Below, in pieces: positions 1-64,000 of a DNA stretch of 64,000 bases (its first letter is position 1; each line of letters opens with the position of its first letter). The DNA is taken from positions 62,001 to 126,000 of the forward strand of contig NZ_JAKEDS010000005.1 in assembly GCF_021462415.1 (NCBI RefSeq). Direction: 5' to 3'. A model generated the notes under the pieces. That model was given only the letters and a program-made list of their open reading frames with translations. It did no database searches and was not told the origin of the DNA. This DNA comes from Rhodohalobacter sp. 614A (GTDB taxonomy: Bacteria; Bacteroidota; Rhodothermia; Balneolales; Balneolaceae). A program made the position numbers and the translations under genes.

Positions 1-783
1 CAAAACGGGAGATTCTGCCGCTACACTAACCGCCGTAAACTCTTCATGAATATGACCTGTTTTTGGATTAATAACATGTCTGTGATTTTGCAACTCGCCG
101 TCATCATTCAAAAAGAAGTTGCTGGATGTAGAAACCGAACCGTTCGATAATTCAAATTCGTGAACGGACTTGCCGGGATTTTTATAATTGTTGATTCCGA
201 TTTTCCAATCACCTCCGGCCGGATGCTCACCCATTGCCAAAACGGAACTCTCGCCAAAACTGATGAACGCACTTTTTGCAGATGAACTTTCCAGTATCTG
301 TTTTACTTTTTCGAGAGCGTATCCTTTCCCAAAACCACCCAAGTCCAGACTCATTGTTTCATTCTTAAAATGAACCGTTTGGTTCTCATCATCCAATTCC
401 ATGTATTGTATGCCTACAGAATCACTGAGCTTTTGAAAGTCATCTTCTGAATAATTTTCCGGGTGTTTCCAATATTCCATCAGCGGACGGAGAGTAATAT
501 CAAATGCACCGTTTGTTAATTCCCAACCGTAAGTACAGGCTTTGAGGATATCAAAAATTTCCTCGTCAGTTTTTACACCCAACTGAAATGCCTGCTGATT
601 AATTTTCGAAATCTCACTCTCTTTAATAAACCGGCTCAGACGGGATTCAACCCGGCTAACTTCTCCTTTTATCTTCTGAAAAAGTTCATCACCTACCGCA
701 TCTTCCAAGCCGGGAAGCAGTGCATAAAACCGGGTAGCCATTGCATAAAATCCGTTCTTGTACAGGCTGAGAGCGTTAGACAT
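1..783 (-). CDS. apbE: ApbE-family FAD:protein FMN transferase, 3' end beyond window
   Basis: ApbE enzymes attach FMN from FAD to a threonine or serine of target flavoproteins, using Mg2+. The reading frame starts at ATG 783 and stays open for 261 codons to the window edge, so the C-terminus is missing. Family motifs are visible: GAFDITLRPL near residue 92, DLGGFGKGYA near 147, GDWKIGI, STSSNF and HVINPKTGH. No signal peptide or lipobox is evident at the chosen start, although many ApbE proteins are exported lipoproteins. Only 3 bases separate it from the upstream dehydrogenase gene, so it is probably co-transcribed with it. The acceptor flavoprotein is not visible here. Confidence 0.85.
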   Translation of the reverse strand, partial: MSNALSLYKNGFYAMATRFYALLPGLEDAVGDELFQKIKGEVSRVESRLSRFIKESEISKINQQAFQLGVKTDEEIFDILKACTYGWELTNGAFDITLRPLMEYWKHPENYSEDDFQKLSDSVGIQYMELDDENQTVHFKNETMSLDLGGFGKGYALEKVKQILESSSAKSAFISFGESSVLAMGEHPAGGDWKIGINNYKNPGKSVHEFELSNGSVSTSSNFFLNDDGELQNHRHVINPKTGHIHEEFTAVSVAAESPVL

Positions 784-786
784 TAT

Positions 787-1833
787 TCAGGTTGACGAAC
801 TTTTGGACAATTGAAATTCTTCCGAAATATATGTGGATGGATTGATGGCAGAATGTTTTCTGCAGGAATCGTAAATAGCCTCAACGGCTGCCAGAGATTG
901 CAATGCCTCCATCCCCGAAACCGGCGGCTGTTCATTATTCAAAATGGCATCAACAATTTCTCTGAACTGTTTGGTGTGAAAATTCACTTCATCTTTTTTG
1001 GCATTTTCTGAATACTCTTCTTCATCAAACGAGAGCATGAATTCATTTCCTTTTAATAAAGCTGTTCCCTTGCTGCCATTAATTTCAATGGTTCTGGGCT
1101 GTGCCGGGATGATGGAGGTAGACGCCTCAAACAAACCAAGTGCCCCATTCTCAAACTTCAGGGAGGCAACAAGATTGTCTTCCGCTTCAATGCCCGGATG
1201 TGTAACGGTGGCTTTCAAACCAAAAACGGTCATTAAATCACCAAGAATCCACGTGAGAAGATCAAGAGTATGAATGGATTGATTAATCAATGCTCCGCCT
1301 CCATCCAAATCCAGCGTTCCGCGCCAGCCGGAGTTCATATAATAACCCTGATCGCGATACCACTTCACGCTTCCGCGGGCCATCACCGGCTTGCCGATTT
1401 TTCCGGAATGCACCGCATCCTTTAATTTCAAAACAGCATTGGAATATCGGTTTTGATAGATCACGGCCAACTTTACGTTGTTCTTTTCACAAGCTTCCAC
1501 AAGTTTCTGTCCCCGTTCAACGGAAACGTCTATCGGCTTCTCTACGATAACATGCTTGCCCGCTTCCGCCGCTTTAATGCCGTATTCAAGATGGGTTCCG
1601 CTTGGTGTGCAAATGCTTACAGCCTGGAGGCCATCCCGCTTCAGCATTTCACCATATTCTGCATGCATCGGGATTTTAAACCGTTTTGAAAATTTCTTTC
1701 GGTTCTTCTCCGTACGGCTGCTCGCCGCGATCAGTTTGGCATTTTCCGTATCCAAAATTGACTGTGCATGCTGATAGGAAATCACACCGCATCCAACAAT
1801 TCCGATACCTAATTTTTCTGATTTTTGACTCAT
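787..1833 (-). CDS. Gfo/Idh/MocA-family NAD(P)-dependent dehydrogenase
   Basis: A 348-residue sugar-type oxidoreductase. The N-terminal Rossmann motif GIGIVGCGVIS lies at residues 9-19 and the family EKP motif, whose lysine takes part in catalysis, at 98-100. The C-terminal half has the usual alpha/beta dimer domain with GGGALINQSIHTLD. Such enzymes oxidise a sugar hydroxyl; the closest style I recognise is the WlbA/WbpB group acting on UDP-sugar acids, but the substrate cannot be read from sequence. It lies 33 bases downstream of the WbuC-like gene and 3 bases upstream of apbE. WbuC-like cupins often accompany surface-polysaccharide genes, which weakly supports a nucleotide-sugar role. Confidence 0.85.
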   Translation of the reverse strand: MSQKSEKLGIGIVGCGVISYQHAQSILDTENAKLIAASSRTEKNRKKFSKRFKIPMHAEYGEMLKRDGLQAVSICTPSGTHLEYGIKAAEAGKHVIVEKPIDVSVERGQKLVEACEKNNVKLAVIYQNRYSNAVLKLKDAVHSGKIGKPVMARGSVKWYRDQGYYMNSGWRGTLDLDGGGALINQSIHTLDLLTWILGDLMTVFGLKATVTHPGIEAEDNLVASLKFENGALGLFEASTSIIPAQPRTIEINGSKGTALLKGNEFMLSFDEEEYSENAKKDEVNFHTKQFREIVDAILNNEQPPVSGMEALQSLAAVEAIYDSCRKHSAINPSTYISEEFQLSKSSST

Positions 1834-1866
1834 GTACGATTTCTCAATTCCCTTTATGATGAGAAA

Positions 1867-2355
1867 TTATAAGGACTCAATCCAGTTTTGTGCCTCAACA
1901 CTCCCTTCTTCGGGCGACCATTCCGCAAATGTCTTGTCTGTCTGAGCATTATAGGGTCCTTTTTTACACTCGAATAAAATGGTGTCGTCTTCCAGAACGA
2001 TGAATGAATGCCACACCCGCGGCTCTATATCCAAAACTCCGGGCACCGGTTTTGAGCTGATTTCATTTTTAGAAAGAACAGTTCCGTTTTCATCAAAAGT
2101 AAAAAACCGGATACTTCCATTGATCAGGATTAACGACTCTGAAGCGTGTGCCAATGGATGTTTATGCGGACGAATATAAGTTCCGGGCTGAAGAAAATTG
2201 ATCATTCGCTGAACCTCGGCATCCTGCTTTCGATGAATGGGAAGTATAATTCGTTTCCGGTCACTTTCCCGTGAAGCTTGTATGCCCTCTTTTATCATCC
2301 CTTCAGTCAGTTCAAACAGATCACCGGAAACGTTATCGAATGCCAATTTCGACAT
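1867..2355 (-). CDS. WbuC-like cupin-fold metalloprotein
   Basis: A 162-residue single-domain cupin. The core has a metal-site pattern PGTYIRPHKHPLAHASE (near residues 57-73), followed by the second half of the barrel with IEPRVWHSFI. Together with RMINFLQPG this matches the WbuC family, small proteins found next to O-antigen or capsule genes whose reaction is not established. It starts 2 bases after the stop of the M20 peptidase gene and precedes the dehydrogenase, so the three genes look like one transcript. Family assignment is fairly sure; function is open. Confidence 0.75.
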   Translation of the reverse strand: MSKLAFDNVSGDLFELTEGMIKEGIQASRESDRKRIILPIHRKQDAEVQRMINFLQPGTYIRPHKHPLAHASESLILINGSIRFFTFDENGTVLSKNEISSKPVPGVLDIEPRVWHSFIVLEDDTILFECKKGPYNAQTDKTFAEWSPEEGSVEAQNWIESL

Positions 2356-2357
2356 GA

Positions 2358-3548
2358 TTACGATTCCAAAGCAAGCCCTGCCATCAGAGCACAGCCGGTT
2401 TTTAAACCTTGTTCGTCAATGTTATATCGCGGATGGTGCCAGCTCCATTGTGAATCAGCCTCTTCGCTACCGGTTCCCAAAAAGAAAAAAGTTCCGGGAA
2501 ATTCCTGTTGATAAAAAGCAAAGTCTTCGCCGGCCATTACCGGTTTTTTGAGATTGATGACGTTCTCTTCTCCTAAAATTTTCCGGGCCGCCTGAACTAC
2601 ATTTTGGGTACATTTTTCATCGTTGATCACGGCAGGATATCCCTCCGTAAAATCAAATTTATAGGTGGCTCCGGCCGCTTCTGTTGCGCCTTTAATCACA
2701 TCTTCCATTCGTTTTTTCATGAACCGTACGGTTTCGAGTGAAAAAGCGCGGACGGTTCCCATCATATGGGCGTTTTCAGGAATCACGTTAAACGCCGATC
2801 CGGCCTCAATTTTTCCAACGGTAATCACGGCCGGTTCCGTCGGATCAATAGAACGGCTCACAATGGTTTGAAACTGGGTGATAATTTGCGAAGCCAGCAC
2901 AATCGGATCCACAGTGGTATGAGGAGCCGCAGCATGTCCGCCTTTTCCGAGAATTTCAACTTCGAACTCCACCGTGCAAGCCATTAACGGACCTGATTTC
3001 ACAGCTACCTGGCCTGGTGCAAAATATGGATTGGAGTGAAGTCCGTAAACCTGCTGAACGCCAAGATCCTGCAATGCGCCTGTTTGAATCAGCAGATTCC
3101 CACCGCCCGGTAATTTTTCCTCACCGGGTTGAAAGATGAGAACAATCGTGCCGTCAATCTGGTCTTTCAGGTCGGTTAATATTTTTGCCGTGCCCAAAAG
3201 GTTGGCGGTATGGCCGTCGTGTCCGCAGCAGTGAGCCGCCCCGGCACGCTCAGAAAGAAAGTTCGCTTTTGCCTCGCCTTCTTCTTCCATTGGGAGAGCA
3301 TCAATATCTGAACGGAGGCCAATCACACGGTCGGAGTCTTTTCCTTTAATAATTCCCAAACAGCCGGTTTCCATGGGCCGCCGGGTTTCGATTTTCATCT
3401 TCTTCAGTTCATGGAGGATGTAATCGGTAGTATCAAACTCCTGGAAACTTACTTCGGGATTCTTATGCAGATGCCGCCGGATCTGCACCATGTATTCAAA
3501 ATATTCGTCTGCTTTTTTTTGTATCGTCTTCTGTAAATCGGTAGTCAT
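2358..3548 (-). CDS. M20-family amidohydrolase (N-acyl amino acid / hippurate hydrolase type)
   Basis: A 396-residue cytosolic metallopeptidase-fold amidohydrolase of the HipO/AbgB/IAA-amino-acid hydrolase group. Metal ligands are in CCGHDGHTA (residues 107-115), the acidic pair in PGEEKLPGGG (E143-E144), the dimerisation-domain histidine in GKGGHAAAPH, and the last ligand region in MAGEDFAFY near the C-terminus. These enzymes cleave amide bonds of N-acyl amino acids or N-acetyl-diaminopimelate-like compounds. No signal peptide. It is the first gene of the minus-strand run leading into wbuC, the dehydrogenase and apbE. The exact substrate is unknown. Confidence 0.88.
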   Translation of the reverse strand: MTTDLQKTIQKKADEYFEYMVQIRRHLHKNPEVSFQEFDTTDYILHELKKMKIETRRPMETGCLGIIKGKDSDRVIGLRSDIDALPMEEEGEAKANFLSERAGAAHCCGHDGHTANLLGTAKILTDLKDQIDGTIVLIFQPGEEKLPGGGNLLIQTGALQDLGVQQVYGLHSNPYFAPGQVAVKSGPLMACTVEFEVEILGKGGHAAAPHTTVDPIVLASQIITQFQTIVSRSIDPTEPAVITVGKIEAGSAFNVIPENAHMMGTVRAFSLETVRFMKKRMEDVIKGATEAAGATYKFDFTEGYPAVINDEKCTQNVVQAARKILGEENVINLKKPVMAGEDFAFYQQEFPGTFFFLGTGSEEADSQWSWHHPRYNIDEQGLKTGCALMAGLALES

Positions 3549-3751
3549 AGATATAATTTACCTTCAATTTCTAATGCCTGTAAAATGGTGGGAAAATTAA
3601 TGATCTGCAACGACTATTGAATTTTCCAGAGAAAAAATGAATGATTCCAATTATCTTGTTTTCAAGCTTTGAAACACAAATATATAAAGCATTCAGCAAC
3701 CAGCCGTTAGAAAAACTGATAGCTGAATGTTGACAGCCGATAGCCAATAAT

Positions 3752-4048
3752 ATGCACTATCTATTAATCTACGATTTAGCGCCTGATTATCTTGAACGCC
3801 GTGGCGAATTCCGGGATGAGCATCTGAAAATGGCATGGGACTCTCATCAAAATAACGAACTGGTTTTAGGCGGGGCGTTGCAGGATCCCTCGGATAAAGC
3901 GTATCTTCTGTTCGAATGTGATTCGCCGGAATCTGCAGAAGAATTTGCACGGAATGATCCCTATGTAAAAAACGGGATCGTGAAGAGCTGGGAAGTTCGT
4001 CCGTGGATGACTGTGGTGGGAAAAGACGCGGCGAATCCGGTTCGGTAA
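3752..4048 (+). CDS. YciI-like (YCII domain) protein
   Basis: A 98-residue protein covering one YCII domain, a ferredoxin-like alpha/beta fold. It begins MHYLLIYDLAPDYLERR, has the typical central HLKMAWDSHQNNELVLGGAL with the histidine positions seen in the family, and ends with NDPYVKNGIVKSWEVRPW, the usual 'DPY ... V..w.vrpw' signature. No specific reaction is established for most members; some dehalogenate or act as small-molecule enzymes. It stands alone between a divergent M20 gene and mnmD. A 122-residue frame on the opposite strand over the same bases is a shadow. Confidence 0.85.
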   Translation: MHYLLIYDLAPDYLERRGEFRDEHLKMAWDSHQNNELVLGGALQDPSDKAYLLFECDSPESAEEFARNDPYVKNGIVKSWEVRPWMTVVGKDAANPVR

Positions 4049-4081
4049 TATTTGATAACAAAATTATACTTCAACTACGTC

Positions 4082-4155
4082 ATCCTGAACTTGATTCAGG
4101 ATCTCACGGCTTAACTACATTTCATAAAATAAAATCCTGAGATACGCTCAGGATT
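4082..4155. repeat. Two intergenic stem-loops of the ATCCTGAA...TTCAGGAT type
   Basis: Bases 4082-4102 form a perfect 8-bp stem (ATCCTGAA / TTCAGGAT) around loop CTTGA. Bases 4133-4155 form a perfect 9-bp stem (AATCCTGAG / CTCAGGATT) around a 5-base loop. Related stems occur at 40416-40436 and 40461-40481, so this is a dispersed palindromic repeat that sits between genes. It may also end transcription of the YciI-like gene, but no clear T-run follows. Confidence 0.7.
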
Positions 4156-4180
4156 ATGATTCAAGCACTTATTTTTACAC

Positions 4181-4981
4181 ATGACGATGAAATCATCAAA
4201 ACCCATCATCAAGAAAACCGGTGACGGATCAACGTCTCTCTATTCGCCGAAATACGACCAACTGTACCACAATCCGCATGGTGCGGTAACGGAGAGCCGG
4301 CATGTTTTTTTCGAAACCAATGATCTTCTAAAGGCCCTGAAAGAGAAAAAATCCGTCAATATTTTTGAGGTTGGATTTGGAACCGGACTGAATCTTCTTT
4401 TAACTCTCGACTATCTTCGGCAAAACGATCTTCAAACGACTATCAATTTCTACAGTGTAGAAGCTTTCCCTATCGATCCGGAAATTACCGAAGAATTTGA
4501 GTTTAAGAATGAACCGGGACTTCGAAAATCTCTCCTGATTCTACAATCCATCCTTCAGGATTTAACTCCGGGCATGAACCGCATTCAGCTAACTGACCAC
4601 CTCTCGCTGCACCTCTGGTTTGGCTTTTTTGATGAACTGTTTGAAGAACCTTCAAACACTTCTCTCATCACTCATAAAATCGATTTTATTTTCCAGGATG
4701 CATTCTCACCCGAAGTAAACGAAGAGCTGTGGACTCCCGATACGTTCAAAAAACTCGCCTCCATTTCGAATGATGACGCTGTTCTTTCTACCTACTGCGC
4801 GGCATCATCCGCCCGGGCGGCAATGGCTGTTGCCGGATGGAAAGTGGCCCGTGCTCCGGGCGCCGTCGGCAAACGCGAAATGACCCTCGCCTCTCTTGAT
4901 ACGGACAAACTTGAAGCCTTCAAACGCGTCAACGAAAATCGCCTCGCTGAGCGGTTTGAGCGGGGAGATTTTGATGAGTAG
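4181..4981 (+). CDS. mnmD: tRNA 5-methylaminomethyl-2-thiouridine methyltransferase MnmD
   Basis: A 266-residue methyltransferase matching the MnmD part of the bifunctional MnmC protein, which adds the last methyl group to the wobble uridine 34 modification of several tRNAs using SAM. The SAM motif IFEVGFGTGLNLLLTLDYL lies near residues 61-79 and the diagnostic block DFIFQDAFSPEVNEELWT near 169-186. No FAD-dependent MnmC oxidase domain is attached, as in most Bacteroidota-like bacteria. Translation could start at ATG 4181 or ATG 4187. It stands alone, flanked by dispersed repeats on both sides. Confidence 0.88.
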   Translation: MTMKSSKPIIKKTGDGSTSLYSPKYDQLYHNPHGAVTESRHVFFETNDLLKALKEKKSVNIFEVGFGTGLNLLLTLDYLRQNDLQTTINFYSVEAFPIDPEITEEFEFKNEPGLRKSLLILQSILQDLTPGMNRIQLTDHLSLHLWFGFFDELFEEPSNTSLITHKIDFIFQDAFSPEVNEELWTPDTFKKLASISNDDAVLSTYCAASSARAAMAVAGWKVARAPGAVGKREMTLASLDTDKLEAFKRVNENRLAERFERGDFDE

Positions 4982-4982
4982 A

Positions 4983-5187
4983 ATTTAACCGCAGAGGCGC
5001 AGAGAAAGTTTTGCCTGTTCTGAGAACCTTCGGTGAGAGAACTGCATTCATCAAGCAGAATACGAATCATTTGGATGTGACAGTTCGTTTTTGAGATCTC
5101 TCATTCAGAGCGATCGCCTGTTCTCGTTTTACGAAGTGGAAATCTCTCCTAAATTTCCACTGGCACCTCTCCCTAACTCTTCTCATT
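4983..5187. other. Intergenic region with repeat relic and hairpin
   Basis: The segment opens with TTAACCGCAGAGGCGCAGAG (4986-5005), a sequence recurring in related forms at about 40376-40402 and, inverted, at 40500-40520. A perfect 8-bp hairpin (GTGGAAAT / ATTTCCAC, 5136-5160) lies just before the next gene. No open frame here looks real, and I find no clear promoter. Confidence 0.5.
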
Positions 5188-5223
5188 TTGTCGAGTGAGA
5201 ATTATCATATTGATACTACACAC

Positions 5224-6411
5224 ATGCAGGAATTTGATGGTTTAGCGAAATCACTTCAGCCGCATTATTCTCAGTTTAATGTAGCCAACCGGTTGCTGTT
5301 TACCGGTCACTCGCACCAGGCCTGGCCGGATGCGGCGTTTGAAGGGATGCAGGAATATATGCGGGTTGTAGCGGAACAAGTTGGCAATAAATGGAATTTC
5401 GGTTTCGAAAAAACGGAGATCATGCGTGACTACCTGCGTAATTATTATGATGATCCCCACGGAAGGTACTGCCGTGAGCAGAATACTCACGTGCTGTTGG
5501 TTTCCTGGCTTTCCTCGCTGGACTTAAAGAACAAACCAAAAATCATCACCACAACCGGCGAGTTTCATTCCATGTATCGTCAGCTTCGCCGGCTGGAAGA
5601 GGAAGGATTGGAAATTGTGTATCTGCCTCATGAAAATGATGAAAAATTGCTGGAAACCGTCCGCCAAAACCTGGATGAGCGAACCGCTGCCGTGATGCTC
5701 TCTCGTGTTTATTTTAGAACATCAGAAATCAATACCAGGATTTCCGAAATTTCTGACGCAGCAAAACAAGCGGAGGTGCCCATTCTGATTGATGATTATC
5801 ACGGCACGAACGTTGTTCCGCTCTCACTTCAGGAAAAAAATATGGAGCATGTGTATCTGCTTGTCGGCGGATATAAATATATGCAGTGGGGCGAAGGAAA
5901 TTGCTTTTTGCGCTTTCCGGAGAATTGTGAATTTAGGCCCGTCATTACCGGATGGTTTTCTGCGTTTAAGCAGTTGGATCATACAAGAGATAATCAGCCC
6001 GTTTCGTTTGATGATGGTGACCAGAAGTTTGCCACCGCAACTTACGATCCGATTTCCCAATTTCGTTCGGCCGCTGTCACGCAGTTTTTCCAAAAACAGG
6101 GACTCACGCCTGAGGTTCTTAGAAATCAGTATTCATCGCAACTAAAATATCTCCGGGAATTGTTCGATGAGCAAAATTTTGAGGGATCAGAAATTGAACA
6201 TGCAAATACAAGACCGGTGGAAGAATCCGGAGGATTTTTGGCATTGCGATCAGAGAATGCAAGAAAACTGCAAGCGATGTTATTAGAGAAAAATATTTTC
6301 ACTGATGCACGGGATGATATCTTGCGAATTGGTCCGGCTCCGTATACAACGTCGGAGCAGTGTGAGAAGGTGATAGATGCACTTTTTGAGTGTATAAAAC
6401 AGAAAAACTGA
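5224..6411 (+). CDS. Kynureninase-like PLP-dependent class V aminotransferase-fold enzyme
   Basis: A fold-type I PLP enzyme resembling kynureninase. The presumed Schiff-base lysine lies in GGYKYMQWGEGN, the cofactor-binding acid in LIDDYHGTNVVPL, and an early LFTGHSHQAWPDAA block matches the family's substrate-entry loop. Kynureninase cleaves kynurenine or 3-hydroxykynurenine to (hydroxy)anthranilate and alanine, but no other tryptophan-catabolism gene is nearby, so the substrate is uncertain. The frame extends up to a TTG at 5188; I prefer ATG 5224 (395 residues), because the family's conserved region begins after it. The stop codon lies inside the first copy of the repeat described at 6402-6501. 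Confidence 0.75.
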   Translation: MQEFDGLAKSLQPHYSQFNVANRLLFTGHSHQAWPDAAFEGMQEYMRVVAEQVGNKWNFGFEKTEIMRDYLRNYYDDPHGRYCREQNTHVLLVSWLSSLDLKNKPKIITTTGEFHSMYRQLRRLEEEGLEIVYLPHENDEKLLETVRQNLDERTAAVMLSRVYFRTSEINTRISEISDAAKQAEVPILIDDYHGTNVVPLSLQEKNMEHVYLLVGGYKYMQWGEGNCFLRFPENCEFRPVITGWFSAFKQLDHTRDNQPVSFDDGDQKFATATYDPISQFRSAAVTQFFQKQGLTPEVLRNQYSSQLKYLRELFDEQNFEGSEIEHANTRPVEESGGFLALRSENARKLQAMLLEKNIFTDARDDILRIGPAPYTTSEQCEKVIDALFECIKQKN

Positions 6412-6501
6412 CTAACCGATAACTGTTAAAGTTATGCGGAACTGAATGTTTGCCGTGATAAAAACGCTTTATCATTTTTCAGTTTCACGGTTGCCCTGTT
6501 T
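6402..6501. repeat. Copy A of a recA-upstream MITE-like repeat
   Basis: About 100 bases that recur with roughly 85-90% identity at 6642-6742. The shared core includes GCGGAACTGAATGTTTGCC and a stem-loop TGATAAA-AACGC-TTTATCA followed by T residues (6457-6480). The left end overlaps the last codons and stop of the kynureninase-like gene. The right end holds CACGGTTGCCCTGTTT, a degraded version of the terminal repeat of copy B. No protein is encoded. Confidence 0.8.
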
Positions 6502-6913
6502 CTCTGTTCAAAACTATTTCTGTAAGGGTTTTAATTTTCTTGGTTCCTATAAATGTAGGATTAAAAAGGAATGCAGTGAATTAATTGCGATCTTTGTGAA
6601 AAGTATTCAAATGGCGAAGAGAAGTGGCAAAACAGATCAACGGAAAAACTTACTAACCGATTAACTGTTAAAGTTACGCGGAACTGAATGTTTGCCATGA
6701 TAAAAACACTTTATCATTTTTCGGTTTCACGGTTGATCTGTTTCACGGTTTTTCGGGTGGTCTGTTCTTCTGTTTGAATCTTTTTTTTTGTAAGGAATCA
6801 CGAAAATTTGGTTCATACATATAATGCACATATATTTCAATTATCTTGTTATTGAATAATATCCGATAGATTTTGTGCAATTGATAAAAGTGGAAAACAG
6901 GGATGACATGAAG
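6412..6913. other. Long gene-free stretch upstream of recA
   Basis: More than 500 bases without a credible gene. It is filled by the two repeat copies (6402-6501 and 6630-6743) and an AT-rich spacer at 6510-6629 and 6760-6910. A 72-codon frame at 6446-6664 begins in one repeat and ends in the other and looks accidental. Confidence 0.7.
6630..6743. repeat. Copy B of the MITE-like repeat, with 12-bp terminal inverted repeats
   Basis: The second copy is bounded by AAACAGATCAAC (6630-6641) and its exact reverse complement GTTGATCTGTTT (6732-6743). Inside lie the same TGATAAA...TTTATCA stem-loop and GGAACTGAATGTTTGCC core as copy A. The size (114 bp), terminal inverted repeats and lack of coding capacity are those of a miniature non-autonomous element or a large structured intergenic repeat. 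No target-site duplication is obvious. Confidence 0.7.
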
Positions 6914-6942
6914 TTGACACTCACCCTTTGTACTTTATCATT
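6914..6942 (+). promoter_or_regulatory. Candidate recA promoter
   Basis: TTGACA at 6914-6919 is followed after 16 bases by TATCAT (6936-6941), a good match to a housekeeping -35/-10 pair, placing transcription start about 25 bases ahead of the recA ATG. Bacteroidota-type promoters (TTTG / TAnnTTTG) differ, so the call is tentative. I found no convincing LexA palindrome overlapping it. Confidence 0.4.
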
Positions 6943-6973
6943 AAATAAATTGTAAACACGTAAACTGAACATT

Positions 6974-8035
6974 ATGGCATCATCCAAAGACGACAGAAAA
7001 AAGGCAATTGATATTGCCATCGGGCAAATCGAGAAACAGCATGGAAAGGGAACCATCATGCGTTTGGGAGATCACACAGAAAACGATGTCCCCACTATTT
7101 CTACCGGTTCCATCATGGTGGATTATGCCCTGGGAGTCAAAGGAATTCCAAGAGGGAGAATCACAGAAATTTATGGCCCTGAAGCAAGTGGTAAAACCAC
7201 CCTTGCCTTGCAGGTGATTGCACAAGCGCAGAAAGCCGGCGGATATGCCGCTTTTGTGGATGCCGAGCACGCTTTTGATCCCAAGTACGCCCGAAATCTT
7301 GGAATCAATACCGATGAACTTTTGGTTTCACAACCCGACAGCGGAGAACAGGCTCTTGAGATTACCGAAACATTGATTCGTTCCGGCGCGCTTGATGTGA
7401 TTGTTGTTGACTCTGTGGCCGCCCTGGTCCCCCGCGCAGAACTCGAAGGCGAAATGGGCGATTCCCACATGGGGCTCCAGGCCCGGTTAATGTCACAGGC
7501 ATTGAGAAAAATCACCGGTGTTGTGAGCAAAACACGTACGGCATGTGTTTTCATTAACCAGGTTCGTGAAAAAATTGGTGTCATGTTTGGAAACCCGGAA
7601 ACGACAACCGGTGGACGCGCACTGAAGTTCTATTCCTCTGTTCGAATTGATATCCGAAGAATCGGCTCCATCAAAAAAGGAGATGAAGTGATGGGGAACC
7701 GAACCAAAGTAAAAATTGCCAAGAACAAAGTGGCTCCTCCATTCAAAGTTGTAGAGTTCAATATTCTCTACGGACAAGGTATTTCGCGAATCTCGGAAGT
7801 ATTGGATCTTGCCGTTGAGTACGACATCATTGAAAAACGCGGAAGCTGGTATAGATACGATGGAGAACCTATTGGCCAGGGAACCGATGCGGCGATGCAA
7901 TTCCTTGAAGAAGACGAGGAACTTTGCAACAAGATTGAAAAAACGGTCCGTGAAAAACTGATGCCATCGGAACAAAAAGAAGAAGCGAAGGACGAAGAGA
8001 AGAAAGAGAAAGAACCGGCCGAGCAGGATGAATAA
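6974..8035 (+). CDS. recA: Recombinase RecA
   Basis: The 353-residue DNA strand-exchange protein, which forms ATP-dependent filaments on single-stranded DNA for recombinational repair and stimulates SOS repressor cleavage. The Walker A motif GPEASGKT lies at residues 68-75; the Walker B region [12 protein letters not shown], the L1/L2 loops ([17 protein letters not shown] and [21 protein letters not shown]) and a strongly charged C-terminal tail ([18 protein letters not shown]) are all present. Length is typical. The stop overlaps the recX start by 8 bases, which suggests translational coupling of the enzyme and its regulator. Confidence 0.98.
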
Positions 8036-8729
8036 AATAGAACGGGCTTCAGAAAATGCGGATTCAGATTCTATTGAAAGGAAACTGCCGCTGCCCGTTA
8101 CAAAAATCACGGTTCAAAAAAAGAATCAGGACCGGTATTCGCTGTTCCATGACAAACTGTTTCTGATTGGAATTAGTCGCAAAACCCGGAATGATTTTTC
8201 CATCGAAGAAGGCGTCGAATTGACGCCTTCTTTGTATCGCCAATTGAATGATGCGGAAGACCTCGTAGCCATTCGAGACGCCTGTTTTCGATATTTATCA
8301 AGAAGAGACCACTCTTCCTTTGAGCTCAAACAAAAGGTTGGAAAAAAGGGATTTAAAACGAGTGATATTGAACAGGTTATCCAGAACCTATCCGATAGCG
8401 GATATCTGGATGATGAGACATTTGCAGCAAAATTTGTTGAGGAAAAGACTGAATTAAATCAGTGGGGACCAAAGAAAATCAAGTCTCATCTTTATAAAAA
8501 AGGCATTGACCGGAAAATTATTGATAAAGTTCTTACCCACAAAACTGATGATTTACAGCTACAACAGATTTGTGTAGATTTAGTAATGAAACGGAAGCGT
8601 CATTTTTTGAGAGAAAATGACGATTATAAAAGAAAGCAAAAGATTTACCGTTACCTTGCAGGACGCGGATTTTCAGGTTCTGTAATAAAAAAATCATTAC
8701 CTCGCATTACCGAAAAACTACATGCTTAG
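8028..8729 (+). CDS. recX: Regulatory protein RecX
   Basis: RecX binds and modulates RecA filaments. The 233-residue product has an N-terminal extension of about 80 residues and then the three-helix RecX repeats, recognisable from [21 protein letters not shown], the '[17 protein letters not shown]' block and [15 protein letters not shown]. It starts inside the recA stop region (8-base overlap) and its own end overlaps the next gene by 8 bases, giving a tightly coupled recA-recX-transporter operon. Confidence 0.92.
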
Positions 8730-9840
8730 AAATCTCACATTAGAAAAGGTTGTAAAATCCATCCTCTTTACAGCGGGTGTTTTGATTATTGGGCTGATTT
8801 TGTACAACTACAGCAGCCTGGCGATATACGCAATCATTGCACTTATTTTTAGTTATCTGCTTGAACCCTTGGTTAATAGAATGCAGGCTGCCGGTATCCC
8901 CCGAACGCTTTCTATTATCGTTACACTTACCACCGTACTTCTTATTGTAATTTGGATTTCAACCAGCATTATTCCCATTGTAGCGAATAGAATGGCAATT
9001 CTGACGAGACAACTTCAAAGTGAAAACCTGATTGTAATTGCCCAACAGGTAGAAACTCATCTCAGAAATTATTTCGATTTCATTCCTCCCGGATATCTTG
9101 AACAGAATGTTGCCGGCTTTATCGATGACATTTTTAATTTTGGACGGGTATCAAATGTAGTGGGTAATGTGATAGCTATTTTCACAAATCTCTTCGCCGC
9201 ATTTCTGGTAATTCCATTTGCTACTTTTTTCTTTTTGAAAGACGGTTATAAAATCCGGCGAGATTTAATGACCCTCATCCCAAATAAATATTTTGAAACT
9301 ACGCTGAGTTTGATTGACAAAATTGAGAGTCGCCTCGGCTATTATTTCAGGAGTGTGTTATTACAGTGTAGCCTTGTTGGAGTAGCATCGTGGCTGGCAC
9401 TGAGCATTGCCGGACTGAACAATGCAGCCACGGTTGGAATCATCATCGGTGTGGCAAACACCATTCCCTATTTTGGCCCTGTGATGGGTTACGTGATTTC
9501 GATCCTTGTTTCCATCATCGAAACGGGTGATTTTACACTGGTAATTCCATGTATTCTGGCTGTAATGTTTGCCCAAATTTTGGATAACATCATCCTTCAG
9601 CCCCTTATCTTTTCAAAATCGGCAGATATGCACCCGGTGGCTATCCTGTTTATCATTTTGATTGGAGCCCAAACGGCCGGAGTTCTGGGAATGCTTGTAG
9701 CCATTCCTATTGCCACCATTGTAAAAATTACCGTAAACCAGATTATTTGGTCCTTTAATAATTACCAAGTGTTCAAGAAAAACAGGCGATCACTCGAACA
9801 GATTGTTCCGAAATCGGATGTATCGGAGATTCAGCCCTGA
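8722..9840 (+). CDS. AI-2E family transporter (YdiK/TqsA/PerM type)
   Basis: A 372-residue polytopic inner-membrane protein. Two hydrophobic segments near the N-terminus (about residues 10-50, 60-85) are followed by a soluble-looking stretch (about 90-145) and several more membrane helices; the family signature GIIIGVANTIPYFGPVMGY and the late DNIILQPLIFSKS block identify it. Members export small molecules or solutes; some export autoinducer-2, but the name does not prove that role here. The start overlaps the recX stop (ATGCTTAG). Confidence 0.88.
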   Translation: MLRNLTLEKVVKSILFTAGVLIIGLILYNYSSLAIYAIIALIFSYLLEPLVNRMQAAGIPRTLSIIVTLTTVLLIVIWISTSIIPIVANRMAILTRQLQSENLIVIAQQVETHLRNYFDFIPPGYLEQNVAGFIDDIFNFGRVSNVVGNVIAIFTNLFAAFLVIPFATFFFLKDGYKIRRDLMTLIPNKYFETTLSLIDKIESRLGYYFRSVLLQCSLVGVASWLALSIAGLNNAATVGIIIGVANTIPYFGPVMGYVISILVSIIETGDFTLVIPCILAVMFAQILDNIILQPLIFSKSADMHPVAILFIILIGAQTAGVLGMLVAIPIATIVKITVNQIIWSFNNYQVFKKNRRSLEQIVPKSDVSEIQP

Positions 9841-9864
9841 AAAACATCGGGCAGTCAAATCCTG

Positions 9865-11037
9865 TTAAATTTGCTGTTTAAAGAGATTAGTAATTCTCTC
9901 AAGGGATTTTTTCCAAACCGGCCTGCCATTCCATCGGTGTCCGTCAATTCTCTCACAAAATTCAAGATCACTTTCGAAATGGGTGTTAAGAAGAGTGGCC
10001 AGATCGTCATCAATCACTACCATATTCACTTCATCGTCTTTCAACATTGAACGGTGATTAAAATTGGCCGAACCAATACAGCTTACTTTATCATCGATGG
10101 TGATAACTTTGGAGTGAAGCATGGTTTTCTGGTAATACCAAAGTTTTACACCTCCTTCAAGAAGGCTATCGAAAGCATCTTCGCCCGCCAGCCTGGCTAC
10201 TTGTTTATCGATGTATTTACCAGGCATCATGATATTTACTTCAACTCCCCGCTCAACAGCTTCCGTTAGCAGTTGGATAATATTCGAATTTGGATTGAAA
10301 TAGGCTGTAGTGATGTAAATATTCTTTTGAGCAACTCGTATCAGGGTTTGATAAAGCATAATAATATCACTCCACCGGACAGATGCAGCTGTACGTAAAC
10401 ACTGGATAAGCGTATCACCTTTTCCATCGGAGGATGGCAACACATGATCATTCTCCCAATCAGGATCGATTGGGAGAAATCCCATCGTTTCAATCCAGTT
10501 CTCCATAAAAGCAGCCTGCAGGCCGCTTACTGCTTCTCCCCTGATTCTGAAATGAGTATCCCTCCATTCAGATGGGTTCCTCGCATCGCCTTCCCACTCT
10601 TTGGCAATTCCCACTCCGCCCGTAAAAGCGACTTCTTTGTCACAGATTAGTACTTTACGATGGGTACGGTTATCCGTTTTCCAGATTTTCCACCGGGCCA
10701 GAGGACGAAACCATTTCAGATCAACCCCTTTTTTTTCCATCAGCTTAGGAAGTTCAGGGGGCATGAAGTGAGCGCCATAGCAATCGAGAATAACCCTCAC
10801 TTTTACACCTTGTTCTGCTTTTCGTGCAAGAGCTTTTGCAAATTTCACAGCCACATCTCCTGACCAATAGACAAATGTCAAAAAATCAATTTGTCTTTCG
10901 GCCTGCTCAATGGCATGAAGCATTGCGGGAAAAATCTCGTCTCCGTTAACCAATACATCAATATTATTGTTTCTGCTAAAAGGAATACCGAGGGCATTCT
11001 CTAAAACATTTTTGTATTGATTACTTTCTTTAGGCAA
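9865..11037 (-). CDS. Cardiolipin synthase / phospholipase D-family protein
   Basis: A 390-residue protein with two PLD (HKD) motifs: H126-K128-D133 within THRKVLICDKEVAFTGG and H308-K310-D315 within LHSKVITIDDKVSCIGSANFNHRS. This arrangement and length match bacterial ClsB-like cardiolipin synthases, which join phosphatidylglycerol with another phospholipid. It lacks the two N-terminal membrane helices of ClsA. The two genes upstream on the same strand encode tiny membrane proteins often linked to stress, so the three may form an envelope-stress group. Substrate is inferred from family. Confidence 0.82.
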   Translation of the reverse strand: MPKESNQYKNVLENALGIPFSRNNNIDVLVNGDEIFPAMLHAIEQAERQIDFLTFVYWSGDVAVKFAKALARKAEQGVKVRVILDCYGAHFMPPELPKLMEKKGVDLKWFRPLARWKIWKTDNRTHRKVLICDKEVAFTGGVGIAKEWEGDARNPSEWRDTHFRIRGEAVSGLQAAFMENWIETMGFLPIDPDWENDHVLPSSDGKGDTLIQCLRTAASVRWSDIIMLYQTLIRVAQKNIYITTAYFNPNSNIIQLLTEAVERGVEVNIMMPGKYIDKQVARLAGEDAFDSLLEGGVKLWYYQKTMLHSKVITIDDKVSCIGSANFNHRSMLKDDEVNMVVIDDDLATLLNTHFESDLEFCERIDGHRWNGRPVWKKSLERITNLFKQQI

Positions 11038-11128
11038 ACCTTCAGTTAGTTACGATGAGAGTTAATGCTTTCTCTGCATCATAAATATAAAAGAACTCCT
11101 CATATTTAAAACCGGATTTGATTGATTT

Positions 11129-11293
11129 TCAAACTCTGGTTCTTCTGCCAAAAATTAATGAAATGACAAACAACACAAGGAACAGGTAAAACAAAATTTC
11201 AGCAATACCTGCTGCGGCGCCTGCCAGTCCGCCAAATCCAAAAATGGCTGCAATAATTGCGATAATCAAAAAAGTAATGCTCCATCTTAACAT
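11129..11293 (-). CDS. DUF1328 (YtjA-like) small membrane protein
   Basis: A 54-residue protein starting [17 protein letters not shown] and ending in [13 protein letters not shown]. Two hydrophobic segments surround a [15 protein letters not shown] turn, which is the DUF1328 signature. The family is common in proteobacteria and Bacteroidota relatives; expression is often linked to osmotic or general stress, but its molecular role is unknown. It lies 37 bases downstream of another small membrane protein gene and 91 bases upstream of the cardiolipin synthase gene. Confidence 0.88.
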
Positions 11294-11330
11294 AATAGTC
11301 TTCCTCTTCTTTGTTTTATTTTAGGTTAAT

Positions 11331-11531
11331 CTAGTCTTTTGTTCTCAGCAGGATTACTCCTATTACCAGTACAAATGCCGAAATTATCATGGGGATCGGA
11401 TCTCCCTTGCTTACCACTACATCAGCTCCAAGAAAACCAAAACTTTCAGTGTCGTTGATGTAATTAATTCCAGTATATATAAGGGCAATTAATCCACCTA
11501 TCGTAAATATTGATCCAATAGTTTTTTTCAT
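11331..11531 (-). CDS. Small two-helix membrane protein, DUF3185-like
   Basis: A 66-residue protein with a membrane helix at about residues 5-24 and another at about 48-62, separated by a short polar loop (NDTESFGFLGADVVVSKGD). Overall pattern resembles DUF3185-type stress-related proteins. No catalytic motif. It is the first gene of the minus-strand group with DUF1328 and the cardiolipin synthase. Confidence 0.65.
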   Translation of the reverse strand: MKKTIGSIFTIGGLIALIYTGINYINDTESFGFLGADVVVSKGDPIPMIISAFVLVIGVILLRTKD

Positions 11532-11727
11532 TTGCCTTTGAACTTTTGTTGATTTTAGTTACTAGTTAAGACAGTAAAATCATACATTTGTTCCCTAACT
11601 TTTCTAAGTGCAAGGCTCGTAGCCTTTCAGACAGATCGAGTTACAGGAATGATCGCTGGCAATATTCTCCTCTCTGCAAGCCCAAAAAAATGATTACCAC
11701 AGAGAACTTTAAGAAACATGAATCACA
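11532..11727. other. Intergenic region between divergent genes
   Basis: Contains a short stem-loop AAGGCT-CGT-AGCCTT (11612-11626) and, near 11696, TTACCACAGAGAACTTT, similar in style to the CCGCAGAG repeat relics seen elsewhere in the window. Nothing else is recognised. Confidence 0.4.
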
Positions 11728-12222
11728 ATGATCAGAAATGTCAAAACCTCAGATGCAGAACAAATCTGTGCCATTTACAACAATTATATAACCCGTACGC
11801 AGGTAACATTTGAGGAGGAACCGCTCGCTGTTGGCGATATTATTTCCAGGATAAATTCAGTCACTCAAAATTATCCCTGGCTTGTTTATGAAGAAGATGA
11901 AACGGTACTTGGATATACATATGCAAATCAATGGAAAGAGAGGTCGGCGTATCGAAATACTGTAGAGACAGGAATTTATCTTGATTCAGATCTTCTGGGA
12001 AAAGGCATTGGCTCAGAATTAAAAGCCGTAATGATTGATGAGCTAAAAGCACGGGGCTTTCATTCTGTGATTTCCGGTATCGCCTTGCCGAATCCGGCCA
12101 GCATTGCTATGTGTGAAAAATTTGGGTTCAAAAAAATAGCACACTTCAAAGAGGTTGGATACAAATTTGGCGAATGGATTGATGTAGCATATTGGCAACT
12201 GATTTTAGATGAAAATTCATAG
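11728..12222 (+). CDS. GNAT N-acetyltransferase, phosphinothricin/methionine-sulfone type
   Basis: A 164-residue GCN5-related acetyltransferase. The acetyl-CoA loop is LLGKGIGSELKAVM, preceded by YRNTVETGIYLD and followed by SGIALPNPASIAMCEKFGFKKIAHFKEVGYKFGEW in two adjacent blocks. These are typical of the Pat/Bar/YncA group that acetylates glutamate-analogue amines such as phosphinothricin or methionine sulfoximine. Whether it gives resistance here is not known; similar housekeeping enzymes are widespread. The gene stands just ahead of purN. Confidence 0.85.
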   Translation: MIRNVKTSDAEQICAIYNNYITRTQVTFEEEPLAVGDIISRINSVTQNYPWLVYEEDETVLGYTYANQWKERSAYRNTVETGIYLDSDLLGKGIGSELKAVMIDELKARGFHSVISGIALPNPASIAMCEKFGFKKIAHFKEVGYKFGEWIDVAYWQLILDENS

Positions 12223-12296
12223 AATTCCTTCAAATAATCCGCTTCATATTCATTATCTTTCCCGCGACAAAAAGGAAATTCCTAAAACAACCATTT

Positions 12297-12872
12297 GTGA
12301 AAAAACTGGTTATTTTTGCGTCCGGGTCGGGCACAAACATGCAGGCTATTATTGATGAGATTGAAGGAGAACGCATACAGGCGGAAATTGTCGGGCTCAT
12401 CACAAATAAGAATCACATTCAAGCCATCGAACGGGCAAAAAAATTTAGCATTCCGGTTTGTGTTATTACAGAAACGGATGAAAAAGTCTATGCCTCAACA
12501 CTTGAAAAACAACTCTCGGAATGGCGGCCAGACTTGATTGTACTTGCAGGATTTTTAAAAAAGATACCTGATTCAATCATCAGAACGCACAAAAACAAAA
12601 TCATCAATATCCATCCGGCTCTGTTACCAAAATATGGCGGAAAAGGATTTTACGGAATCAATGTTCACAAAGCTGTTTTGGAATCCGGCGACAAGGAAAC
12701 CGGTTGCACCGTTCATTTCGTGAATGAAGAGTACGACAAAGGCCCGATCATAAGCCAGGCTAAAGTAAGAGTTTTTCCTTCGGATACACCGGAAATTTTA
12801 GCAAAACGTGTTTTAAAAGCGGAACATGAATTGCTTCCTTCAGTCATAAAAAAACTAATTAATCAAAAATAA
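12297..12872 (+). CDS. purN: Phosphoribosylglycinamide formyltransferase
   Basis: PurN transfers a formyl group from 10-formyltetrahydrofolate to glycinamide ribonucleotide, the third step of purine synthesis. The 191-residue product has the N-terminal FASGSGTNMQAIID substrate loop, the folate/active-site block INIHPALLPKYGGKGFYG with the catalytic N-H pair, and TGCTVHFVNEEYDKGPII carrying the catalytic aspartate. The start is GTG at 12297. It is followed after 12 bases by purH, a consistent purine operon. Confidence 0.95.
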   Translation: MKKLVIFASGSGTNMQAIIDEIEGERIQAEIVGLITNKNHIQAIERAKKFSIPVCVITETDEKVYASTLEKQLSEWRPDLIVLAGFLKKIPDSIIRTHKNKIINIHPALLPKYGGKGFYGINVHKAVLESGDKETGCTVHFVNEEYDKGPIISQAKVRVFPSDTPEILAKRVLKAEHELLPSVIKKLINQK

Positions 12873-12884
12873 TCGTAACCAACT

Positions 12885-14459
12885 GTGTCTCTACAACCTC
12901 TCTCTTCTTTGCCCCAGAATTCTTTAAAAATTAAACGTGCCCTGCTTTCTGTTTCCGATAAAACAGGTATTGCAGAATTGGCAAAAGCACTACACGAAGC
13001 CGGTGTGGAAATTGTAAGTACGGGTGGAACTGCTAAAGCCATTCGTGAAAAAGATATTCCGGTAACGGATGTAAGCGACATCACTGATTTTCCCGAATGC
13101 CTTGATGGGCGCGTGAAAACATTGCACCCGAAAATTCACGGCGGCATTTTGGCGAGAACAAGCCACCAGCCTGATAATGACGAGATTGACGAACTTGGTA
13201 TTTCGCCTTTTGAATTGGTTGTTGTAAATCTCTATCCATTTAAAGACGTTGTAAAAGATGGAGATATCACCCCTGCGGTTGCAACCGAAAATATTGATAT
13301 CGGCGGCCCTACCATGGTACGTGCGGCGGCAAAAAACTTTGCTCATGTTTGTATTCTGACCAACCCGGATCAATATGAGTCTTTTCAATCCGAACTTTCA
13401 TCCAATAATCAGATTCAGTATTCAACACGATTAAAGCTTGCCCGCAAGGCATTTGAACATACAGCTGATTATGACGCAGCCATCAGCCGGTATTTCAATC
13501 AGCTTGATGAGCAGGATTTGCCCGATCAGCTGAATATTTCTATCCCGAAATTTGCAGGCTTGCGATATGGAGAAAATCCACATCAAAAAGCCTCTGTTTA
13601 TGGAGAGCAAGGCCAGTTTATCGACTGTTTTCACGGCAAAGAGCTCAGCTACAACAACTATCTCGACATTGACAGCGCCCTTCGTTTAATGGCAGATTTC
13701 AAAGATGAAGATCCCACAGTTGCCATTTTTAAGCACACGGTTCCATGTGGAATCTCTACAAAATCGAATTTAAATGAAGCCTATAACCGAGCATTTGCTA
13801 CAGACAAGGTTTCTCCATTTGGCGGAATTGTGATTGTAAATCGTCCGTTAGACATGGAAACGGCCGAATCAATTGATTCCATTTTTACGGAAATCATCTT
13901 AGCACCTGATTATGAAGATGGAGTTGCAGACTTTTTAAAGGAGAAGAAGAACCGACGTTTGATAAAAGTGCTTAAATTCCCCGGCAGCAATGACGATTTT
14001 TCTGTTCGGTCCATCATCGGCGGAGCGCTTTACCAACAGGCAGACAACAAAGTGATAACGGCTGACGACCTCGAAGTTGTTACTGAACGAAAACCATCAG
14101 AAAAAGAGATATCTGATCTTCTTTTTGGATGGAAAGTGGTAAAACATGTAAAATCGAATGCCATCGTTTACGCCAAAGATCAGGCCACCTGTGGAATTGG
14201 TACTGGCCAGACAAGCCGGGTCGAAAGTTCGGTTATTGCCGTACGAAAAGCTATGAATGAAGATCTCTCTTTGAAAGGAAGTATTATTGCATCTGATGCA
14301 TTTTTTCCTTTTGCTGATGGTGTCATTGCAGCGGCCCAGTCAGGAGCAACAGCCGTTATTCAACCCGGTGGAAGTGTGAGAGACAAGGAAGTGATTCACG
14401 CCGCAAATAAGTATAAAATGGCGATGGTATTTACCGGAATTCGTCATTTTAAACACTGA
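12885..14459 (+). CDS. purH: Bifunctional AICAR transformylase / IMP cyclohydrolase
   Basis: PurH carries out the last two steps of IMP synthesis. The 524-residue length is typical. The N-terminal IMP cyclohydrolase domain is marked by SVSDKTGIAELAK, STGGTAKAIRE and GRVKTLHPKIHGGILAR; the C-terminal transformylase by FKHTVPCGIS (the lysine-histidine pair is conserved) and ASDAFFPFADGV. The start codon is GTG at 12885, 12 bases after the purN stop. The usual NPCG is VPCG here, a small departure. Confidence 0.95.
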   Translation: MSLQPLSSLPQNSLKIKRALLSVSDKTGIAELAKALHEAGVEIVSTGGTAKAIREKDIPVTDVSDITDFPECLDGRVKTLHPKIHGGILARTSHQPDNDEIDELGISPFELVVVNLYPFKDVVKDGDITPAVATENIDIGGPTMVRAAAKNFAHVCILTNPDQYESFQSELSSNNQIQYSTRLKLARKAFEHTADYDAAISRYFNQLDEQDLPDQLNISIPKFAGLRYGENPHQKASVYGEQGQFIDCFHGKELSYNNYLDIDSALRLMADFKDEDPTVAIFKHTVPCGISTKSNLNEAYNRAFATDKVSPFGGIVIVNRPLDMETAESIDSIFTEIILAPDYEDGVADFLKEKKNRRLIKVLKFPGSNDDFSVRSIIGGALYQQADNKVITADDLEVVTERKPSEKEISDLLFGWKVVKHVKSNAIVYAKDQATCGIGTGQTSRVESSVIAVRKAMNEDLSLKGSIIASDAFFPFADGVIAAAQSGATAVIQPGGSVRDKEVIHAANKYKMAMVFTGIRHFKH

Positions 14460-14565
14460 AAAAAACCGTTTATTTTCTAAAACAAATGTTCGCAACTGCA
14501 TCACTAAACATGTATTTTTGGTGGTGCCCTGAAAAAATTAATTTTTTGTAAAGAAATTCACCCTA

Positions 14566-15630
14566 ATGTCCAATCCATACACAAAATCAAAGCCTCGGAA
14601 GAAAAAAAATCAGAAAAAAAACGGGCTTTTTGATTTTCTTTACACAGACATTGCGATTGACCTTGGAACTGCAAACACTCTTGTTTATGCACGCGGGCAA
14701 GGTATTGTTCTGAATGAACCGTCCATCGTTGCATTGAACAATCGTAACGAACCTGTGGCTACCGGCCATGAAGCCCGTCTGATGCACGAAAAGACGCACG
14801 GTAACATCAGAACCGTGCGGCCACTTCGCGACGGCGTTATTGCCGATTTTGAAGTTGCCGAGCAGTTGATCAGGGACATGATCCAGAAAGTAAAAATGAA
14901 ATGGTATTCCACAACCCGACAAATGGTGGTTTGTGTGCCGAGTGGTATTACCGAGGTAGAAAGACGTGCCGTTCGAGATAGCGCTGAACATGCCGGTGCT
15001 AAAGAAGTTTACCTTGTGGATGAACCCATGGCCGCTGCAATTGGAATTGGCCTGGACGTTCACGAACCCGTCGGAAATATGATTGTGGATATCGGTGGCG
15101 GAACAACGGAAATTGCAGTAATTGCGCTTTCGGGAATTGTACATGCACAATCCGTGCGGCTTGGCGGCGATGAATTGAACGATGATATTGTTAACTACTT
15201 CCGGAGAAATCATAATCTTCTGATTGGTGAACGAACATCGGAAAAAATTAAATGCGAAATCGGTTCAGCCGCCCCACTCGATGAAGAGCTGGAGATGATT
15301 ACAAAAGGCCGCGACCTTGTCAACGGTGTACCCCGAACCCGTCAGGTTACGTCCAAAGATGTGAGAGAAGCTATTTCAGAATCTGTAAATACTATTGTTG
15401 AATCCATAACAAAATCTCTTGAGCAAACCCCACCAGAGCTTTCTGCAGATATTCTGGATCGCGGAATTATGCTTACGGGCGGTGGCGCTCTGCTAAAAAA
15501 TCTCGACAAACTGATTATGGAAACAACCGATCTTCCCGTTCATATTGCCGAAGATCCGCTAACCGCTGTTGTTCGCGGAACAGGTGAAATTCTTGAAGAT
15601 CTCGACTTTTACAGAACTGTAATTACGTAA
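14566..15630 (+). CDS. mreB: Rod shape-determining protein MreB
   Basis: Bacterial actin that forms membrane-bound filaments guiding lateral wall growth. Phosphate-1 motif IAIDLGTANTLVY, phosphate-2 VDIGGGTTEIAVI and adenosine motif LTGGGALLKNLDKL are clear. At 354 residues it is slightly longer than usual: before the conserved start lies a lysine-rich stretch of about 20 residues (KSKPRKKKNQKKNG), which may help membrane contact in place of an amphipathic helix. It heads the mreB-mreC-mreD-mrdA-rodA cluster, 106 bases downstream of purH, with its own upstream space for a promoter. Confidence 0.96.
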   Translation: MSNPYTKSKPRKKKNQKKNGLFDFLYTDIAIDLGTANTLVYARGQGIVLNEPSIVALNNRNEPVATGHEARLMHEKTHGNIRTVRPLRDGVIADFEVAEQLIRDMIQKVKMKWYSTTRQMVVCVPSGITEVERRAVRDSAEHAGAKEVYLVDEPMAAAIGIGLDVHEPVGNMIVDIGGGTTEIAVIALSGIVHAQSVRLGGDELNDDIVNYFRRNHNLLIGERTSEKIKCEIGSAAPLDEELEMITKGRDLVNGVPRTRQVTSKDVREAISESVNTIVESITKSLEQTPPELSADILDRGIMLTGGGALLKNLDKLIMETTDLPVHIAEDPLTAVVRGTGEILEDLDFYRTVIT

Positions 15631-15648
15631 AATTCTCCATACATGTGA

Positions 15649-16476
15649 ATGCGACGATTAACGGGTGTTAAGGACTACATCATAACCGCTATTCTTCTGT
15701 TAATTGCCATTGTTTTGATGGTAAACAGGCATGAGGGTGGTCTTCAGAATCTTCGAAAAGCTTCCATTACCGTTCTCAGTTATCTTGAACAACCTCTTTC
15801 CAATTTCCGCATCTATCGCCAGGCTATTTCCACGAATACGTATTTGCATCAGCAGAATATTTTACTGCAGGATGAACTGAATCGTTTGCGCTCGGTTGAA
15901 GAACAGAACAGGGTTCTTCGGGATCTGTTGAACTTGCGGGAAGAAAGTTCCTACCCATTAATTCCGGTTCAAATCGTGGCAAAGGATTTGACGAACATCA
16001 ACAGCTCTATTACGGTAAGTGCCGGTACGAATGACGGAGTAAAAGTTGGAATGCCGGTTATTAACTCTGACGGACTCATCGGCCAGGTGATTCTTGCTTC
16101 AGGCAACTATTCTCAAGTACTTCCTTATTCCAATTCGATGTTCAGGGTAAGTGCGCAAATTGAAAATAATCGATCCTACGGAATTGTTTCATGGCCGGCA
16201 AGGGCAAATAAAGAACTCGTGCTGAGATTCATTCCGGAAACTGTAGAGGTTGAACCCGGACAAAGGGTTTATACTTCTGGTTTCAGTAACCAGTACCCTG
16301 CGGGCATTCCTATTGGGGAAGTTACTGAAACCGATACAGACACAGGAATTGAAACCCAAACCATTTACCTGGAAGCTTTTGCCGATTTGGCTTCAGCCGC
16401 CGAAGCTTTTATTGTTCAGTTTGAACCCGATACCACTGTGCAAAATCTTAATGAAGCACAAGAGGATCTGTTTTGA
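15649..16476 (+). CDS. mreC: Rod shape-determining protein MreC
   Basis: A 275-residue periplasmic scaffold of the elongasome. One membrane helix near residues 11-25 is followed by a coiled coil (about 60-100, NILLQDELNRLRSVEEQNRV) and the beta-rich MreC domain with AGTNDGVKVGMPVINSDGLIGQV in two adjoining pieces. It links MreB and MreD inside to PBP2 outside. Its stop codon shares one base with the mreD ATG (TGATG). Confidence 0.93.
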   Translation: MRRLTGVKDYIITAILLLIAIVLMVNRHEGGLQNLRKASITVLSYLEQPLSNFRIYRQAISTNTYLHQQNILLQDELNRLRSVEEQNRVLRDLLNLREESSYPLIPVQIVAKDLTNINSSITVSAGTNDGVKVGMPVINSDGLIGQVILASGNYSQVLPYSNSMFRVSAQIENNRSYGIVSWPARANKELVLRFIPETVEVEPGQRVYTSGFSNQYPAGIPIGEVTETDTDTGIETQTIYLEAFADLASAAEAFIVQFEPDTTVQNLNEAQEDLF

Positions 16477-16949
16477 TGAGGTCTGAAAACATACGACAAA
16501 TCTTATTCGGTCTTGGAATCGTTGGTATCCAAACCATATTGCTAAAGCATCTTGAAATATTCGGAGCTGAAGCCGATCTCGTGCTTGTTTTTCTTCTTTG
16601 GATTTGCACAAAAAGGCCCAAAACCGACGCACTTTTATTTGCCGCTTTTTTAGGTTTTTTACAGGATGCAATGACCGACCTGTGGGGGCTCCATATGTTT
16701 TCAAAAATATTGCTGGTCTTCATACTACACGCTTATTTGAATCGTATTTCTAAAACAAGGTTTATTTTTTGGCAGGTGTTTGTGATCATCCTGTCAGCTG
16801 CTTTCTTACATAATGTAATTTTTTATGGAGTCAGCCTGTTTTCCGGACTTTATACTTCCGGCGCAATCCTTTGGAGCCTGCTATTGGTAAGCCCGTTATT
16901 TACGGCAATTGTGGGCAGTTTTCTACATCTCGTTAGAGAAGATTCATAA
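16476..16949 (+). CDS. mreD: Rod shape-determining protein MreD
   Basis: A 157-residue membrane protein with about five hydrophobic segments and the family-like FLGFLQDAMTDLWGLHMFSK block, in which the DA/D-L-G pattern is the MreD hallmark. It completes the MreCD membrane complex. The frame can be read from a TTG at 16473, but ATG 16476, overlapping the mreC stop, is the natural start. Seven bases separate its stop from the PBP2 start. Confidence 0.88.
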   Translation: MRSENIRQILFGLGIVGIQTILLKHLEIFGAEADLVLVFLLWICTKRPKTDALLFAAFLGFLQDAMTDLWGLHMFSKILLVFILHAYLNRISKTRFIFWQVFVIILSAAFLHNVIFYGVSLFSGLYTSGAILWSLLLVSPLFTAIVGSFLHLVREDS

Positions 16950-16956
16950 ACGTTTC

Positions 16957-18798
16957 ATGACAAATCACCGACAATCAGATAGAATTCGTACTTCTGCTAA
17001 AATACTTCAAGGTATTGTAGTGCTGGGTCTGCTTATCCTTTTGGGGCGAATTTTCCAGCTTCAAATCATAGAATACGAAACATACACGCCGCTTAGCATG
17101 CAGAATTCCCTGCGCCTGGAAGTGGTAAATCCTGCACGGGGACTTATCTATGATAAAAACGGTACGATTCTGGTCGAAAATCAACCCATTTATTCCATTA
17201 CCATTACGCCTGCCCGCTTCGAAGAGGAAAAAATTCCACTGCTCGCAGAATTGCTCCAGGTAGAAGAAACAGAGGTTCGCGAAAAAGTCAATGAAGCTCA
17301 AAACTATTCCTGGCATCGAACGTCACGGCTGTTTGCAGAAGTCTCATTTGAATCATTCTCTGCCATTCAGGAAAATTTGTGGCAGTTACCCGGCATCGGG
17401 CATCAGATTGAAAGTAAGCGCCATTACCCTACTGAAGTTAAAGCTTCTCATGTGATGGGCTACCTGCGGGAGGCAACTCGTGAAGAATATCTCGCAAACG
17501 ACGCTCTCAGGCTTGGAGATAAGATCGGAAAAAGTGGGCTGGAAATGGTTTATGACAATTATCTTCGCGGAGAAGTGGGTACGGAGTATATTCGGGTAAA
17601 TGCATTTGGTCAGGAGTTAGGCTCTTATGAGAGTGGATCGCTTGATATCCCGCCCACAAAGGGATCTGATCTGATCACAACCCTTGATGCCGATCTCCAA
17701 CTGCTTGCAGAACAACTGATGCAAAACAAACGGGGCGGGTTGGTAGCTATTGATCCTCAAACCGGCGGCATTTTAAGTATGGTGAGTGCGCCTCAATATG
17801 ACCTTTCCAAACTGGCCGGCCGGATGGATATAGAATACTGGCAACAAATCAATTCACACCCCCACACGCCTCTTTACAACCGGGCAATTTCAACCAGACA
17901 ACCACCAGGCTCTACTTTTAAACCTTTTATGGGGATGGTGGCTATGGAACTCGGACTAATCACACCTCAAACCGAAATCTACAATCCCGGCTATTACTCC
18001 AGGGGACGACGATATGGAGACCTGGCCGATCCGGGAAATTATAACCTTGAAAAAGCAATAACGTATTCGAGCAATACCTTTTTCTTTTGGATCATGGATC
18101 GAATAGCCAGCCGTGGACTGCTCAACAACTGGTCCAGATTGATTAAAGATTTCGGGATTGGCCCGGAAAACAACATCGATCTTCCGTACGAGGTATCCGG
18201 AATTGTTCCAGACAGTACCTACATGAATGAACGGTTTGGTGACAGATATTGGGGGGTCGGGGATTTGATGAGTTTGGGAATCGGGCAGGGAATGGTTTCA
18301 GCATCGCCCCTGCAGATGGCTGTGGCAGCAGCCACCATTGCTAATGGAGGATATCGCGTTCAGCCGCATGTTGTAAGTGCTATAAAAGACAGGAATGAAC
18401 AATTTCAATACACCAACCCTGTTTTTGACAAAATTGATTGGCTTGATCAAAATCAAATTGAAACCGTAAAAAAAGGAATGAGAGGTGTAGTAACTACCGG
18501 TGGTGGAAGATATTACGCCAACCTCCCCGATATTGAAGTAGCCGGAAAAACCGGAACCGCACAAAATCCCTATGGGGAAGATCACGGTTGGTTTATTGCT
18601 TTTGCCCCGTTGGACAATCCCCAGATTGCCGTAGCAGTTCTGACCGAAAACTCAGGATATGGCTCCATATCTGCCGCTCCGATTGCTTCACTTGTTATTG
18701 AAAAGTATTTGACGGGTGAGTTAAACAGGCAACGTGTGCTGGATTATGTTTTAAACTTTACACCGAAGGATAATGCAAGCGGGGTAGCCGGACAATGA
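16957..18798 (+). CDS. mrdA: Penicillin-binding protein 2 (elongation transpeptidase)
   Basis: PBP2 cross-links lateral-wall peptidoglycan. The frame is open from 16909, inside mreD, but ATG 16957 gives a 613-residue protein starting MTNHRQSDRIR with one membrane anchor at about residues 14-36. The dimerisation domain follows (NPARGLIYDKNGTILVENQP), then the transpeptidase: nucleophile S319-T-F-K322 in PPGSTFKPF, SxN as YSSNT, and the KTGTAQ triad in VAGKTGTAQNP. Its last four bases overlap the rodA start (ATGA). Confidence 0.95.
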   Translation: MTNHRQSDRIRTSAKILQGIVVLGLLILLGRIFQLQIIEYETYTPLSMQNSLRLEVVNPARGLIYDKNGTILVENQPIYSITITPARFEEEKIPLLAELLQVEETEVREKVNEAQNYSWHRTSRLFAEVSFESFSAIQENLWQLPGIGHQIESKRHYPTEVKASHVMGYLREATREEYLANDALRLGDKIGKSGLEMVYDNYLRGEVGTEYIRVNAFGQELGSYESGSLDIPPTKGSDLITTLDADLQLLAEQLMQNKRGGLVAIDPQTGGILSMVSAPQYDLSKLAGRMDIEYWQQINSHPHTPLYNRAISTRQPPGSTFKPFMGMVAMELGLITPQTEIYNPGYYSRGRRYGDLADPGNYNLEKAITYSSNTFFFWIMDRIASRGLLNNWSRLIKDFGIGPENNIDLPYEVSGIVPDSTYMNERFGDRYWGVGDLMSLGIGQGMVSASPLQMAVAAATIANGGYRVQPHVVSAIKDRNEQFQYTNPVFDKIDWLDQNQIETVKKGMRGVVTTGGGRYYANLPDIEVAGKTGTAQNPYGEDHGWFIAFAPLDNPQIAVAVLTENSGYGSISAAPIASLVIEKYLTGELNRQRVLDYVLNFTPKDNASGVAGQ

Positions 18799-20045
18799 TT
18801 AACGCAAAAGATTTTAGCTGGTCGGTTATCGTTCTCTGGGTAGGAATCTTTACAATTGGATTAGCTGCAATCTACAGTGCTACACAAGGACCCGTTTCTC
18901 AGTTTCTACCTGAGTACATTCAGAATAACTTCTTTAAACAAGCTGTTTGGGTTGCTCTTTCTATTGTTATTCTGGTCGCTACGCAATTTATTTCTCCACG
19001 AACATTCCAGGGCGGAGCCTATCTCTTCTACGCTGTTTGTATATTATTAATGATCATCACTCTCTTTTTTGGGGTTGAGGTGAGTGGTTCTCACAGTTGG
19101 CTGCGAATTGGACCTTTGAATTTCCAGGCCGGTGAAATTACAAAAATAGCCACTATACTTGCCGCGGCCAACTATCTTACAAGCCGCCGCGATATTTCAG
19201 CCGAAAATTTAAAAACAGCCTTAACCACCGTTGCCATTTTTATGCTTCCGGTGGTGTTGCTTTTACTTCAAAATGAAGCTGGTGTAGCCATTGTATACCT
19301 TACAATTCTTCCGGTAGTACTGTTCTGGTCAGGACTACCATATGGAATTTCTCTGTTGATGATTTCTCCGGCTTTAATCGGTTATTTCTCGATACTAAAT
19401 TGGTTTTGGGGAGTGATTATGATCGTCATCATAACCATTGCCATATTTTTGATACAGCGGCGTACCTGGTTAACCGTTACCAGTCTGGCTTTGGGAATTT
19501 TGGTAGTTGTTGGAACGGAGGTTGCACTTCAAAAAGTACTTCAACCACACCAGCGTGCACGTATCGAATCGTTTGCAAATCCAACGCTAGACCCACTGGG
19601 CGCTGGATGGAATGTATTGCAGGCCAAAACAGCTATTGGGTCGGGAGGATTGCAAGGCAAAGGATTTATGGAAGGCACTCAAACACAGTTGAGATTTTTG
19701 CCTGCGCAATGGACAGACTTTATTTTCTGCGTAGTCGGAGAGGAATTTGGATTTATTGGAGCCTCAATTGTTCTTATACTCTTCAGTCTCCTGTTTTTGA
19801 GGCTTCTCTACATGGCCTCGAATCATAAACATCCGTTTGCTCAACTGGTAATAGTAAGCATCACCTTTCTATTTTTTATGCATTTCATTATCAATATTGG
19901 AAGTGCAACAGCTATTCTGCCAATTATTGGAATTCCGCTTCCGTTTATGAGTTATGGCGGATCCGCTTTTCTCACCAATACAATTATGTTGGCGATTTGC
20001 CTCAATCTTGATTCTCACAAGCGATCGTTTAGTATTTATAGTTAA
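18795..20045 (+). CDS. rodA: Peptidoglycan glycosyltransferase RodA
   Basis: A 416-residue SEDS-family membrane glycosyltransferase that polymerises lipid II together with PBP2. About ten hydrophobic segments are visible; family blocks include HSWLRIGPLNFQAGEITKIA, QSxxAIGSGG-like QAKTAIGSGGLQGKGFMEG, and LPAQWTDFIFCVVGEEFGF. The C-terminal PLPFMSYGGSAFLTN block is also typical. It starts within the mrdA stop, so the two partners are translationally coupled. Confidence 0.94.
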   Translation: MINAKDFSWSVIVLWVGIFTIGLAAIYSATQGPVSQFLPEYIQNNFFKQAVWVALSIVILVATQFISPRTFQGGAYLFYAVCILLMIITLFFGVEVSGSHSWLRIGPLNFQAGEITKIATILAAANYLTSRRDISAENLKTALTTVAIFMLPVVLLLLQNEAGVAIVYLTILPVVLFWSGLPYGISLLMISPALIGYFSILNWFWGVIMIVIITIAIFLIQRRTWLTVTSLALGILVVVGTEVALQKVLQPHQRARIESFANPTLDPLGAGWNVLQAKTAIGSGGLQGKGFMEGTQTQLRFLPAQWTDFIFCVVGEEFGFIGASIVLILFSLLFLRLLYMASNHKHPFAQLVIVSITFLFFMHFIINIGSATAILPIIGIPLPFMSYGGSAFLTNTIMLAICLNLDSHKRSFSIYS

Positions 20046-20056
20046 TTTGATTTAAT

Positions 20057-20101
20057 TGAGAACGGATGTATCTTTTAAAATCCAATCTTGATTCGTTCTC
20101 A
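20057..20101. terminator. Possible terminator between rodA and rnhB
   Basis: An 8-bp inverted repeat TGAGAACG / CGTTCTCA encloses a 29-base AT-rich loop just after rodA, between convergent genes. The long loop and lack of a clean T-run make this only a weak terminator candidate. Confidence 0.25.
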
Positions 20102-20137
20102 GACAAACAGATCAGCTGATTTTACAACATCCAAAAA

Positions 20138-20776
20138 TTACTCAGATCGCTCAAATACTTTTGTTGTACGAAGGCTAAAACTCAACCGATGATGTTCGGT
20201 ATAGCCGTGCTTTTCTAATCCTGCGAAATGTTCCTTTGTAGCATATCCAACGTTCGTTTTCCAACCAAATACAGGATATTCTTCATGCAATTTCTTCATG
20301 AGATTGTCGCGGTGAACTTTTGCTAATATGGAAGCTGCCGCAATAGATGCCGATTTATCATCTCCTTTCACAATGCAACTATGAGGAATTACCGTTGGAC
20401 TGAACATATTTCCGTCAACCAACAAGTAATCGGGTTCTGCTCCGTCTGCTTCGGAACAGCGTATCATCGCTTTAAAAGAAGCTTTTAAAATATTGATGTC
20501 ATCTATCTCTTTTACCGAACATTGTTGAATCGTCCAAAAACTTGCTTTCTCTTTGATTTCTACAGCCAACCTAACTCTGTCTTTCTCATCAAGGGTTTTG
20601 CTGTCGGCAATCTCTTCACTTAGCTGGGTATGTGGTTTCAATATCACTCCTGCAGCTACGACAGGCCCACATAGGCAGCCACGTCCTACTTCATCCAGCC
20701 CCATAACTCTTTGATAACCTTGTACCCAAAGATTCTTTTCGTAGTGATATCTATCCATCAATAATTTTCGTTTCAA
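20138..20776 (-). CDS. rnhB: Ribonuclease HII
   Basis: RNase HII cuts RNA in RNA-DNA hybrids and nicks at single misincorporated ribonucleotides. The 212-residue product has the acidic D-E pair in GLDEVGRGCLCGPVVAAGVIL (residues 24-44), the third acid in YLLVDGNMF and the DDKSASIAAASILAKVHRD block. It lies convergent with rodA and divergent from the VWA gene, with about 110 bases to the latter. Confidence 0.94.
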   Translation of the reverse strand: MKRKLLMDRYHYEKNLWVQGYQRVMGLDEVGRGCLCGPVVAAGVILKPHTQLSEEIADSKTLDEKDRVRLAVEIKEKASFWTIQQCSVKEIDDINILKASFKAMIRCSEADGAEPDYLLVDGNMFSPTVIPHSCIVKGDDKSASIAAASILAKVHRDNLMKKLHEEYPVFGWKTNVGYATKEHFAGLEKHGYTEHHRLSFSLRTTKVFERSE

Positions 20777-20887
20777 ATTTCAGGTAACAATGATTACTAT
20801 TCCCTTGCCGTCACGTAAAAAATCATGCAATGATTTGCTTCAATTCGCGGTTATAAAGATAAATAAATCTTCAACGGAAGTCAGTTT

Positions 20888-21997
20888 ATGCATTTCATTT
20901 ATTCTAAATGGGACGATCGGTTTAATCAGTCTGGAAAATCCCCATTTGAAACTCTTTGGGATCTATTCCAGGAACTTTTAACCATTTCGGGTGGAGACGT
21001 CTCCCAGGCCTTACGATGGCTGAACCAAATTGACCAAGAGTATAAAATTACCGATCAGTTTGAAGACGGCTACGGCCTTGGAGATTTTATCGATGAAATG
21101 AAAGAACGTGGGTATCTCCGGTTTGATGAGGAACAATCTATTATGGTTCCTACCTCTAAAACGGACCGGAGCATCCGCCAAAAATCATTGAAGGAAATTT
21201 TTACCCAGTTAAAAAAAGGAGGTGAAGGCCATCACAAAACAAATTATTCCGGAAAGGGACTCGAACGCCAACCGGAAACGCGTCCGTGGAAATCAGGAGA
21301 TGACACATCTCATATTGACAGCACGGGAACGATGATGAATATGCTGAAACACAGTTCTCTTGATCAGTTTCAATTGAGAGAAGACGATCTTCAGGTTTAT
21401 GACACCGATCATTATACGTCTGTATCTACAGTGCTTTTGATTGATGTGAGCCACTCCATGATTCTCTACGGTGAAGATCGAATCACACCGGCAAAAAAAG
21501 TGGCTATGGCTTTGTCTGAACTTATTATGAATAATTTTGCCAAAGATTCGCTGGACATCGTCGCGTTTGGAAATGAAGCCTGGGATATTGAAGTAAAAGA
21601 TCTCCCCTATTTGAAAGTCGGCCCATATCACACCAATACCCTTCAGGGATTACAGAAGGCGAGACATATTCTGCAACGGAAGAAATTCTCGAACAAACAG
21701 ATTTTTATGATTACAGACGGAAAGCCATCGTGTATGATTGAAAATGGACGGCTCTATAAAAACAGTTTTGGGCTGGATCGAAAAATTGTTAACAAGGTTC
21801 TTGATGAAGCGGTGGTCTGCCGGAGAGAACAGATCGATATCACAACCTTTATGATTGCGAGAGATCCTTACCTGCAAAATTTTGTACGGGAACTTACAGA
21901 AGCAAACAAAGGCCGAGCCTACTACTCTTCACTTAATAAATTGGGTGGATATATCTTTGAGGATTATATCCGTAACCGGCGAAAACGCGTGCAATAA
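20888..21997 (+). CDS. VWA-domain protein
   Basis: A 369-residue cytosolic protein with a C-terminal von Willebrand factor A domain (about 180-360). The metal-binding MIDAS motif is DVSHSM, with the later threonine and the MITDGKPS aspartate in place. The N-terminal 180 residues are charged and helical, without a recognised domain. VWA proteins of this build usually work with a MoxR-type AAA+ ATPase in metal insertion or complex assembly, but no ATPase gene lies next to it. It is followed at once by a strong hairpin. Confidence 0.8.
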   Translation: MHFIYSKWDDRFNQSGKSPFETLWDLFQELLTISGGDVSQALRWLNQIDQEYKITDQFEDGYGLGDFIDEMKERGYLRFDEEQSIMVPTSKTDRSIRQKSLKEIFTQLKKGGEGHHKTNYSGKGLERQPETRPWKSGDDTSHIDSTGTMMNMLKHSSLDQFQLREDDLQVYDTDHYTSVSTVLLIDVSHSMILYGEDRITPAKKVAMALSELIMNNFAKDSLDIVAFGNEAWDIEVKDLPYLKVGPYHTNTLQGLQKARHILQRKKFSNKQIFMITDGKPSCMIENGRLYKNSFGLDRKIVNKVLDEAVVCRREQIDITTFMIARDPYLQNFVRELTEANKGRAYYSSLNKLGGYIFEDYIRNRRKRVQ

Positions 21998-21998
21998 A

Positions 21999-22031
21999 AA
22001 AGGCGACTTGTTTCTGCAACAAATCGCCTTT
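21999..22031. terminator. Bidirectional intrinsic terminator
   Basis: The stem AAAGGCGA(C)TTGTT pairs with AACAA(A)TCGCCTTT around a 5-base loop, with A- and T-rich flanks on both sides. It sits between the convergent VWA gene and the last ompH gene and can serve both. Confidence 0.75.
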
Positions 22032-22055
22032 CAAATCAATTAAAAAAATTACTCG

Positions 22056-22610
22056 CTAGATGCCAAGATTTTGCATGACGGCATCGGTAATGTCATAGTT
22101 AGACTGAACTTCCGGAGAAACGTAAAGAATAATCACATCTCCGGTAGAAGTTGTGGTGTTCAGCACATAATCCAACCCTCGCTCGGCTGCAACAGCATTG
22201 ATTGATTCCTGCATTTGCTGTAAAAGCGGAGCCATCAATTCTGCTCGTTGTTGTTGTAGCTCTTGTTGAGCCTGTGAAGTTAATTGACGGTATTCCTGGT
22301 CTAACTGCGTCAATCTTTCCTCTTCAGTCTGGCGGGCTTGTTCAGAAATAACACCAACTTTTTGCTGGTAGAGTTCCATTTCCGTCTGGAGTTCTCGTTC
22401 CTTTTCAGTCAGTTCATTTTGCTTTCTCTCAGCAAAATTTTGAAGGCGTTGTTGAACGGCTCTCATTTCAGGCATTCGCTGCAAAATAGCCGTGGGATCC
22501 ACAAAACCGATCTCCATGTCGCCACTGGCCTGGGCATTTGCTGATGGAACAGCCATCATAGCTGAAAGAATAAAAAGGGTTACAATAGATAGTATATTTA
22601 ATTTTTTCAT
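22056..22610 (-). CDS. OmpH/Skp-family periplasmic chaperone (third of three)
   Basis: A 184-residue exported protein with a signal peptide ending near VPSANAQA. The body is the Skp/OmpH fold: a conserved IGFVDPTAILQRMPE start, long alpha-helical arms rich in E, Q and R (about residues 60-130), and a C-terminal AERGLDYVLNTTTSTGDVIILY strand region. Skp proteins form trimers that hold unfolded outer-membrane proteins before BamA inserts them. It is the last gene of the bamA run and ends before a terminator. Confidence 0.88.
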   Translation of the reverse strand: MKKLNILSIVTLFILSAMMAVPSANAQASGDMEIGFVDPTAILQRMPEMRAVQQRLQNFAERKQNELTEKERELQTEMELYQQKVGVISEQARQTEEERLTQLDQEYRQLTSQAQQELQQQRAELMAPLLQQMQESINAVAAERGLDYVLNTTTSTGDVIILYVSPEVQSNYDITDAVMQNLGI

Positions 22611-22627
22611 GATACGGTTCGGTCGAA

Positions 22628-23149
22628 TTAATTTTGAGTAAGTTTATCTATAACATTTTGTGTGATATCCGGCGCCCGTTCTGAGGTGTAATAAACAATC
22701 GGATCGCCTGTATTCGAGGCTTTGTTGATTACGTAATCCAATCCCATCTCTTCGGATACTTCCGCCATTGCTTCTTCAACCCGGACAAGAAGCGGATTAA
22801 AAAGTTCGGTTTGCCTTTGCTGAATCTGCTGCTGAATTCTTTGTTGTAAACTGTTGAGTTCCTGTTGCATTTCGCTAAGCCTTGCCTCTTCTTCCTGCTG
22901 CTCAGTCTCGCTTAAATTACCGGCTTCTGCCTGTTCAGAATACTCTGTCATTTGGTTAATCCAATCCTGGTAGCGGGCTTGAAATGCACTTTGGCGTTCC
23001 TGCATATATTCTTCCAGATCTGTTTGAACCTGCTGCGTTTCCGGCAAAGCATCCAGTACGGAATCGGGGTTCATAACCGCTACTTTCAACTGGGCAGACG
23101 CTACAATGGGCACCAGTAAAAGCAGTAATGTAATTGATAGTCTTTTCAT
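22628..23149 (-). CDS. OmpH/Skp-family periplasmic chaperone (second of three)
   Basis: The frame is open from 23197, but ATG 23149 places a proper signal peptide (MKRLSITLLLLLVPIVASA) at the front, giving 173 residues. The mature part starts LKVAVMNPDSVLDALPETQQ and continues with helical arms unusually rich in glutamine (about residues 85-120), then MGLDYVINKASNTGDPIVYY. It lies 17 bases upstream of the third copy and is clearly its paralogue. Confidence 0.87.
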   Translation of the reverse strand: MKRLSITLLLLLVPIVASAQLKVAVMNPDSVLDALPETQQVQTDLEEYMQERQSAFQARYQDWINQMTEYSEQAEAGNLSETEQQEEEARLSEMQQELNSLQQRIQQQIQQRQTELFNPLLVRVEEAMAEVSEEMGLDYVINKASNTGDPIVYYTSERAPDITQNVIDKLTQN

Positions 23150-23193
23150 AGAGTTCGATTTTTTTAAAGCACCAAAATTAACATTTATATTTT

Positions 23194-23733
23194 TCAATTT
23201 CCTGTTTCATTAATTCCCAATTCCAACATTACTTCTTCAGTCAAATTCCACTCCTCTCTGACGAAAAGAAATCTGGTATCTTCGGCACGGTCAAACACAA
23301 AATCATAAGAATCTCGTGTTGCCACACGGGTTAACGCATCAAATACTAATCTTTGTATAGGCTCCAGTAATTCTTGCTGCCGTGTGAAATATTCACCCTG
23401 CGGCCCAAACCTTTCTTCTATGAATCGATCCAGGTCTGTTCTTTTTTGTTCGATTTCATCAAGCCTTTGCTGGCGGATTTCTTCCGTAAAAAGTATTTCC
23501 CTGGCTTCAAATTCTCTTTCCAGTTCGGTGATTTCATCCTCCATTTCCTGGATTTCCTGTTGCCAATTATCGGATAGCAGGTTTAATCGTTGTTCGATAC
23601 CGGTATATTCCGGCATTTGCTGCATAATAACATCCGAATCTATAAACCCGATTTTTTGATCCTGTGCACCGGCAACATCAACAAACAGAAACGTGAGTAT
23701 GAAGATGTAATATGTGCACGTTTTTCCCAACAT
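23194..23733 (-). CDS. OmpH/Skp-family periplasmic chaperone (first of three)
   Basis: A 179-residue protein with a signal peptide (about residues 1-23), then QKIGFIDSDVIMQQMPEYTG, long charged helices and a C-terminal DSYDFVFDRAEDTRFLF block. It is the most divergent of the three neighbours, with acidic rather than glutamine-rich arms. It begins 2 bases after the bamA stop, so it is expected to be made together with the outer-membrane insertase it would serve. Confidence 0.87.
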   Translation of the reverse strand: MLGKTCTYYIFILTFLFVDVAGAQDQKIGFIDSDVIMQQMPEYTGIEQRLNLLSDNWQQEIQEMEDEITELEREFEAREILFTEEIRQQRLDEIEQKRTDLDRFIEERFGPQGEYFTRQQELLEPIQRLVFDALTRVATRDSYDFVFDRAEDTRFLFVREEWNLTEEVMLELGINETGN

Positions 23734-23735
23734 TT

Positions 23736-26261
23736 TTAAAACGGTGTTCCAATGTTAAATAAGAACTCCCATTCGCCTGCCTGCAAACCTGATTGATTAT
23801 AAAATGACGGCTCGGTTCCATCCAAACGATAACCGTAACTTAAGTCAACCAATCCAAGAATCGGTAAGAAAATACGAGCACCGAAACCGACAGCACGTTT
23901 CACTTCAAACGGATCAAACTCTTTTAAAGTATTGAATGCATTTCCGGCATCCATAAATACATACGGAATTAACTGGACTTGATCGGAACTGACCGCCGGG
24001 TATCTGAGTTCCATCGAATATTTGTTGAATACACGACCGCCAACCTGGAATTGATTTTCATCTACGGGTGATATTACACCATCCTGTCCACCAGGATAGC
24101 CGCGCAAGTCAATATTGTCGTTCAAAAAGTTCTGACGCTGCTGGATTTGAGTACCACCTAAATAGAACCGCTGGAAATTACTTCGCTTATTATCGCTAAA
24201 GTATCCCATATAACCATAATCTACACTACCGCTTAATACCAGTTTATCGACAATGGTATAGTGGTGCTGATAACCGGTTTTAATTTTATAGAACTGTGCA
24301 AATCCAGGAATAGGCAGGGCAAATTCTGCTGAAAGGTCGAACTCTGAACCTGCACTTGGAGAAATGGGATTATTCAATGAATTTCGTGAAAGAACTCCAC
24401 GGAGAGTTAAAATATCTGCCCGGCCGTCTTCAAAAATTCCACTGAAATTACGCACATTAAAACGGTTGTACGTTAAGATCAAACGCTGTGAAAAATAGTC
24501 ATCCGGCCAGTCTAATTGCTTTCCTAAGCTTACACTGGTTGTAAAAAGCTCGTTTCTTCTATCGGCTACCTGTGACAGACTACCGTAATACGTGTTGCTA
24601 TAATTATAAAAATTGTACGACATGCTTACACCAAGCGAAGTAGGTCTGCCCTTCAACCAGGGCTCTGTAAAACTAAAGCTATAGCTCTGATACCCACGAC
24701 CGGTAACCTGCACACCCAACGATAATTTTTGCCCATCCCCTGAAGGAATCGGGCTCCAACCACCGGGTTCGAACACCCGCCCAATTGAAAAGTTATTGAA
24801 ATTCACCCGGGCAGATAAAATGATACCGATCTGACGTCCTCCAAAACCACCTGAAAACTCAAAGTTATCCGTGCCCTGTGATTCGTCCAATTCGTAACTG
24901 ATATCTACGGTTCCTTCCTCACGATTGGGGTTTATATTCGGAGAAATTCCTTCCGGACTAAAATATCCAAGCGTACCAAGTTCCCGAATTGACCGTACAA
25001 TGGCAGAACGACTGTACGTATTGCCGGGTACCGTTCGAAGAGTACGGCGTACTACATCATCGTGAGTTTTAGTATTTCCGCTGAATGAAACACGCCGTAT
25101 GGTGGCAATCTCGTCTTCAATAATTTCAAATGTTACATCCAGTGAATCTCCCTGAACAATTTCCATATTTGGGTAGATCTGGAAAAACAAGTACCCGATA
25201 TTATTGTAAAGGCTGGTAATATCCGTTTCAGATCTATTGTATTCGACGTTTTCATTGAATTTCGTTTCGTTAAAAACATCGCCCTTTTCAAATTCAAGGA
25301 AATTGGTAAGTTCTTCGTCCGTATAAACGGTATTTCCTTCCCACTCTATATTGCGAATATGATATTGCGGCCCCTCCTGGATCTGAATATCAAAATACAC
25401 GCCTTCCTTTCTTCTCCAGTCATCAACATACACAGAATCTTCGAGCACCCTTACATCTCTGTAGCCGTTATTCCGGTAAAACTGGAGAATATTGTCAATT
25501 CCTTCCTGATATTTTTCCTGCGTATATACGTGGCGTTTGAAGAGTCTCCACCAGCGGTCTTGTTTGATCGTATCAAACTCTTTTCTCAGTTTCCGGTCGC
25601 TGAATTCTTCATTGCCTTCAAAGTTAAACTCCCTCACTTTGGTACGGTCTCCCGGATCGATATCAAAAACCAGAGTCAGACGATTCCGTTCGTCATCCGA
25701 GATTTCTTCATAAATTTCAATATCCGTGCCCCAATATCCTTTTTCGCGGTAAAATCTTCGTATCGTAATCAGTGCCTGCTCCCGGATGGAATTGGTTACG
25801 GCAAAACCGCGAAGCAAATTCAATTGCTCACGTAAATCCCTTCGTTGAGATCGTTTAATACCTCTCAATTCGTAACTCTGGAGCCGGGGCTCTTCTTCCA
25901 CCACAATATTGATTATGGCTTCATTCACGCCAACAGGTTCGTATGTAATCTGAACATCAGAAAAAATACCTGTTCTGTATATCTGGCGAATAGCTGAGGC
26001 GATATCGTCACCCGGAATTTGAATAGTATCCCCAACATCGAGACCGCTGCTGCTTAGCAGGTAGGTTTCCCTGGCGGTAACAAGACCTGAAATGTTAATC
26101 TCCCGGATTTCATACTCGCGGGTAGTGATTGTTGTAGGATCCTGAATTTCAAATGCAGTGCTATCACTTTCCTGTGCAGAACTTTGCCGAGGAATGAAAG
26201 AAATTGAAATAAGTAAGAGTAGTAAAAAGAAGAAGTGCTTGGAATTGAACACGTGATACAA
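23736..26261 (-). CDS. bamA: Outer-membrane protein assembly factor BamA
   Basis: The 841-residue central insertase for outer-membrane beta-barrels. After a signal peptide (about 1-29, ending SSAQ) come five POTRA-like domains (about 50-430; for example EYEIREINISGLVTARE and REFNFEGNEEFSDRKLRKEF), then a 16-strand barrel with FGARIFLPILGLVDLSYGY near the end and the aromatic last strand ending WEFLFNIGTPF. The frame starts at TTG 26261; a GTG three codons later is also possible. It follows uppS and precedes three ompH genes. Confidence 0.95.
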   Translation of the reverse strand: MYHVFNSKHFFFLLLLLISISFIPRQSSAQESDSTAFEIQDPTTITTREYEIREINISGLVTARETYLLSSSGLDVGDTIQIPGDDIASAIRQIYRTGIFSDVQITYEPVGVNEAIINIVVEEEPRLQSYELRGIKRSQRRDLREQLNLLRGFAVTNSIREQALITIRRFYREKGYWGTDIEIYEEISDDERNRLTLVFDIDPGDRTKVREFNFEGNEEFSDRKLRKEFDTIKQDRWWRLFKRHVYTQEKYQEGIDNILQFYRNNGYRDVRVLEDSVYVDDWRRKEGVYFDIQIQEGPQYHIRNIEWEGNTVYTDEELTNFLEFEKGDVFNETKFNENVEYNRSETDITSLYNNIGYLFFQIYPNMEIVQGDSLDVTFEIIEDEIATIRRVSFSGNTKTHDDVVRRTLRTVPGNTYSRSAIVRSIRELGTLGYFSPEGISPNINPNREEGTVDISYELDESQGTDNFEFSGGFGGRQIGIILSARVNFNNFSIGRVFEPGGWSPIPSGDGQKLSLGVQVTGRGYQSYSFSFTEPWLKGRPTSLGVSMSYNFYNYSNTYYGSLSQVADRRNELFTTSVSLGKQLDWPDDYFSQRLILTYNRFNVRNFSGIFEDGRADILTLRGVLSRNSLNNPISPSAGSEFDLSAEFALPIPGFAQFYKIKTGYQHHYTIVDKLVLSGSVDYGYMGYFSDNKRSNFQRFYLGGTQIQQRQNFLNDNIDLRGYPGGQDGVISPVDENQFQVGGRVFNKYSMELRYPAVSSDQVQLIPYVFMDAGNAFNTLKEFDPFEVKRAVGFGARIFLPILGLVDLSYGYRLDGTEPSFYNQSGLQAGEWEFLFNIGTPF

Positions 26262-26275
26262 TCTTAACTTCTGTT

Positions 26276-27109
26276 TTATGATGTAATTTGATTTATAACT
26301 GATGTGGATAGGCTTTTGTTATATCCGTTTTTAACTTTTCCGTATCTTCTATCACGCTTTTGAAATGAAAATATTGCCTGATATAGCTCATCCCTTCTAA
26401 AATCAGGCCAGTAAGTCTCTGTTATATATAGTTCTGAGTAAGCAAGCTGCCATAAAAGAAAATTGCTGATTCGATATTCGCCACTGGTTCTGATAATCAG
26501 ATCCGGGTCGGGTATCCTGGCCGTTGAAAGAAACGAACTGATTCGTTCATCATCAATTTCATCGGGTTGGATGTTTCCATTCTGAACTTCTCTGGCAATA
26601 CTTTTTACAGCTTCTTTAATATCCCATCGCCCCGAATAACTTAGAGCCAAACACAACTGCATCCTTTGATTATCTTTGGTAAGATCAATCACTTCCTGCA
26701 ATTGTTCCTGGCACTTACCGGGTAACCTGTTCGTCTGCCCGATTGTTACTAATTTTATATCATTTCGATTCAAACGTTCAGCTTCATTGCGGAGAGTCTG
26801 AACCAGGAGTTTCATCAAGCCATTAATTTCTGAAGAAGGGCGGCTCCAATTCTCGGTCGAAAAAGCGTAAAGTGTCAGATAACCAACGCCAAGTTGTGCA
26901 CATGATTCCGTAATATCCCGTACCGACTCTACTCCGGCTTTGTGACCAAACAGACGAATATTTCCTTTCTTCTGTGCCCATCGTCCATTGCCATCCATTA
27001 TAATCGCTATGTGTTCGGGTATAGCACCGGATGCTTTTACCCGTTCCTGAAGCTTTTTATCTTCTTCTGTTTGGCTGTTATCTGTTATTGATAAAGGTTT
27101 TAAAGACAT
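26276..27109 (-). CDS. uppS: Undecaprenyl diphosphate synthase
   Basis: This cis-prenyltransferase makes the C55 lipid carrier for peptidoglycan and surface glycans. The 277-residue product has IAIIMDGNGRWAQKKG with the catalytic aspartate, the HKAGVESVRD substrate block, YAFSTENWSRP, and the C-terminal RTSGEYRISNFLLWQLAYSE signature. About 30 residues precede the conserved core. It lies 14 bases upstream of bamA, a common pairing of envelope genes. Confidence 0.95.
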   Translation of the reverse strand: MSLKPLSITDNSQTEEDKKLQERVKASGAIPEHIAIIMDGNGRWAQKKGNIRLFGHKAGVESVRDITESCAQLGVGYLTLYAFSTENWSRPSSEINGLMKLLVQTLRNEAERLNRNDIKLVTIGQTNRLPGKCQEQLQEVIDLTKDNQRMQLCLALSYSGRWDIKEAVKSIAREVQNGNIQPDEIDDERISSFLSTARIPDPDLIIRTSGEYRISNFLLWQLAYSELYITETYWPDFRRDELYQAIFSFQKRDRRYGKVKNGYNKSLSTSVINQITS

Positions 27110-27160
27110 TTTAAAATAATTCTTTCCAACTCTCTATATTAGAGGTATTATCATCATATA

Positions 27161-27655
27161 TCAAGGTGTTTTTTGCTCTGACAAGCTGCGGACAGATCTC
27201 TGGATTACAAGCATTTCACAGAGTGCAAGAGCTGCTTCGGCACCTTTATTTCCCTTCTCCTCACTGGCCCGTTCTCTGGCCTGCTCAACAGTATCGGTTG
27301 TTAAAACACCAAAAGATACCGGTTTACCTGAGGAAAGGTTTAAATCTGTAATGCCTCTTGTTACAGCATCACAAACATAATCAAAGTGTGGCGTGCCTCC
27401 ACGAATAACTGCCCCAATTGCTATAACTCCATCAACCCCCAAGTGTTCCAGGCACCATTTGCAGGTTAAAGGTATTTCGAAGGCGCCGGGACATCGCGTT
27501 GTCAGAATATTCTTGTCCTGGATTCCCTTTGCCCGCAATGCCTGAACAGCCGCTTCCAGCATCTCATCGGTTATAAAAGAATTCCAGCGGGCAGCCACAA
27601 CAGCTACTTTTATATCTGACCAGTTTATATCGTTCTTATGTTCTATTACCGTCAT
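27161..27655 (-). CDS. ribH: 6,7-dimethyl-8-ribityllumazine synthase
   Basis: RibH joins the ribityl-aminopyrimidine with dihydroxybutanone phosphate in the penultimate step of riboflavin synthesis and forms icosahedral or pentameric shells. The 164-residue protein shows VAARWNSFITDEML, CPGAFEIPLTCKW and GAVIRGGTPHFDYVCDAVTRG, which contains the catalytic histidine region. It starts 2 bases after the PHP gene stop. No other riboflavin gene is nearby. Confidence 0.94.
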   Translation of the reverse strand: MTVIEHKNDINWSDIKVAVVAARWNSFITDEMLEAAVQALRAKGIQDKNILTTRCPGAFEIPLTCKWCLEHLGVDGVIAIGAVIRGGTPHFDYVCDAVTRGITDLNLSSGKPVSFGVLTTDTVEQARERASEEKGNKGAEAALALCEMLVIQRSVRSLSEQKTP

Positions 27656-27657
27656 AA

Positions 27658-28503
27658 TTATTGGTGAATCATCATTTTTTTTGAGCGAGCGGATCGTTTT
27701 AGGGCTTCCACAAATTGGTTGCCAATAGTAACAACACCCAAGTATGGATCATAATCCGATTTTCTGGAACCATGAAAATCGCTCCCGCCAGTTACCAACA
27801 GGTTATTTGCGCGGGCCAAATCCAGAAATATTTTCTGAACTTTATAGCTGTGACTTGGATGGATGCACTCAATGCCGTCGAAGGAATGCCGGAGCAATTC
27901 CTTAACCTCATCCTGAGAATATAATGGCCCCGGGTGCGCAATAGACATTACTCCGCCGGCTTTATGCACCGTAGAAATCACATCATCCACATCCGCATAT
28001 TCTGTTTTAATATCTTTGATTTTTTCGGTGGAAAGATAACGTATAAATGCCTCAGATACAGACGCCACATAACCCTTATTTATTAATACGGATGCAGCGT
28101 GCGGTCTTCCGATATTTCCTGGATGAGATTCGGCCCGAACTTCTTCATAATCAATATCCAATCCCTCACTTTTCAGCACTTCCACAATGGCTTTCATTCG
28201 CTTGCGGCGCGCATTTTTTTGATTATGAATGAGTTTTAAAAACCCATCGTCTTCTTCATCAAAAGCGTATGCCAGAACGTGAATTTCCCGATTATTCCAA
28301 ACTGTTGAAATTTCTACACCTGGAATAAGTTCGATTTCATTTTCTTCGGCTAAATCCCGTGCCAGCTCATAGCCTTTTATCGTATCATGATCTGTGATGG
28401 AAATGGTTTTCAGGCCTTTTTGAGCAACCTTTTTAATAAGGTCTTCAGGCGACAGATCTCCATCCGACGCATTTGTGTGGATATGTAAATCAGCTTTCCC
28501 CAA
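27658..28503 (-). CDS. PHP-domain phosphoesterase (TrpH-like)
   Basis: A 281-residue metal-dependent phosphoesterase of the PHP superfamily. The first ligand pair is DLHIHTNASDG (residues 5-15), then ISITDHDTIKGY, PGVEIST, MSIAHPGP and GGSDFHGSRK, which together supply the metal site. Relatives such as YciV/TrpH (RNase AM) remove nucleotides from short RNAs or 3',5'-bisphosphates. The start appears to be TTG at 28503. It is tightly packed, 3 bases after the S41 protease stop and 2 bases before ribH. Confidence 0.87.
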   Translation of the reverse strand: MGKADLHIHTNASDGDLSPEDLIKKVAQKGLKTISITDHDTIKGYELARDLAEENEIELIPGVEISTVWNNREIHVLAYAFDEEDDGFLKLIHNQKNARRKRMKAIVEVLKSEGLDIDYEEVRAESHPGNIGRPHAASVLINKGYVASVSEAFIRYLSTEKIKDIKTEYADVDDVISTVHKAGGVMSIAHPGPLYSQDEVKELLRHSFDGIECIHPSHSYKVQKIFLDLARANNLLVTGGSDFHGSRKSDYDPYLGVVTIGNQFVEALKRSARSKKMMIHQ

Positions 28504-28506
28504 AAG

Positions 28507-30156
28507 TTATGGTCTCAACTCAGTGCGGTACTGGTATGGATTGTCCAGAAAGTCCTGTGCAGCGTTAACAAGTTCATCCAGCTCAAGAATGGCCTTAATC
28601 CGTTCATCGTCTTCCATTGTTTGGGAAATCCATTCCAGCTTTAATTTTTTTTCAATTGACTCTTCATTCTCAAAAATTTGTGAGATTTTGTAGTCTCTTA
28701 ATAATGCGTTTAATTCTTCAAGGTTTTCTCGTGCTGAACGTTCCTGTGAAAAATTTCTGATGTTTGTCTCAATAGCAGACAAGTGCTGATCGACGGGCGT
28801 TTCGAAGGTAAAATCATCCTCAATCAAATAGGTTGTAAAATCATCAAAAAGATCGGCCGGTATTGTGTTTCTTTCCGAATCCGATGTATTTGCGAGCTTG
28901 TCATTCACATAAAAGAAATAGCGATTGTTTTTTTGCAATGCAAGATCGAGCAAGGAGGAAGGCTGATCAGAAACTTCAACATCCGGCTCTATTCCCTGAC
29001 CGTCGTAAACAACTCTTCCATTTTTAGTTTTGAATGCCCTTCGAAGAGAATCCGGTACAATCCTGTCATTTTCCGAATCGGAATGAAGATATTCGATGGA
29101 CTGAATACTACGTCCGCTGGGTATATAATATTTAGAAACCGTAATTTTCAGGGATGTGTTGTATGATAACGGACGAACAGTTTGAACCAATCCTTTTCCG
29201 AAGCTTCGTTCGCCCATAACCAGTGCGCGGTCCAAATCTTGTAATGCACCGGCAACAACTTCTGAAGCACTGGCACTTCCGTTATTAATGAGTACGACCA
29301 TGGGCAGTTCATCAAACATAGCCGGTTCCTGCGAAACAAGTGTGCTATTATGAGACTGCAAACGTCCTCTTGTTTCGACAATGGTTACGCCCGGTTCAAT
29401 AAATTTATCAACCAGGTCAACAGCCTCATTAAGAAGTCCGCCGGGATTATTTCTGAGGTCGAGAATCAACCCTTCAAATGAACCTGAATCTCGCATTTCA
29501 ATGAGAGTCTGGCGTATTTCTTCTGCTGCGCCGTGCCCAAAACGAACCAGTTGTATATATCCGAAATTTTGATCTTCTCCTACTTTTGCCGCGTAACGAA
29601 TATTCTTCACTTCAATTCGCTCGCGCGTCAGCGTAAAGTCCATATCCTGATCAAATCCCGGGCGCCGAATTTTTATCTCAATTTCCGTTCCGATATCTCC
29701 AACCGTAAGCTGCTGAACTTCTTCAGGAGTCAGCCCTTCAACACTTACTCCATTGATCTCTTTAATTATATCCCCGGGGCGTAATCCCGCGCGTTGAGCC
29801 GGATATCCCTCAAGTGGAGCAATAATCACAATCTGATCTCCACGATAGCCCGCATCAATCCCGATTCCGCCGTATGAACCAGACGAAAGAATTTCCATCT
29901 GGCGCTGCTCCCCTTCATCAATAAAAACCGTATAGGGATCGAGCGTTTCCAGCATAGCATGAATGCTGCGCTCCATCAAGGTTTTAGGGCTGACCTCATC
30001 TACATATTGGATAGCTACTTCTTTGTAGACATCACTAAAAATAGTCAGGTTCTTTTTGATCTGGAAAAACAGGTCACTCTGATAAACAAAGGCCGCAGAT
30101 GTGAATAAAAATGCGGCCAGTATCAACCCTGTTAAAATTTTACGGGCATGTTTCAT
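28507..30156 (-). CDS. ctpA: S41-family C-terminal processing protease (CtpA-like)
   Basis: A 549-residue exported or membrane-anchored serine protease (signal/anchor at about residues 7-25). A PDZ domain lies at about 95-165 (GIGIDAGYRGDQIVIIAP, AGLRPGDIIKEING), and the S41 catalytic domain at about 195-370 with ILDLRNNPGGLLNEAV, the GSASASE nucleophile loop (293-299) and the lysine K321 in SFGKG. The C-terminal 150 residues are helical and charged. Such proteases trim or degrade periplasmic proteins from their C-termini. It lies 8 bases after the LysM transglycosylase, a likely functional partner. Confidence 0.92.
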   Translation of the reverse strand: MKHARKILTGLILAAFLFTSAAFVYQSDLFFQIKKNLTIFSDVYKEVAIQYVDEVSPKTLMERSIHAMLETLDPYTVFIDEGEQRQMEILSSGSYGGIGIDAGYRGDQIVIIAPLEGYPAQRAGLRPGDIIKEINGVSVEGLTPEEVQQLTVGDIGTEIEIKIRRPGFDQDMDFTLTRERIEVKNIRYAAKVGEDQNFGYIQLVRFGHGAAEEIRQTLIEMRDSGSFEGLILDLRNNPGGLLNEAVDLVDKFIEPGVTIVETRGRLQSHNSTLVSQEPAMFDELPMVVLINNGSASASEVVAGALQDLDRALVMGERSFGKGLVQTVRPLSYNTSLKITVSKYYIPSGRSIQSIEYLHSDSENDRIVPDSLRRAFKTKNGRVVYDGQGIEPDVEVSDQPSSLLDLALQKNNRYFFYVNDKLANTSDSERNTIPADLFDDFTTYLIEDDFTFETPVDQHLSAIETNIRNFSQERSARENLEELNALLRDYKISQIFENEESIEKKLKLEWISQTMEDDERIKAILELDELVNAAQDFLDNPYQYRTELRP

Positions 30157-30164
30157 GCACTAAA

Positions 30165-32141
30165 TTACCTCTTTCTAATCTTCAGCGTTTGCCCGGCATA
30201 AATTCGGGAACTGCTCAGATTATTTTCATTCTTAATATCATCAATCGAAACACCATATCGATTGGCTATACCTGTTAACGTATCATTCCGGCGTACAGTG
30301 TATGTAACGATATCACCGGAACCGGAAGAGCTACCTACTTCAAGATCATAAATGTTTTCGCCGGATCTCTGCCGCCGTTCCAGCTCCTGTTTCTTCGCAT
30401 AAGAAAGACCATCAACATTTTGGTAGTAGCTTGATCTCTTGTTAGGTACATGTAAGGTTAACCGCTGGCCCACTCGTATGGTATTTCCAATGCCATTCCA
30501 TGAACGAATTTGCCACGCACGAACATCAAACCATTCTGCAACATGGCCAACCGTATCGCCACTTTTTACGGTATAGGTAACATCACTTGTATTGGATGGA
30601 GCCGGTGCTTTCCGACGGCTACTGCTGGAAGATGAAGTTCCCTGATTAGACGGCTGGCTTGAAGAAATCTGCTCTTCCGAACCGGACGCAACAGGAACGA
30701 CAATTGTTTGACCCGGATAAATCGTACTGCTTAAACCCTCATTTGATGCAAAAAGAGAGCGAACCGATGTTCCATATCGCTGAGCAATGTACCCGAGCGT
30801 TTCGCCACGGCTAACCGTGTGCATTGCTACATTTGTAGTTCTTTCTTCCTGTGGAATTTCCTGGTAAGCCGCCAAAAACTCATCCCTGGTTCCAGAAGGA
30901 ATCTTCAATGGATATTTACTGCCGGGAGGTGTTGCCCATCGAAGCAGTTCAGGGTTTAGATCTTTCAATTCTTCAACGGATATGTTAGCGGCTTCGGCCA
31001 GTTTCTCTAACGGCATCAGGCCGTCAACTTCTGCAATTTCATATGAGTAAGCTTCTTTTCCATAATTCCGGCGGAAACCAAATTCTTCGGGATTCGTTGC
31101 AATCATGGTTGCCGCAATAAAACCCGGCACGTAACCTCTTGTCTCACGGGGAAGATAGGGATAAGCCACCCAGTAATTTTCTTCGCCTCCGGCTGCGTTA
31201 ATAGCTCTTCTCAAACCACGCGGGCTAATATTATAATTAGCCATGGCAAGGTGCCAGTCGCCCCAAACTTCATAGAGATCCTTTAAGTGGCGTGCTGCTG
31301 CCCGGGTTGATTTGATCGGGTCACGTCGTTCATCAATCCACCAGTTGTTTTCAAGTCCGTAAACAGAGCCGGTTGCACGGATAAACTGCCACATTCCCAC
31401 TGCGGCGGCCCAACTTCTTGCGGTGGGGACCAATCCACTTTCAATCATTGAAAGATGAATCAGCTCTTTCGGTACTCCTTCTTCTTCAAAAATTTCTTCC
31501 ATCATTGGAAAGTAGTATTCAGAACGCTCCAGCCATCGCTCCATCACATCGGGTCTGCGTTGGGTGTAGTAGATCAGGTGGCGATTTACATGCTGATTCT
31601 CAACAAGCGGAACTTCTGTTTTATTGATGGTCAGATTCTCAGGTAGTGCATATCCCTCGGCAATCCAGTCATTTTCTTCAGAAAAAAGCTCTTCGCGAAT
31701 CTCAAAAATTTCTCCTTCAGCTCCTTGCCTTACCTGTTCAATGCCGTAAAACTCGCTATGCTCAGCCATTACAGACCTATAAAGTTCATTGAAGCGCCGG
31801 TTGCTCTGAACTTCCGGAAAATCATCCATCATGGTCTGAATAGACGCAAACGCTTTATTGATATATTCTTCTGCCTGAACCAAATCCCCCTGTACCTGCG
31901 CATCAATAGCCAAAACATGCATTTTATATGCATTCGAAATTCTTCTCAGAATCTCCTTATCCATCTCGGCAACATTTTGCGTATCGGTCTCAACTTCCAC
32001 CTCATCTCTGCTCTCAATCAATGGATTGGTGTAGGGTAGCAATTTAACAGGAACCTCAGCCTCAGTCTCTCCTGCTTGATTTTGAGCGTGTAAAACGTTT
32101 GCAATCAGGCAAAAAGGGAGAAGTAGCAGTAACTGTTTCAT
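30165..32141 (-). CDS. mltD: LysM-containing lytic transglycosylase (MltD-like)
   Basis: A 658-residue exported murein hydrolase with signal peptide (about 1-19). The SLT domain at about 220-350 has the catalytic glutamate E234 in LSMIESGL, plus GMWQFIRATG and MANYNISPRGLRRAI. Three LysM repeats follow near 445-490, 522-566 and 612-656, each beginning with a YTVxxxDT-type motif, separated by serine-rich linkers. It cleaves glycan strands while bound to peptidoglycan. The 125-base gap upstream of its start probably holds a promoter for this gene and those downstream. Confidence 0.93.
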   Translation of the reverse strand: MKQLLLLLPFCLIANVLHAQNQAGETEAEVPVKLLPYTNPLIESRDEVEVETDTQNVAEMDKEILRRISNAYKMHVLAIDAQVQGDLVQAEEYINKAFASIQTMMDDFPEVQSNRRFNELYRSVMAEHSEFYGIEQVRQGAEGEIFEIREELFSEENDWIAEGYALPENLTINKTEVPLVENQHVNRHLIYYTQRRPDVMERWLERSEYYFPMMEEIFEEEGVPKELIHLSMIESGLVPTARSWAAAVGMWQFIRATGSVYGLENNWWIDERRDPIKSTRAAARHLKDLYEVWGDWHLAMANYNISPRGLRRAINAAGGEENYWVAYPYLPRETRGYVPGFIAATMIATNPEEFGFRRNYGKEAYSYEIAEVDGLMPLEKLAEAANISVEELKDLNPELLRWATPPGSKYPLKIPSGTRDEFLAAYQEIPQEERTTNVAMHTVSRGETLGYIAQRYGTSVRSLFASNEGLSSTIYPGQTIVVPVASGSEEQISSSQPSNQGTSSSSSSRRKAPAPSNTSDVTYTVKSGDTVGHVAEWFDVRAWQIRSWNGIGNTIRVGQRLTLHVPNKRSSYYQNVDGLSYAKKQELERRQRSGENIYDLEVGSSSGSGDIVTYTVRRNDTLTGIANRYGVSIDDIKNENNLSSSRIYAGQTLKIRKR

Positions 32142-32266
32142 TGATCTGTAAATATTGGATTATGAGATTTTGGCTTGTTTGGCGATATAAAAGGCTTTCG
32201 ATCTTAACAAAGTATCAATCAAAGGTGGAAAAACGCAAAAAAAGTCAAACCAATTGCATAGAATTT

Positions 32267-33946
32267 TCAACTTTTGCTGTTTGCCGTCCATTTTTGAACA
32301 ATTGGCCAACGGCGACCAATGCCAAATGCTTTTGAGCTGACCTTTAAAATGGGAGCCGCCTGATATCGCTTGAATTCGTTTGCTTCTACCATGCGAATCA
32401 CTTTCTTTACCGTCTGTTCATCGTAACCATCATCGATGATATATTGGGCTCCCTCCTGCAATTCAATATAACGATAAAGAATGTCATCCAACACATCATA
32501 TTCCGGAAGCGTGTCTGTGTCTTTCTGATCAGGCCTCAATTCCGCACTCGGTGGTTTGGTAATAATAGGCTCCGGAATCATCTCTTTTTGATAATACTCG
32601 TCATTCAGCCAGCGCGCCATTTCATAGACCTGGGTTTTGTAAAGATCGCCAATCACAACCAGCGCTCCATTCATGTCGCCATATAGAGTAGAATATCCAA
32701 CGGCATATTCGGATTTATTTCCGGTAACCATCAAAAAGTAATTAAACTTATTGGCACAGGCCATCAAAAGAACTCCCCGAATTCTGCTTTGGAGATTTTC
32801 TTCCGCCACCCCAAAATCAGTTCCTTCAAAAATGGGCCCAAGCTCTTGGTTAAATGTGTTAAATATGGACTGAATCGGAACATCCATCAGTTCAATTCCC
32901 AGATTTTCGGCAAGTTTTTCGGAGTCCGAAATACTTCCTTCACTCGAAAATGCACTGGGCATATTCAACGCTTTAACATTTTTTGCGCCAAGTGCTTCCA
33001 CCGCGATTGCACAAACCAGAGCAGAATCAATCCCGCCGCTAAGCCCAAGAATCACAGTATCGGCAATGCCGAGCTTTTGGACATAATCGTAAACACCCAT
33101 TTTCAATGCTTCAAACATTCGCTCAGGACCTTTTTGAGGATAAGTATGCTGCTGTCTGGCATCGCCCGAAATTTCCTTTTCAGTCACATTCCATTTTACA
33201 TCAAAGTGCCCCTCAGAAAATGCTTTTAATGACGCTATTACTTCCGCATCGGAATTTACAGCCATAGAATCACCATCAAACAAAACTTCAGTCTGAGCAC
33301 CTACCTGATTACAATACAAAACCGGAAGGTTCAATTTCCTGGCATGATTTTGCAGCATTAGCTCCCGGTTTTCATGCTTGGTTTTTGTGAATGGAGATGC
33401 TGAAATATTTATGATTATTTGAGCTCCATCTTCTTCCAGAAGTTTTGCGGGATCCGTTTCGTAGGTGTGATACTGAACTTCATTTTCGTTGTACCAAATA
33501 TCCTCACAAATAGTCACACCGAGTTTGGCACCATTCAACTCCATGCATTTAAACGTATCGTTTGGCTCAAAATATCTCAGATCATCAAATACATCGTAGG
33601 TTGGAAGCAATGTCTTATGAACAACATCCATCAAATTGCCGCCCCGGGCTAAAAGTGCAGAGTTGTACATCTGGCGACCAACCCCTTCGTTTTTTGTAAT
33701 GGATCCAAAAAGAAGAGCCGTCTCTTTGGTGGCTTGAATAATCTTCTCATTATGCCTGTAAGCAGAACGCTGAAAAGCTTTATTCTCCAAAATATCCTGC
33801 GCTGGATAACCGATAAGTACCATTTCCGGCAAAATCAGTAAATCAATACCGTCGGATTCTGCTTTATCCAGTGACTTCAGAATTTTGGAGGTGTTGCCTG
33901 TTAAATCGCCAACAATCGGGTTTAACTGCTCAATTCGAATCTGCAT
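32267..33946 (-). CDS. nadE: Glutamine-dependent NAD+ synthetase
   Basis: NadE amidates nicotinic acid adenine dinucleotide to NAD+. The product has an N-terminal nitrilase-type glutaminase (catalytic glutamate in LPEMVLIGYPAQD, lysine in HKTLLPTYDVFDD, cysteine in CEDIWYNE) and a C-terminal synthetase with the PP-loop LGLSGGIDSALVCAI. Together this is the long, glutamine-using form (about 559 residues). ATG 33946 fits the family start MQIRIEQLNP better than the GTG at 33952. The upstream amidohydrolase gene ends 2-8 bases before it. Confidence 0.95.
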   Translation of the reverse strand: MQIRIEQLNPIVGDLTGNTSKILKSLDKAESDGIDLLILPEMVLIGYPAQDILENKAFQRSAYRHNEKIIQATKETALLFGSITKNEGVGRQMYNSALLARGGNLMDVVHKTLLPTYDVFDDLRYFEPNDTFKCMELNGAKLGVTICEDIWYNENEVQYHTYETDPAKLLEEDGAQIIINISASPFTKTKHENRELMLQNHARKLNLPVLYCNQVGAQTEVLFDGDSMAVNSDAEVIASLKAFSEGHFDVKWNVTEKEISGDARQQHTYPQKGPERMFEALKMGVYDYVQKLGIADTVILGLSGGIDSALVCAIAVEALGAKNVKALNMPSAFSSEGSISDSEKLAENLGIELMDVPIQSIFNTFNQELGPIFEGTDFGVAEENLQSRIRGVLLMACANKFNYFLMVTGNKSEYAVGYSTLYGDMNGALVVIGDLYKTQVYEMARWLNDEYYQKEMIPEPIITKPPSAELRPDQKDTDTLPEYDVLDDILYRYIELQEGAQYIIDDGYDEQTVKKVIRMVEANEFKRYQAAPILKVSSKAFGIGRRWPIVQKWTANSKS

Positions 33947-33954
33947 ATTCACTT

Positions 33955-35613
33955 CTATTTTTTATATACATTTTCTCCGGCAACCCACGTTTCGAGCACT
34001 TCAATTTGCCAAATTTCGGAAGCTGGCACTTCGAAAAAGTCACGATCAATAAGAATGAAATCCGCCCACTTTCCAGGCTCAAGAGTTCCCATCACATTTT
34101 CCTGGTGGCCAGCATAGGCAGCGTCAATTGTAAACGCGCGTAATGCTTCCATTCTGCTCATCGCCTGTTCACTGTACCATCCTTCCGGCGGCCGTCCTTC
34201 ATGGTCTTTTCTTGTAACTGCCGAATAGAGACCATAAAATGGATTGACATGCTCAACGGGAAAATCCGAACCTCCGGCAATCACTGTTTCCTGGTCTAAA
34301 AATCGCTGCCAGGCATAAGCCCCCTGGATTCTCTCCGTCCCCACTCTGTCCTCCGCCATATTCATATCGCTAGTGGCATGTGTGGGCTGCATGGATGCTA
34401 TCAGGCAAAGTTCCTGAAACCTGGGAATATCTTCCAGCGAAACAACCTGCGCGTGTTCAATTCGATGCCTCAAATCACACTGCCCGCCAAGTTGATTCAT
34501 AACATATTTAAACCCTTCCAAAACCTGGTGATTGCCCGCATCCCCAATGGCATGTACATTCATTTGATATCCTGCGGAAGCTCCTTTCAGTAACATCTCG
34601 TTCATCTCCTCCTGCGTGTTAAACAGTAATCCACGGTTTCCGGGATCATCACTGTAATCTTCAAGCATGGCTGCACCACGGCTTCCCAGAGCGCCATCGG
34701 AGTATAGTTTTACGCTACGTAACGCCAGCATATCATCCGCATAACTTTCAATAGGACCGTCTTTTGACAGCTCATCAAATGTGCTTCCGGTTCCTGAAAT
34801 CATCGCATAAATCCGTGTAATCAGGCTGTCGTTGTCAGCAAAATTTGTGTAGAGTTGCCACGTTTGGCTGTCGATTCCCGCATCATGAACAGAAGTGATC
34901 CCATGTTTCGACATCTCTCCCATTGCCAGCCGGAATGCTTCACGATAATCTTGCCCTGTTTTTTCGGGGATTACATTGCGTATCAAACTCATCGCCGCAT
35001 CGATAAAAATACCGGTAGCCCCGCCATTTGAATTTCGAATGATCCGTCCGCCGTTGGGATCTTCCGTATCCCTGTCAATTCCGGCCAGTTCCAACGCTTT
35101 GCTGTTGGCCCAACCTGCGTGGCCGTCAATTCTTGTTAAGAAAACCGGGCGATCCGATACAATCTCATCCAAATCCGAAGCAGTTGGAAATTCATTTTCT
35201 TCCCATAACACCTGGTTCCATCCGCGGCCGGTAATCCATTCACGATCAGCCTGCTGACTGGCAAACTCTTCCACTCTTTGAAGCGTCCCGGCAAGGGATT
35301 CGAGTCCGGCAACATTTACATCCAATTCCTGGATTCCGAGTCCCATTACATGGGCATGGGCATCAATCAAACCAGGTAAAAGTGTATTGCCTTCGCCGTC
35401 AATTCGTTCGAAATCAGGATATGCATCCAGAATTTCATCTGCCGGACCGGTGGTAATAATTTTCCCACTCTGAACAGCTAACGCCTCGAATTGATGGAGT
35501 TTGCCATCCATTAAGGTATACCCGTTCACATTGTGATATACAAAACCGGTTTCTGTTTGACGGGTACAAGCTGATAACAGAAGAGCCATTATCAGTAAAA
35601 AAAATGTTCGCAT
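33955..35613 (-). CDS. YtcJ-like amidohydrolase lipoprotein
   Basis: A 552-residue member of the amidohydrolase_3 group. A short signal with lipobox LLLSAC (Cys16) suggests membrane attachment outside the cytoplasm. Metal-site blocks are LIDAHAHVMG, NVHAIGDAGNHQV, RIEHAQVV and AGGSDFPVEHVNPF, and the C-terminus has the usual GTLEPGKWADFILID. Related enzymes hydrolyse N-substituted formamides or other amides, but substrates are mostly unknown. The gene runs into nadE almost without a gap. Confidence 0.85.
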   Translation of the reverse strand: MRTFFLLIMALLLSACTRQTETGFVYHNVNGYTLMDGKLHQFEALAVQSGKIITTGPADEILDAYPDFERIDGEGNTLLPGLIDAHAHVMGLGIQELDVNVAGLESLAGTLQRVEEFASQQADREWITGRGWNQVLWEENEFPTASDLDEIVSDRPVFLTRIDGHAGWANSKALELAGIDRDTEDPNGGRIIRNSNGGATGIFIDAAMSLIRNVIPEKTGQDYREAFRLAMGEMSKHGITSVHDAGIDSQTWQLYTNFADNDSLITRIYAMISGTGSTFDELSKDGPIESYADDMLALRSVKLYSDGALGSRGAAMLEDYSDDPGNRGLLFNTQEEMNEMLLKGASAGYQMNVHAIGDAGNHQVLEGFKYVMNQLGGQCDLRHRIEHAQVVSLEDIPRFQELCLIASMQPTHATSDMNMAEDRVGTERIQGAYAWQRFLDQETVIAGGSDFPVEHVNPFYGLYSAVTRKDHEGRPPEGWYSEQAMSRMEALRAFTIDAAYAGHQENVMGTLEPGKWADFILIDRDFFEVPASEIWQIEVLETWVAGENVYKK

Positions 35614-35711
35614 AAATTTTGTGGGCTTTGAATTGATTCAAATATAAAGAAAAGGTGTGCGGAGTACCATTGCTAAAAGCTATTAATTGAACTCATCCAG
35701 GAATACAAACA

Positions 35712-36185
35712 CTACTTTTGTGAGATGATATGCCGAACGCTATCAAAAAACTGTCCACCATTCTCACAAAACTCTTTGATGAATTTCGGTTCGATATCCA
35801 TTCCAACAGCTTCCTTAAATGGAATGAATGAAAGGTCGGTAAGCATTTGCTGATCGGGTTTGAGCTCAGGATCGGCGCCTTTTGTTAACTCGCCGCCTGT
35901 TACTTCACACCTGAAATAAAATTCAATAGCGTGATACGGTTTTTCAATAAACTCATGAATCCAAAGCAGTTGCCGTTTTTCGACTTGAAGTGCTGTTTCT
36001 TCTCTGATTTCCCGAATCAGGGCTTCCTCCAGGGATTCCCCCAATTCCACTCCTCCGCCCGGAGGCATCCAAATGGGATTTTTTCGGGTAGGTGAATTCA
36101 TCTTGGCAAGCAGAACGGATGAATTTTGCACAATGACTGCACAGGCCCTGACTCGCACTTTATGTGAGAATGGTTTATTTGTCAC
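35712..36185 (-). CDS. Nudix hydrolase
   Basis: A 157-residue pyrophosphohydrolase. The Nudix box is GGGVELGESLEEALIREIRE followed by ETALQ, so the usual glycine near the end of the box is alanine; all catalytic glutamates remain. The fold otherwise looks complete (VRVRACAVIVQNSSVLLAKM at the start). Substrate is unknown: nucleotide or nucleotide-sugar diphosphates are typical. The start is GTG 36185, 66 bases after pyrG. Confidence 0.83.
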   Translation of the reverse strand: MTNKPFSHKVRVRACAVIVQNSSVLLAKMNSPTRKNPIWMPPGGGVELGESLEEALIREIREETALQVEKRQLLWIHEFIEKPYHAIEFYFRCEVTGGELTKGADPELKPDQQMLTDLSFIPFKEAVGMDIEPKFIKEFCENGGQFFDSVRHIISQK

Positions 36186-36223
36186 GAAATAAACTTTCCA
36201 AATATCTGAGAGAATGAGAATCG

Positions 36224-36241
36224 TCCCCTCTCATGAGGGGA
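36224..36241. terminator. Hairpin downstream of pyrG
   Basis: A perfect 7-bp stem TCCCCTC / GAGGGGA around TCAT lies between pyrG and the Nudix gene. It lacks a T-run in the direction of pyrG, so it may only slow or partly end transcription. Confidence 0.35.
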
Positions 36242-36251
36242 TTTCGGTTCT

Positions 36252-37928
<1,677 letters not shown>

Positions 37929-37998
37929 CTATGAAAATAGCAGGCTCGCGATTCCCATTCAAACCAAAACAGCAATCTTTGAAAAAAAACTTCTTTTT

Positions 37999-38790
37999 TT
38001 AGGCAGATGCTTCAAAAATTTCTGCAGCAACTTTTCGAAGCACATCCGGTTTGTCAGAAAAAATTCCCCAGGCCCCGTTCTCAATCCATTTCTGCATCGT
38101 TTTCTTGCGATTCACAGTATAAATCAGGTATCGTTTCTGAGCATCGTATAGCTGACTTCGCCATTTTTTCCCCATCTCTGATTTACTGCAATGAAAGAAA
38201 TCAGCCTGGTAATCCTGAAGCAATTCTACCGGGCCGCGTTTGGTGGAGCTTTTTTTCTCGTAGAGAAGACCCGTTAACAGATCCGGTGCCATTTTTTTGA
38301 TACGATCTATCGCCCGGTAATCAAAACTGGAAATTATCACCGACTTCTCCATTGCAGTTTCTCTCACCCAATAAATCACCTTTTGTTCGATCCCGCCTTC
38401 CGGCGATTCATTTACCGCTTCTGTTTTGATCTCAATATTAACCAGAATTTTTCCGGAAGCCCATTTCAAAACCTGTTCCAGAGACGGAATTTTCTCACCC
38501 ATAAACTCAACTGAAAACCATTTACCTGCATCCAGTTGCTGGAGTTCATCAAACAAAAATGAAGAAACGAGGCCTTTTCCGTTGGAATGTTTATCCAGCC
38601 TTGCATCGTGAAAAACAACTGGAATTCCATCCTTCGAAAGCTGAACATCAAGTTCTATCATATCCGCCTTCATCTGCCAGGCCATCCTGAAAGCTGCCAT
38701 TGTATTTTCCGGAGCGTAGTGGCTTGCTCCGCGATGTGCAATCACAAGAAATTGTTTTTCTAATAAAGATGTATGAGATAATTTCGACAT
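37999..38790 (-). CDS. Glycerophosphodiester phosphodiesterase
   Basis: A GDPD-family enzyme that hydrolyses glycerophosphodiesters to glycerol-3-phosphate and an alcohol. Active-site blocks are VIAHRGASHYAPENTMAAF (catalytic histidine, arginine and glutamate) and IELDVQLSKDGIPVVFHD (metal acids and second histidine). No signal peptide is seen, so it acts in the cytoplasm. ATG 38790 gives 263 residues; a TTG at 38805 would overlap the upstream gene by 4 bases and is also possible. Confidence 0.9.
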   Translation of the reverse strand: MSKLSHTSLLEKQFLVIAHRGASHYAPENTMAAFRMAWQMKADMIELDVQLSKDGIPVVFHDARLDKHSNGKGLVSSFLFDELQQLDAGKWFSVEFMGEKIPSLEQVLKWASGKILVNIEIKTEAVNESPEGGIEQKVIYWVRETAMEKSVIISSFDYRAIDRIKKMAPDLLTGLLYEKKSSTKRGPVELLQDYQADFFHCSKSEMGKKWRSQLYDAQKRYLIYTVNRKKTMQKWIENGAWGIFSDKPDVLRKVAAEIFEASA

Positions 38791-38801
38791 GCTAGCAAAA
38801 C

Positions 38802-39122
38802 TCAAGCCCCGGAAGAACCGGACTCAACTCTCTCTTTCAAATAAGCTGACAGGTCCTCGATCTGGTTTTTCTGCCAATAAAGAAGAACCACATTCAAAAC
38901 AAAAATAAACGCAAGAACATAATAAACCCAATCGGCAAAGGGTCGGTAACCGGCGTAGTAGGCATATCCCAAACCGGTAATAATAACAACGTTAAAAATG
39001 ATCTGAATCCATTTTGAACGGTGTTTGTTTACCAATTTGGAGATTTTATCTTCATCGGGCAAATCCGCAGCCGACCGAAGATGAACCCTCTCATACATTT
39101 CATACCGGTCTTTATCATTCAT
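38802..39122 (-). CDS. Small membrane protein of unknown function
   Basis: A 106-residue protein with a charged N-terminal 35 residues (NDKDRYEMYERVHLRSAADL) and two membrane helices (about 38-58 and 64-84), then a short charged tail. No family motif was recognised. It ends at or just before the start of the glycerophosphodiesterase gene, so the two are probably one unit. Confidence 0.65.
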   Translation of the reverse strand: MNDKDRYEMYERVHLRSAADLPDEDKISKLVNKHRSKWIQIIFNVVIITGLGYAYYAGYRPFADWVYYVLAFIFVLNVVLLYWQKNQIEDLSAYLKERVESGSSGA

Positions 39123-39211
39123 AACAACTTACTGTCTTTCATTCATCGAAAATATTTAAACTTCGCATCGCTACGAATGAAGTCGAAAACAAATTCATTT
39201 CCTGCAGCGCT

Positions 39212-39559
39212 TTAATTCTGATTATCAACTACGCGGCGAATTGCTTTGTTAATCAAAGAATCAAAAGTACCATGCGATGAGACGGTTTGATAAATTAGAA
39301 ACACCCCGACCATACTGGATATGCTGCCGAGTAAACTTAACATTCCCGAGATCCAAAATGGAGGAATGAATCCCAAAATGCTTATACTTACCAACACTAA
39401 ACCAGTAACAATAAGCAGAACTCCCGACAGAATTGGAATGAAGGTATGCACATTCAGCAGCAGGTATCGGAAACGGTTTAACGGACTCCGGTGAGATCTG
39501 CCGGCCTGCAATTGCAAATCGTTAAAAGACGAGCTTGTTTTTTTAGGATGTTCTGTCAT
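39212..39559 (-). CDS. Small membrane protein of unknown function
   Basis: A 115-residue protein with a polar N-terminus of about 30 residues and two long hydrophobic segments (about 36-60 and 66-92), then a short basic tail (NKAIRRVVDNQN). Family unrecognised. It is the first gene of the long minus-strand run and is divergent from rlmB, 62 bases away. Confidence 0.65.
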   Translation of the reverse strand: MTEHPKKTSSSFNDLQLQAGRSHRSPLNRFRYLLLNVHTFIPILSGVLLIVTGLVLVSISILGFIPPFWISGMLSLLGSISSMVGVFLIYQTVSSHGTFDSLINKAIRRVVDNQN

Positions 39560-39621
39560 AAGGCACTGATTTTAAAACTCCGTCATTCATTATACGAAGT
39601 GTTCATCATTAAGAAAAGTTT

Positions 39622-40374
39622 TTGAAAACATTGGACGATACAAATCAATTTATTTACGGACGAAACCCTGTTGAAGAATTGCTTCAAAACCGGGCAGACC
39701 AGGTTGAGAAGATTTACATCAACAGGAAATTAAATAAACAATCTTTTTCAACAATTCTCTCCCTTGCCTCTGATAACAGAGTACCTGTCGCGGAGGTGCC
39801 GGGATCGAAGCTGTACGAACTTGTAGGAAAAGTGAACGATCAGGGGGTTGTTGCGGCCATCAGCCAGATTAAATACGAAGAATTTGAGGATTGGCTGGAC
39901 AGAATTGAGCCAACTGAAAACACCGGTATTTTACTGCTGGATGAGATCGAAGATCCGCACAATTTCGGCGCCATTTTACGAACCGCCGCCGCTTCGGGAA
40001 TGAATGCGGTCATTGTTCCCAAACACCGGCAGGCGCCGGTCAGCGCTGCAGTTTACAAAACCAGCGCCGGTACAGCCGGACGAATTCCGATTGTCCGGGC
40101 TGTTAATCTGAACCAGGCCATTCTGACATTGAAAGAAAACAAATTCTGGATTGCCGGCCTGGATATGGAAGGTGATTCACTCCTCTGGGAACAAACGTTC
40201 GATGTCCCCATGGCTTTCGTGATTGGAAATGAAGGGCGCGGCATGAGACGGAAAACCGGCGAACACTGCGATTTTCTATTGTCAATCCCGATGTACAACG
40301 GTGTGGAATCTCTGAATGCATCTGTAAGCGCCGCATTGGTTTGCTATGAATGGCGCCGGCAAAAACTGAAGTGA
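39622..40374 (+). CDS. rlmB: 23S rRNA 2'-O-methyltransferase RlmB (SpoU family)
   Basis: RlmB methylates a guanosine in 23S rRNA domain V (G2251 in E. coli), using SAM bound in a trefoil knot. The 250-residue protein begins with the small substrate domain (FIYGRNPVEELLQN) and has the three SPOUT blocks: LLDEIEDPHNFGAILRTAAA, FVIGNEGRGMRR and IPMYNGVESLNASVSAAL. A TTG at 39622 is the likely start, preceded by an AAGAAAAG sequence. Close relatives (TrmH-like) modify tRNA, so the exact site is inferred. Confidence 0.88.
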   Translation: MKTLDDTNQFIYGRNPVEELLQNRADQVEKIYINRKLNKQSFSTILSLASDNRVPVAEVPGSKLYELVGKVNDQGVVAAISQIKYEEFEDWLDRIEPTENTGILLLDEIEDPHNFGAILRTAAASGMNAVIVPKHRQAPVSAAVYKTSAGTAGRIPIVRAVNLNQAILTLKENKFWIAGLDMEGDSLLWEQTFDVPMAFVIGNEGRGMRRKTGEHCDFLLSIPMYNGVESLNASVSAALVCYEWRRQKLK

Positions 40375-40375
40375 T

Positions 40376-40520
40376 TTTACCGGATAGGCGCGGAGGCACA
40401 AATTTTATTGGTTTCATTCTGAGCTTGACTCAGGATCTCCATTTGTCTTCAAGTTTGGGGATTCTGAATTGAATTCAGAATGACGCCTTTCTTTTTAATA
40501 ATCTCTCTGTCTCCGCGGTT
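40376..40520. repeat. Composite intergenic repeat between convergent genes
   Basis: About 145 bases filled by repeat pieces. The left edge reads ACCGGATAGGCGCGGAGGCAC and the right edge ATCTCTCTGTCTCCGCGGTTA, inverted forms of the CCGCAGAGGCGCAGAG motif at 4986. Inside are two stem-loops: ATTCTGAG-CTTGA-CTCAGGAT (40416-40436) and the perfect ATTCTGAA-TTGAA-TTCAGAAT (40461-40481), matching those at 4082-4155. It may also serve as a transcription end between rlmB and the namZ-like gene, whose stop codon lies in its edge. Confidence 0.65.
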
Positions 40521-41763
40521 AGTACAGCAGGTACTGCTCACGTTTCTCAAGAAAGTCGTCCAGTTCAAAGTCGAGTTCATCAACGGATAATTCTCCGCTC
40601 ATCAGTTGATCAATTTCTGTAGAGCCGGTCAGGTTATAGATAAAATCTCTTTTCTCATAATCCGGAGTTGCCTGAACGAGTGTTGCAAATATTTGAAGGC
40701 CTGATTTCACCGGGTCGAAATCATACGATTCCACTTCGATTTTTACACCGTGGCAAACTGCATCCTGGTGTTTGGGCGCAATGGCAACCCCGGAAATGGA
40801 AACCGGGGCAAATTCGGCTTCTTCAACCCGAAAATCTTCTGAAATGGCTTCGAGGCTTTCCAGATTTTCGGAAGATAAATTAGTAGCAGGTGCACCCATT
40901 GTTAAAAACGGATCATTTGTTCCACGCCCTTCCGATAAAGATGTCCCCTCAAAAAACACAGTCCCTAAATACATGAATGCGTGATCAAAAGTTGGCAGAT
41001 TCGGAGACGGTGCTACCCATTCGAGGCCGGTATCCGGCCATTTCATATCGCGAGTCCAGTTTTTCATTTCGATGACACGAACATCTGGTTGAGCGTCCGT
41101 ATCCAGCCAATTTTCACCCACAGCCATTTGGGCCAATTCGCCCAAGGTTAATCCATGAGCGATGGGAATGGGGTACGCCCCCACAAACGATTGATATTCA
41201 TCCTCCATCAGCCAGCCGCTCACATAATCGCCACCAGCGGGATTCGGCCGATCCAAAATCCATACGGGAATACCGGCATCGGCTGCCGCTTCAATTAGCA
41301 AGCCCATTGTGGCATTGTAGGTATAAAAACGGGCGCCAACATCCTGCATATCAAACAGAAGCAAATCTACTTCATTTAACATTTCCGGGGTGGGTTTTCG
41401 GGTTTCTCCATACAAAGAAAAAACGGGCAGACCTGTTTGCTGATCCACTCCGTCTTCAATCTTTTCGCCGGCTCCGGCTTCACCACGGAATCCATGTTCC
41501 GGCGCAAAAAGTGCCGATACATTAACCTCCAACGCCATCAATGTATCCAGCATATGCGTATCGCCAATTCGCGCGGTAGGATTCATCACCAATCCAATAC
41601 GCTTTCCTTCCAACTCTTCCAGGTGATTTTCAATCAACATTTCTGCCCCGGTTTTGACTTTCGTCGGTTGGGTCTCTTCTGCCGTTGTTTCCTCAGGCTG
41701 ACTACATGAGATGAGTGAAAAAGCAATAACCGAGAATAGAAGAAGTCTTCGTTGGATACGCAT
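40519..41763 (-). CDS. namZ: NamZ-type exo-beta-N-acetylmuramidase (DUF1343) lipoprotein
   Basis: A 414-residue lipoprotein (lipobox LISC, Cys20) with the DUF1343 fold. Family blocks: GKRIGLVMNPTAR, LFAPEHGFRGEAGAGE, DLLLFDMQDVGARFYTY and ILDRPNPAGGDYVSGWLM. In Bacteroidota-type members this fold has exo-beta-N-acetylmuramidase activity, releasing MurNAc from the non-reducing end of peptidoglycan fragments. It would act in the periplasm and fits with the murein hydrolases elsewhere in the window. Downstream of ndk on the same strand. Confidence 0.85.
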   Translation of the reverse strand: MRIQRRLLLFSVIAFSLISCSQPEETTAEETQPTKVKTGAEMLIENHLEELEGKRIGLVMNPTARIGDTHMLDTLMALEVNVSALFAPEHGFRGEAGAGEKIEDGVDQQTGLPVFSLYGETRKPTPEMLNEVDLLLFDMQDVGARFYTYNATMGLLIEAAADAGIPVWILDRPNPAGGDYVSGWLMEDEYQSFVGAYPIPIAHGLTLGELAQMAVGENWLDTDAQPDVRVIEMKNWTRDMKWPDTGLEWVAPSPNLPTFDHAFMYLGTVFFEGTSLSEGRGTNDPFLTMGAPATNLSSENLESLEAISEDFRVEEAEFAPVSISGVAIAPKHQDAVCHGVKIEVESYDFDPVKSGLQIFATLVQATPDYEKRDFIYNLTGSTEIDQLMSGELSVDELDFELDDFLEKREQYLLY

Positions 41764-41789
41764 GAAATCAGATTTTAGATAATGAAAAT

Positions 41790-41834
41790 CCCCTCCTTTC
41801 TATGTCTCTTTGATCCAGACTTTCGGGGGAGGGG
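41790..41834 (-). terminator. Likely terminator of ndk
   Basis: On the minus strand a C-rich arm CCCCTCC pairs with GGAGGGG about 30 bases later and is followed by ATTTTCATT. The stem is GC-rich with a short T-run, but the loop is long. Confidence 0.4.
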
Positions 41835-41842
41835 TGGGATGA

Positions 41843-42280
41843 TTATGCCTTATTCGCTACCACTTCAGATTCCGCAAAGAAGTAAGCTGCTTCAATTTTT
41901 CCATTTTCAACGGAATCGGAACCATGAACGATGTTTTCTCCAACACTATCTGCAAAATCTGCGCGGATGGTTCCTTCATCAGCTTCTTCCGGATTGGTTG
42001 CGCCAATCAATTCACGGAAATCCGCAATGGCATTCTCTTTTTCGAGGATCATCGGTACACATGCGCCGCTGCTCATAAATTCAACCAACTCGCCAAAAAA
42101 CGGTCTCTCTTTGTGAACCGCATAAAATCCACCAGCGGTGTCTTCGGTAAGTCGTGTCATTTTCATTGCTAAGATTTTAAATCCCGCTTCCTGAATTCGT
42201 TTGGTTACTTCACCGATCAGATTTTTTCGTACACAATCGGGTTTCAGGATGGTTAATGTTCGTTCTACTGCCATGGTCAA
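41843..42280 (-). CDS. ndk: Nucleoside diphosphate kinase
   Basis: Ndk balances nucleoside triphosphates by phosphotransfer through an active-site histidine. The 145-residue enzyme has [20 protein letters not shown] at the start, [18 protein letters not shown], and the phospho-histidine block [20 protein letters not shown]. Length is standard. It is followed by a hairpin and then the NamZ-type gene, and preceded by repeats linked to the RAYT transposase. Confidence 0.96.
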
Positions 42281-42370
42281 TACTTAATTTTAATGATCAA
42301 TTTCTGTGATTTTTTCAGTCAGGAAATATACTGTTTAATGCAGAAAATCACGAAATGAGTTTGATTGTGA

Positions 42371-42475
42371 TGGCGCAAGCGTCCCGCTTGTGCCCCAATT
42401 TTTTAAAGAAGCACAAACGAGACGTTTGCGCTATCGCATACTGGAAGCACGAGCAAAATGCTCGCGCCATCTAAT
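42371..42475. repeat. REP stem-loops downstream of the RAYT gene
   Basis: Three GC-rich stem-loops in a row: 42373-42395 (GGCGCAAGCG...CGCTTGTGCC), 42412-42432 (GCACAAACG-AGA-CGTTTGCGC) and 42448-42468 (GCACGAGCA-AAA-TGCTCGCGC), each with a single wobble pair. The first two face each other (outer edges GATGGCGC and GCGCTATC), the layout called a REPIN. The first-plus-second unit recurs on the other side of the transposase gene at 43157-43232. Confidence 0.88.
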
Positions 42476-42498
42476 TTTTATCTTTTTTATATCCTTTC

Positions 42499-43050
42499 TC
42501 AATAATCAATCACAACATCTAACAATCCTCTTCTACCAGCATAATTCACAGCGCTACTATAGATGTATTCTTGAGGTTCAAACACAAACCCGGCTTTGAC
42601 AGGGTTATGATGGATATACTTTATTTTTTCTTCAAAAAATTTATGACTGGTTATTTCAATCGGGTGATAATTTCGTTTCCACAACTGAAATCCTTTATTT
42701 GAACTCCGTTTATTTCTCTCATGGTGAAATAGCTTCAGCATCCATCTTTTCCGGCTTTCCAAAGGACTGGATTCAATCATTTTTCGTAACTCTCTCGATG
42801 TAAATCCCCTAAAATCTCTGATAATATCTTCGATTCTGGAATTACCATTCGAACTGATAATCATATGTATATGATTGGTCATGATACAAAATGAATAGAT
42901 CACCAATCCTTTCTTTTCCTGACAAAATTTTAAACTTTCAATAATAACATTTCTGTATTCATTTCTGGTAAATAAATCTATCCACTGAACAATTGTGAAC
43001 GTGACAAAGTAAGGACTCCTTTGATCGTATATTTTGTATTTCTCGCTCAT
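42499..43050 (-). CDS. REP-associated HUH transposase (RAYT, Y1_Tnp domain)
   Basis: A 183-residue single-domain HUH endonuclease of the TnpA-REP type. The metal-binding pair is H60 and H62 in MTNHIHMII, and the catalytic tyrosine is Y145 in IKYIHHNPVKAG. These enzymes nick single-stranded DNA at the foot of REP hairpins and are thought to spread REPINs around the chromosome, while themselves staying fixed. The gene is complete and lies between matching REP units, the expected arrangement for an active or recently active family. Confidence 0.92.
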   Translation of the reverse strand: MSEKYKIYDQRSPYFVTFTIVQWIDLFTRNEYRNVIIESLKFCQEKKGLVIYSFCIMTNHIHMIISSNGNSRIEDIIRDFRGFTSRELRKMIESSPLESRKRWMLKLFHHERNKRSSNKGFQLWKRNYHPIEITSHKFFEEKIKYIHHNPVKAGFVFEPQEYIYSSAVNYAGRRGLLDVVIDY

Positions 43051-43156
43051 ATTTTCATCTATTCTGTTTATTTGTATGAACCGGATGAATGGCAGTCCTT
43101 ACAGCTTTTTAACTTAAAGATGAATTGGAGTAGTTTATTTTCAAACATAAAAACGG

Positions 43157-43232
43157 ATGGCGCGAGCGTCTCACTCGTGCCCTTCGTCATTATTTAAAGC
43201 ACAAACGAGACGTTTGCGCTATCTTATACTGA
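43157..43232. repeat. REPIN unit upstream of the RAYT gene
   Basis: A second copy of the paired unit: stem-loops at 43159-43181 (GGCGCGAGCG...CACTCGTGCC, two imperfect pairs) and 43199-43219 (GCACAAACG-AGA-CGTTTGCGC, identical to the one at 42412). The edges GATGGCGC and GCGCTATC and the trailing ATACTG are shared with the other side. Confidence 0.87.
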
Positions 43233-43254
43233 CCTTTATAAAAACCTATTGCCT

Positions 43255-43746
43255 ATGTCTACGCAAAAACCACATCCAAGTATTGCTTCCCGCACATCCA
43301 AAATGGGAAAGAAAAAGAAAATCGGTTTGGTTGCCCACGATTATCGTAAACGCGATTTGATCGATTGGGTTGATTATAACCGCGGAACTCTAAAAAACCA
43401 TGAACTTTACGGCACCGGAACCACTGGTGGTTTGATTGAGGAGAAGCTCGGACTTGAAGTCCACCGCTTTATGAGTGGACCGCTGGGCGGAGATTTACAA
43501 CTCGGAGCTGCCATTGCGGATGAAAAACTCGACATCCTCATTTTCTTTTGGGATCCGCTACAGGCCCAACCCCACGATGTGGATGTAAAAGCGCTCCTTC
43601 GAATTTGTGTAGTGTACAATATTCCACTGGCTTGCAACCGGTCATCGGCAGATTTTTTGATTTCATCCGAACTGCTGGAAAAACCGTATGAACGATTTAT
43701 TGTAGATTATGGAGAGAGATTGAGGAATTTGAAAACGGAGGAATGA
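43255..43746 (+). CDS. mgsA: Methylglyoxal synthase
   Basis: MgsA converts dihydroxyacetone phosphate to methylglyoxal and phosphate, a bypass that relieves sugar-phosphate stress. The product has KIGLVAHDYRKRDLIDWVDY, the phosphate site GTGTTGG, the MSGPLGGDLQLGAAIADEKL block with a catalytic aspartate, and FFWDPLQAQPHDVDVKALLR. ATG 43255 (163 residues) is preferred over a TTG two codons upstream. The last 40 codons have a decayed second copy about 550 bases downstream. Confidence 0.95.
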   Translation: MSTQKPHPSIASRTSKMGKKKKIGLVAHDYRKRDLIDWVDYNRGTLKNHELYGTGTTGGLIEEKLGLEVHRFMSGPLGGDLQLGAAIADEKLDILIFFWDPLQAQPHDVDVKALLRICVVYNIPLACNRSSADFLISSELLEKPYERFIVDYGERLRNLKTEE

Positions 43747-43881
43747 TGAATAGCGAACAGGGATTTTAGAATGCAGAAGTTTAGTTCATTATTCGGAATT
43801 CCTTGTTCAATATTCGATATTCATTAACCACAAGCTTCTATGGTTTCCGAAGTTAAGATGAGAATATTAAACAAGGCTATT

Positions 43882-44094
43882 CTATAGGTATTTCTTTCGG
43901 ATTTCATCCCATGATCTACCATTGAGCTTATCTTCTTCTAACGACTCTAATCGACTTTTCAGAATGGTTTTATGATGGTTCGGCACTTCAACCTGACCGG
44001 GATCTGAAGCAATAGAATCCCACAAAGCTTCCACCAACATTATTTTTTCATTTTTGCTGAGTTGAGATAACTCTTTGATTAGTGTGTCTTCCAT
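43882..44094 (-). CDS. Orphan addiction-module antitoxin (Unstab_antitox family)
   Basis: A 70-residue protein matching the family of putative addiction module components: LSKNEKIMLVEALWDSIASD at the front and LKSRLESLEEDKLNGRSWDE, then IRKKYL, at the end. Partners are normally ParE/RelE-type toxins encoded just downstream. Here only 135 bases separate its stop from the convergent mgsA, too short for a toxin of about 90 residues, and no toxin remnant is seen. It sits between mgsA and the mgsA-like fragment. Confidence 0.8.
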   Translation of the reverse strand: MEDTLIKELSQLSKNEKIMLVEALWDSIASDPGQVEVPNHHKTILKSRLESLEEDKLNGRSWDEIRKKYL

Positions 44095-44457
44095 AGCATT
44101 TTCGTTAAATTCATAAACAATTTGGGTAAAAAGTAGTTTGTATGCAATTGTTGGATTTGGAATATAAACAGCTATAAAATTCTGCTGGCGTACAATCGCT
44201 CCTCGGTAGATTTCCTAATCTCTTCCGAACTACTGGATAGACCGTATGAAGTTTTTTTGTGAATTATGGTGAGAGGTGATATGAATTTGAAGATGGAGGA
44301 ATAAAGAATAGCGAACAAGAATATTAGAAATCTTGTTTAATAGTAGTTTATTATAGATTGAGATTCTTACACTTTATTTGACTTTGCATAAATCGAAAAA
44401 ACATCTCAATATTTATATATCAAATAATTTAATTTTCAACCATAGAGTATTTAACGC
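44095..44457. other. AT-rich intergenic region holding an mgsA remnant
   Basis: Over 360 bases without an intact gene. About 44175-44330 is a decayed copy of the 3' end of mgsA (separate entry). The remaining 125 bases before the next gene are strongly AT-rich (long runs of TAT/AAA, 44330-44457) and may hold the promoter of the MltR-like gene. Confidence 0.6.
44175..44325 (+). pseudogene. Decayed 3' fragment of a methylglyoxal synthase gene
   Basis: Reads LAYNRSSVDFLISSELLD in frame, then RPYEVFL and a premature stop, against LACNRSSADFLISSELLE and KPYERFI in intact mgsA. A one-base shift after PYE breaks the frame. Homology continues past the stop codon into the sequence ending ATAGCGAACA, shared with 43745-43775. 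Many differences in the coding part are silent third-position changes. Confidence 0.82.
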
Positions 44458-45057
44458 ATGTCAGAGTATGGCCAAAAAATTGGTGAAAAATTTCAAGAAT
44501 ACTATCCTCAACTAATCCATGAAAATGATCGTGGATCAGTAATTATAACATCAGTTATTTTAGAAGAGACTCTCCAAAAGATGTTAAAAAAAAACCTTAT
44601 TCCTTCACCTGGCAAAAGTGATGAATTGTTTAAATCACCGTATGCACCTCTAAACAATTTTTCAGCTAAAATTGATATGGCTTATCGTGTAGGTCTCATT
44701 CGCCATCATATTCGTTCCACTCTACATTTAATAAGAAAAATTAGGAATGATTTCGCTCATTCTAAATTAGTAGATGGATTTGAATCAAACGAAGTAAAGA
44801 GTCGAATCAATGAAATATTTAAACTGAATCAGAATATATTGGACACAGTTTGGGGGATTCTAAGAGATGATCTTTCAAAACATTTTTTAGATCATGGCGA
44901 TAATGTTTTAAAAAGTGAAGATGGCTTAAAATCATTGGTTGAAATTTTAGATTGGAGAGGGACATTTGATTTACTTGCTGCGATAACCTGTGCAGGATTA
45001 AATTTAGCAGTTGATGAAATAATACCTCTAAAGCCTCTCGATAAAGAATCAGCTTAA
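44458..45057 (+). CDS. MltR-like (mannitol repressor family) protein
   Basis: A 199-residue helical protein. The region RGSVIITSVILEETLQKML, then LNNFSAKIDMAYRVGLI and LIRKIRNDFAHS, matches the MltR/DUF4145-type fold. In enterobacteria MltR dampens mannitol operon expression, but there is no mannitol gene here and many family members are found beside other genes, so a regulatory role is only a possibility. The gene is noticeably more AT-rich than its neighbours, consistent with arrival by transfer. Confidence 0.7.
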   Translation: MSEYGQKIGEKFQEYYPQLIHENDRGSVIITSVILEETLQKMLKKNLIPSPGKSDELFKSPYAPLNNFSAKIDMAYRVGLIRHHIRSTLHLIRKIRNDFAHSKLVDGFESNEVKSRINEIFKLNQNILDTVWGILRDDLSKHFLDHGDNVLKSEDGLKSLVEILDWRGTFDLLAAITCAGLNLAVDEIIPLKPLDKESA

Positions 45058-45069
45058 TACATAATTTTT

Positions 45070-45906
45070 ATGAAAAATTATTTCTCTACAATTCTATCCA
45101 TCCTCACTATCACCGCCCTCTTAACCGGCTGCGCCACCACTCAACCCGAAATCACAAATAACAACTTTAACAGCACGCTTTGGGTTCAGACGGCGGCGGA
45201 GTATGAGGCGAATTCTATCCAAGCTTATAACAGTGCCGAAAGTAACATCGATATGGCTCTGAGGGATAAATCGTGGACGGCAGCGTTGGAGCAGGGATCG
45301 AATTATTCACTGCTTCCTCCAGCTATTATCCTGGATATCGATGAGACGGTGTTAGATAATTCTCAGTACCAGGCTCAGGCGGTTTTGGACGGCACAGGAT
45401 TTAATCCAGAAACCTGGGATGAGTGGATTGCGATGGAATCTGCGCCGGAAGTTCCTGGGGCCGTTGATTTTATCAATGGTGTAGAAAAACTGGGAGTGGA
45501 AGTCATTTATATCACCAATCGTGAATGTATGGCGAGAACCGACGGCGGACCAGAATGTCCCCAGAAGCAGGATACAATTGACAACCTGTTAAAAGCCGGA
45601 ATTGAAAAAGCAGATCCGGAACACATCATGTTGAAAGGCGAAAAGCCGGACTGGACTTCCGAGAAAAAATCGCGCAGAGAAGAAATTGCCAAAGAGTACC
45701 GAATCATCATGCTCTTCGGCGATGATCTTGGAGATTTTCTGCCAGATGTGAAAAACAATATTACCCCGAAAGAGCGGTCTGAACTGGTTGAAGAATACAG
45801 CGAGCACTGGGGACGTAAATGGTTTATCCTGAGCAACCCCACTTATGGTTCCTGGGAGAGTATTTTGAGTGATCCGAAGTCGGAATATCTCAGGGGTATC
45901 GAATAG
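45070..45906 (+). CDS. HAD-family acid phosphatase, lipoprotein e(P4) type
   Basis: A 278-residue outer-membrane or periplasmic lipoprotein (lipobox LLTGC, Cys21). The HAD phosphatase motif I is ILDIDETVLDNS, followed by VIYITNREC (motif II) and LFGDDLGDF (motif III). The P4 family releases nucleosides from nucleotides, for example in NAD and nucleotide scavenging. It starts 12 bases after the MltR-like gene but differs in composition from it, so co-transcription may be recent. Confidence 0.88.
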   Translation: MKNYFSTILSILTITALLTGCATTQPEITNNNFNSTLWVQTAAEYEANSIQAYNSAESNIDMALRDKSWTAALEQGSNYSLLPPAIILDIDETVLDNSQYQAQAVLDGTGFNPETWDEWIAMESAPEVPGAVDFINGVEKLGVEVIYITNRECMARTDGGPECPQKQDTIDNLLKAGIEKADPEHIMLKGEKPDWTSEKKSRREEIAKEYRIIMLFGDDLGDFLPDVKNNITPKERSELVEEYSEHWGRKWFILSNPTYGSWESILSDPKSEYLRGIE

Positions 45907-45959
45907 AGTTCCATCCGTGTTACTTTTGTACCGTCAAAAGTAACCAAAACCTCTTAGCT

Positions 45960-46712
45960 GTGATTGACGCCCATACTCATATTGATCAATACGGCGATGA
46001 TCTGCCGAAAGCTCTCGCCCAAATCAGGAAATTTTCCATTCGCACACTGGCCGTTTCGATGGATATTCCATCCTATCGAAAAACTCAACAAATCGCCGAC
46101 GAAGAGCCATTGATTATTACTTCGTTTGGCATTCATCCATGGAAAGCTCCGGAATATGCAGATCGGTTGGATGAACTTGCTGAACCGTTGGAAAACGCAA
46201 AAGCAATTGGGGAAATCGGACTTTGTCACCGGTTTGTGGATGATGAATCCCAGTATCCGGCGCAGCGAACTATCTTCAACTATTTTTTGGATGCGGCTGA
46301 ACGAACCGGCAAACTGATCAATCTTCATACATCAGGAGCCGAAGCCGAAATTTTAGATGGATTGGCGGGACGCAATCTTTCGGCGATTATCATTCACTGG
46401 TATTCGGGTCCGCCAAAATTGGTTCGGGATTTTCTCGACCTCGGAGCTTATTTCACCATTGGAGTGGAAGTTCTTCAATCCAAAAAAATCCAGAAACTCG
46501 CCAAAGAACTGCCGACAAATCGCATTCTCACAGAAACGGATAATCCCAGCGGCTGGCATTGGCTGAATGGTGAGACCGGATTTCCGAATTTAATAGAACC
46601 TGTGGAAAAGAAAATTGCTGAAATTCGGGGAGTTTCAAGAGCCGTTCTTTCGGAAAATATCTGTTTAAATTTTAACAGGCTTATGCAAGCGGGTGGGCTT
46701 TCTCAAAAATAA
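45960..46712 (+). CDS. TatD-family metal-dependent hydrolase
   Basis: A 250-residue TIM-barrel hydrolase. Metal-site residues of TatD enzymes are in place: IDAHTHID at the start, glutamate in AIGEIGLC, histidines in NLHTSG and IIHWYSGP, and the aspartate in ILTETDNPSGW. Family members act as 3'-5' DNA exonucleases or deoxyribonucleases. The usual D after GEIGL is cysteine here, and the helix-rich insert is short, so this is a divergent member. The start is GTG. Confidence 0.8.
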   Translation: MIDAHTHIDQYGDDLPKALAQIRKFSIRTLAVSMDIPSYRKTQQIADEEPLIITSFGIHPWKAPEYADRLDELAEPLENAKAIGEIGLCHRFVDDESQYPAQRTIFNYFLDAAERTGKLINLHTSGAEAEILDGLAGRNLSAIIIHWYSGPPKLVRDFLDLGAYFTIGVEVLQSKKIQKLAKELPTNRILTETDNPSGWHWLNGETGFPNLIEPVEKKIAEIRGVSRAVLSENICLNFNRLMQAGGLSQK

Positions 46713-46737
46713 CAGCCGTTCAATCCTTCCTTAAATA

Positions 46738-47439
46738 TCACTTCTTTTTACACAAATAGGTTGCAAAAACACCGTCGTTCATTTCTTTATTCTCGATGGC
46801 GAATCCTGTCCGTTCCAACAGTCCTTCCATTATCCAATCATACGTTGAAAACTCTTCACCAAAATGTTGTTCAGCATCTTCTCTGAGAAAATCCCCTCCA
46901 GCCACTTCCTGCTGATCAATAAATGACTGAATAGTTTCCACCGGGCTTTCAGTTCCAATCACAACATCGCGTAAGAAAAGGGTACCTCCTTGTTTTAACA
47001 TCCGGAACATGCGTTGCAAAGCCAGACCTTTCCAAAAATCCGGCAAGTGATGAAATGCCAAACTGGTAACGATAGTATCAACGGGCTCATCCTCATGCTG
47101 GTAGGTTAAAAATCCTGCGTGGAAAAATTCAATATTGGTTCTTCCCGATTTTTCCACTTTGGTTTGTGCAAAATGGATCATAGGCTCTGAAACATCCACA
47201 GCGATTACTTTTGTACAGCGGCTAGCAGCCTGGATGGCAAACGCACCTGTACCGGATCCAAAATCGATAATTACATCGCTCTTTTTAAGATTGATAGCTT
47301 TAAGAATAGCTTCATTTTCCTTTTCTACATCGCGAAAATCGGAGTGAGTGGAATCGTAAACATCTACCTCTTCCTGGCGGGTGTAATCTTTGCCCACCTG
47401 TTTAAATTCATTGTACTGCCATGAAAGATTGTTATGCAT
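46738..47439 (-). CDS. SAM-dependent methyltransferase (class I)
   Basis: The SAM-binding motif I is IIDFGSGTGAFAIQAA and motif II VIAVDVSEPMIHFAQ; the rest matches Methyltransf_11/25-type enzymes. The frame opens at 47517, overlapping the upstream gene by 56 bases, but ATG 47439 (MHNNLSWQYNEF) removes the overlap and gives 233 residues. Substrate cannot be predicted. Confidence 0.85.
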   Translation of the reverse strand: MHNNLSWQYNEFKQVGKDYTRQEEVDVYDSTHSDFRDVEKENEAILKAINLKKSDVIIDFGSGTGAFAIQAASRCTKVIAVDVSEPMIHFAQTKVEKSGRTNIEFFHAGFLTYQHEDEPVDTIVTSLAFHHLPDFWKGLALQRMFRMLKQGGTLFLRDVVIGTESPVETIQSFIDQQEVAGGDFLREDAEQHFGEEFSTYDWIMEGLLERTGFAIENKEMNDGVFATYLCKKK

Positions 47440-47461
47440 TGGTTTCTTAATCTTTTCTTTT

Positions 47462-47821
47462 TTACCGAACTCGTTTTGCAATAAAATCTGCTTTTTCTTC
47501 GAGAGTTGGTTCTTCATTTTCTACCTCTTTGAGGTGTAATTGTATTTTCTTTTCCTCTTCACCTGACTGAATAGCGTCCCAGGCTTCGCTCGTAACAATC
47601 GCCTCCAGGTTTTCGAGCCGACGTAAAATCCGTTGTTGCTGCTCTTGGTGTTCATTCAATGTCTTGAGGAGTTCACGAGTACTCCCTTCTAAATGAGAAG
47701 CGGATGAATCCAGATTCTTTTGAAGGTTTGACATCTTTTTCTGGCTTTTAACACTATAAATAATGATGCCAAATATCAGCAAGGTTGTAATCAGGCTAAA
47801 AGCCAGTACAAAAAAGGGCAT
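47462..47821 (-). CDS. Single-pass membrane protein with coiled coil, PspB-like
   Basis: A 119-residue protein with an N-terminal membrane helix (about residues 3-23), then a charged coiled coil (about 28-85) including ILRRLENLEAIVTSEAWDAI, a pattern that recalls the C-terminal part of phage-shock protein B. No other psp gene is nearby. Probably anchored with the helix in the inner membrane and the rest in the cytoplasm. Confidence 0.65.
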   Translation of the reverse strand: MPFFVLAFSLITTLLIFGIIIYSVKSQKKMSNLQKNLDSSASHLEGSTRELLKTLNEHQEQQQRILRRLENLEAIVTSEAWDAIQSGEEEKKIQLHLKEVENEEPTLEEKADFIAKRVR

Positions 47822-47899
47822 ATTTTATCCATTGAGTTTTGTTTAGCGAAATGTACTAAATAGAATGTTTTCCTTACAGCTAAAGATTCAAAAGAAGTT

Positions 47900-48283
47900 T
47901 TAATCCGGCCAATGAGGAATCATTATTTTCAGCGACAGAGAATAGACGGCAAAAAAGAATAAAGGGGCTATAAAATGAGCCGGGTATAAATCCGCTTCGT
48001 GATAAAGAGGATGAATGGCAACCAGTGGCACAACCACAAAAATCATCAATACAGAAAACCACACAAACTTTTTCAATTGAAACAGTAAAACAGCTATAGC
48101 AACTATAAAAAGAACACCCAGAAATAATACTATTAGAATAACCAGAAACATTATTCTCCCTGGTAGAATCCATAAAATGAATGCTGATGTCCAGGAAAAA
48201 TGGATCTCAATATTTAACAACGATTCAAGCTGTATCAGCTTTTTCTCGTGAACAGGTTTGCCTTTTACTTCAAATGTTTCCAT
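47900..48283 (-). CDS. Small polytopic membrane protein of unknown function
   Basis: The frame is open from 48397, but ATG 48283 (METFEVKGKPVHEKK) is the more plausible start, giving 127 residues. About three hydrophobic segments follow a short charged front, the longest at IMFLVILIVLFLGVLFIVAI. Family not recognised. Divergent from the YyaL-like gene, with about 170 bases for two promoters. Confidence 0.55.
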   Translation of the reverse strand: METFEVKGKPVHEKKLIQLESLLNIEIHFSWTSAFILWILPGRIMFLVILIVLFLGVLFIVAIAVLLFQLKKFVWFSVLMIFVVVPLVAIHPLYHEADLYPAHFIAPLFFFAVYSLSLKIMIPHWPD

Positions 48284-48457
48284 GGATATTTTTTTAAATA
48301 GCACGAGTATTTCTCGTTCACCACTGAATTCTGTTTTACTTTTATTCTGATAATAAATAAAAGCACTTCTCAATTGTATTAGAATAATCTTACACATCTC
48401 GATTCACGAGTGATAGTTAGTATCTTGCTTATAAAGAAACGATCTAATAAGCTGTTA

Positions 48458-50530
48458 ATGAACCTTCTCTCTCATTCAAAAAGCCCGTATTTACTGCAAC
48501 ACGCTGAAAATCCAGTAAACTGGTATCCGTGGGGAGATGAAGCATTTACTAAAGCCAAAGAAGAAGACAAGCCGATTTTTCTCTCCATTGGTTATGCCAC
48601 CTGCCATTGGTGCCATGTAATGGCTCACGAAAGTTTTGAAGATGAGAAAGTGGCCCAATTGATGAACGATACGTTTATTAATATTAAAGTAGATCGTGAA
48701 GAGCGGCCCGATATCGACCATACATACATGACGATCTGCCAGATGATAACCGGGCAAGGTGGTTGGCCATTGACAATCGTTATGACCCCGGATAAACAAC
48801 CATTTTACGCCGCCACCTATCTTCCAAAGACGTCGCGACAAAATCAGCCCGGAATGCTCGACTTCGTCCCTGCAATCAAAAAAGCGTGGGAGAATGACTG
48901 GGAGAATGTCTTGCAATCAGCTGAAAAGATTAAGCAAGGCTTTTCAAAAACGCTTGATTTGGGAAAACAGAAGGGATTACTGCCTGAAGATCTTGCAGAT
49001 CAAACATTCAGGGAACTGGAAAAACGTTATGATTCTGCAGAAGGTGGTTTTTCATCCGAGCCGAAGTTTCCGTCTCCACACAATCTTCTTTTTTTGTTGA
49101 ACTACCATAAACTAACCGGGAATGCAAAAGCCTTGGAGATGGCCCACCATACTTTGCGAAAAATGCGTCTTGGCGGATTATGGGATCACATCGGCTTTGG
49201 ATTTCATCGCTATTCTACAGATCACAAATGGCTGCTGCCTCATTTTGAAAAAATGCTTTATGATCAAGCCATGCTTTTGCTGGCATACGCTGAGGGCTGG
49301 CGGGTGACCAAGGATCCACTTCTTAAAAAAACAGCTTATCAACTTGTTGAATATGTGGATGATTGCCTGACCTCCAAAGAGGGAGCCTTCTACTCTGCCG
49401 AAGATGCGGACAGCGAGGGTGAAGAAGGAAAATTCTATGTTTGGAAAAATCGTGAAATTGACGCTGTTCTCAGTGAGTCGGAAGCAACTCTGTTTAAACG
49501 ACTTTTTAATATTGAGGAAGAAGGAAATTTTCACGATGAAGCCACTCAGAAGAAAACAGGCAAGAACATTCCTCACCTCAATCGGTCCCTTACAGATGAA
49601 GCAGAGAAATATAAAATCCCGGCTGAAGACCTGATAAATAAAACTGAAGTTGTTCTCAAAAAACTGAGAAATAAGAGAGACGAACGAGTCCGCCCACTGC
49701 TGGATGATAAAATTCTGACGGACTGGAATGGCCTGATGATTGCAGCTCTTGCCAGGGCCGGGGTCATTTTCAATGAAGATTCGTTTATTATGAAGGCCAA
49801 GAAAGCTTGGTCTGTGCTCGAAAAAAAATGTTTAAAGGCAGACTGTACTCTCCTGCACCGGCTGAAAGATGGCGAAGCAGAAATTGAAGGAATGGCGGAT
49901 GATTACGCATTTGTGATTTGGGGATTAACGGAGCTGTACGATGCCTCATTTCGCCCGAAGTATCTGCAGCTTGCTGTTGATATTCAAAATCGTTTCGACA
50001 AGAATTTTAAGGATTATGAATTCGGAGGCTATTTCTTTACATCGTCGCAAGGGGAAAAACTTTTGGGCCGACAAAAAGAAATTTATGATGGAGCCATTCC
50101 CTCTTCAAATTCGGTAGCGGCTTTAAACCTGGTACGTTTATCGAGGCGATCTGGCAAACCAGTGTTTGAAAACAGGGCAATGAAAGTTTTTAGCACTTTT
50201 TCAGACCAAATCAAGGATGCGCCCACAGGATATACATTTGCCGTACACGCTTTTCAGATCTTGCAATCAAAACTAACTGAAGTTGTCATCACCTCGCCAA
50301 AAGGCAATAGCATTCTCGACAAATCGGTTGAAATTTGCAGGGAACTTACATCTTTAGGTTCCGCCATTATCATTAAAACCAACAAGAATGCGAGAAGGCT
50401 GCAAGAGGTTGCACCTTTTACAGAAAATTACCCGGTAAAAGACCTTCTCATGATCTATGTGTGCGAAAATTTCCAATGCAAAGCACCGGTTCATACTCTT
50501 CCAAAATTAAAAATTCTGCTTGCCGGGTAG
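48458..50530 (+). CDS. YyaL-like thioredoxin-domain protein (DUF255)
   Basis: A 690-residue protein of the YyaL/SPATA20 family. The N-terminal thioredoxin-like domain has the CxxC motif in [20 protein letters not shown] and the family blocks [13 protein letters not shown] and [14 protein letters not shown]; the remaining 500 residues form an alpha/alpha toroid related to glycosyl hydrolases ([17 protein letters not shown]). Biochemical role is unknown. ATG 48458 starts directly at the conserved region; the frame upstream to 48410 lacks it. Confidence 0.9.
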
Positions 50531-50707
50531 AAAGCTCTTCGCCTGAAATACTCCCCGTTTTCCTCTTCAGAGATTCCGAACGCCGGAACCTCGCAATAGC
50601 TTCATGAAGCCTCTCTGTCCAGTTGAATCCTGAACAAAAACTCTTTGTTTTATAACATACATACACGAACTTGAAAAAATGAACGGCCTGAAATCTTTCA
50701 ATCTACC

Positions 50708-51475
50708 ATGACAAATAGCGGAAACGGATACGTAACCTATACTACGAACAATAATATTGGAACGATCGAATTCTATCATCCGAAAGGAAATTCATTACCG
50801 GGAAATATTCTTCGGCAGTTGGCTGACGCGATTACAAAAGCAGGGCTTGATGATAAAAGCAATGTCCTGGTTATAAAAAGTGGCGGGGAGGGTGCTTTTT
50901 GTGCCGGTGCTTCTTTCGACGAAATGAAGAAAATCAGCACCGAACAAGAAGGCAAAGATTTTTTTATGGGATTCGCCAACGTAATTAATGCCATGAGAAC
51001 GTGTCCCAAAATTATCATCTGCCGGGTTCACGGAAAAACTGTTGGTGGAGGAATCGGTATTGTTGCGGCATCTGATTTTAGTATAGCACATACAAAAGCT
51101 TCTGTTCGGCTGAGTGAAATCTCGCTGGGAATTGGGCCTTTTGTGGTGGGGCCTGCAGTGGGCCGAAAGCTCGGAAAAGCTGCCTTTTCCACCCTCGCGT
51201 TTGATGCAAAGAACTGGTACGATTCGGAATGGGCGTTGCATAATGGTTTGTACAATAAGGTTGTAGATACGGTGGAAGATCTTAACTCTGCTGTGGATGA
51301 AATTTCATCAGACCTGGCTTCTGCAAATCCGGATGCGCTCACTCAAATGAAAGATATTATGTGGCAGAGCACTGGCCATTGGGGCCCCACACTTGAACAG
51401 CGTGCAGAAATCAGCGGACGGCTTGTCCTTTCAGATTTTACGAAAAACTATATTAAGAGCTTTGAGGAAAAGTAA
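50708..51475 (+). CDS. Enoyl-CoA hydratase/isomerase family protein
   Basis: A 255-residue crotonase-fold enzyme. Oxyanion-hole blocks are GAFCAGASFDEM and HGKTVGGGIGIVAASDF; the LSEISLGIGPFVVGPAVGRKLG segment supplies the catalytic region. The style is closest to methylglutaconyl-CoA hydratase-type enzymes of leucine breakdown, but no other acyl-CoA gene is present, so the substrate is open. It stands alone, about 180 bases after the YyaL-like gene. Confidence 0.85.
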   Translation: MTNSGNGYVTYTTNNNIGTIEFYHPKGNSLPGNILRQLADAITKAGLDDKSNVLVIKSGGEGAFCAGASFDEMKKISTEQEGKDFFMGFANVINAMRTCPKIIICRVHGKTVGGGIGIVAASDFSIAHTKASVRLSEISLGIGPFVVGPAVGRKLGKAAFSTLAFDAKNWYDSEWALHNGLYNKVVDTVEDLNSAVDEISSDLASANPDALTQMKDIMWQSTGHWGPTLEQRAEISGRLVLSDFTKNYIKSFEEK

Positions 51476-51477
51476 AC

Positions 51478-52500
51478 TTATTTGCCAGCGGGACCACAAC
51501 TCTTACGAATAAGAAGTTCCGGTTTCAGGTTAACGTGCCGGACTTCCGGGTCTTTCTTCTGGATTTTGTCGATCAGCATAAGGGCGGCCTGTTCACCCTT
51601 TTTGTATGTTGGTTGTGCAATCGTTGTCAAAGGAGGAATCATATACCGGGAAATCGGGAGGCCGTCAAATCCCACAACTGAAAACTGATCTGGCACACAA
51701 ATGTCATTTTCATACAAAGCAAGCAGGGCGCCCATTGCCAGTGTATCGCTTGCACAAAATACTGCTGTCATTTCAGGAAATTTTTCAATCCAGCCCAACA
51801 TCGTATCGTGTCCGTCATGTTGCGAGTAACTTCCCACAACCGTATGATCTTCAGTGGGTTTCAGCCCTGCATCAAGCATGGCATCCCGGTACCCCCTCAT
51901 CCGGTGTTCTGTTTCTTCCACATTTTGGTCGCCAAACATCCCGCCAATATTTGTATGCCCCAAATTTGCAAGATGCTCAACAGCTTTATAGGCACCGTCG
52001 TAATTGTCGACATCCACAGAACATATATCGGGATATTTTGGATTGTGCCCGACCAGTACGATCGGTATATCTTTATCCGTGAAGGTATCTAAGGTAAACT
52101 CTGTCACTTCTTCGTTCAGGCATATTACGCCGTCCAGGTGATGTTCATTCAGTATCAGATCATGCAGCTCTTTATTCATATCTGCGCTGTAAAAAGAAAG
52201 GCGAACGTAGTAACCGCGGCGAATACATTCTTCAAAAATTCCGAGATAGAGAAGTGTCCAATAACCGTTTCCCAAACTCTCTTCTCCAAAAATTCCGGAC
52301 AGCACCCCAATTTGATATGTACTGCTGGTTGCAAGACTGCGAGCAACAGAATTTGGGCGATAGTTGTATTTCTCCACAATGTCCATCACCCGATTTCGGG
52401 CTTCGTCACTCACATTGGGATGATTATTCAAAACCCGTGAAACGACCGATCTCGATACATGAGCAAGCTTGGCAACTTTGTCGATATTTAATCTTTCCAT
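51478..52500 (-). CDS. LacI-family transcriptional regulator
   Basis: A DNA-binding repressor with the N-terminal helix-turn-helix DKVAKLAHVSRSVVSRVLNN and hinge helix YRPNSVARSLA, then a periplasmic-binding-protein-like sugar domain. ATG 52500 gives 340 residues; a TTG at 52509 is also possible. It closes the glycan locus at one end. Two LacI-type palindromes in the window (56378-56393 and 62407-62422) are candidate targets. The effector is expected to be a released sugar or its phosphate. Confidence 0.88.
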   Translation of the reverse strand: MERLNIDKVAKLAHVSRSVVSRVLNNHPNVSDEARNRVMDIVEKYNYRPNSVARSLATSSTYQIGVLSGIFGEESLGNGYWTLLYLGIFEECIRRGYYVRLSFYSADMNKELHDLILNEHHLDGVICLNEEVTEFTLDTFTDKDIPIVLVGHNPKYPDICSVDVDNYDGAYKAVEHLANLGHTNIGGMFGDQNVEETEHRMRGYRDAMLDAGLKPTEDHTVVGSYSQHDGHDTMLGWIEKFPEMTAVFCASDTLAMGALLALYENDICVPDQFSVVGFDGLPISRYMIPPLTTIAQPTYKKGEQAALMLIDKIQKKDPEVRHVNLKPELLIRKSCGPAGK

Positions 52501-52586
52501 ACTTCTCAATTATCCGTTGAACCCTTCCCCATTTTTCAGATTCTTTAATCAGGTAACTGTTAAGGTATGAAATAAATTGCGCACAG

Positions 52587-55190
52587 TTAATCAGATTGTG
52601 TGACCTGAATCGTAACACTTCTGCCTGATCGACCCTGGGAATTAAAAATTGCAAGAGTTACTGATTCTGCACCCGAAACATCAACTGGCCTTGTATAAAT
52701 ATCAGATTGTGAATTAGGTGTATCACCGCTCAACTCATATCGAATGTCCAATCCGGGAAATGCACTGTTAGCCTTGAGCATACCTTCTTCGATAACAGCT
52801 CCGGGAACCGGAATACGATAATTTATATCCCTAAAATTGTCAGAAAGTCTGTTTAATTCAAATTGTCCAAGCCGATTTGCAAATTCATTCCATGCTTCAT
52901 CACGTTGGGTTTCTCTTTGAGAAGCATTTTCAATATTACCCCAGGACGGATTTCCAACCCAGGCTCTTTCAGCCAGGCCTAACAGCCGGGGAAGCACCAT
53001 AAATTCCCACCGATGAGGCTCATTCACCGTTTCAGACCATAGTTGTCCCTGAATACCGAGAATATTTTCTCTTCCCGCATCCGTCAGCTGAATGGCATCA
53101 GTATAATTTTCCGGGCTAACAGGATTGCCATAATTATCATGATCGGCATTTTTGTAAAGATCATACGGGATGAATGAATAGGTGTCTTTGGTTTCAAACA
53201 TAGCCGCCCAGTAGAAACCCGGTTCCTGCCATGATTTGTTATAAGCCATATCCAAATAAAGGTTGGATGCGTTAGACATGACTACCTTATAACCGGCATT
53301 GGCCAGCATGTACGCGTAGTCTTCTCTTCCCGAACCCCAATTGCTTGACCAAACGTAGGGAACAACGGATTCCATATACCCGGAAACATCTTTGGCACTT
53401 TGATGATCTTCTCCAAGCCCCACCTCTTCCCAGCCAGCCATATTCAATCCACGATCTTCGAGCATACTTTCAAGACGGTCGAAAAAGTGGCTAAACAGAT
53501 TATCTACACTTTCAATGGAGTGCTCTTCCATATATTGGGCACACGCAGGCGATTCTTCCCAGGCTCCCTCGGGAACTTCATCGCCGCCAACATGAATCAT
53601 ATCCAAAGGCGCATTGGCTTCTTGGTGCAGGGCAATGATTTCATCAAAAACCACACTCATGAAATTGTATGTCGATTCCTGGCAAACGTCCATTACATTA
53701 TCATCAAAACTTTGGACGGACAAATATTCAGACTCATCTTCCGGATGAATAAGACGATACATCGCCGCTTCATCTGCCTGACCAAATTCCTGCATTCGGC
53801 TGAATCTAACCTCCATCGCCTTGATCGCTGCACGGGCGTGTCCCGGCACATCCACTTCAGGGATCACTTCGATATGGCGGCCATTCGCAAACTTCAGAAT
53901 TTCGATGTAGTCATCGCGGGTATACCAACCGCTGCCAAACGAGTTGCCGGGAGTAGGGTCCGGACCGGATCCATAAGCCGGGTGCAAATACTTCTCTTCG
54001 TTATCCGAATGTCCCCGGCGTCCGCCCACTTCAACCAGTTCCGGCAATGGATCTATAGCAAGCCGCCATCCTTCATCATCCGTCAAATGAAAGTGGAATT
54101 TATTCATCTTATACATACCCATAATATCCAGAAGGCGTAATACACTCTCTTTCGACTGGAAATTCCGGGCTACATCAAGATGCATTCCCCGATACTTAAA
54201 TCGCGGATAATCCTCGATCTGAACGGCTGCCACTTCTAAATTATCATTATTTTGGTTTGAAAAGAGCGACCGAAGGCTTTGTATCGCATAAAAAATCCCT
54301 GTATTTCCCGGAGCGGTAATTTCAATTGCCTCTTCTGTGATTCTCAAATTATAGGCTTCATCTCCATTGGAATTATCTGGATCCAAATTCAGCAAGATGC
54401 CCGAACCATTCCACTCTCCTTCAAGGGATTCTATAGAACTCTCAATATTAAACTCATCTTCAAAAATTCGACTGAGAATCCCGGCTTCTTTCGAAAAATC
54501 TTCAGCGTATGTGATGGTTGCTCCGTTACTCAACTTATAAGCCCCATTTCCATTTTCTACAGAGACCGGCTTCGGGGTAATTTTACCAACCTGATTTTGA
54601 GACAGTTCTGTTAATTTTTCGTTTTCCTGATACCTGCTTTCAGCCGTCGGAATTTCAAGATTATCATTCGGATTTCGATGAATCTGTTCCTCTTCATCAA
54701 ACGATAAAACTTCAACGTGCCTCACGGTTTCAATATGATCTTCAAACACAAAATAAAATCCCTGGGGAGCATCTGTCTTTTTGATGGAATGAAAACTCGC
54801 TTTGTACTCAAAAGTTCGGCTTTCTCCGGAGGGAATAGCTTCAAAATCATTGGTGGGTTCCAGCTTGAAATAATCGCCGCTGATGTGTGTTGCCTCAAAC
54901 TGTGGCAAAAAACTTTCCGAATCGAGTGCCCGGATTGAATTGAAATAGAGAACCCAGTCATCAGCGGAAAATGCTTCATCACCCGTATTGTGGAATGTCA
55001 GGGAAGCACGAAATTTGTTGTCTTCTTCAAAGTTGGAAAGAAGGTTCCAGGTAATCTCAATTGAAGAGTCGCCTATATTTAAAGTATGGGCATATTGATT
55101 GGAATTTGAATCTTCAGTTGAGCAGCCGGATAGCAACAGAATAGCGATTACTGCAAAACTCGTGTAGGAGTTCAAAGAAAAGATGTTCAT
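52587..55190 (-). CDS. GH20 beta-N-acetylhexosaminidase lipoprotein
   Basis: An 867-residue exported enzyme with lipobox LLSGC (Cys23). An N-terminal chitobiase/CBM-like domain (about 35-165) is followed by a GH20b domain (about 200-320), the catalytic TIM barrel (about 330-700) with FHFHLTDDEGWRL and the D537-E538 pair in IHVGGDEVPEGAW, and a C-terminal chitobiase-type domain (about 770-867). It removes terminal GlcNAc or GalNAc from glycans or chito-oligosaccharides by substrate-assisted catalysis. Neighbours (ROK kinase, NagB fusion) would use the product. Confidence 0.93.
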   Translation of the reverse strand: MNIFSLNSYTSFAVIAILLLSGCSTEDSNSNQYAHTLNIGDSSIEITWNLLSNFEEDNKFRASLTFHNTGDEAFSADDWVLYFNSIRALDSESFLPQFEATHISGDYFKLEPTNDFEAIPSGESRTFEYKASFHSIKKTDAPQGFYFVFEDHIETVRHVEVLSFDEEEQIHRNPNDNLEIPTAESRYQENEKLTELSQNQVGKITPKPVSVENGNGAYKLSNGATITYAEDFSKEAGILSRIFEDEFNIESSIESLEGEWNGSGILLNLDPDNSNGDEAYNLRITEEAIEITAPGNTGIFYAIQSLRSLFSNQNNDNLEVAAVQIEDYPRFKYRGMHLDVARNFQSKESVLRLLDIMGMYKMNKFHFHLTDDEGWRLAIDPLPELVEVGGRRGHSDNEEKYLHPAYGSGPDPTPGNSFGSGWYTRDDYIEILKFANGRHIEVIPEVDVPGHARAAIKAMEVRFSRMQEFGQADEAAMYRLIHPEDESEYLSVQSFDDNVMDVCQESTYNFMSVVFDEIIALHQEANAPLDMIHVGGDEVPEGAWEESPACAQYMEEHSIESVDNLFSHFFDRLESMLEDRGLNMAGWEEVGLGEDHQSAKDVSGYMESVVPYVWSSNWGSGREDYAYMLANAGYKVVMSNASNLYLDMAYNKSWQEPGFYWAAMFETKDTYSFIPYDLYKNADHDNYGNPVSPENYTDAIQLTDAGRENILGIQGQLWSETVNEPHRWEFMVLPRLLGLAERAWVGNPSWGNIENASQRETQRDEAWNEFANRLGQFELNRLSDNFRDINYRIPVPGAVIEEGMLKANSAFPGLDIRYELSGDTPNSQSDIYTRPVDVSGAESVTLAIFNSQGRSGRSVTIQVTQSD

Positions 55191-55245
55191 AGTAGTCAGT
55201 AATTGTGAAGTGAATTCAAAAAATATTTGCCTGCCAGCCTGAAAA

Positions 55246-56223
55246 CTACGCAGTTTGTTTACTCATACTATCAATCTTCAGCCACATAAAGGCGGCAGCC
55301 CCAAGAATCGCTGTTTTCTCCCCGCTAATTTCCGAAAGTTTTATCTCTACCGTTCCTTTATAAATATTCAGAAGGTTTTCTTCCATGTATTTTTTTGTCG
55401 GTTCAAGAATCAATTCTTTGGAACGGGATAGTCCGCCGGTAAGAACAATCAACTCCGGATTTAGCAAGGCAACAACGTTAGCCAGTTTTTTTCCTAAAAA
55501 CCGGCCGGTAATATCAAATGCGCGAAGGGCCAGTTCATCCCCTTCTTTAGCTGCCTTTGTAATTTTCTTTGCGGTAAGTGATCCGTTTTCAGAAAACTGT
55601 AAAATCGATTTGTCGTATTCGCCGCTGGCAAGCAATTCATTGGCTGTGTTTACAATTCCGGTGGCCGATGCATATGTTTCAAGACAACCTTTTCGTCCAC
55701 ATCCACAATCCCGTCCCTGGTCGGCTACAATCGTATGGCCAAGCTCGCCTGCATGTCCGCGAGATCCAAGCACAAGATTTCCATCAACAACCAATCCACA
55801 TCCAAGGCCGGTCCCCAAGGTTACTACAAGAAAATTATTCTTACCCTGGGCAATACCAAAAAGCATTTCGCCTACGGCAGCAGCATTGGCATCATTTGAT
55901 ATGGAAACCGGAAGATTAAAAAGGTCGGAAAGTAAATTGGCCACGGGAATTTTTCTCGGCCAGTTCAGATTCGAGGCGTTGTCGATGGTGCCGTTCAAAT
56001 AACTGCCGGTAGGTGCGCCAACACTTACACCAACAAGATCATAGCCAGCTCCAAGAGCCGCCATCATCTCTTTTATCTGTTCGGTAACAGACTCGAAAAA
56101 CGTCTCGTAGCGAATATTTGAATTTGTTGGTATGGATTGATAGGCGAATAATTTACCTTCGCGACTTACCAACCCAAATTTAGTTTCAGTACCCCCTAAG
56201 TCAATTCCCGCAACTAGCTCCAT
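55246..56223 (-). CDS. ROK-family sugar kinase
   Basis: A 325-residue cytosolic kinase. It has the ATP loop GIDLGGTETKFGLV near the start, the ELGHTIV catalytic region and the ROK zinc motif CGCGRKGCLETYAS. Members phosphorylate glucose, GlcNAc, N-acetylmannosamine or related sugars. Its position between the GH20 hexosaminidase and the NagB fusion favours GlcNAc, which would enter the cell and be made GlcNAc-6-phosphate. Divergent from the NagB-LmbE gene. Confidence 0.88.
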   Translation of the reverse strand: MELVAGIDLGGTETKFGLVSREGKLFAYQSIPTNSNIRYETFFESVTEQIKEMMAALGAGYDLVGVSVGAPTGSYLNGTIDNASNLNWPRKIPVANLLSDLFNLPVSISNDANAAAVGEMLFGIAQGKNNFLVVTLGTGLGCGLVVDGNLVLGSRGHAGELGHTIVADQGRDCGCGRKGCLETYASATGIVNTANELLASGEYDKSILQFSENGSLTAKKITKAAKEGDELALRAFDITGRFLGKKLANVVALLNPELIVLTGGLSRSKELILEPTKKYMEENLLNIYKGTVEIKLSEISGEKTAILGAAAFMWLKIDSMSKQTA

Positions 56224-56472
56224 ATCATGCTCTTATAAATAGCTTACCATGTTGCACGAAGTTTTTCTTCAGCAACGCAATTAACAGTGAAAGTTTAAAT
56301 TATTGAATCAAATAATACTTCTCTAAAATCTTGATTAATCCCCTAAAAGCAAATTAATAGTAGCTTGTTTTTATTTTTTGGAACCGATTCCAAGCAGCAC
56401 TCATTCCTTTAATAGTTATATTATTGTACTGAACAACTAAGCGTTAAACCAACTACCTGAAATCTACCATCG
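56224..56472. other. Divergent promoter region between ROK kinase and NagB fusion
   Basis: About 250 AT-rich bases separate two divergent start codons. It contains the palindrome at 56378-56393 described as an operator; no gene is visible. Confidence 0.5.
56378..56393. promoter_or_regulatory. Candidate LacI-type operator upstream of nagB-lmbE
   Basis: TTGGAACCGATTCCAA: 6-bp arms TTGGAA / TTCCAA around a centre with the CpG step typical of LacI-family operators. It lies about 80 bases ahead of the NagB-LmbE start. Sequence differs from the operator at 62407, so different regulators or relaxed specificity are possible. Confidence 0.5.
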
Positions 56473-58410
56473 ATGAAAAACTTACACGAAAAGTTGAATT
56501 CGACTGACAAGCGTCTGCGCTATTACGAAAACATTCCGACGGTTATTTATGAAGGAAGCTCAGAGGCTTCGCTGGCCATTGCACAAGAAATTGCAGAACT
56601 GATTAAAGAGAAAGAAAAAAAGAATGAAAAAGCTGTTTTAGGACTCGCAACAGGCTCCACACCGGTTGCCGTTTACGATGAGCTGGTCCGAATGCATGAG
56701 GAAGATGGACTGAGCTTTAAAAATGTGATCACGTTTAACCTTGATGAGTATTACCCCATCAAACCCGATTCTTTGCAGAGCTATGTCCGGTTTATGCACG
56801 AGCACCTTTTTGATTCGATTGATATTCCTGAGGACCAGATTCATATTCCGGATGGGACGGTTTCTGAAAATGAAATTTTTGATTATTGCGATCAGTATGA
56901 AGCTAGAATTGAAGAAGCCGGTGGTATTGATATTCAGCTTTTGGGGATTGGGCGAACCGGCCATATCGGGTTTAACGAACCCGGATCAAGACCAGATTCT
57001 ATAACCCGGCTCATTACACTGGACAAAATTACCCGAAAAGATGCCGCCAGTGATTTCTTTGGCGAAGAATATGTTCCCCGCCGGGCAATCACCATGGGCG
57101 TAGGAACCATCATGAAATCCAAAAAAATTATTCTGATGGCCTGGGGAGAAGGAAAAGCCAACATCATCAAAGAAACCGTTGAAGGAGACATCCAGGAAAG
57201 CATTCCGGCTACTTATCTTCAGAATCATAAAAACACAACCATTGTGCTCGATCAGGCTTCATCAGAAAAGCTGATGCGAATCAATACGCCCTGGCTGCTC
57301 ACTTCCTGCAAATGGGATGAAAAGCTGGTTCGAAAAGCGGTCGTCTGGCTCTGCCAAAAACTGGACAAGCCCATTCTCAAACTTACGGATGAGAATTACA
57401 ACGAAAACGGGATGGCAGATCTCATCACTACACAAGGACCCGCATACAACATCAACATTAAGGTGTTTAATGAGCTGCAACACACCATTACCGGATGGCC
57501 GGGCGGTAAACCGAATGAGGATGACAAGTATCGCCCTGAACGACGAGAGCCATTCCCAAAACGCGCTATTGTTTTTAGTCCGCATCCTGATGATGATGTA
57601 ATCTCTATGGGAGGAACTTTGATCCGGTTGGTTGATCATGGGCATGAAGTTCATATTGCCTATCAAACATCCGGAAATATTGCTGTTTTTGATGATGACG
57701 TGGTTCGATTTGCCGATTTTGTTCTTGATTACACCGAAGCATTTGATATGAAAGAACAAAAAGCCGAAAAACTGTTTCGAAAAGTCAATGATTTTCTGAA
57801 ATCCAAACAGCCGGGCCAGGTTGATTCGCCTGAGGTGAAGAAAATAAAAGGACTTATTCGCCGCGGTGAAGCTAAAGCCGGAGGACGCTACTGCGGAGTT
57901 CCCGATGAAAATATGCACTTCATGGAATTGCCGTTTTATGAAACCGGCCGGGTGAAGAAAAAACCCATTTCAGATGAAGATATTCAGATCACGGTTGACC
58001 TCCTGAGGAAAGTGAAACCTCATCAAATTTACGCGGCCGGTGATTTATCTGATCCGCACGGAACCCACCGCGTTTGTTTGACCGCCATTTTTGAAGCGCT
58101 TGACGTGGTTAAAAATGATGATTGGGCGAAAGATTGCTGGGTATGGCTCTACCGGGGCGCATGGCAGGAATGGGATGTAAACGAGATAGAAATGGCCGTT
58201 CCCCTCAGTCCGCTTGAACTGCAACGAAAACGCCGTGCAATCTTCAAACATCAATCACAAAAAGACCGGCCACTCTTTCCCGGGTCTGATACCCGAGAAT
58301 TCTGGCAACGCTCTGAAGATCGAAACCGTGGAACGGCTAAGGTTTATGACGATCTGGGGTTAGCCGAATATGAAGCCATCGAAGGATTTGTTCGATACCA
58401 TTTTCTTTGA
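56473..58410 (+). CDS. nagB: NagB-like glucosamine-6-phosphate deaminase fused to LmbE/PIG-L deacetylase domain
   Basis: A 645-residue two-domain protein. Residues 1-330 are NagB-like (LATGSTPVAVYDEL, FNLDEYYPIKPDSL with D91, GIGRTGHIGFNEP), which converts glucosamine-6-phosphate to fructose-6-phosphate and ammonia. Residues about 360-645 are LmbE/PIG-L-like with the zinc motif PHPDDDVISMGG (371-375) and DPHGTHRVCL, typical of GlcNAc de-N-acetylases. Together it could deacetylate and deaminate GlcNAc-6-P. T162 stands where E. coli NagB has catalytic D141, while H164 and E169 are kept. Confidence 0.87.
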   Translation: MKNLHEKLNSTDKRLRYYENIPTVIYEGSSEASLAIAQEIAELIKEKEKKNEKAVLGLATGSTPVAVYDELVRMHEEDGLSFKNVITFNLDEYYPIKPDSLQSYVRFMHEHLFDSIDIPEDQIHIPDGTVSENEIFDYCDQYEARIEEAGGIDIQLLGIGRTGHIGFNEPGSRPDSITRLITLDKITRKDAASDFFGEEYVPRRAITMGVGTIMKSKKIILMAWGEGKANIIKETVEGDIQESIPATYLQNHKNTTIVLDQASSEKLMRINTPWLLTSCKWDEKLVRKAVVWLCQKLDKPILKLTDENYNENGMADLITTQGPAYNINIKVFNELQHTITGWPGGKPNEDDKYRPERREPFPKRAIVFSPHPDDDVISMGGTLIRLVDHGHEVHIAYQTSGNIAVFDDDVVRFADFVLDYTEAFDMKEQKAEKLFRKVNDFLKSKQPGQVDSPEVKKIKGLIRRGEAKAGGRYCGVPDENMHFMELPFYETGRVKKKPISDEDIQITVDLLRKVKPHQIYAAGDLSDPHGTHRVCLTAIFEALDVVKNDDWAKDCWVWLYRGAWQEWDVNEIEMAVPLSPLELQRKRRAIFKHQSQKDRPLFPGSDTREFWQRSEDRNRGTAKVYDDLGLAEYEAIEGFVRYHFL

Positions 58411-58414
58411 CCCG

Positions 58415-58444
58415 AAAGGCCTCCTTCCATATCAGGAGGCCTTT
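58415..58444. terminator. Bidirectional terminator between nagB-lmbE and galT
   Basis: A perfect 10-bp stem AAAGGCCTCC / GGAGGCCTTT around a 10-base loop, with T-rich flanks. It sits between convergent genes and overlaps the galT stop region. Confidence 0.85.
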
Positions 58445-59487
58445 TACTTTTTCTTATAATGAATGATGGGAAGTTCTTTCAGTACCTTCGCACTATATTC
58501 CGGCGTAATATCCCGCTGAGGCGTTCCAAGCATTTCATATCCCACTCTGAATTTTTTAACGGTTGCCGAACGTAACAACGGCGGATAAAAATGCATATGA
58601 AAATGCCATTCGGGATGTTCTTTTCCATCCGTTGGCGCAGGATGAAATCCGGCTGAGTAAGGAAAAGACACCTCAAACAGATTATCGTATTTGATGGTGA
58701 TTTTTTGGATGATATCAGCCAGAGAATCTTTTTCTGATTCGGTCATATCCGTAAATCGCCCAAACGGACGCTTGCTGATCAAAAGCGTTTCAAAGGGCCA
58801 AAACGCCCAGAATGGAATCAAAACTGCGAAATCATCATTCTCAACTACGATTCTTTCATTCTTCTTGAGTTCAAGATTTAGATAATCAGAAAGAAGAGTT
58901 CTCGTATTTTTTTTGAAGTGATCTGAAAACTGTTTCAACTCTTTGGCCGGTTCATCGGGAATGGTTTGTTGTGCCCAAATTTGTCCGTGAGGATGCGGGT
59001 TACTGCATCCCATAATCTCGCCTTTATTCTCAAAAATCTGCACGTAATTAATATACTCTCTTTCGCCGAGTTCTTGGTACTCTTTTGTCCAGAGATCCAC
59101 CACTTCCCGGATCTGTGAGACCTCCATTTCCGGCAACGTCAAATCATGGCGCGGAGAAAAACAGATTACTCTGCAAATTCCTTTTTCTCCTTTTGCGATG
59201 AGCAGATCATCCTCATTTGAAACCTCAGATGGAGTGTCCGGTTTCAGAGCACTGAAATCATTTGTAAAAACAAACGTGCTCTCGTAATCGGAATTTTGTT
59301 TGCCACCAGCCCGCGAATTTCCGGGACATAAATAACATGCCGGATCGTATTCAGGTTTTGATTCACCCGCCTGATCTTCGGTTTTTCCCTGCCACGGACG
59401 TTTAGTCCGATGTGGGCTCACCTGTACCCACTCTCCGGAAAGAATATTGTATCGGCGATGAGGATGGTTATTCAAATCGATGTTCAT
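58444..59487 (-). CDS. galT: Galactose-1-phosphate uridylyltransferase
   Basis: GalT exchanges UMP between UDP-glucose and galactose-1-phosphate in the Leloir pathway. The 347-residue enzyme has [18 protein letters not shown] at the front, the zinc region [10 protein letters not shown], and the active-site motif [14 protein letters not shown], whose second histidine carries the UMP. Its start overlaps the galK stop by 4 bases (ATGA), so translation is coupled. Confidence 0.95.
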
Positions 59488-60671
59488 ATCTCTTTAACAG
59501 ATCTCGCTGACTGATCCACAAGATGTGTCCCTCCTGAAACTTTGGCCTGATAAATTTTTGTTTCCTTACCGGTTCTCTCATGATAACGTTCTGCAATTTG
59601 TTTCTTGAAAGATGCGAGATGAGAATCTTCAACAAGATTGATTGTACATCCGCCAAATCCTCCTCCCATCATTCGGGAGCCGTATACACCTTCAATAGAT
59701 CGGGCTTCTTCTACCAGAATATCCAGTTCCTTGCAACTAACTTCATACTCATCTTTTAATCCCATATGGGAGGCATACATCCGTTGCCCAAAAGAAACCA
59801 GATCTTCGTTATTAAGATCCTTACAGGCATCCAACACCCGTTGATTTTCTTCTATCACGTATTTACACCGTTTGTAAACAACAGGATCAAGTTCTTTTTG
59901 ATGACTTTGTAAGAAAGAGAGTGAAACATCTCTCAGGTTTTGTATGGATGAGTCAAATTGCTGTAAGACTTTTACACCTTCTTCGCACTGCGAGCGCCGG
60001 ATATTATATTCGGATGAAACCAGTTCTCTCTGCACTTGGGTATCACAAAGTACAATGTGAATATCATCAAACTTAAACGGGTAAAACTCATACTCCAGCG
60101 AACGACAATCCAGCTTCATTGCATGGTCTTCTTTCCCGTTCAGGCTTACAAACTGATCCATAATCCCACATTGCACACCCACAAATTCATTTTCTGCTTT
60201 TTGGGCAATTTTAGCCATGTCTTCAGGGGAGATGTCCAATTCAAAAAGTTCCGTTAATCCGTACAACACCGCTCCTTCCAGAGCTGCAGATGATGACATT
60301 CCCGCGCCTATGGGAATATCCCCACCAAATGCACAATCGAAACCGCTCACCTCATATCCATGATGTTGCAATTGATCGACAACTCCCAGCAGATAATTTG
60401 GCCATCCTTTCTCTGATTTTACAAGTGGCTTTGTGATATCCGCTTCCCAATAATCGTCCAGATCAACAGAAAACAATTTGGCTTTGTCTGAATGGTTGTC
60501 GGAAATGGCAAGATAAATCTGCTTATTAACGGCGGCCGGCAAAACGAATCCATCATTATAATCCGTGTGTTCGCCAATAAGGTTAACCCGTCCGGGAGAA
60601 TTTATCAGTATATAATCATCATCAAAACGATTTTGAAATTCTCGTTTGACTCGTTTGGCTAATTGGTTCAT
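59484..60671 (-). CDS. galK: Galactokinase
   Basis: A GHMP-family kinase making galactose-1-phosphate. It shows the signature [19 protein letters not shown], the ATP loop [14 protein letters not shown] and the C-terminal [18 protein letters not shown] 60671 (395 residues) fits better than the TTG one codon before. It lies 24 bases after the symporter gene and overlaps galT, so uptake and first steps of galactose use are one operon. Confidence 0.95.
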
Positions 60672-60695
60672 CAATAAATCTTCAATTCAATTTGT

Positions 60696-62333
60696 TTACC
60701 AGAATACTGCATAGAGCACAGCTACCAACATCAAGATCACATATGAACCAATGTTAAATGCCGAGTCTGTTTTAAACGTTTCTGCGGTTGTATGAATAGC
60801 TTTCGGGTCTTCATTGTATGGATTGGTTGTCAAACTTACCCCAACAATAATGACGATCGTCAGTATCAGCGTGTAATACATTTGATCCAGGAAGGGTAGC
60901 CCAAGTGGAGCCAGTTTTAATATCAATGCAATAATGATCGATCCCAAGACTCCGTAAATTGCTCCTTTGGTTGTTGTCTGCTTCCAAAAGAGTCCCATCA
61001 AAAACACTGCTAAAATACCAGGACTTACTAAGCCGGTGTATTCCTGGATATATTGAAACACCTGCGGAACCGACTGGAGCTGCGGAGCCATAAAAATGGC
61101 AATGAGTAATGCAATGGTAGCTGTAATTCTTCCCATATTAACCGTTTGCTTATCTGTAGCATTTTTGTTGATGTACGGGAGGTAGATATCCATTGTAAAA
61201 ATAGTGGCTACCGAATTCAGCATAGAAGCCAGAGAAGAAACGATAGCTGCGGCAAGTGCGGCAACTACCAATCCCAAAAATCCGGGTGAAAGGAATACTT
61301 TCATCAGCCAGGGATAGGCATTATCGTATTCAATGCTTCCATCCGGATTTTGAAAGACATCAATAATTCCCGGAATCTGCGCGGTTCCATCCGGCTGTGT
61401 ATAAAGCACATAAACGATGATGCCGGGAATTACAACAATCAGAGGAATGATCAGTTTAAGGACAGCGGCAAAAATAATTCCTTTTTGGGATTCCTTTAAC
61501 GATTTTGCAGCCAAAGTGCGCTGGATGATATATTGATTGAATCCCCAGTAGTAGAGATTTGCCACCCACATTCCTCCAATCAAAACGGCGATGCCGGGCA
61601 AGTTTTGAAACTCCGGATTGGACCGGTCAAGAATCATATTAAATTTATCACCGGCTACTTCATAAATGTGCTGAAATCCATAAAGAATTCCGCCTTCGGG
61701 GGTTACGTGATAAAGCGCAACAAGAGTTGTTACGAGACCTCCCAGAACCAGCAATCCTACCTGAAGAACATCTGTCCATGCTACGGCAGCCAATCCTCCA
61801 TATAACGAATAGGCAGCAGCAATTAAAGCTAAGCCAATCAGGGCATAAATCAGCAGACTTCCATCTCCTGTTCCCATAATGGTGTCAATGGCTTTGGCCC
61901 CCAAGAACATGACGGTAGTGAGGTTAACAAAAACAAATAATCCGATCCAAAAAATTGCTAAAATCGTCTTCAATGTGGTATTGAAACGTTTTTCAACGAA
62001 TTCAGGAATGGTATAAAGTTCTTTCTCAATGAAAATGGGAAGCAGGTATTTACCCACAATAATCAGCGTTACGGCTCCCATCCATTCGTAGGTAGCAATG
62101 GCAAGCCCCACGGCAAAACCCGATCCCGACATCCCAATGATCTGTTCAGCCGAAATGTTTGCCGCAATTAATGAGGCTCCGATTGCCCACCAAGGGAGGG
62201 ATTTCCCGGCTAAAAAATAGTCTTCTGCATTTTTTTGATGCCCCTCTTTATCCCGAGAGACCCAAAGCCCAATTCCAATAATGAGAGCACAATACAATGA
62301 GAAGACAATGGTATCAAGTGCTGTAAAGGTCAT
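60696..62333 (-). CDS. Sodium/sugar symporter (SSS family, SGLT-like)
   Basis: A 545-residue transporter with about 14 membrane helices. It is like vSGLT of Vibrio (for example WWAIGASLIAANISAEQIIGMSG near residues 48-70 and GLAAVAWTDVLQVGLLVLGG). Such proteins bring in galactose or glucose with Na+. Placement directly upstream of galK-galT argues for galactose. An exact palindrome 74 bases upstream of the start is a likely operator. Confidence 0.92.
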   Translation of the reverse strand: MTFTALDTIVFSLYCALIIGIGLWVSRDKEGHQKNAEDYFLAGKSLPWWAIGASLIAANISAEQIIGMSGSGFAVGLAIATYEWMGAVTLIIVGKYLLPIFIEKELYTIPEFVEKRFNTTLKTILAIFWIGLFVFVNLTTVMFLGAKAIDTIMGTGDGSLLIYALIGLALIAAAYSLYGGLAAVAWTDVLQVGLLVLGGLVTTLVALYHVTPEGGILYGFQHIYEVAGDKFNMILDRSNPEFQNLPGIAVLIGGMWVANLYYWGFNQYIIQRTLAAKSLKESQKGIIFAAVLKLIIPLIVVIPGIIVYVLYTQPDGTAQIPGIIDVFQNPDGSIEYDNAYPWLMKVFLSPGFLGLVVAALAAAIVSSLASMLNSVATIFTMDIYLPYINKNATDKQTVNMGRITATIALLIAIFMAPQLQSVPQVFQYIQEYTGLVSPGILAVFLMGLFWKQTTTKGAIYGVLGSIIIALILKLAPLGLPFLDQMYYTLILTIVIIVGVSLTTNPYNEDPKAIHTTAETFKTDSAFNIGSYVILMLVAVLYAVFW

Positions 62334-62406
62334 ATGATTTAATAAAGTTCTAGCTCCAAAAAAAGTAATTGAGATATGTCCAATACCTTATTTTAGAAAG
62401 ATCCAA

Positions 62407-62422
62407 ATGTTATCGATAACAT
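62407..62422. promoter_or_regulatory. Candidate LacI-type operator upstream of the symporter operon
   Basis: A perfect 16-bp palindrome ATGTTATCGATAACAT with central CG, the typical form of LacI-family operators. It lies 74 bases ahead of the symporter start codon, within the symporter-galM intergenic gap, suited to control the symporter-galK-galT operon. Confidence 0.72.
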
Positions 62423-62491
62423 GCAATTTTATGTATCGGTTTTTATAAAATTTGAGACAAAATATATGCGTCGGAAAAATCATCCTGTCCG

Positions 62492-63652
62492 CTACTCCGT
62501 TGAAAATTTGTAAATGGACAAGGAGTGATAAATTTCTCCGGGATTTAATACCGTGGATGGAAAATCAGGATGGTTCGGAGAATCCGGAAAGTGCTGGGTT
62601 TCGAGACAAAATGCTGTTCGATGTGTGTACGGCTGGCCTTCTTTTCCAGTATCCGATCCGTCCAAAAAATTCCCTCCGTAAAATTGAATACCTGGTTCCG
62701 TCGTAAAAACTTCCATCGTTCGTCCAGAAGCCGGATCCGTTACTTTTGCAGCTTGCGTTAATTTCCCCGGTTGTTCTTTGTCCAGGATAAAATTATGATC
62801 ATAGCCCTGACCATACTCAAGCTGTGTGTTATCTGCAGAAAGATCTTCTCCAATTGCTTTTGAACTTGTAAAATCAAATGGCGTCCCCTCCACTGCTGTC
62901 ATTTCTCCGGTGGGAATAAGTGTAGAGTCTACCGGGGTGTATTTTGAACCGTAAATAGTTAGTTCATGCTCATTGATGGTTCCGCTGGCCGCCCCGCCCA
63001 AATTAAAAAATGCATGATTGGTCAGGTTGATGGGAGTCGGGCTGTCTGTAGTAGCTGTATAATCAATTTTCAGCTCATTTTGAGGAGTCAATGTATATTT
63101 TACTTTTACGCTCAAATTGCCGGGATATCCCTCTTCTCCATCTTCAGAGAAATAGGTCAATACCAAATGTTGATCGTCTAATTGACTGGCATCCCAAACC
63201 ACGTTATGAAATCCGCCGGGACCACCATGCAGGTGATTTTGTCCGTTGTTTGTAGCCAATGAGTAGGTTTCCCCATTCAAAGAAAACTGCCCTTTTTGAA
63301 TCCGATTTCCATACCGGCCAATGAGAGCTCCAAAATAAACCTCATTCGCATTTAAATATCCGTCAATACTGTCAAATCCGAGGACAATGTCATCATATTC
63401 TCCATTTTTATCCGGAGCCAGCCAACTGACGATACGTCCCCCGTAGTTGGTGATTCCAACTTTCATCCCTTGTTGATTTTGAAGGACAAACAGATCGGTC
63501 TGCCGACCCTCTATCTCGGTCTGAAAATTTGATTTCTGCACAGGTAATGAGGTTTTAATTTTGGTTTCATTTTTGTCTGAAGAACTCGTACAACTAGCCA
63601 TTAAAAACCCCATCAATACAATTTGAAGTGGTAAAATATACTTGAGAAACAT
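62492..63652 (-). CDS. galM: Aldose 1-epimerase (mutarotase) lipoprotein
   Basis: GalM interconverts alpha and beta anomers of galactose or glucose. The 386-residue product has a lipoprotein signal (LMASC, Cys21), so it works outside the cytoplasm, giving the symporter and galactokinase the right anomer. Active-site regions are GRYGNRIQKGQFSLNG, NNGQNHLHGGPGGFH, NLTNHAFFNLGG and the late TEPGIQFYGGNFLDG. Downstream of a GH92 gene on the same strand. Confidence 0.93.
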   Translation of the reverse strand: MFLKYILPLQIVLMGFLMASCTSSSDKNETKIKTSLPVQKSNFQTEIEGRQTDLFVLQNQQGMKVGITNYGGRIVSWLAPDKNGEYDDIVLGFDSIDGYLNANEVYFGALIGRYGNRIQKGQFSLNGETYSLATNNGQNHLHGGPGGFHNVVWDASQLDDQHLVLTYFSEDGEEGYPGNLSVKVKYTLTPQNELKIDYTATTDSPTPINLTNHAFFNLGGAASGTINEHELTIYGSKYTPVDSTLIPTGEMTAVEGTPFDFTSSKAIGEDLSADNTQLEYGQGYDHNFILDKEQPGKLTQAAKVTDPASGRTMEVFTTEPGIQFYGGNFLDGSDTGKEGQPYTHRTAFCLETQHFPDSPNHPDFPSTVLNPGEIYHSLSIYKFSTE

Positions 63653-63743
63653 GTTTATAGTTATTTTGCATTTATATTTGGTAAAATCATCTGTTCAAAA
63701 TTTTTTACGATTTACTGAAATTTTATTTCCTAAACAGAATCCA

Positions 63744-64000
63744 TCAGTGGTTTCGTGAAAAAGAATAAGGGTAATCACTTTCCTGAATTCCCCGTTGTTT
63801 GTTGGGCTGTTTAGCCATCTCGATGTCTATAACAGCTCCTTTCATCAATTCCTTAAAAGAAAACCAGTTTTTGGTATAAGTTTTTCCATTCATCTTCATG
63901 GATTGGATATATCTTGTCTCCGATGAATTGCCGTGAGCGTTCACGGTGATTTCGTTTCCATTTTCCAGTTCCAGCGTAATCTTCTCAAACAAAGGAGAGC
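63744..64000 (-). CDS. GH92 alpha-mannosidase, C-terminal fragment (rest beyond window)
   Basis: The last 85 residues of a larger protein that continues past the window edge; the reading frame is open to base 64000, so the apparent TTG start at 63992 is not real. The sequence with NGNEITVNAHGNSSETRYIQ, SMKMNGKTYTKNWFSF, IDIEMAKQPNKQ and SDYPYSFS matches the C-terminal end of family GH92 exo-alpha-mannosidases. These Ca2+-dependent enzymes trim mannose from N-glycans or mannans. It lies upstream of galM on the same strand. Confidence 0.8.
   Translation of the reverse strand, partial: SPLFEKITLELENGNEITVNAHGNSSETRYIQSMKMNGKTYTKNWFSFKELMKGAVIDIEMAKQPNKQRGIQESDYPYSFSRNH

Follow-up and report, generated by a model that had tools for sequence, protein, structure and literature searches.

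The two hairpin copies that lie upstream of recA in the window, the 64,000-nt stretch of DNA analysed here, are probably the terminal units of a decayed small element whose sole gene encoded a four-helix-bundle (4HB) protein with the S23/IVP/Avd fold, a candidate pentameric ring that would read the arms of the units. The evidence comprises the anatomy unit, promoter motif, gene, unit, a gene remnant between copies A and B, units dispersed in three relatives, a peak at five words in the arms, and words that are related to the protein clade. As shown in Table 1, the remnant and a relic promoter motif lie between the two copies. Copies A and B are direct repeats with 91% identity over 89 nt (6420-6508 and 6662-6750), and the leading 23-nt block is also 91% identical. 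Copy B carries an exact 12-bp inverted repeat within a 20-nt pair (6630-6649 and 6724-6743) that is 85% complementary, and the last codons and the stop of the upstream gene (5188-6411) come from copy A. RNA folding gave -31.5 kcal/mol for copy A (z -4.9) and -31.8 kcal/mol for copy B (z -4.1), and for each copy 0 of 200 shuffles was as good. These results bear out the sequence-only reading, which had described two similar copies in front of recA, a stem-loop in each, the exact inverted repeat of copy B and the overlap of copy A with the upstream stop codon. The outer limits of copies A (6398-6508) and B (6631-6750) were set from the word structure described below; in the whole-unit alignment, copy A is shorter than copy B by exactly its outermost 8-nt word and by a single base besides, and the right arm of copy A has five words only if AAGC is accepted as the anchor.

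Table 1. Features around the two hairpin copies upstream of recA (positions in the window).
Feature	Position	Strand	Basis or remark
Upstream gene, class-V aminotransferase/cysteine-desulfurase-like	5188..6411	+	ORF list; NCBIfam matches below curated cut-offs
Copy A, terminal hairpin unit, 111 nt	6398..6508	+	repeat alignment, folding, word structure
Copy A left arm, four words: AACAGAAA, AACTGACT, AACCGAT, AACTGTTA	6398..6428	+	anchor AAGT 6429-6432
Copy A right arm: AACAGAGA, AACAGGGC, AACCGTGA, AACTGAAA, AATGATA	6470..6508	-	anchor AAGC 6466-6469, not AAGT
Relic promoter motif of the deleted gene, TGTAAGG-N14-GGTTCCTA, recA type	6521..6549	+	sequence; intact forms in relatives
3' remnant of 4HB (23S_rRNA_IVP/S23-like) gene, KECSELIAIFVKSIQMAKRSGKTDQ..., running into copy B	6566..6664	+	translation; frame-shifted gene at this site in G015
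Copy B, complete terminal hairpin unit, 120 nt, core 33 nt	6631..6750	+	folding, word structure
Copy B left arm, five 8-nt words: AACAGATC, AACGGAAA, AACTTACT, AACCGATT, AACTGTTA	6631..6670	+	anchor AAGT 6671-6674
Copy B right arm: AACCGTGA, AACAGATC, AACCGTGA, AACCGAAA, AATGATA	6712..6750	-	anchor AAGT 6708-6711
recA promoter motif, TGTAAGG-N14-GGTTCATA	6789..6817	+	sequence
recA	6974..8035	+	ORF list; NCBIfam TIGR02012, 551.5 bits (cut-off 325.3)

Between the copies, one reading frame in 6510-6640 gives ...KECSELIAIFVKSIQMAKRSGKTDQ, the C-terminal end of a small protein that reads ...EECSELIAIFVKSIQTAERNGRK... in intact relatives, and the remnant peptide ECSELIAIFVKSIQ is found unchanged in L011 and L021, two relatives with an intact gene. 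In the genome G015, this site in front of recA has a nearly whole 4HB gene, which is frame-shifted by a small insertion and flanked by two diverged units. The remnant, the relic motif and the G015 gene at the same place indicate that a single element, most of whose gene was deleted, ends in copy A on one side and in copy B on the other. The view of A and B as two separate elements therefore does not hold, since they are not independent insertions. The alignment score of A with B is 85 (91% identity), compared to 35.5 for A with the first G015 copy and 15 for B with the second. Since A and B are closer to each other than to the G015 copies while the recA-site element is shared, the scores point to later homogenisation: if this element predates the split between the host genome (G000) and G015, A and B would have become alike only after it, for instance if one copy recombined with the other. 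On the same grounds, an LTR-like identity of A and B that stems from a recent insertion was rejected.

The protein family was identified from the intact relatives. One of them matched Pfam PF05635 (23S_rRNA_IVP) with 39.6 bits (cut-off 33.8), the L129 protein matched NCBIfam TIGR02436 'four helix bundle protein' with 63.8 bits (cut-off 24), and a profile of five subfamily proteins matched PDB entry 2rld (E 6.9e-16). The L129 model has four helices with a mean pLDDT of 94 (34 sequences); as a monomer it matches 2rld and 2gsc, with chains A-E of each among the matches, and then Avd (4dwl) and the DGR complex 8ube, only the 2rld chains reaching E ≤ 0.001. Avd is a pentamer. The 2gsc protein is reportedly a homopentamer, both in the title of a 2006 report by Lin et al. 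and in the introduction of PMC4990558. On the basis of these homologues, we infer that the present 4HB subfamily would form a pentamer as well. Proteins of the S23/IVP 4HB family are present in 27 of the 28 genus genomes, and according to a passage in PMC4990558 they 'have no known function'. Among viral contigs, 67 stretches fitted a pattern in the search with the protein profile and one of these is a relative, while protein searches gave one phage record and 19 plasmid records, each below 60% identity; three plasmid loci showed nothing further on arms.

The likeness to Avd bears on a retroelement, in which a reverse transcriptase (RT) acting in trans would copy the hairpin RNA into DNA, partnered by the Avd-like 4HB protein. 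The 4HB model resembles Avd (4dwl) and a chain of the DGR RT complex (8ube), a part of PMC10053308 notes that PF05635 resembles Avd, and the host genome has two RVT_1. With DGRs, as that part of PMC10053308 presents them, the element has in common the protein fold and a near-identical repeat pair; unlike a DGR, in which an RT occurs with TR/VR and Avd, it has no RT between the units, and the differences between A and B are not adenine-specific. In addition, RVT_1 was found in only 6 of the 28 genus genomes (E ≤ 1e-10) and in neither G003 nor G021, both of which are rich in dispersed matches. An RT in trans was dropped because RVT_1 was not detected in these two unit-rich genomes, and we regard a retroelement as quite improbable.

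A profile of five 4HB proteins found 33 places in 17 of the 28 genus genomes (E ≤ 1e-15), 29 of which were examined, as three had no locus and L097 was dropped as the second piece of one gene. Where the flanks were at least 200 nt, a direct repeat was present on both sides at 20 of 26 genus loci compared to 7 of 71 mispaired flanks. A second set consisted of 78 named loci of GTDB genomes, for which 80 out of 181 relatives had been kept; here an inverted repeat was present at 44 of 78 loci compared to 20 of 230 controls, and a direct repeat at 22 of 78 compared to 11 of 230. The named genomes with kindred anatomy are mostly Bacteroidota. Loci with short flanks were omitted from these counts, and L177, L086 and L129-L132, the named duplicates of genus loci, were dropped in several counts as duplicates. 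The units are 84-126 nt long (27 units), and a fold z of -2 or below was obtained for 32 of 44 genus units, these being 22 pairs picked for having a repeat with the window pair included, compared to 4 of 50 control pieces.

The arms of the units follow a rule: five words of 7 or 8 nt that start with AA are followed by AAGT, which points inward to the gene or core. The rule was first read by eye from printed arms and counted afterwards, with 45 unprinted loci of the same set as a hold-out. By autocorrelation, a period of 7/8 or 14-16 nt was significant in most genus units (19 of the 22 that lie upstream and 18 of the 22 downstream); among arms of named loci picked for having a repeat, 28 of 30 had it. 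As negative controls, repeats that flank Y1 transposase genes showed this period in 0 of 19 cases, with two significant at another lag, and the count for control pieces was 4 of 75, with 3 at other lags. The number of words before AAGT (k) was then counted in 450 nt on each side with no selection. For k = 3, 4, 5, 6 and 7, there were 11, 11, 48, 11 and 2 runs at the named loci (486 AAGT sites) and 3, 1, 13, 2 and 1 at the genus loci (169 AAGT sites), where the loci are not fully independent, 61 locus pairs sharing a neighbour protein. The controls had runs of at least four words at 1/241 and 11/782 sites in far flanks, 0/182 in Y1 flanks and 6/1729 in shuffles. In the hold-out, the corresponding counts were 7, 6, 19, 6 and 1 (295 sites), compared to nine runs of at least four, one of them of five, at 523 sites in its far flanks. 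Words of 7 nt alone gave the same 19 five-word runs, and word lengths of 5-6, 8-9, 9-10 and 10-11 gave no peak. With other anchors, the hold-out share of sites with k of at least 4 was 5.6% for AAGG, 4.5% for AATT, 3.9% for AACT and 1.3% for AAGA compared to 10.8% for AAGT, and the anchors AAGC and TGAA had no such runs. The window itself has 486 AAGT sites and four word runs of at least four, three of which lie within copies A and B; the fourth, at 52504, looks like chance.

The most frequent bases, taken over 37 non-redundant arms that have five 7-nt words each, read roughly AATATCG, AATATCG, AA(T/C)A(A/T)(T/G)G, AAT(A/G)TCG, AATGTTG and AAGT. Another clade among the genus loci has ATC-initial words and a different anchor: no ATC run there exceeds six starts (that is, five words and the anchor), a number reached by 14 runs, compared to 5 runs with five starts and 6 with four. 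Five loci account for these 14 runs, and three of the five have a site or neighbour protein in common; far flanks gave one run of six, and the named near flanks one of 14. The strict AA/AAGT five-word arm is present at 40 of 73 named loci (41 if the position limit is lifted) and, in the genus, at 9 of 25 loci, or 14 of 25 when the ATC form is included; 33 named and 11 genus loci have neither word form, and roughly half of the loci are without the strict arm. The AAGT rule was followed at 0 of 9 solo loci of G021 and likewise not by the recA-site arms of G015. At 25 solo loci of G003 and G019, 63 AAGT sites had k of at least 3, with k = 5 found 18 times and k = 6-8 found 12 times. Mere slippage in an AT-rich spacer, as in microsatellites, could yield the 6-10 words seen in some arms. 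However, the peak at five occurs in two unrelated word families and is absent from far flanks and shuffles, which leaves slippage scarcely credible as the source of the words. Other PF05635 subfamilies mostly lack direct repeats and arms, and an arm of at least four words was present at 3 of their 32 loci though the fold is shared. Arms as a property of all PF05635 genes were therefore rejected.

The words of the flanks follow the protein. Across 97 loci, with truncated or partial genes left out (L082, L090-L092 and L097), the 7-mer content of the flanks correlated with protein identity (r 0.163; 0/1000 permutations), also when same-site pairs were removed (r 0.148; 0/1000 permutations). For pairs from different sites, the mean flank similarity was 0.125 at 70-85% protein identity (30 pairs) compared to 0.067 at 50-60%, and below 60% identity the signal is weak (63/1000 permutations). 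This correlation suggests that unit and gene travel or evolve together.

The main rival is that the hairpins are REP/MITE-like and are moved by a Y1 (RAYT-type) transposase in trans, with the 4HB gene as a passenger. Passages of PMC3733652 and PMC6006769 describe REP/RAYT systems and REPtrons with features that are also seen here: a small gene is flanked by palindromes, related palindromes lie elsewhere, and the palindrome family tracks the protein family. Unlike in those systems, the gene between the units is PF05635 and no Y1 transposase lies inside, and the units are about 84-126 nt long with periodic arms instead of 20-40 bp. The REP tags GTAG and CGTC are absent from copies A and B, the two window copies scanned, on either strand. 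In six genus genomes, where 28 loci out of 45 Y1 matches were tested, direct repeats flank the Y1 gene at 19 of the 28, and the promoter motif of recA and the 4HB genes occurs at 11 of the 28. At the same recA site, G005 has a gene that matches NCBIfam REP_Tyr_transpos (E 2e-11; 43.9 bits, below the cut-off of 80) between other hairpins. A part of PMC6006769 also reports that Bacteroidetes Y1 genes of subclass 2.6 have atypical flanking structures that are copied elsewhere, which would fit with this rival. Yet the Y1 genes examined have repeats of their own that are unperiodic and have no word runs, as the controls above showed, and the words track the clade of the 4HB protein. We thus consider movement by Y1 of a passenger gene unlikely, and the terminal units of a 4HB element remain our preferred reading.

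MITEs are short palindromic gene-less copies between genes that are related to the ends of a longer element. The sequence-only reading had called the copies MITE-like, and the likeness holds in that short palindromic gene-less copies are dispersed between genes and are related to the ends of the longer element. The unit of a G003 element has matches at 33 places in G003 and 18 in G019 (E ≤ 0.01), these being pieces, often of one arm, with the query's own element counted. Inspection of 24 of 30 such loci showed that 21 have no 4HB gene within 1.5 kb and 20 lie outside open frames of at least 130 codons. One composite core is matched at 77-93% by nine G019 loci, each on a contig of its own, and a different unit, from G021, has 15 matching places in that genome, which include its own and are spread over 12 contigs. 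Dispersal of this kind was seen in G003, G019 and G021 and not in the host genome, where blastn with 371 nt and E up to 10 detected no third copy, although a strongly diverged one might escape; none of the other 24 matches there exceeds 44 nt, and the best of them (E 2.3e-4) is to the relic-promoter stretch and not to a unit. Searches of phage and plasmid DNA gave no match, and Rfam gave 0 matches at the gathering threshold over the whole window. No target-site duplication was found for 27 units, since the flank match was 1.78 nt compared to 1.77 nt in random pairs. A large target-site duplication was rejected because the unit words follow the protein clade across sites and because the recA-empty genomes showed no unit. 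Elements with such ends carry a 4HB gene, and the repeats at the Y1 genes examined, the transposase family covered here, differ from them. As neither a target duplication nor, within this scope, a parent transposase was found, the copies fall outside the strict definition of a MITE.

The same upstream gene lies next to recA in 11 of 19 genomes. The unit pair is present at this site in G000 and G015, and in 8 of the 11 genomes neither the unit pair nor the G005-type insertion was seen; in the recA tree, G000, G005 and G015 group together (support 0.96). The sequence-only reading had suggested looking for an empty site in a close relative. Eight genomes keep the upstream gene with no pair seen, and a comparison of G021 with G001 gave no filled and empty pair of close strains, as G001 is without even the flank of the G021 locus. 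Judged from these sequence comparisons, dispersal and presence/absence support mobility of the units. A non-mobile local duplication that serves recA control, as an RNA hairpin, an insulator or a protein site, would agree with the position of both units directly 5' of the recA promoter motif and with what the sequence-only reading had expected of such a duplication, namely no copy elsewhere in the genome and the same doublet in relatives. The first half of this holds as far as blastn detected, and G015 retains a doublet, in diverged form, at the same place. Against a local duplication, neither kind of insertion was seen in the eight genomes with the same upstream gene beside recA, 4HB genes at many other, unrelated sites have this architecture around them, and solo units occur elsewhere; such a duplication is very improbable.

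Solved homologues with five chains, the five-word peak and word families that follow protein families together suggest a ring that sits on its own arms. In the proposed mechanism, a pentameric 4HB ring would bind its own arms with about one word per subunit, either on single-stranded DNA or the hairpin that it forms, or on the transcript. The arms, facing inward on both sides, would mark the two ends of the element, and ring binding would mark the unit for copying or protection, which would spread complete elements as well as MITE-like solo units; gene-less units with both arms would be carried along. Cutting and joining would most likely be done by host repair/replication or by a Y1 transposase in trans. 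In the host genome, most of the gene would then have been deleted while A and B were kept alike. In TRAP-type ring regulators, a ring protein reads one short repeated word per subunit; the likeness would be one of proposed logic only, as fold, target and function differ. More broadly, and only tentatively, a whole class of small elements that is widespread, mainly in Bacteroidota, may have a pentameric 4HB protein that knows its ends by counting: each arm would offer five 7/8-nt words, one per subunit, and the words would co-evolve with the protein. If true, such counting would give the S23/IVP family its function. The arms are a candidate ligand for one 4HB subfamily with a countable rule (five words, one per subunit), and they would explain families of AT-rich palindromes as element ends and tie them to a promoter motif that is common with recA.

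The closest known arrangement for the gene is the intervening sequence (IVS) of 23S rRNA with an S23p/IVP ORF. As a passage in PMC4990558 describes it, the IVS is similarly a small element with complementary ends around a PF05635 4HB ORF. The intact relative has such an S23/IVP-family ORF, of which the window keeps only the 3' end. Unlike the IVS of that passage, which lies in the 23S rRNA gene, the present element is intergenic and lies between protein genes, and it has word arms with AAGT, dispersed solo units and its own promoter motif. Among the open-licence papers that the searches listed, none described arms of this kind or 4HB elements between genes, and the parts of PMC12596196 (Bacteroides regulons) and PMC5524665 (Flavobacterium) at hand hold no matching description. 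The arm rule is the new point, and the identity of the copies as a terminal pair refines the MITE-like guess.

Many 4HB genes and recA share a promoter-like motif. The motif TGTAAGG-N13..15-GGTTCATA has 16 sites in the host genome and 303 sites in 28 of the 28 genus genomes, and 0 in the reversed control. In each of the 19 genomes examined, recA has a TGTAAG-type match upstream, in some cases a variant one. Within the 4HB subfamily, the motif stands in front of 14 of 28 genes in its exact form, or 19 of 28 in a relaxed form. A scan for consensus promoters and terminators gave nothing informative. We read the motif as an ECF-type promoter, and through this common promoter the 4HB gene may be expressed together with recA. 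In the host genome, the motif is also found upstream of a TPR-repeat gene that lies directly behind radC and an ECF-sigma-like ORF, the sigma match of which is below the curated cut-offs; a domain search with L211 gave TPR repeats only. Further sites in the host genome lie upstream of a comEC gene (Competence domain, 192.5 bits), two PD-(D/E)XK genes, two Y1 transposases, a DUF559 gene and a phage-integrase-like gene.

The promoter-like motif TGTAAGG-N14-GGTTCATA is common to recA, four-helix-bundle (4HB) genes, Y1 transposases and PD-(D/E)XK genes, and comEC, an integrase-like gene and a DUF559 gene have it as well. At one site (L211) it has an ECF-sigma-like ORF on one side and, on the other, a TPR-repeat gene that neighbours radC. 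Together these mobile and DNA-handling genes have the appearance of an ECF regulon.

In genome G005 of the genus set, a REP-transposase-like gene is flanked on both sides by CTTCAAGCG-type hairpins and sits immediately upstream of the promoter motif of recA, which is the spot of the 4HB element in this genome and in G015. Short palindrome-like inserts, possibly a further family of mobile hairpins, break up the G015 4HB gene and hairpin units in other genomes.

Features and their coordinates
Feature	Locus	Position	Remark
TGTAAGG-N14-GGTTCATA	window	6789-6817	recA; 15 further places in genome
REP-transposase-like gene	L099 (G005:C9)	ORF 2788-3549	upstream of recA
Palindrome-like insert, ~20-30 nt	L010	about 1755-1800	by eye
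Palindrome-like insert, ~20-30 nt	L015	about 228-250	by eye
Palindrome-like insert, ~20-30 nt	L021	about 1930-1960	by eye
Different 4HB gene of this genome	L030 (G000:C1)	1786350-1786664	
Lone five-word run	window, minus strand	52504	ahead of AAGT

A 4HB element adjoins groEL in two further loci, L069 (G009:C165) and L085 (G003:C10), in opposite orientation; the neighbour protein is common to both and has a Cpn60 match in L085. Palindromic ends could make it possible for the 4HB gene to invert.

The different 4HB gene of this genome has AAAGTGAAAAGTGAGAAGTC-like simple repeats on both sides, inverted, and the word scan, which counts 7- or 8-nt words starting AA, gives four words for it. The words of the lone run in the window are unlike one another, and the run is probably due to chance. 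In a Nostoc plasmid (L298), a 4HB gene is situated between cas2 and cas1; 23S_rRNA_IVP genes in cas loci are reported in PMC3936711.
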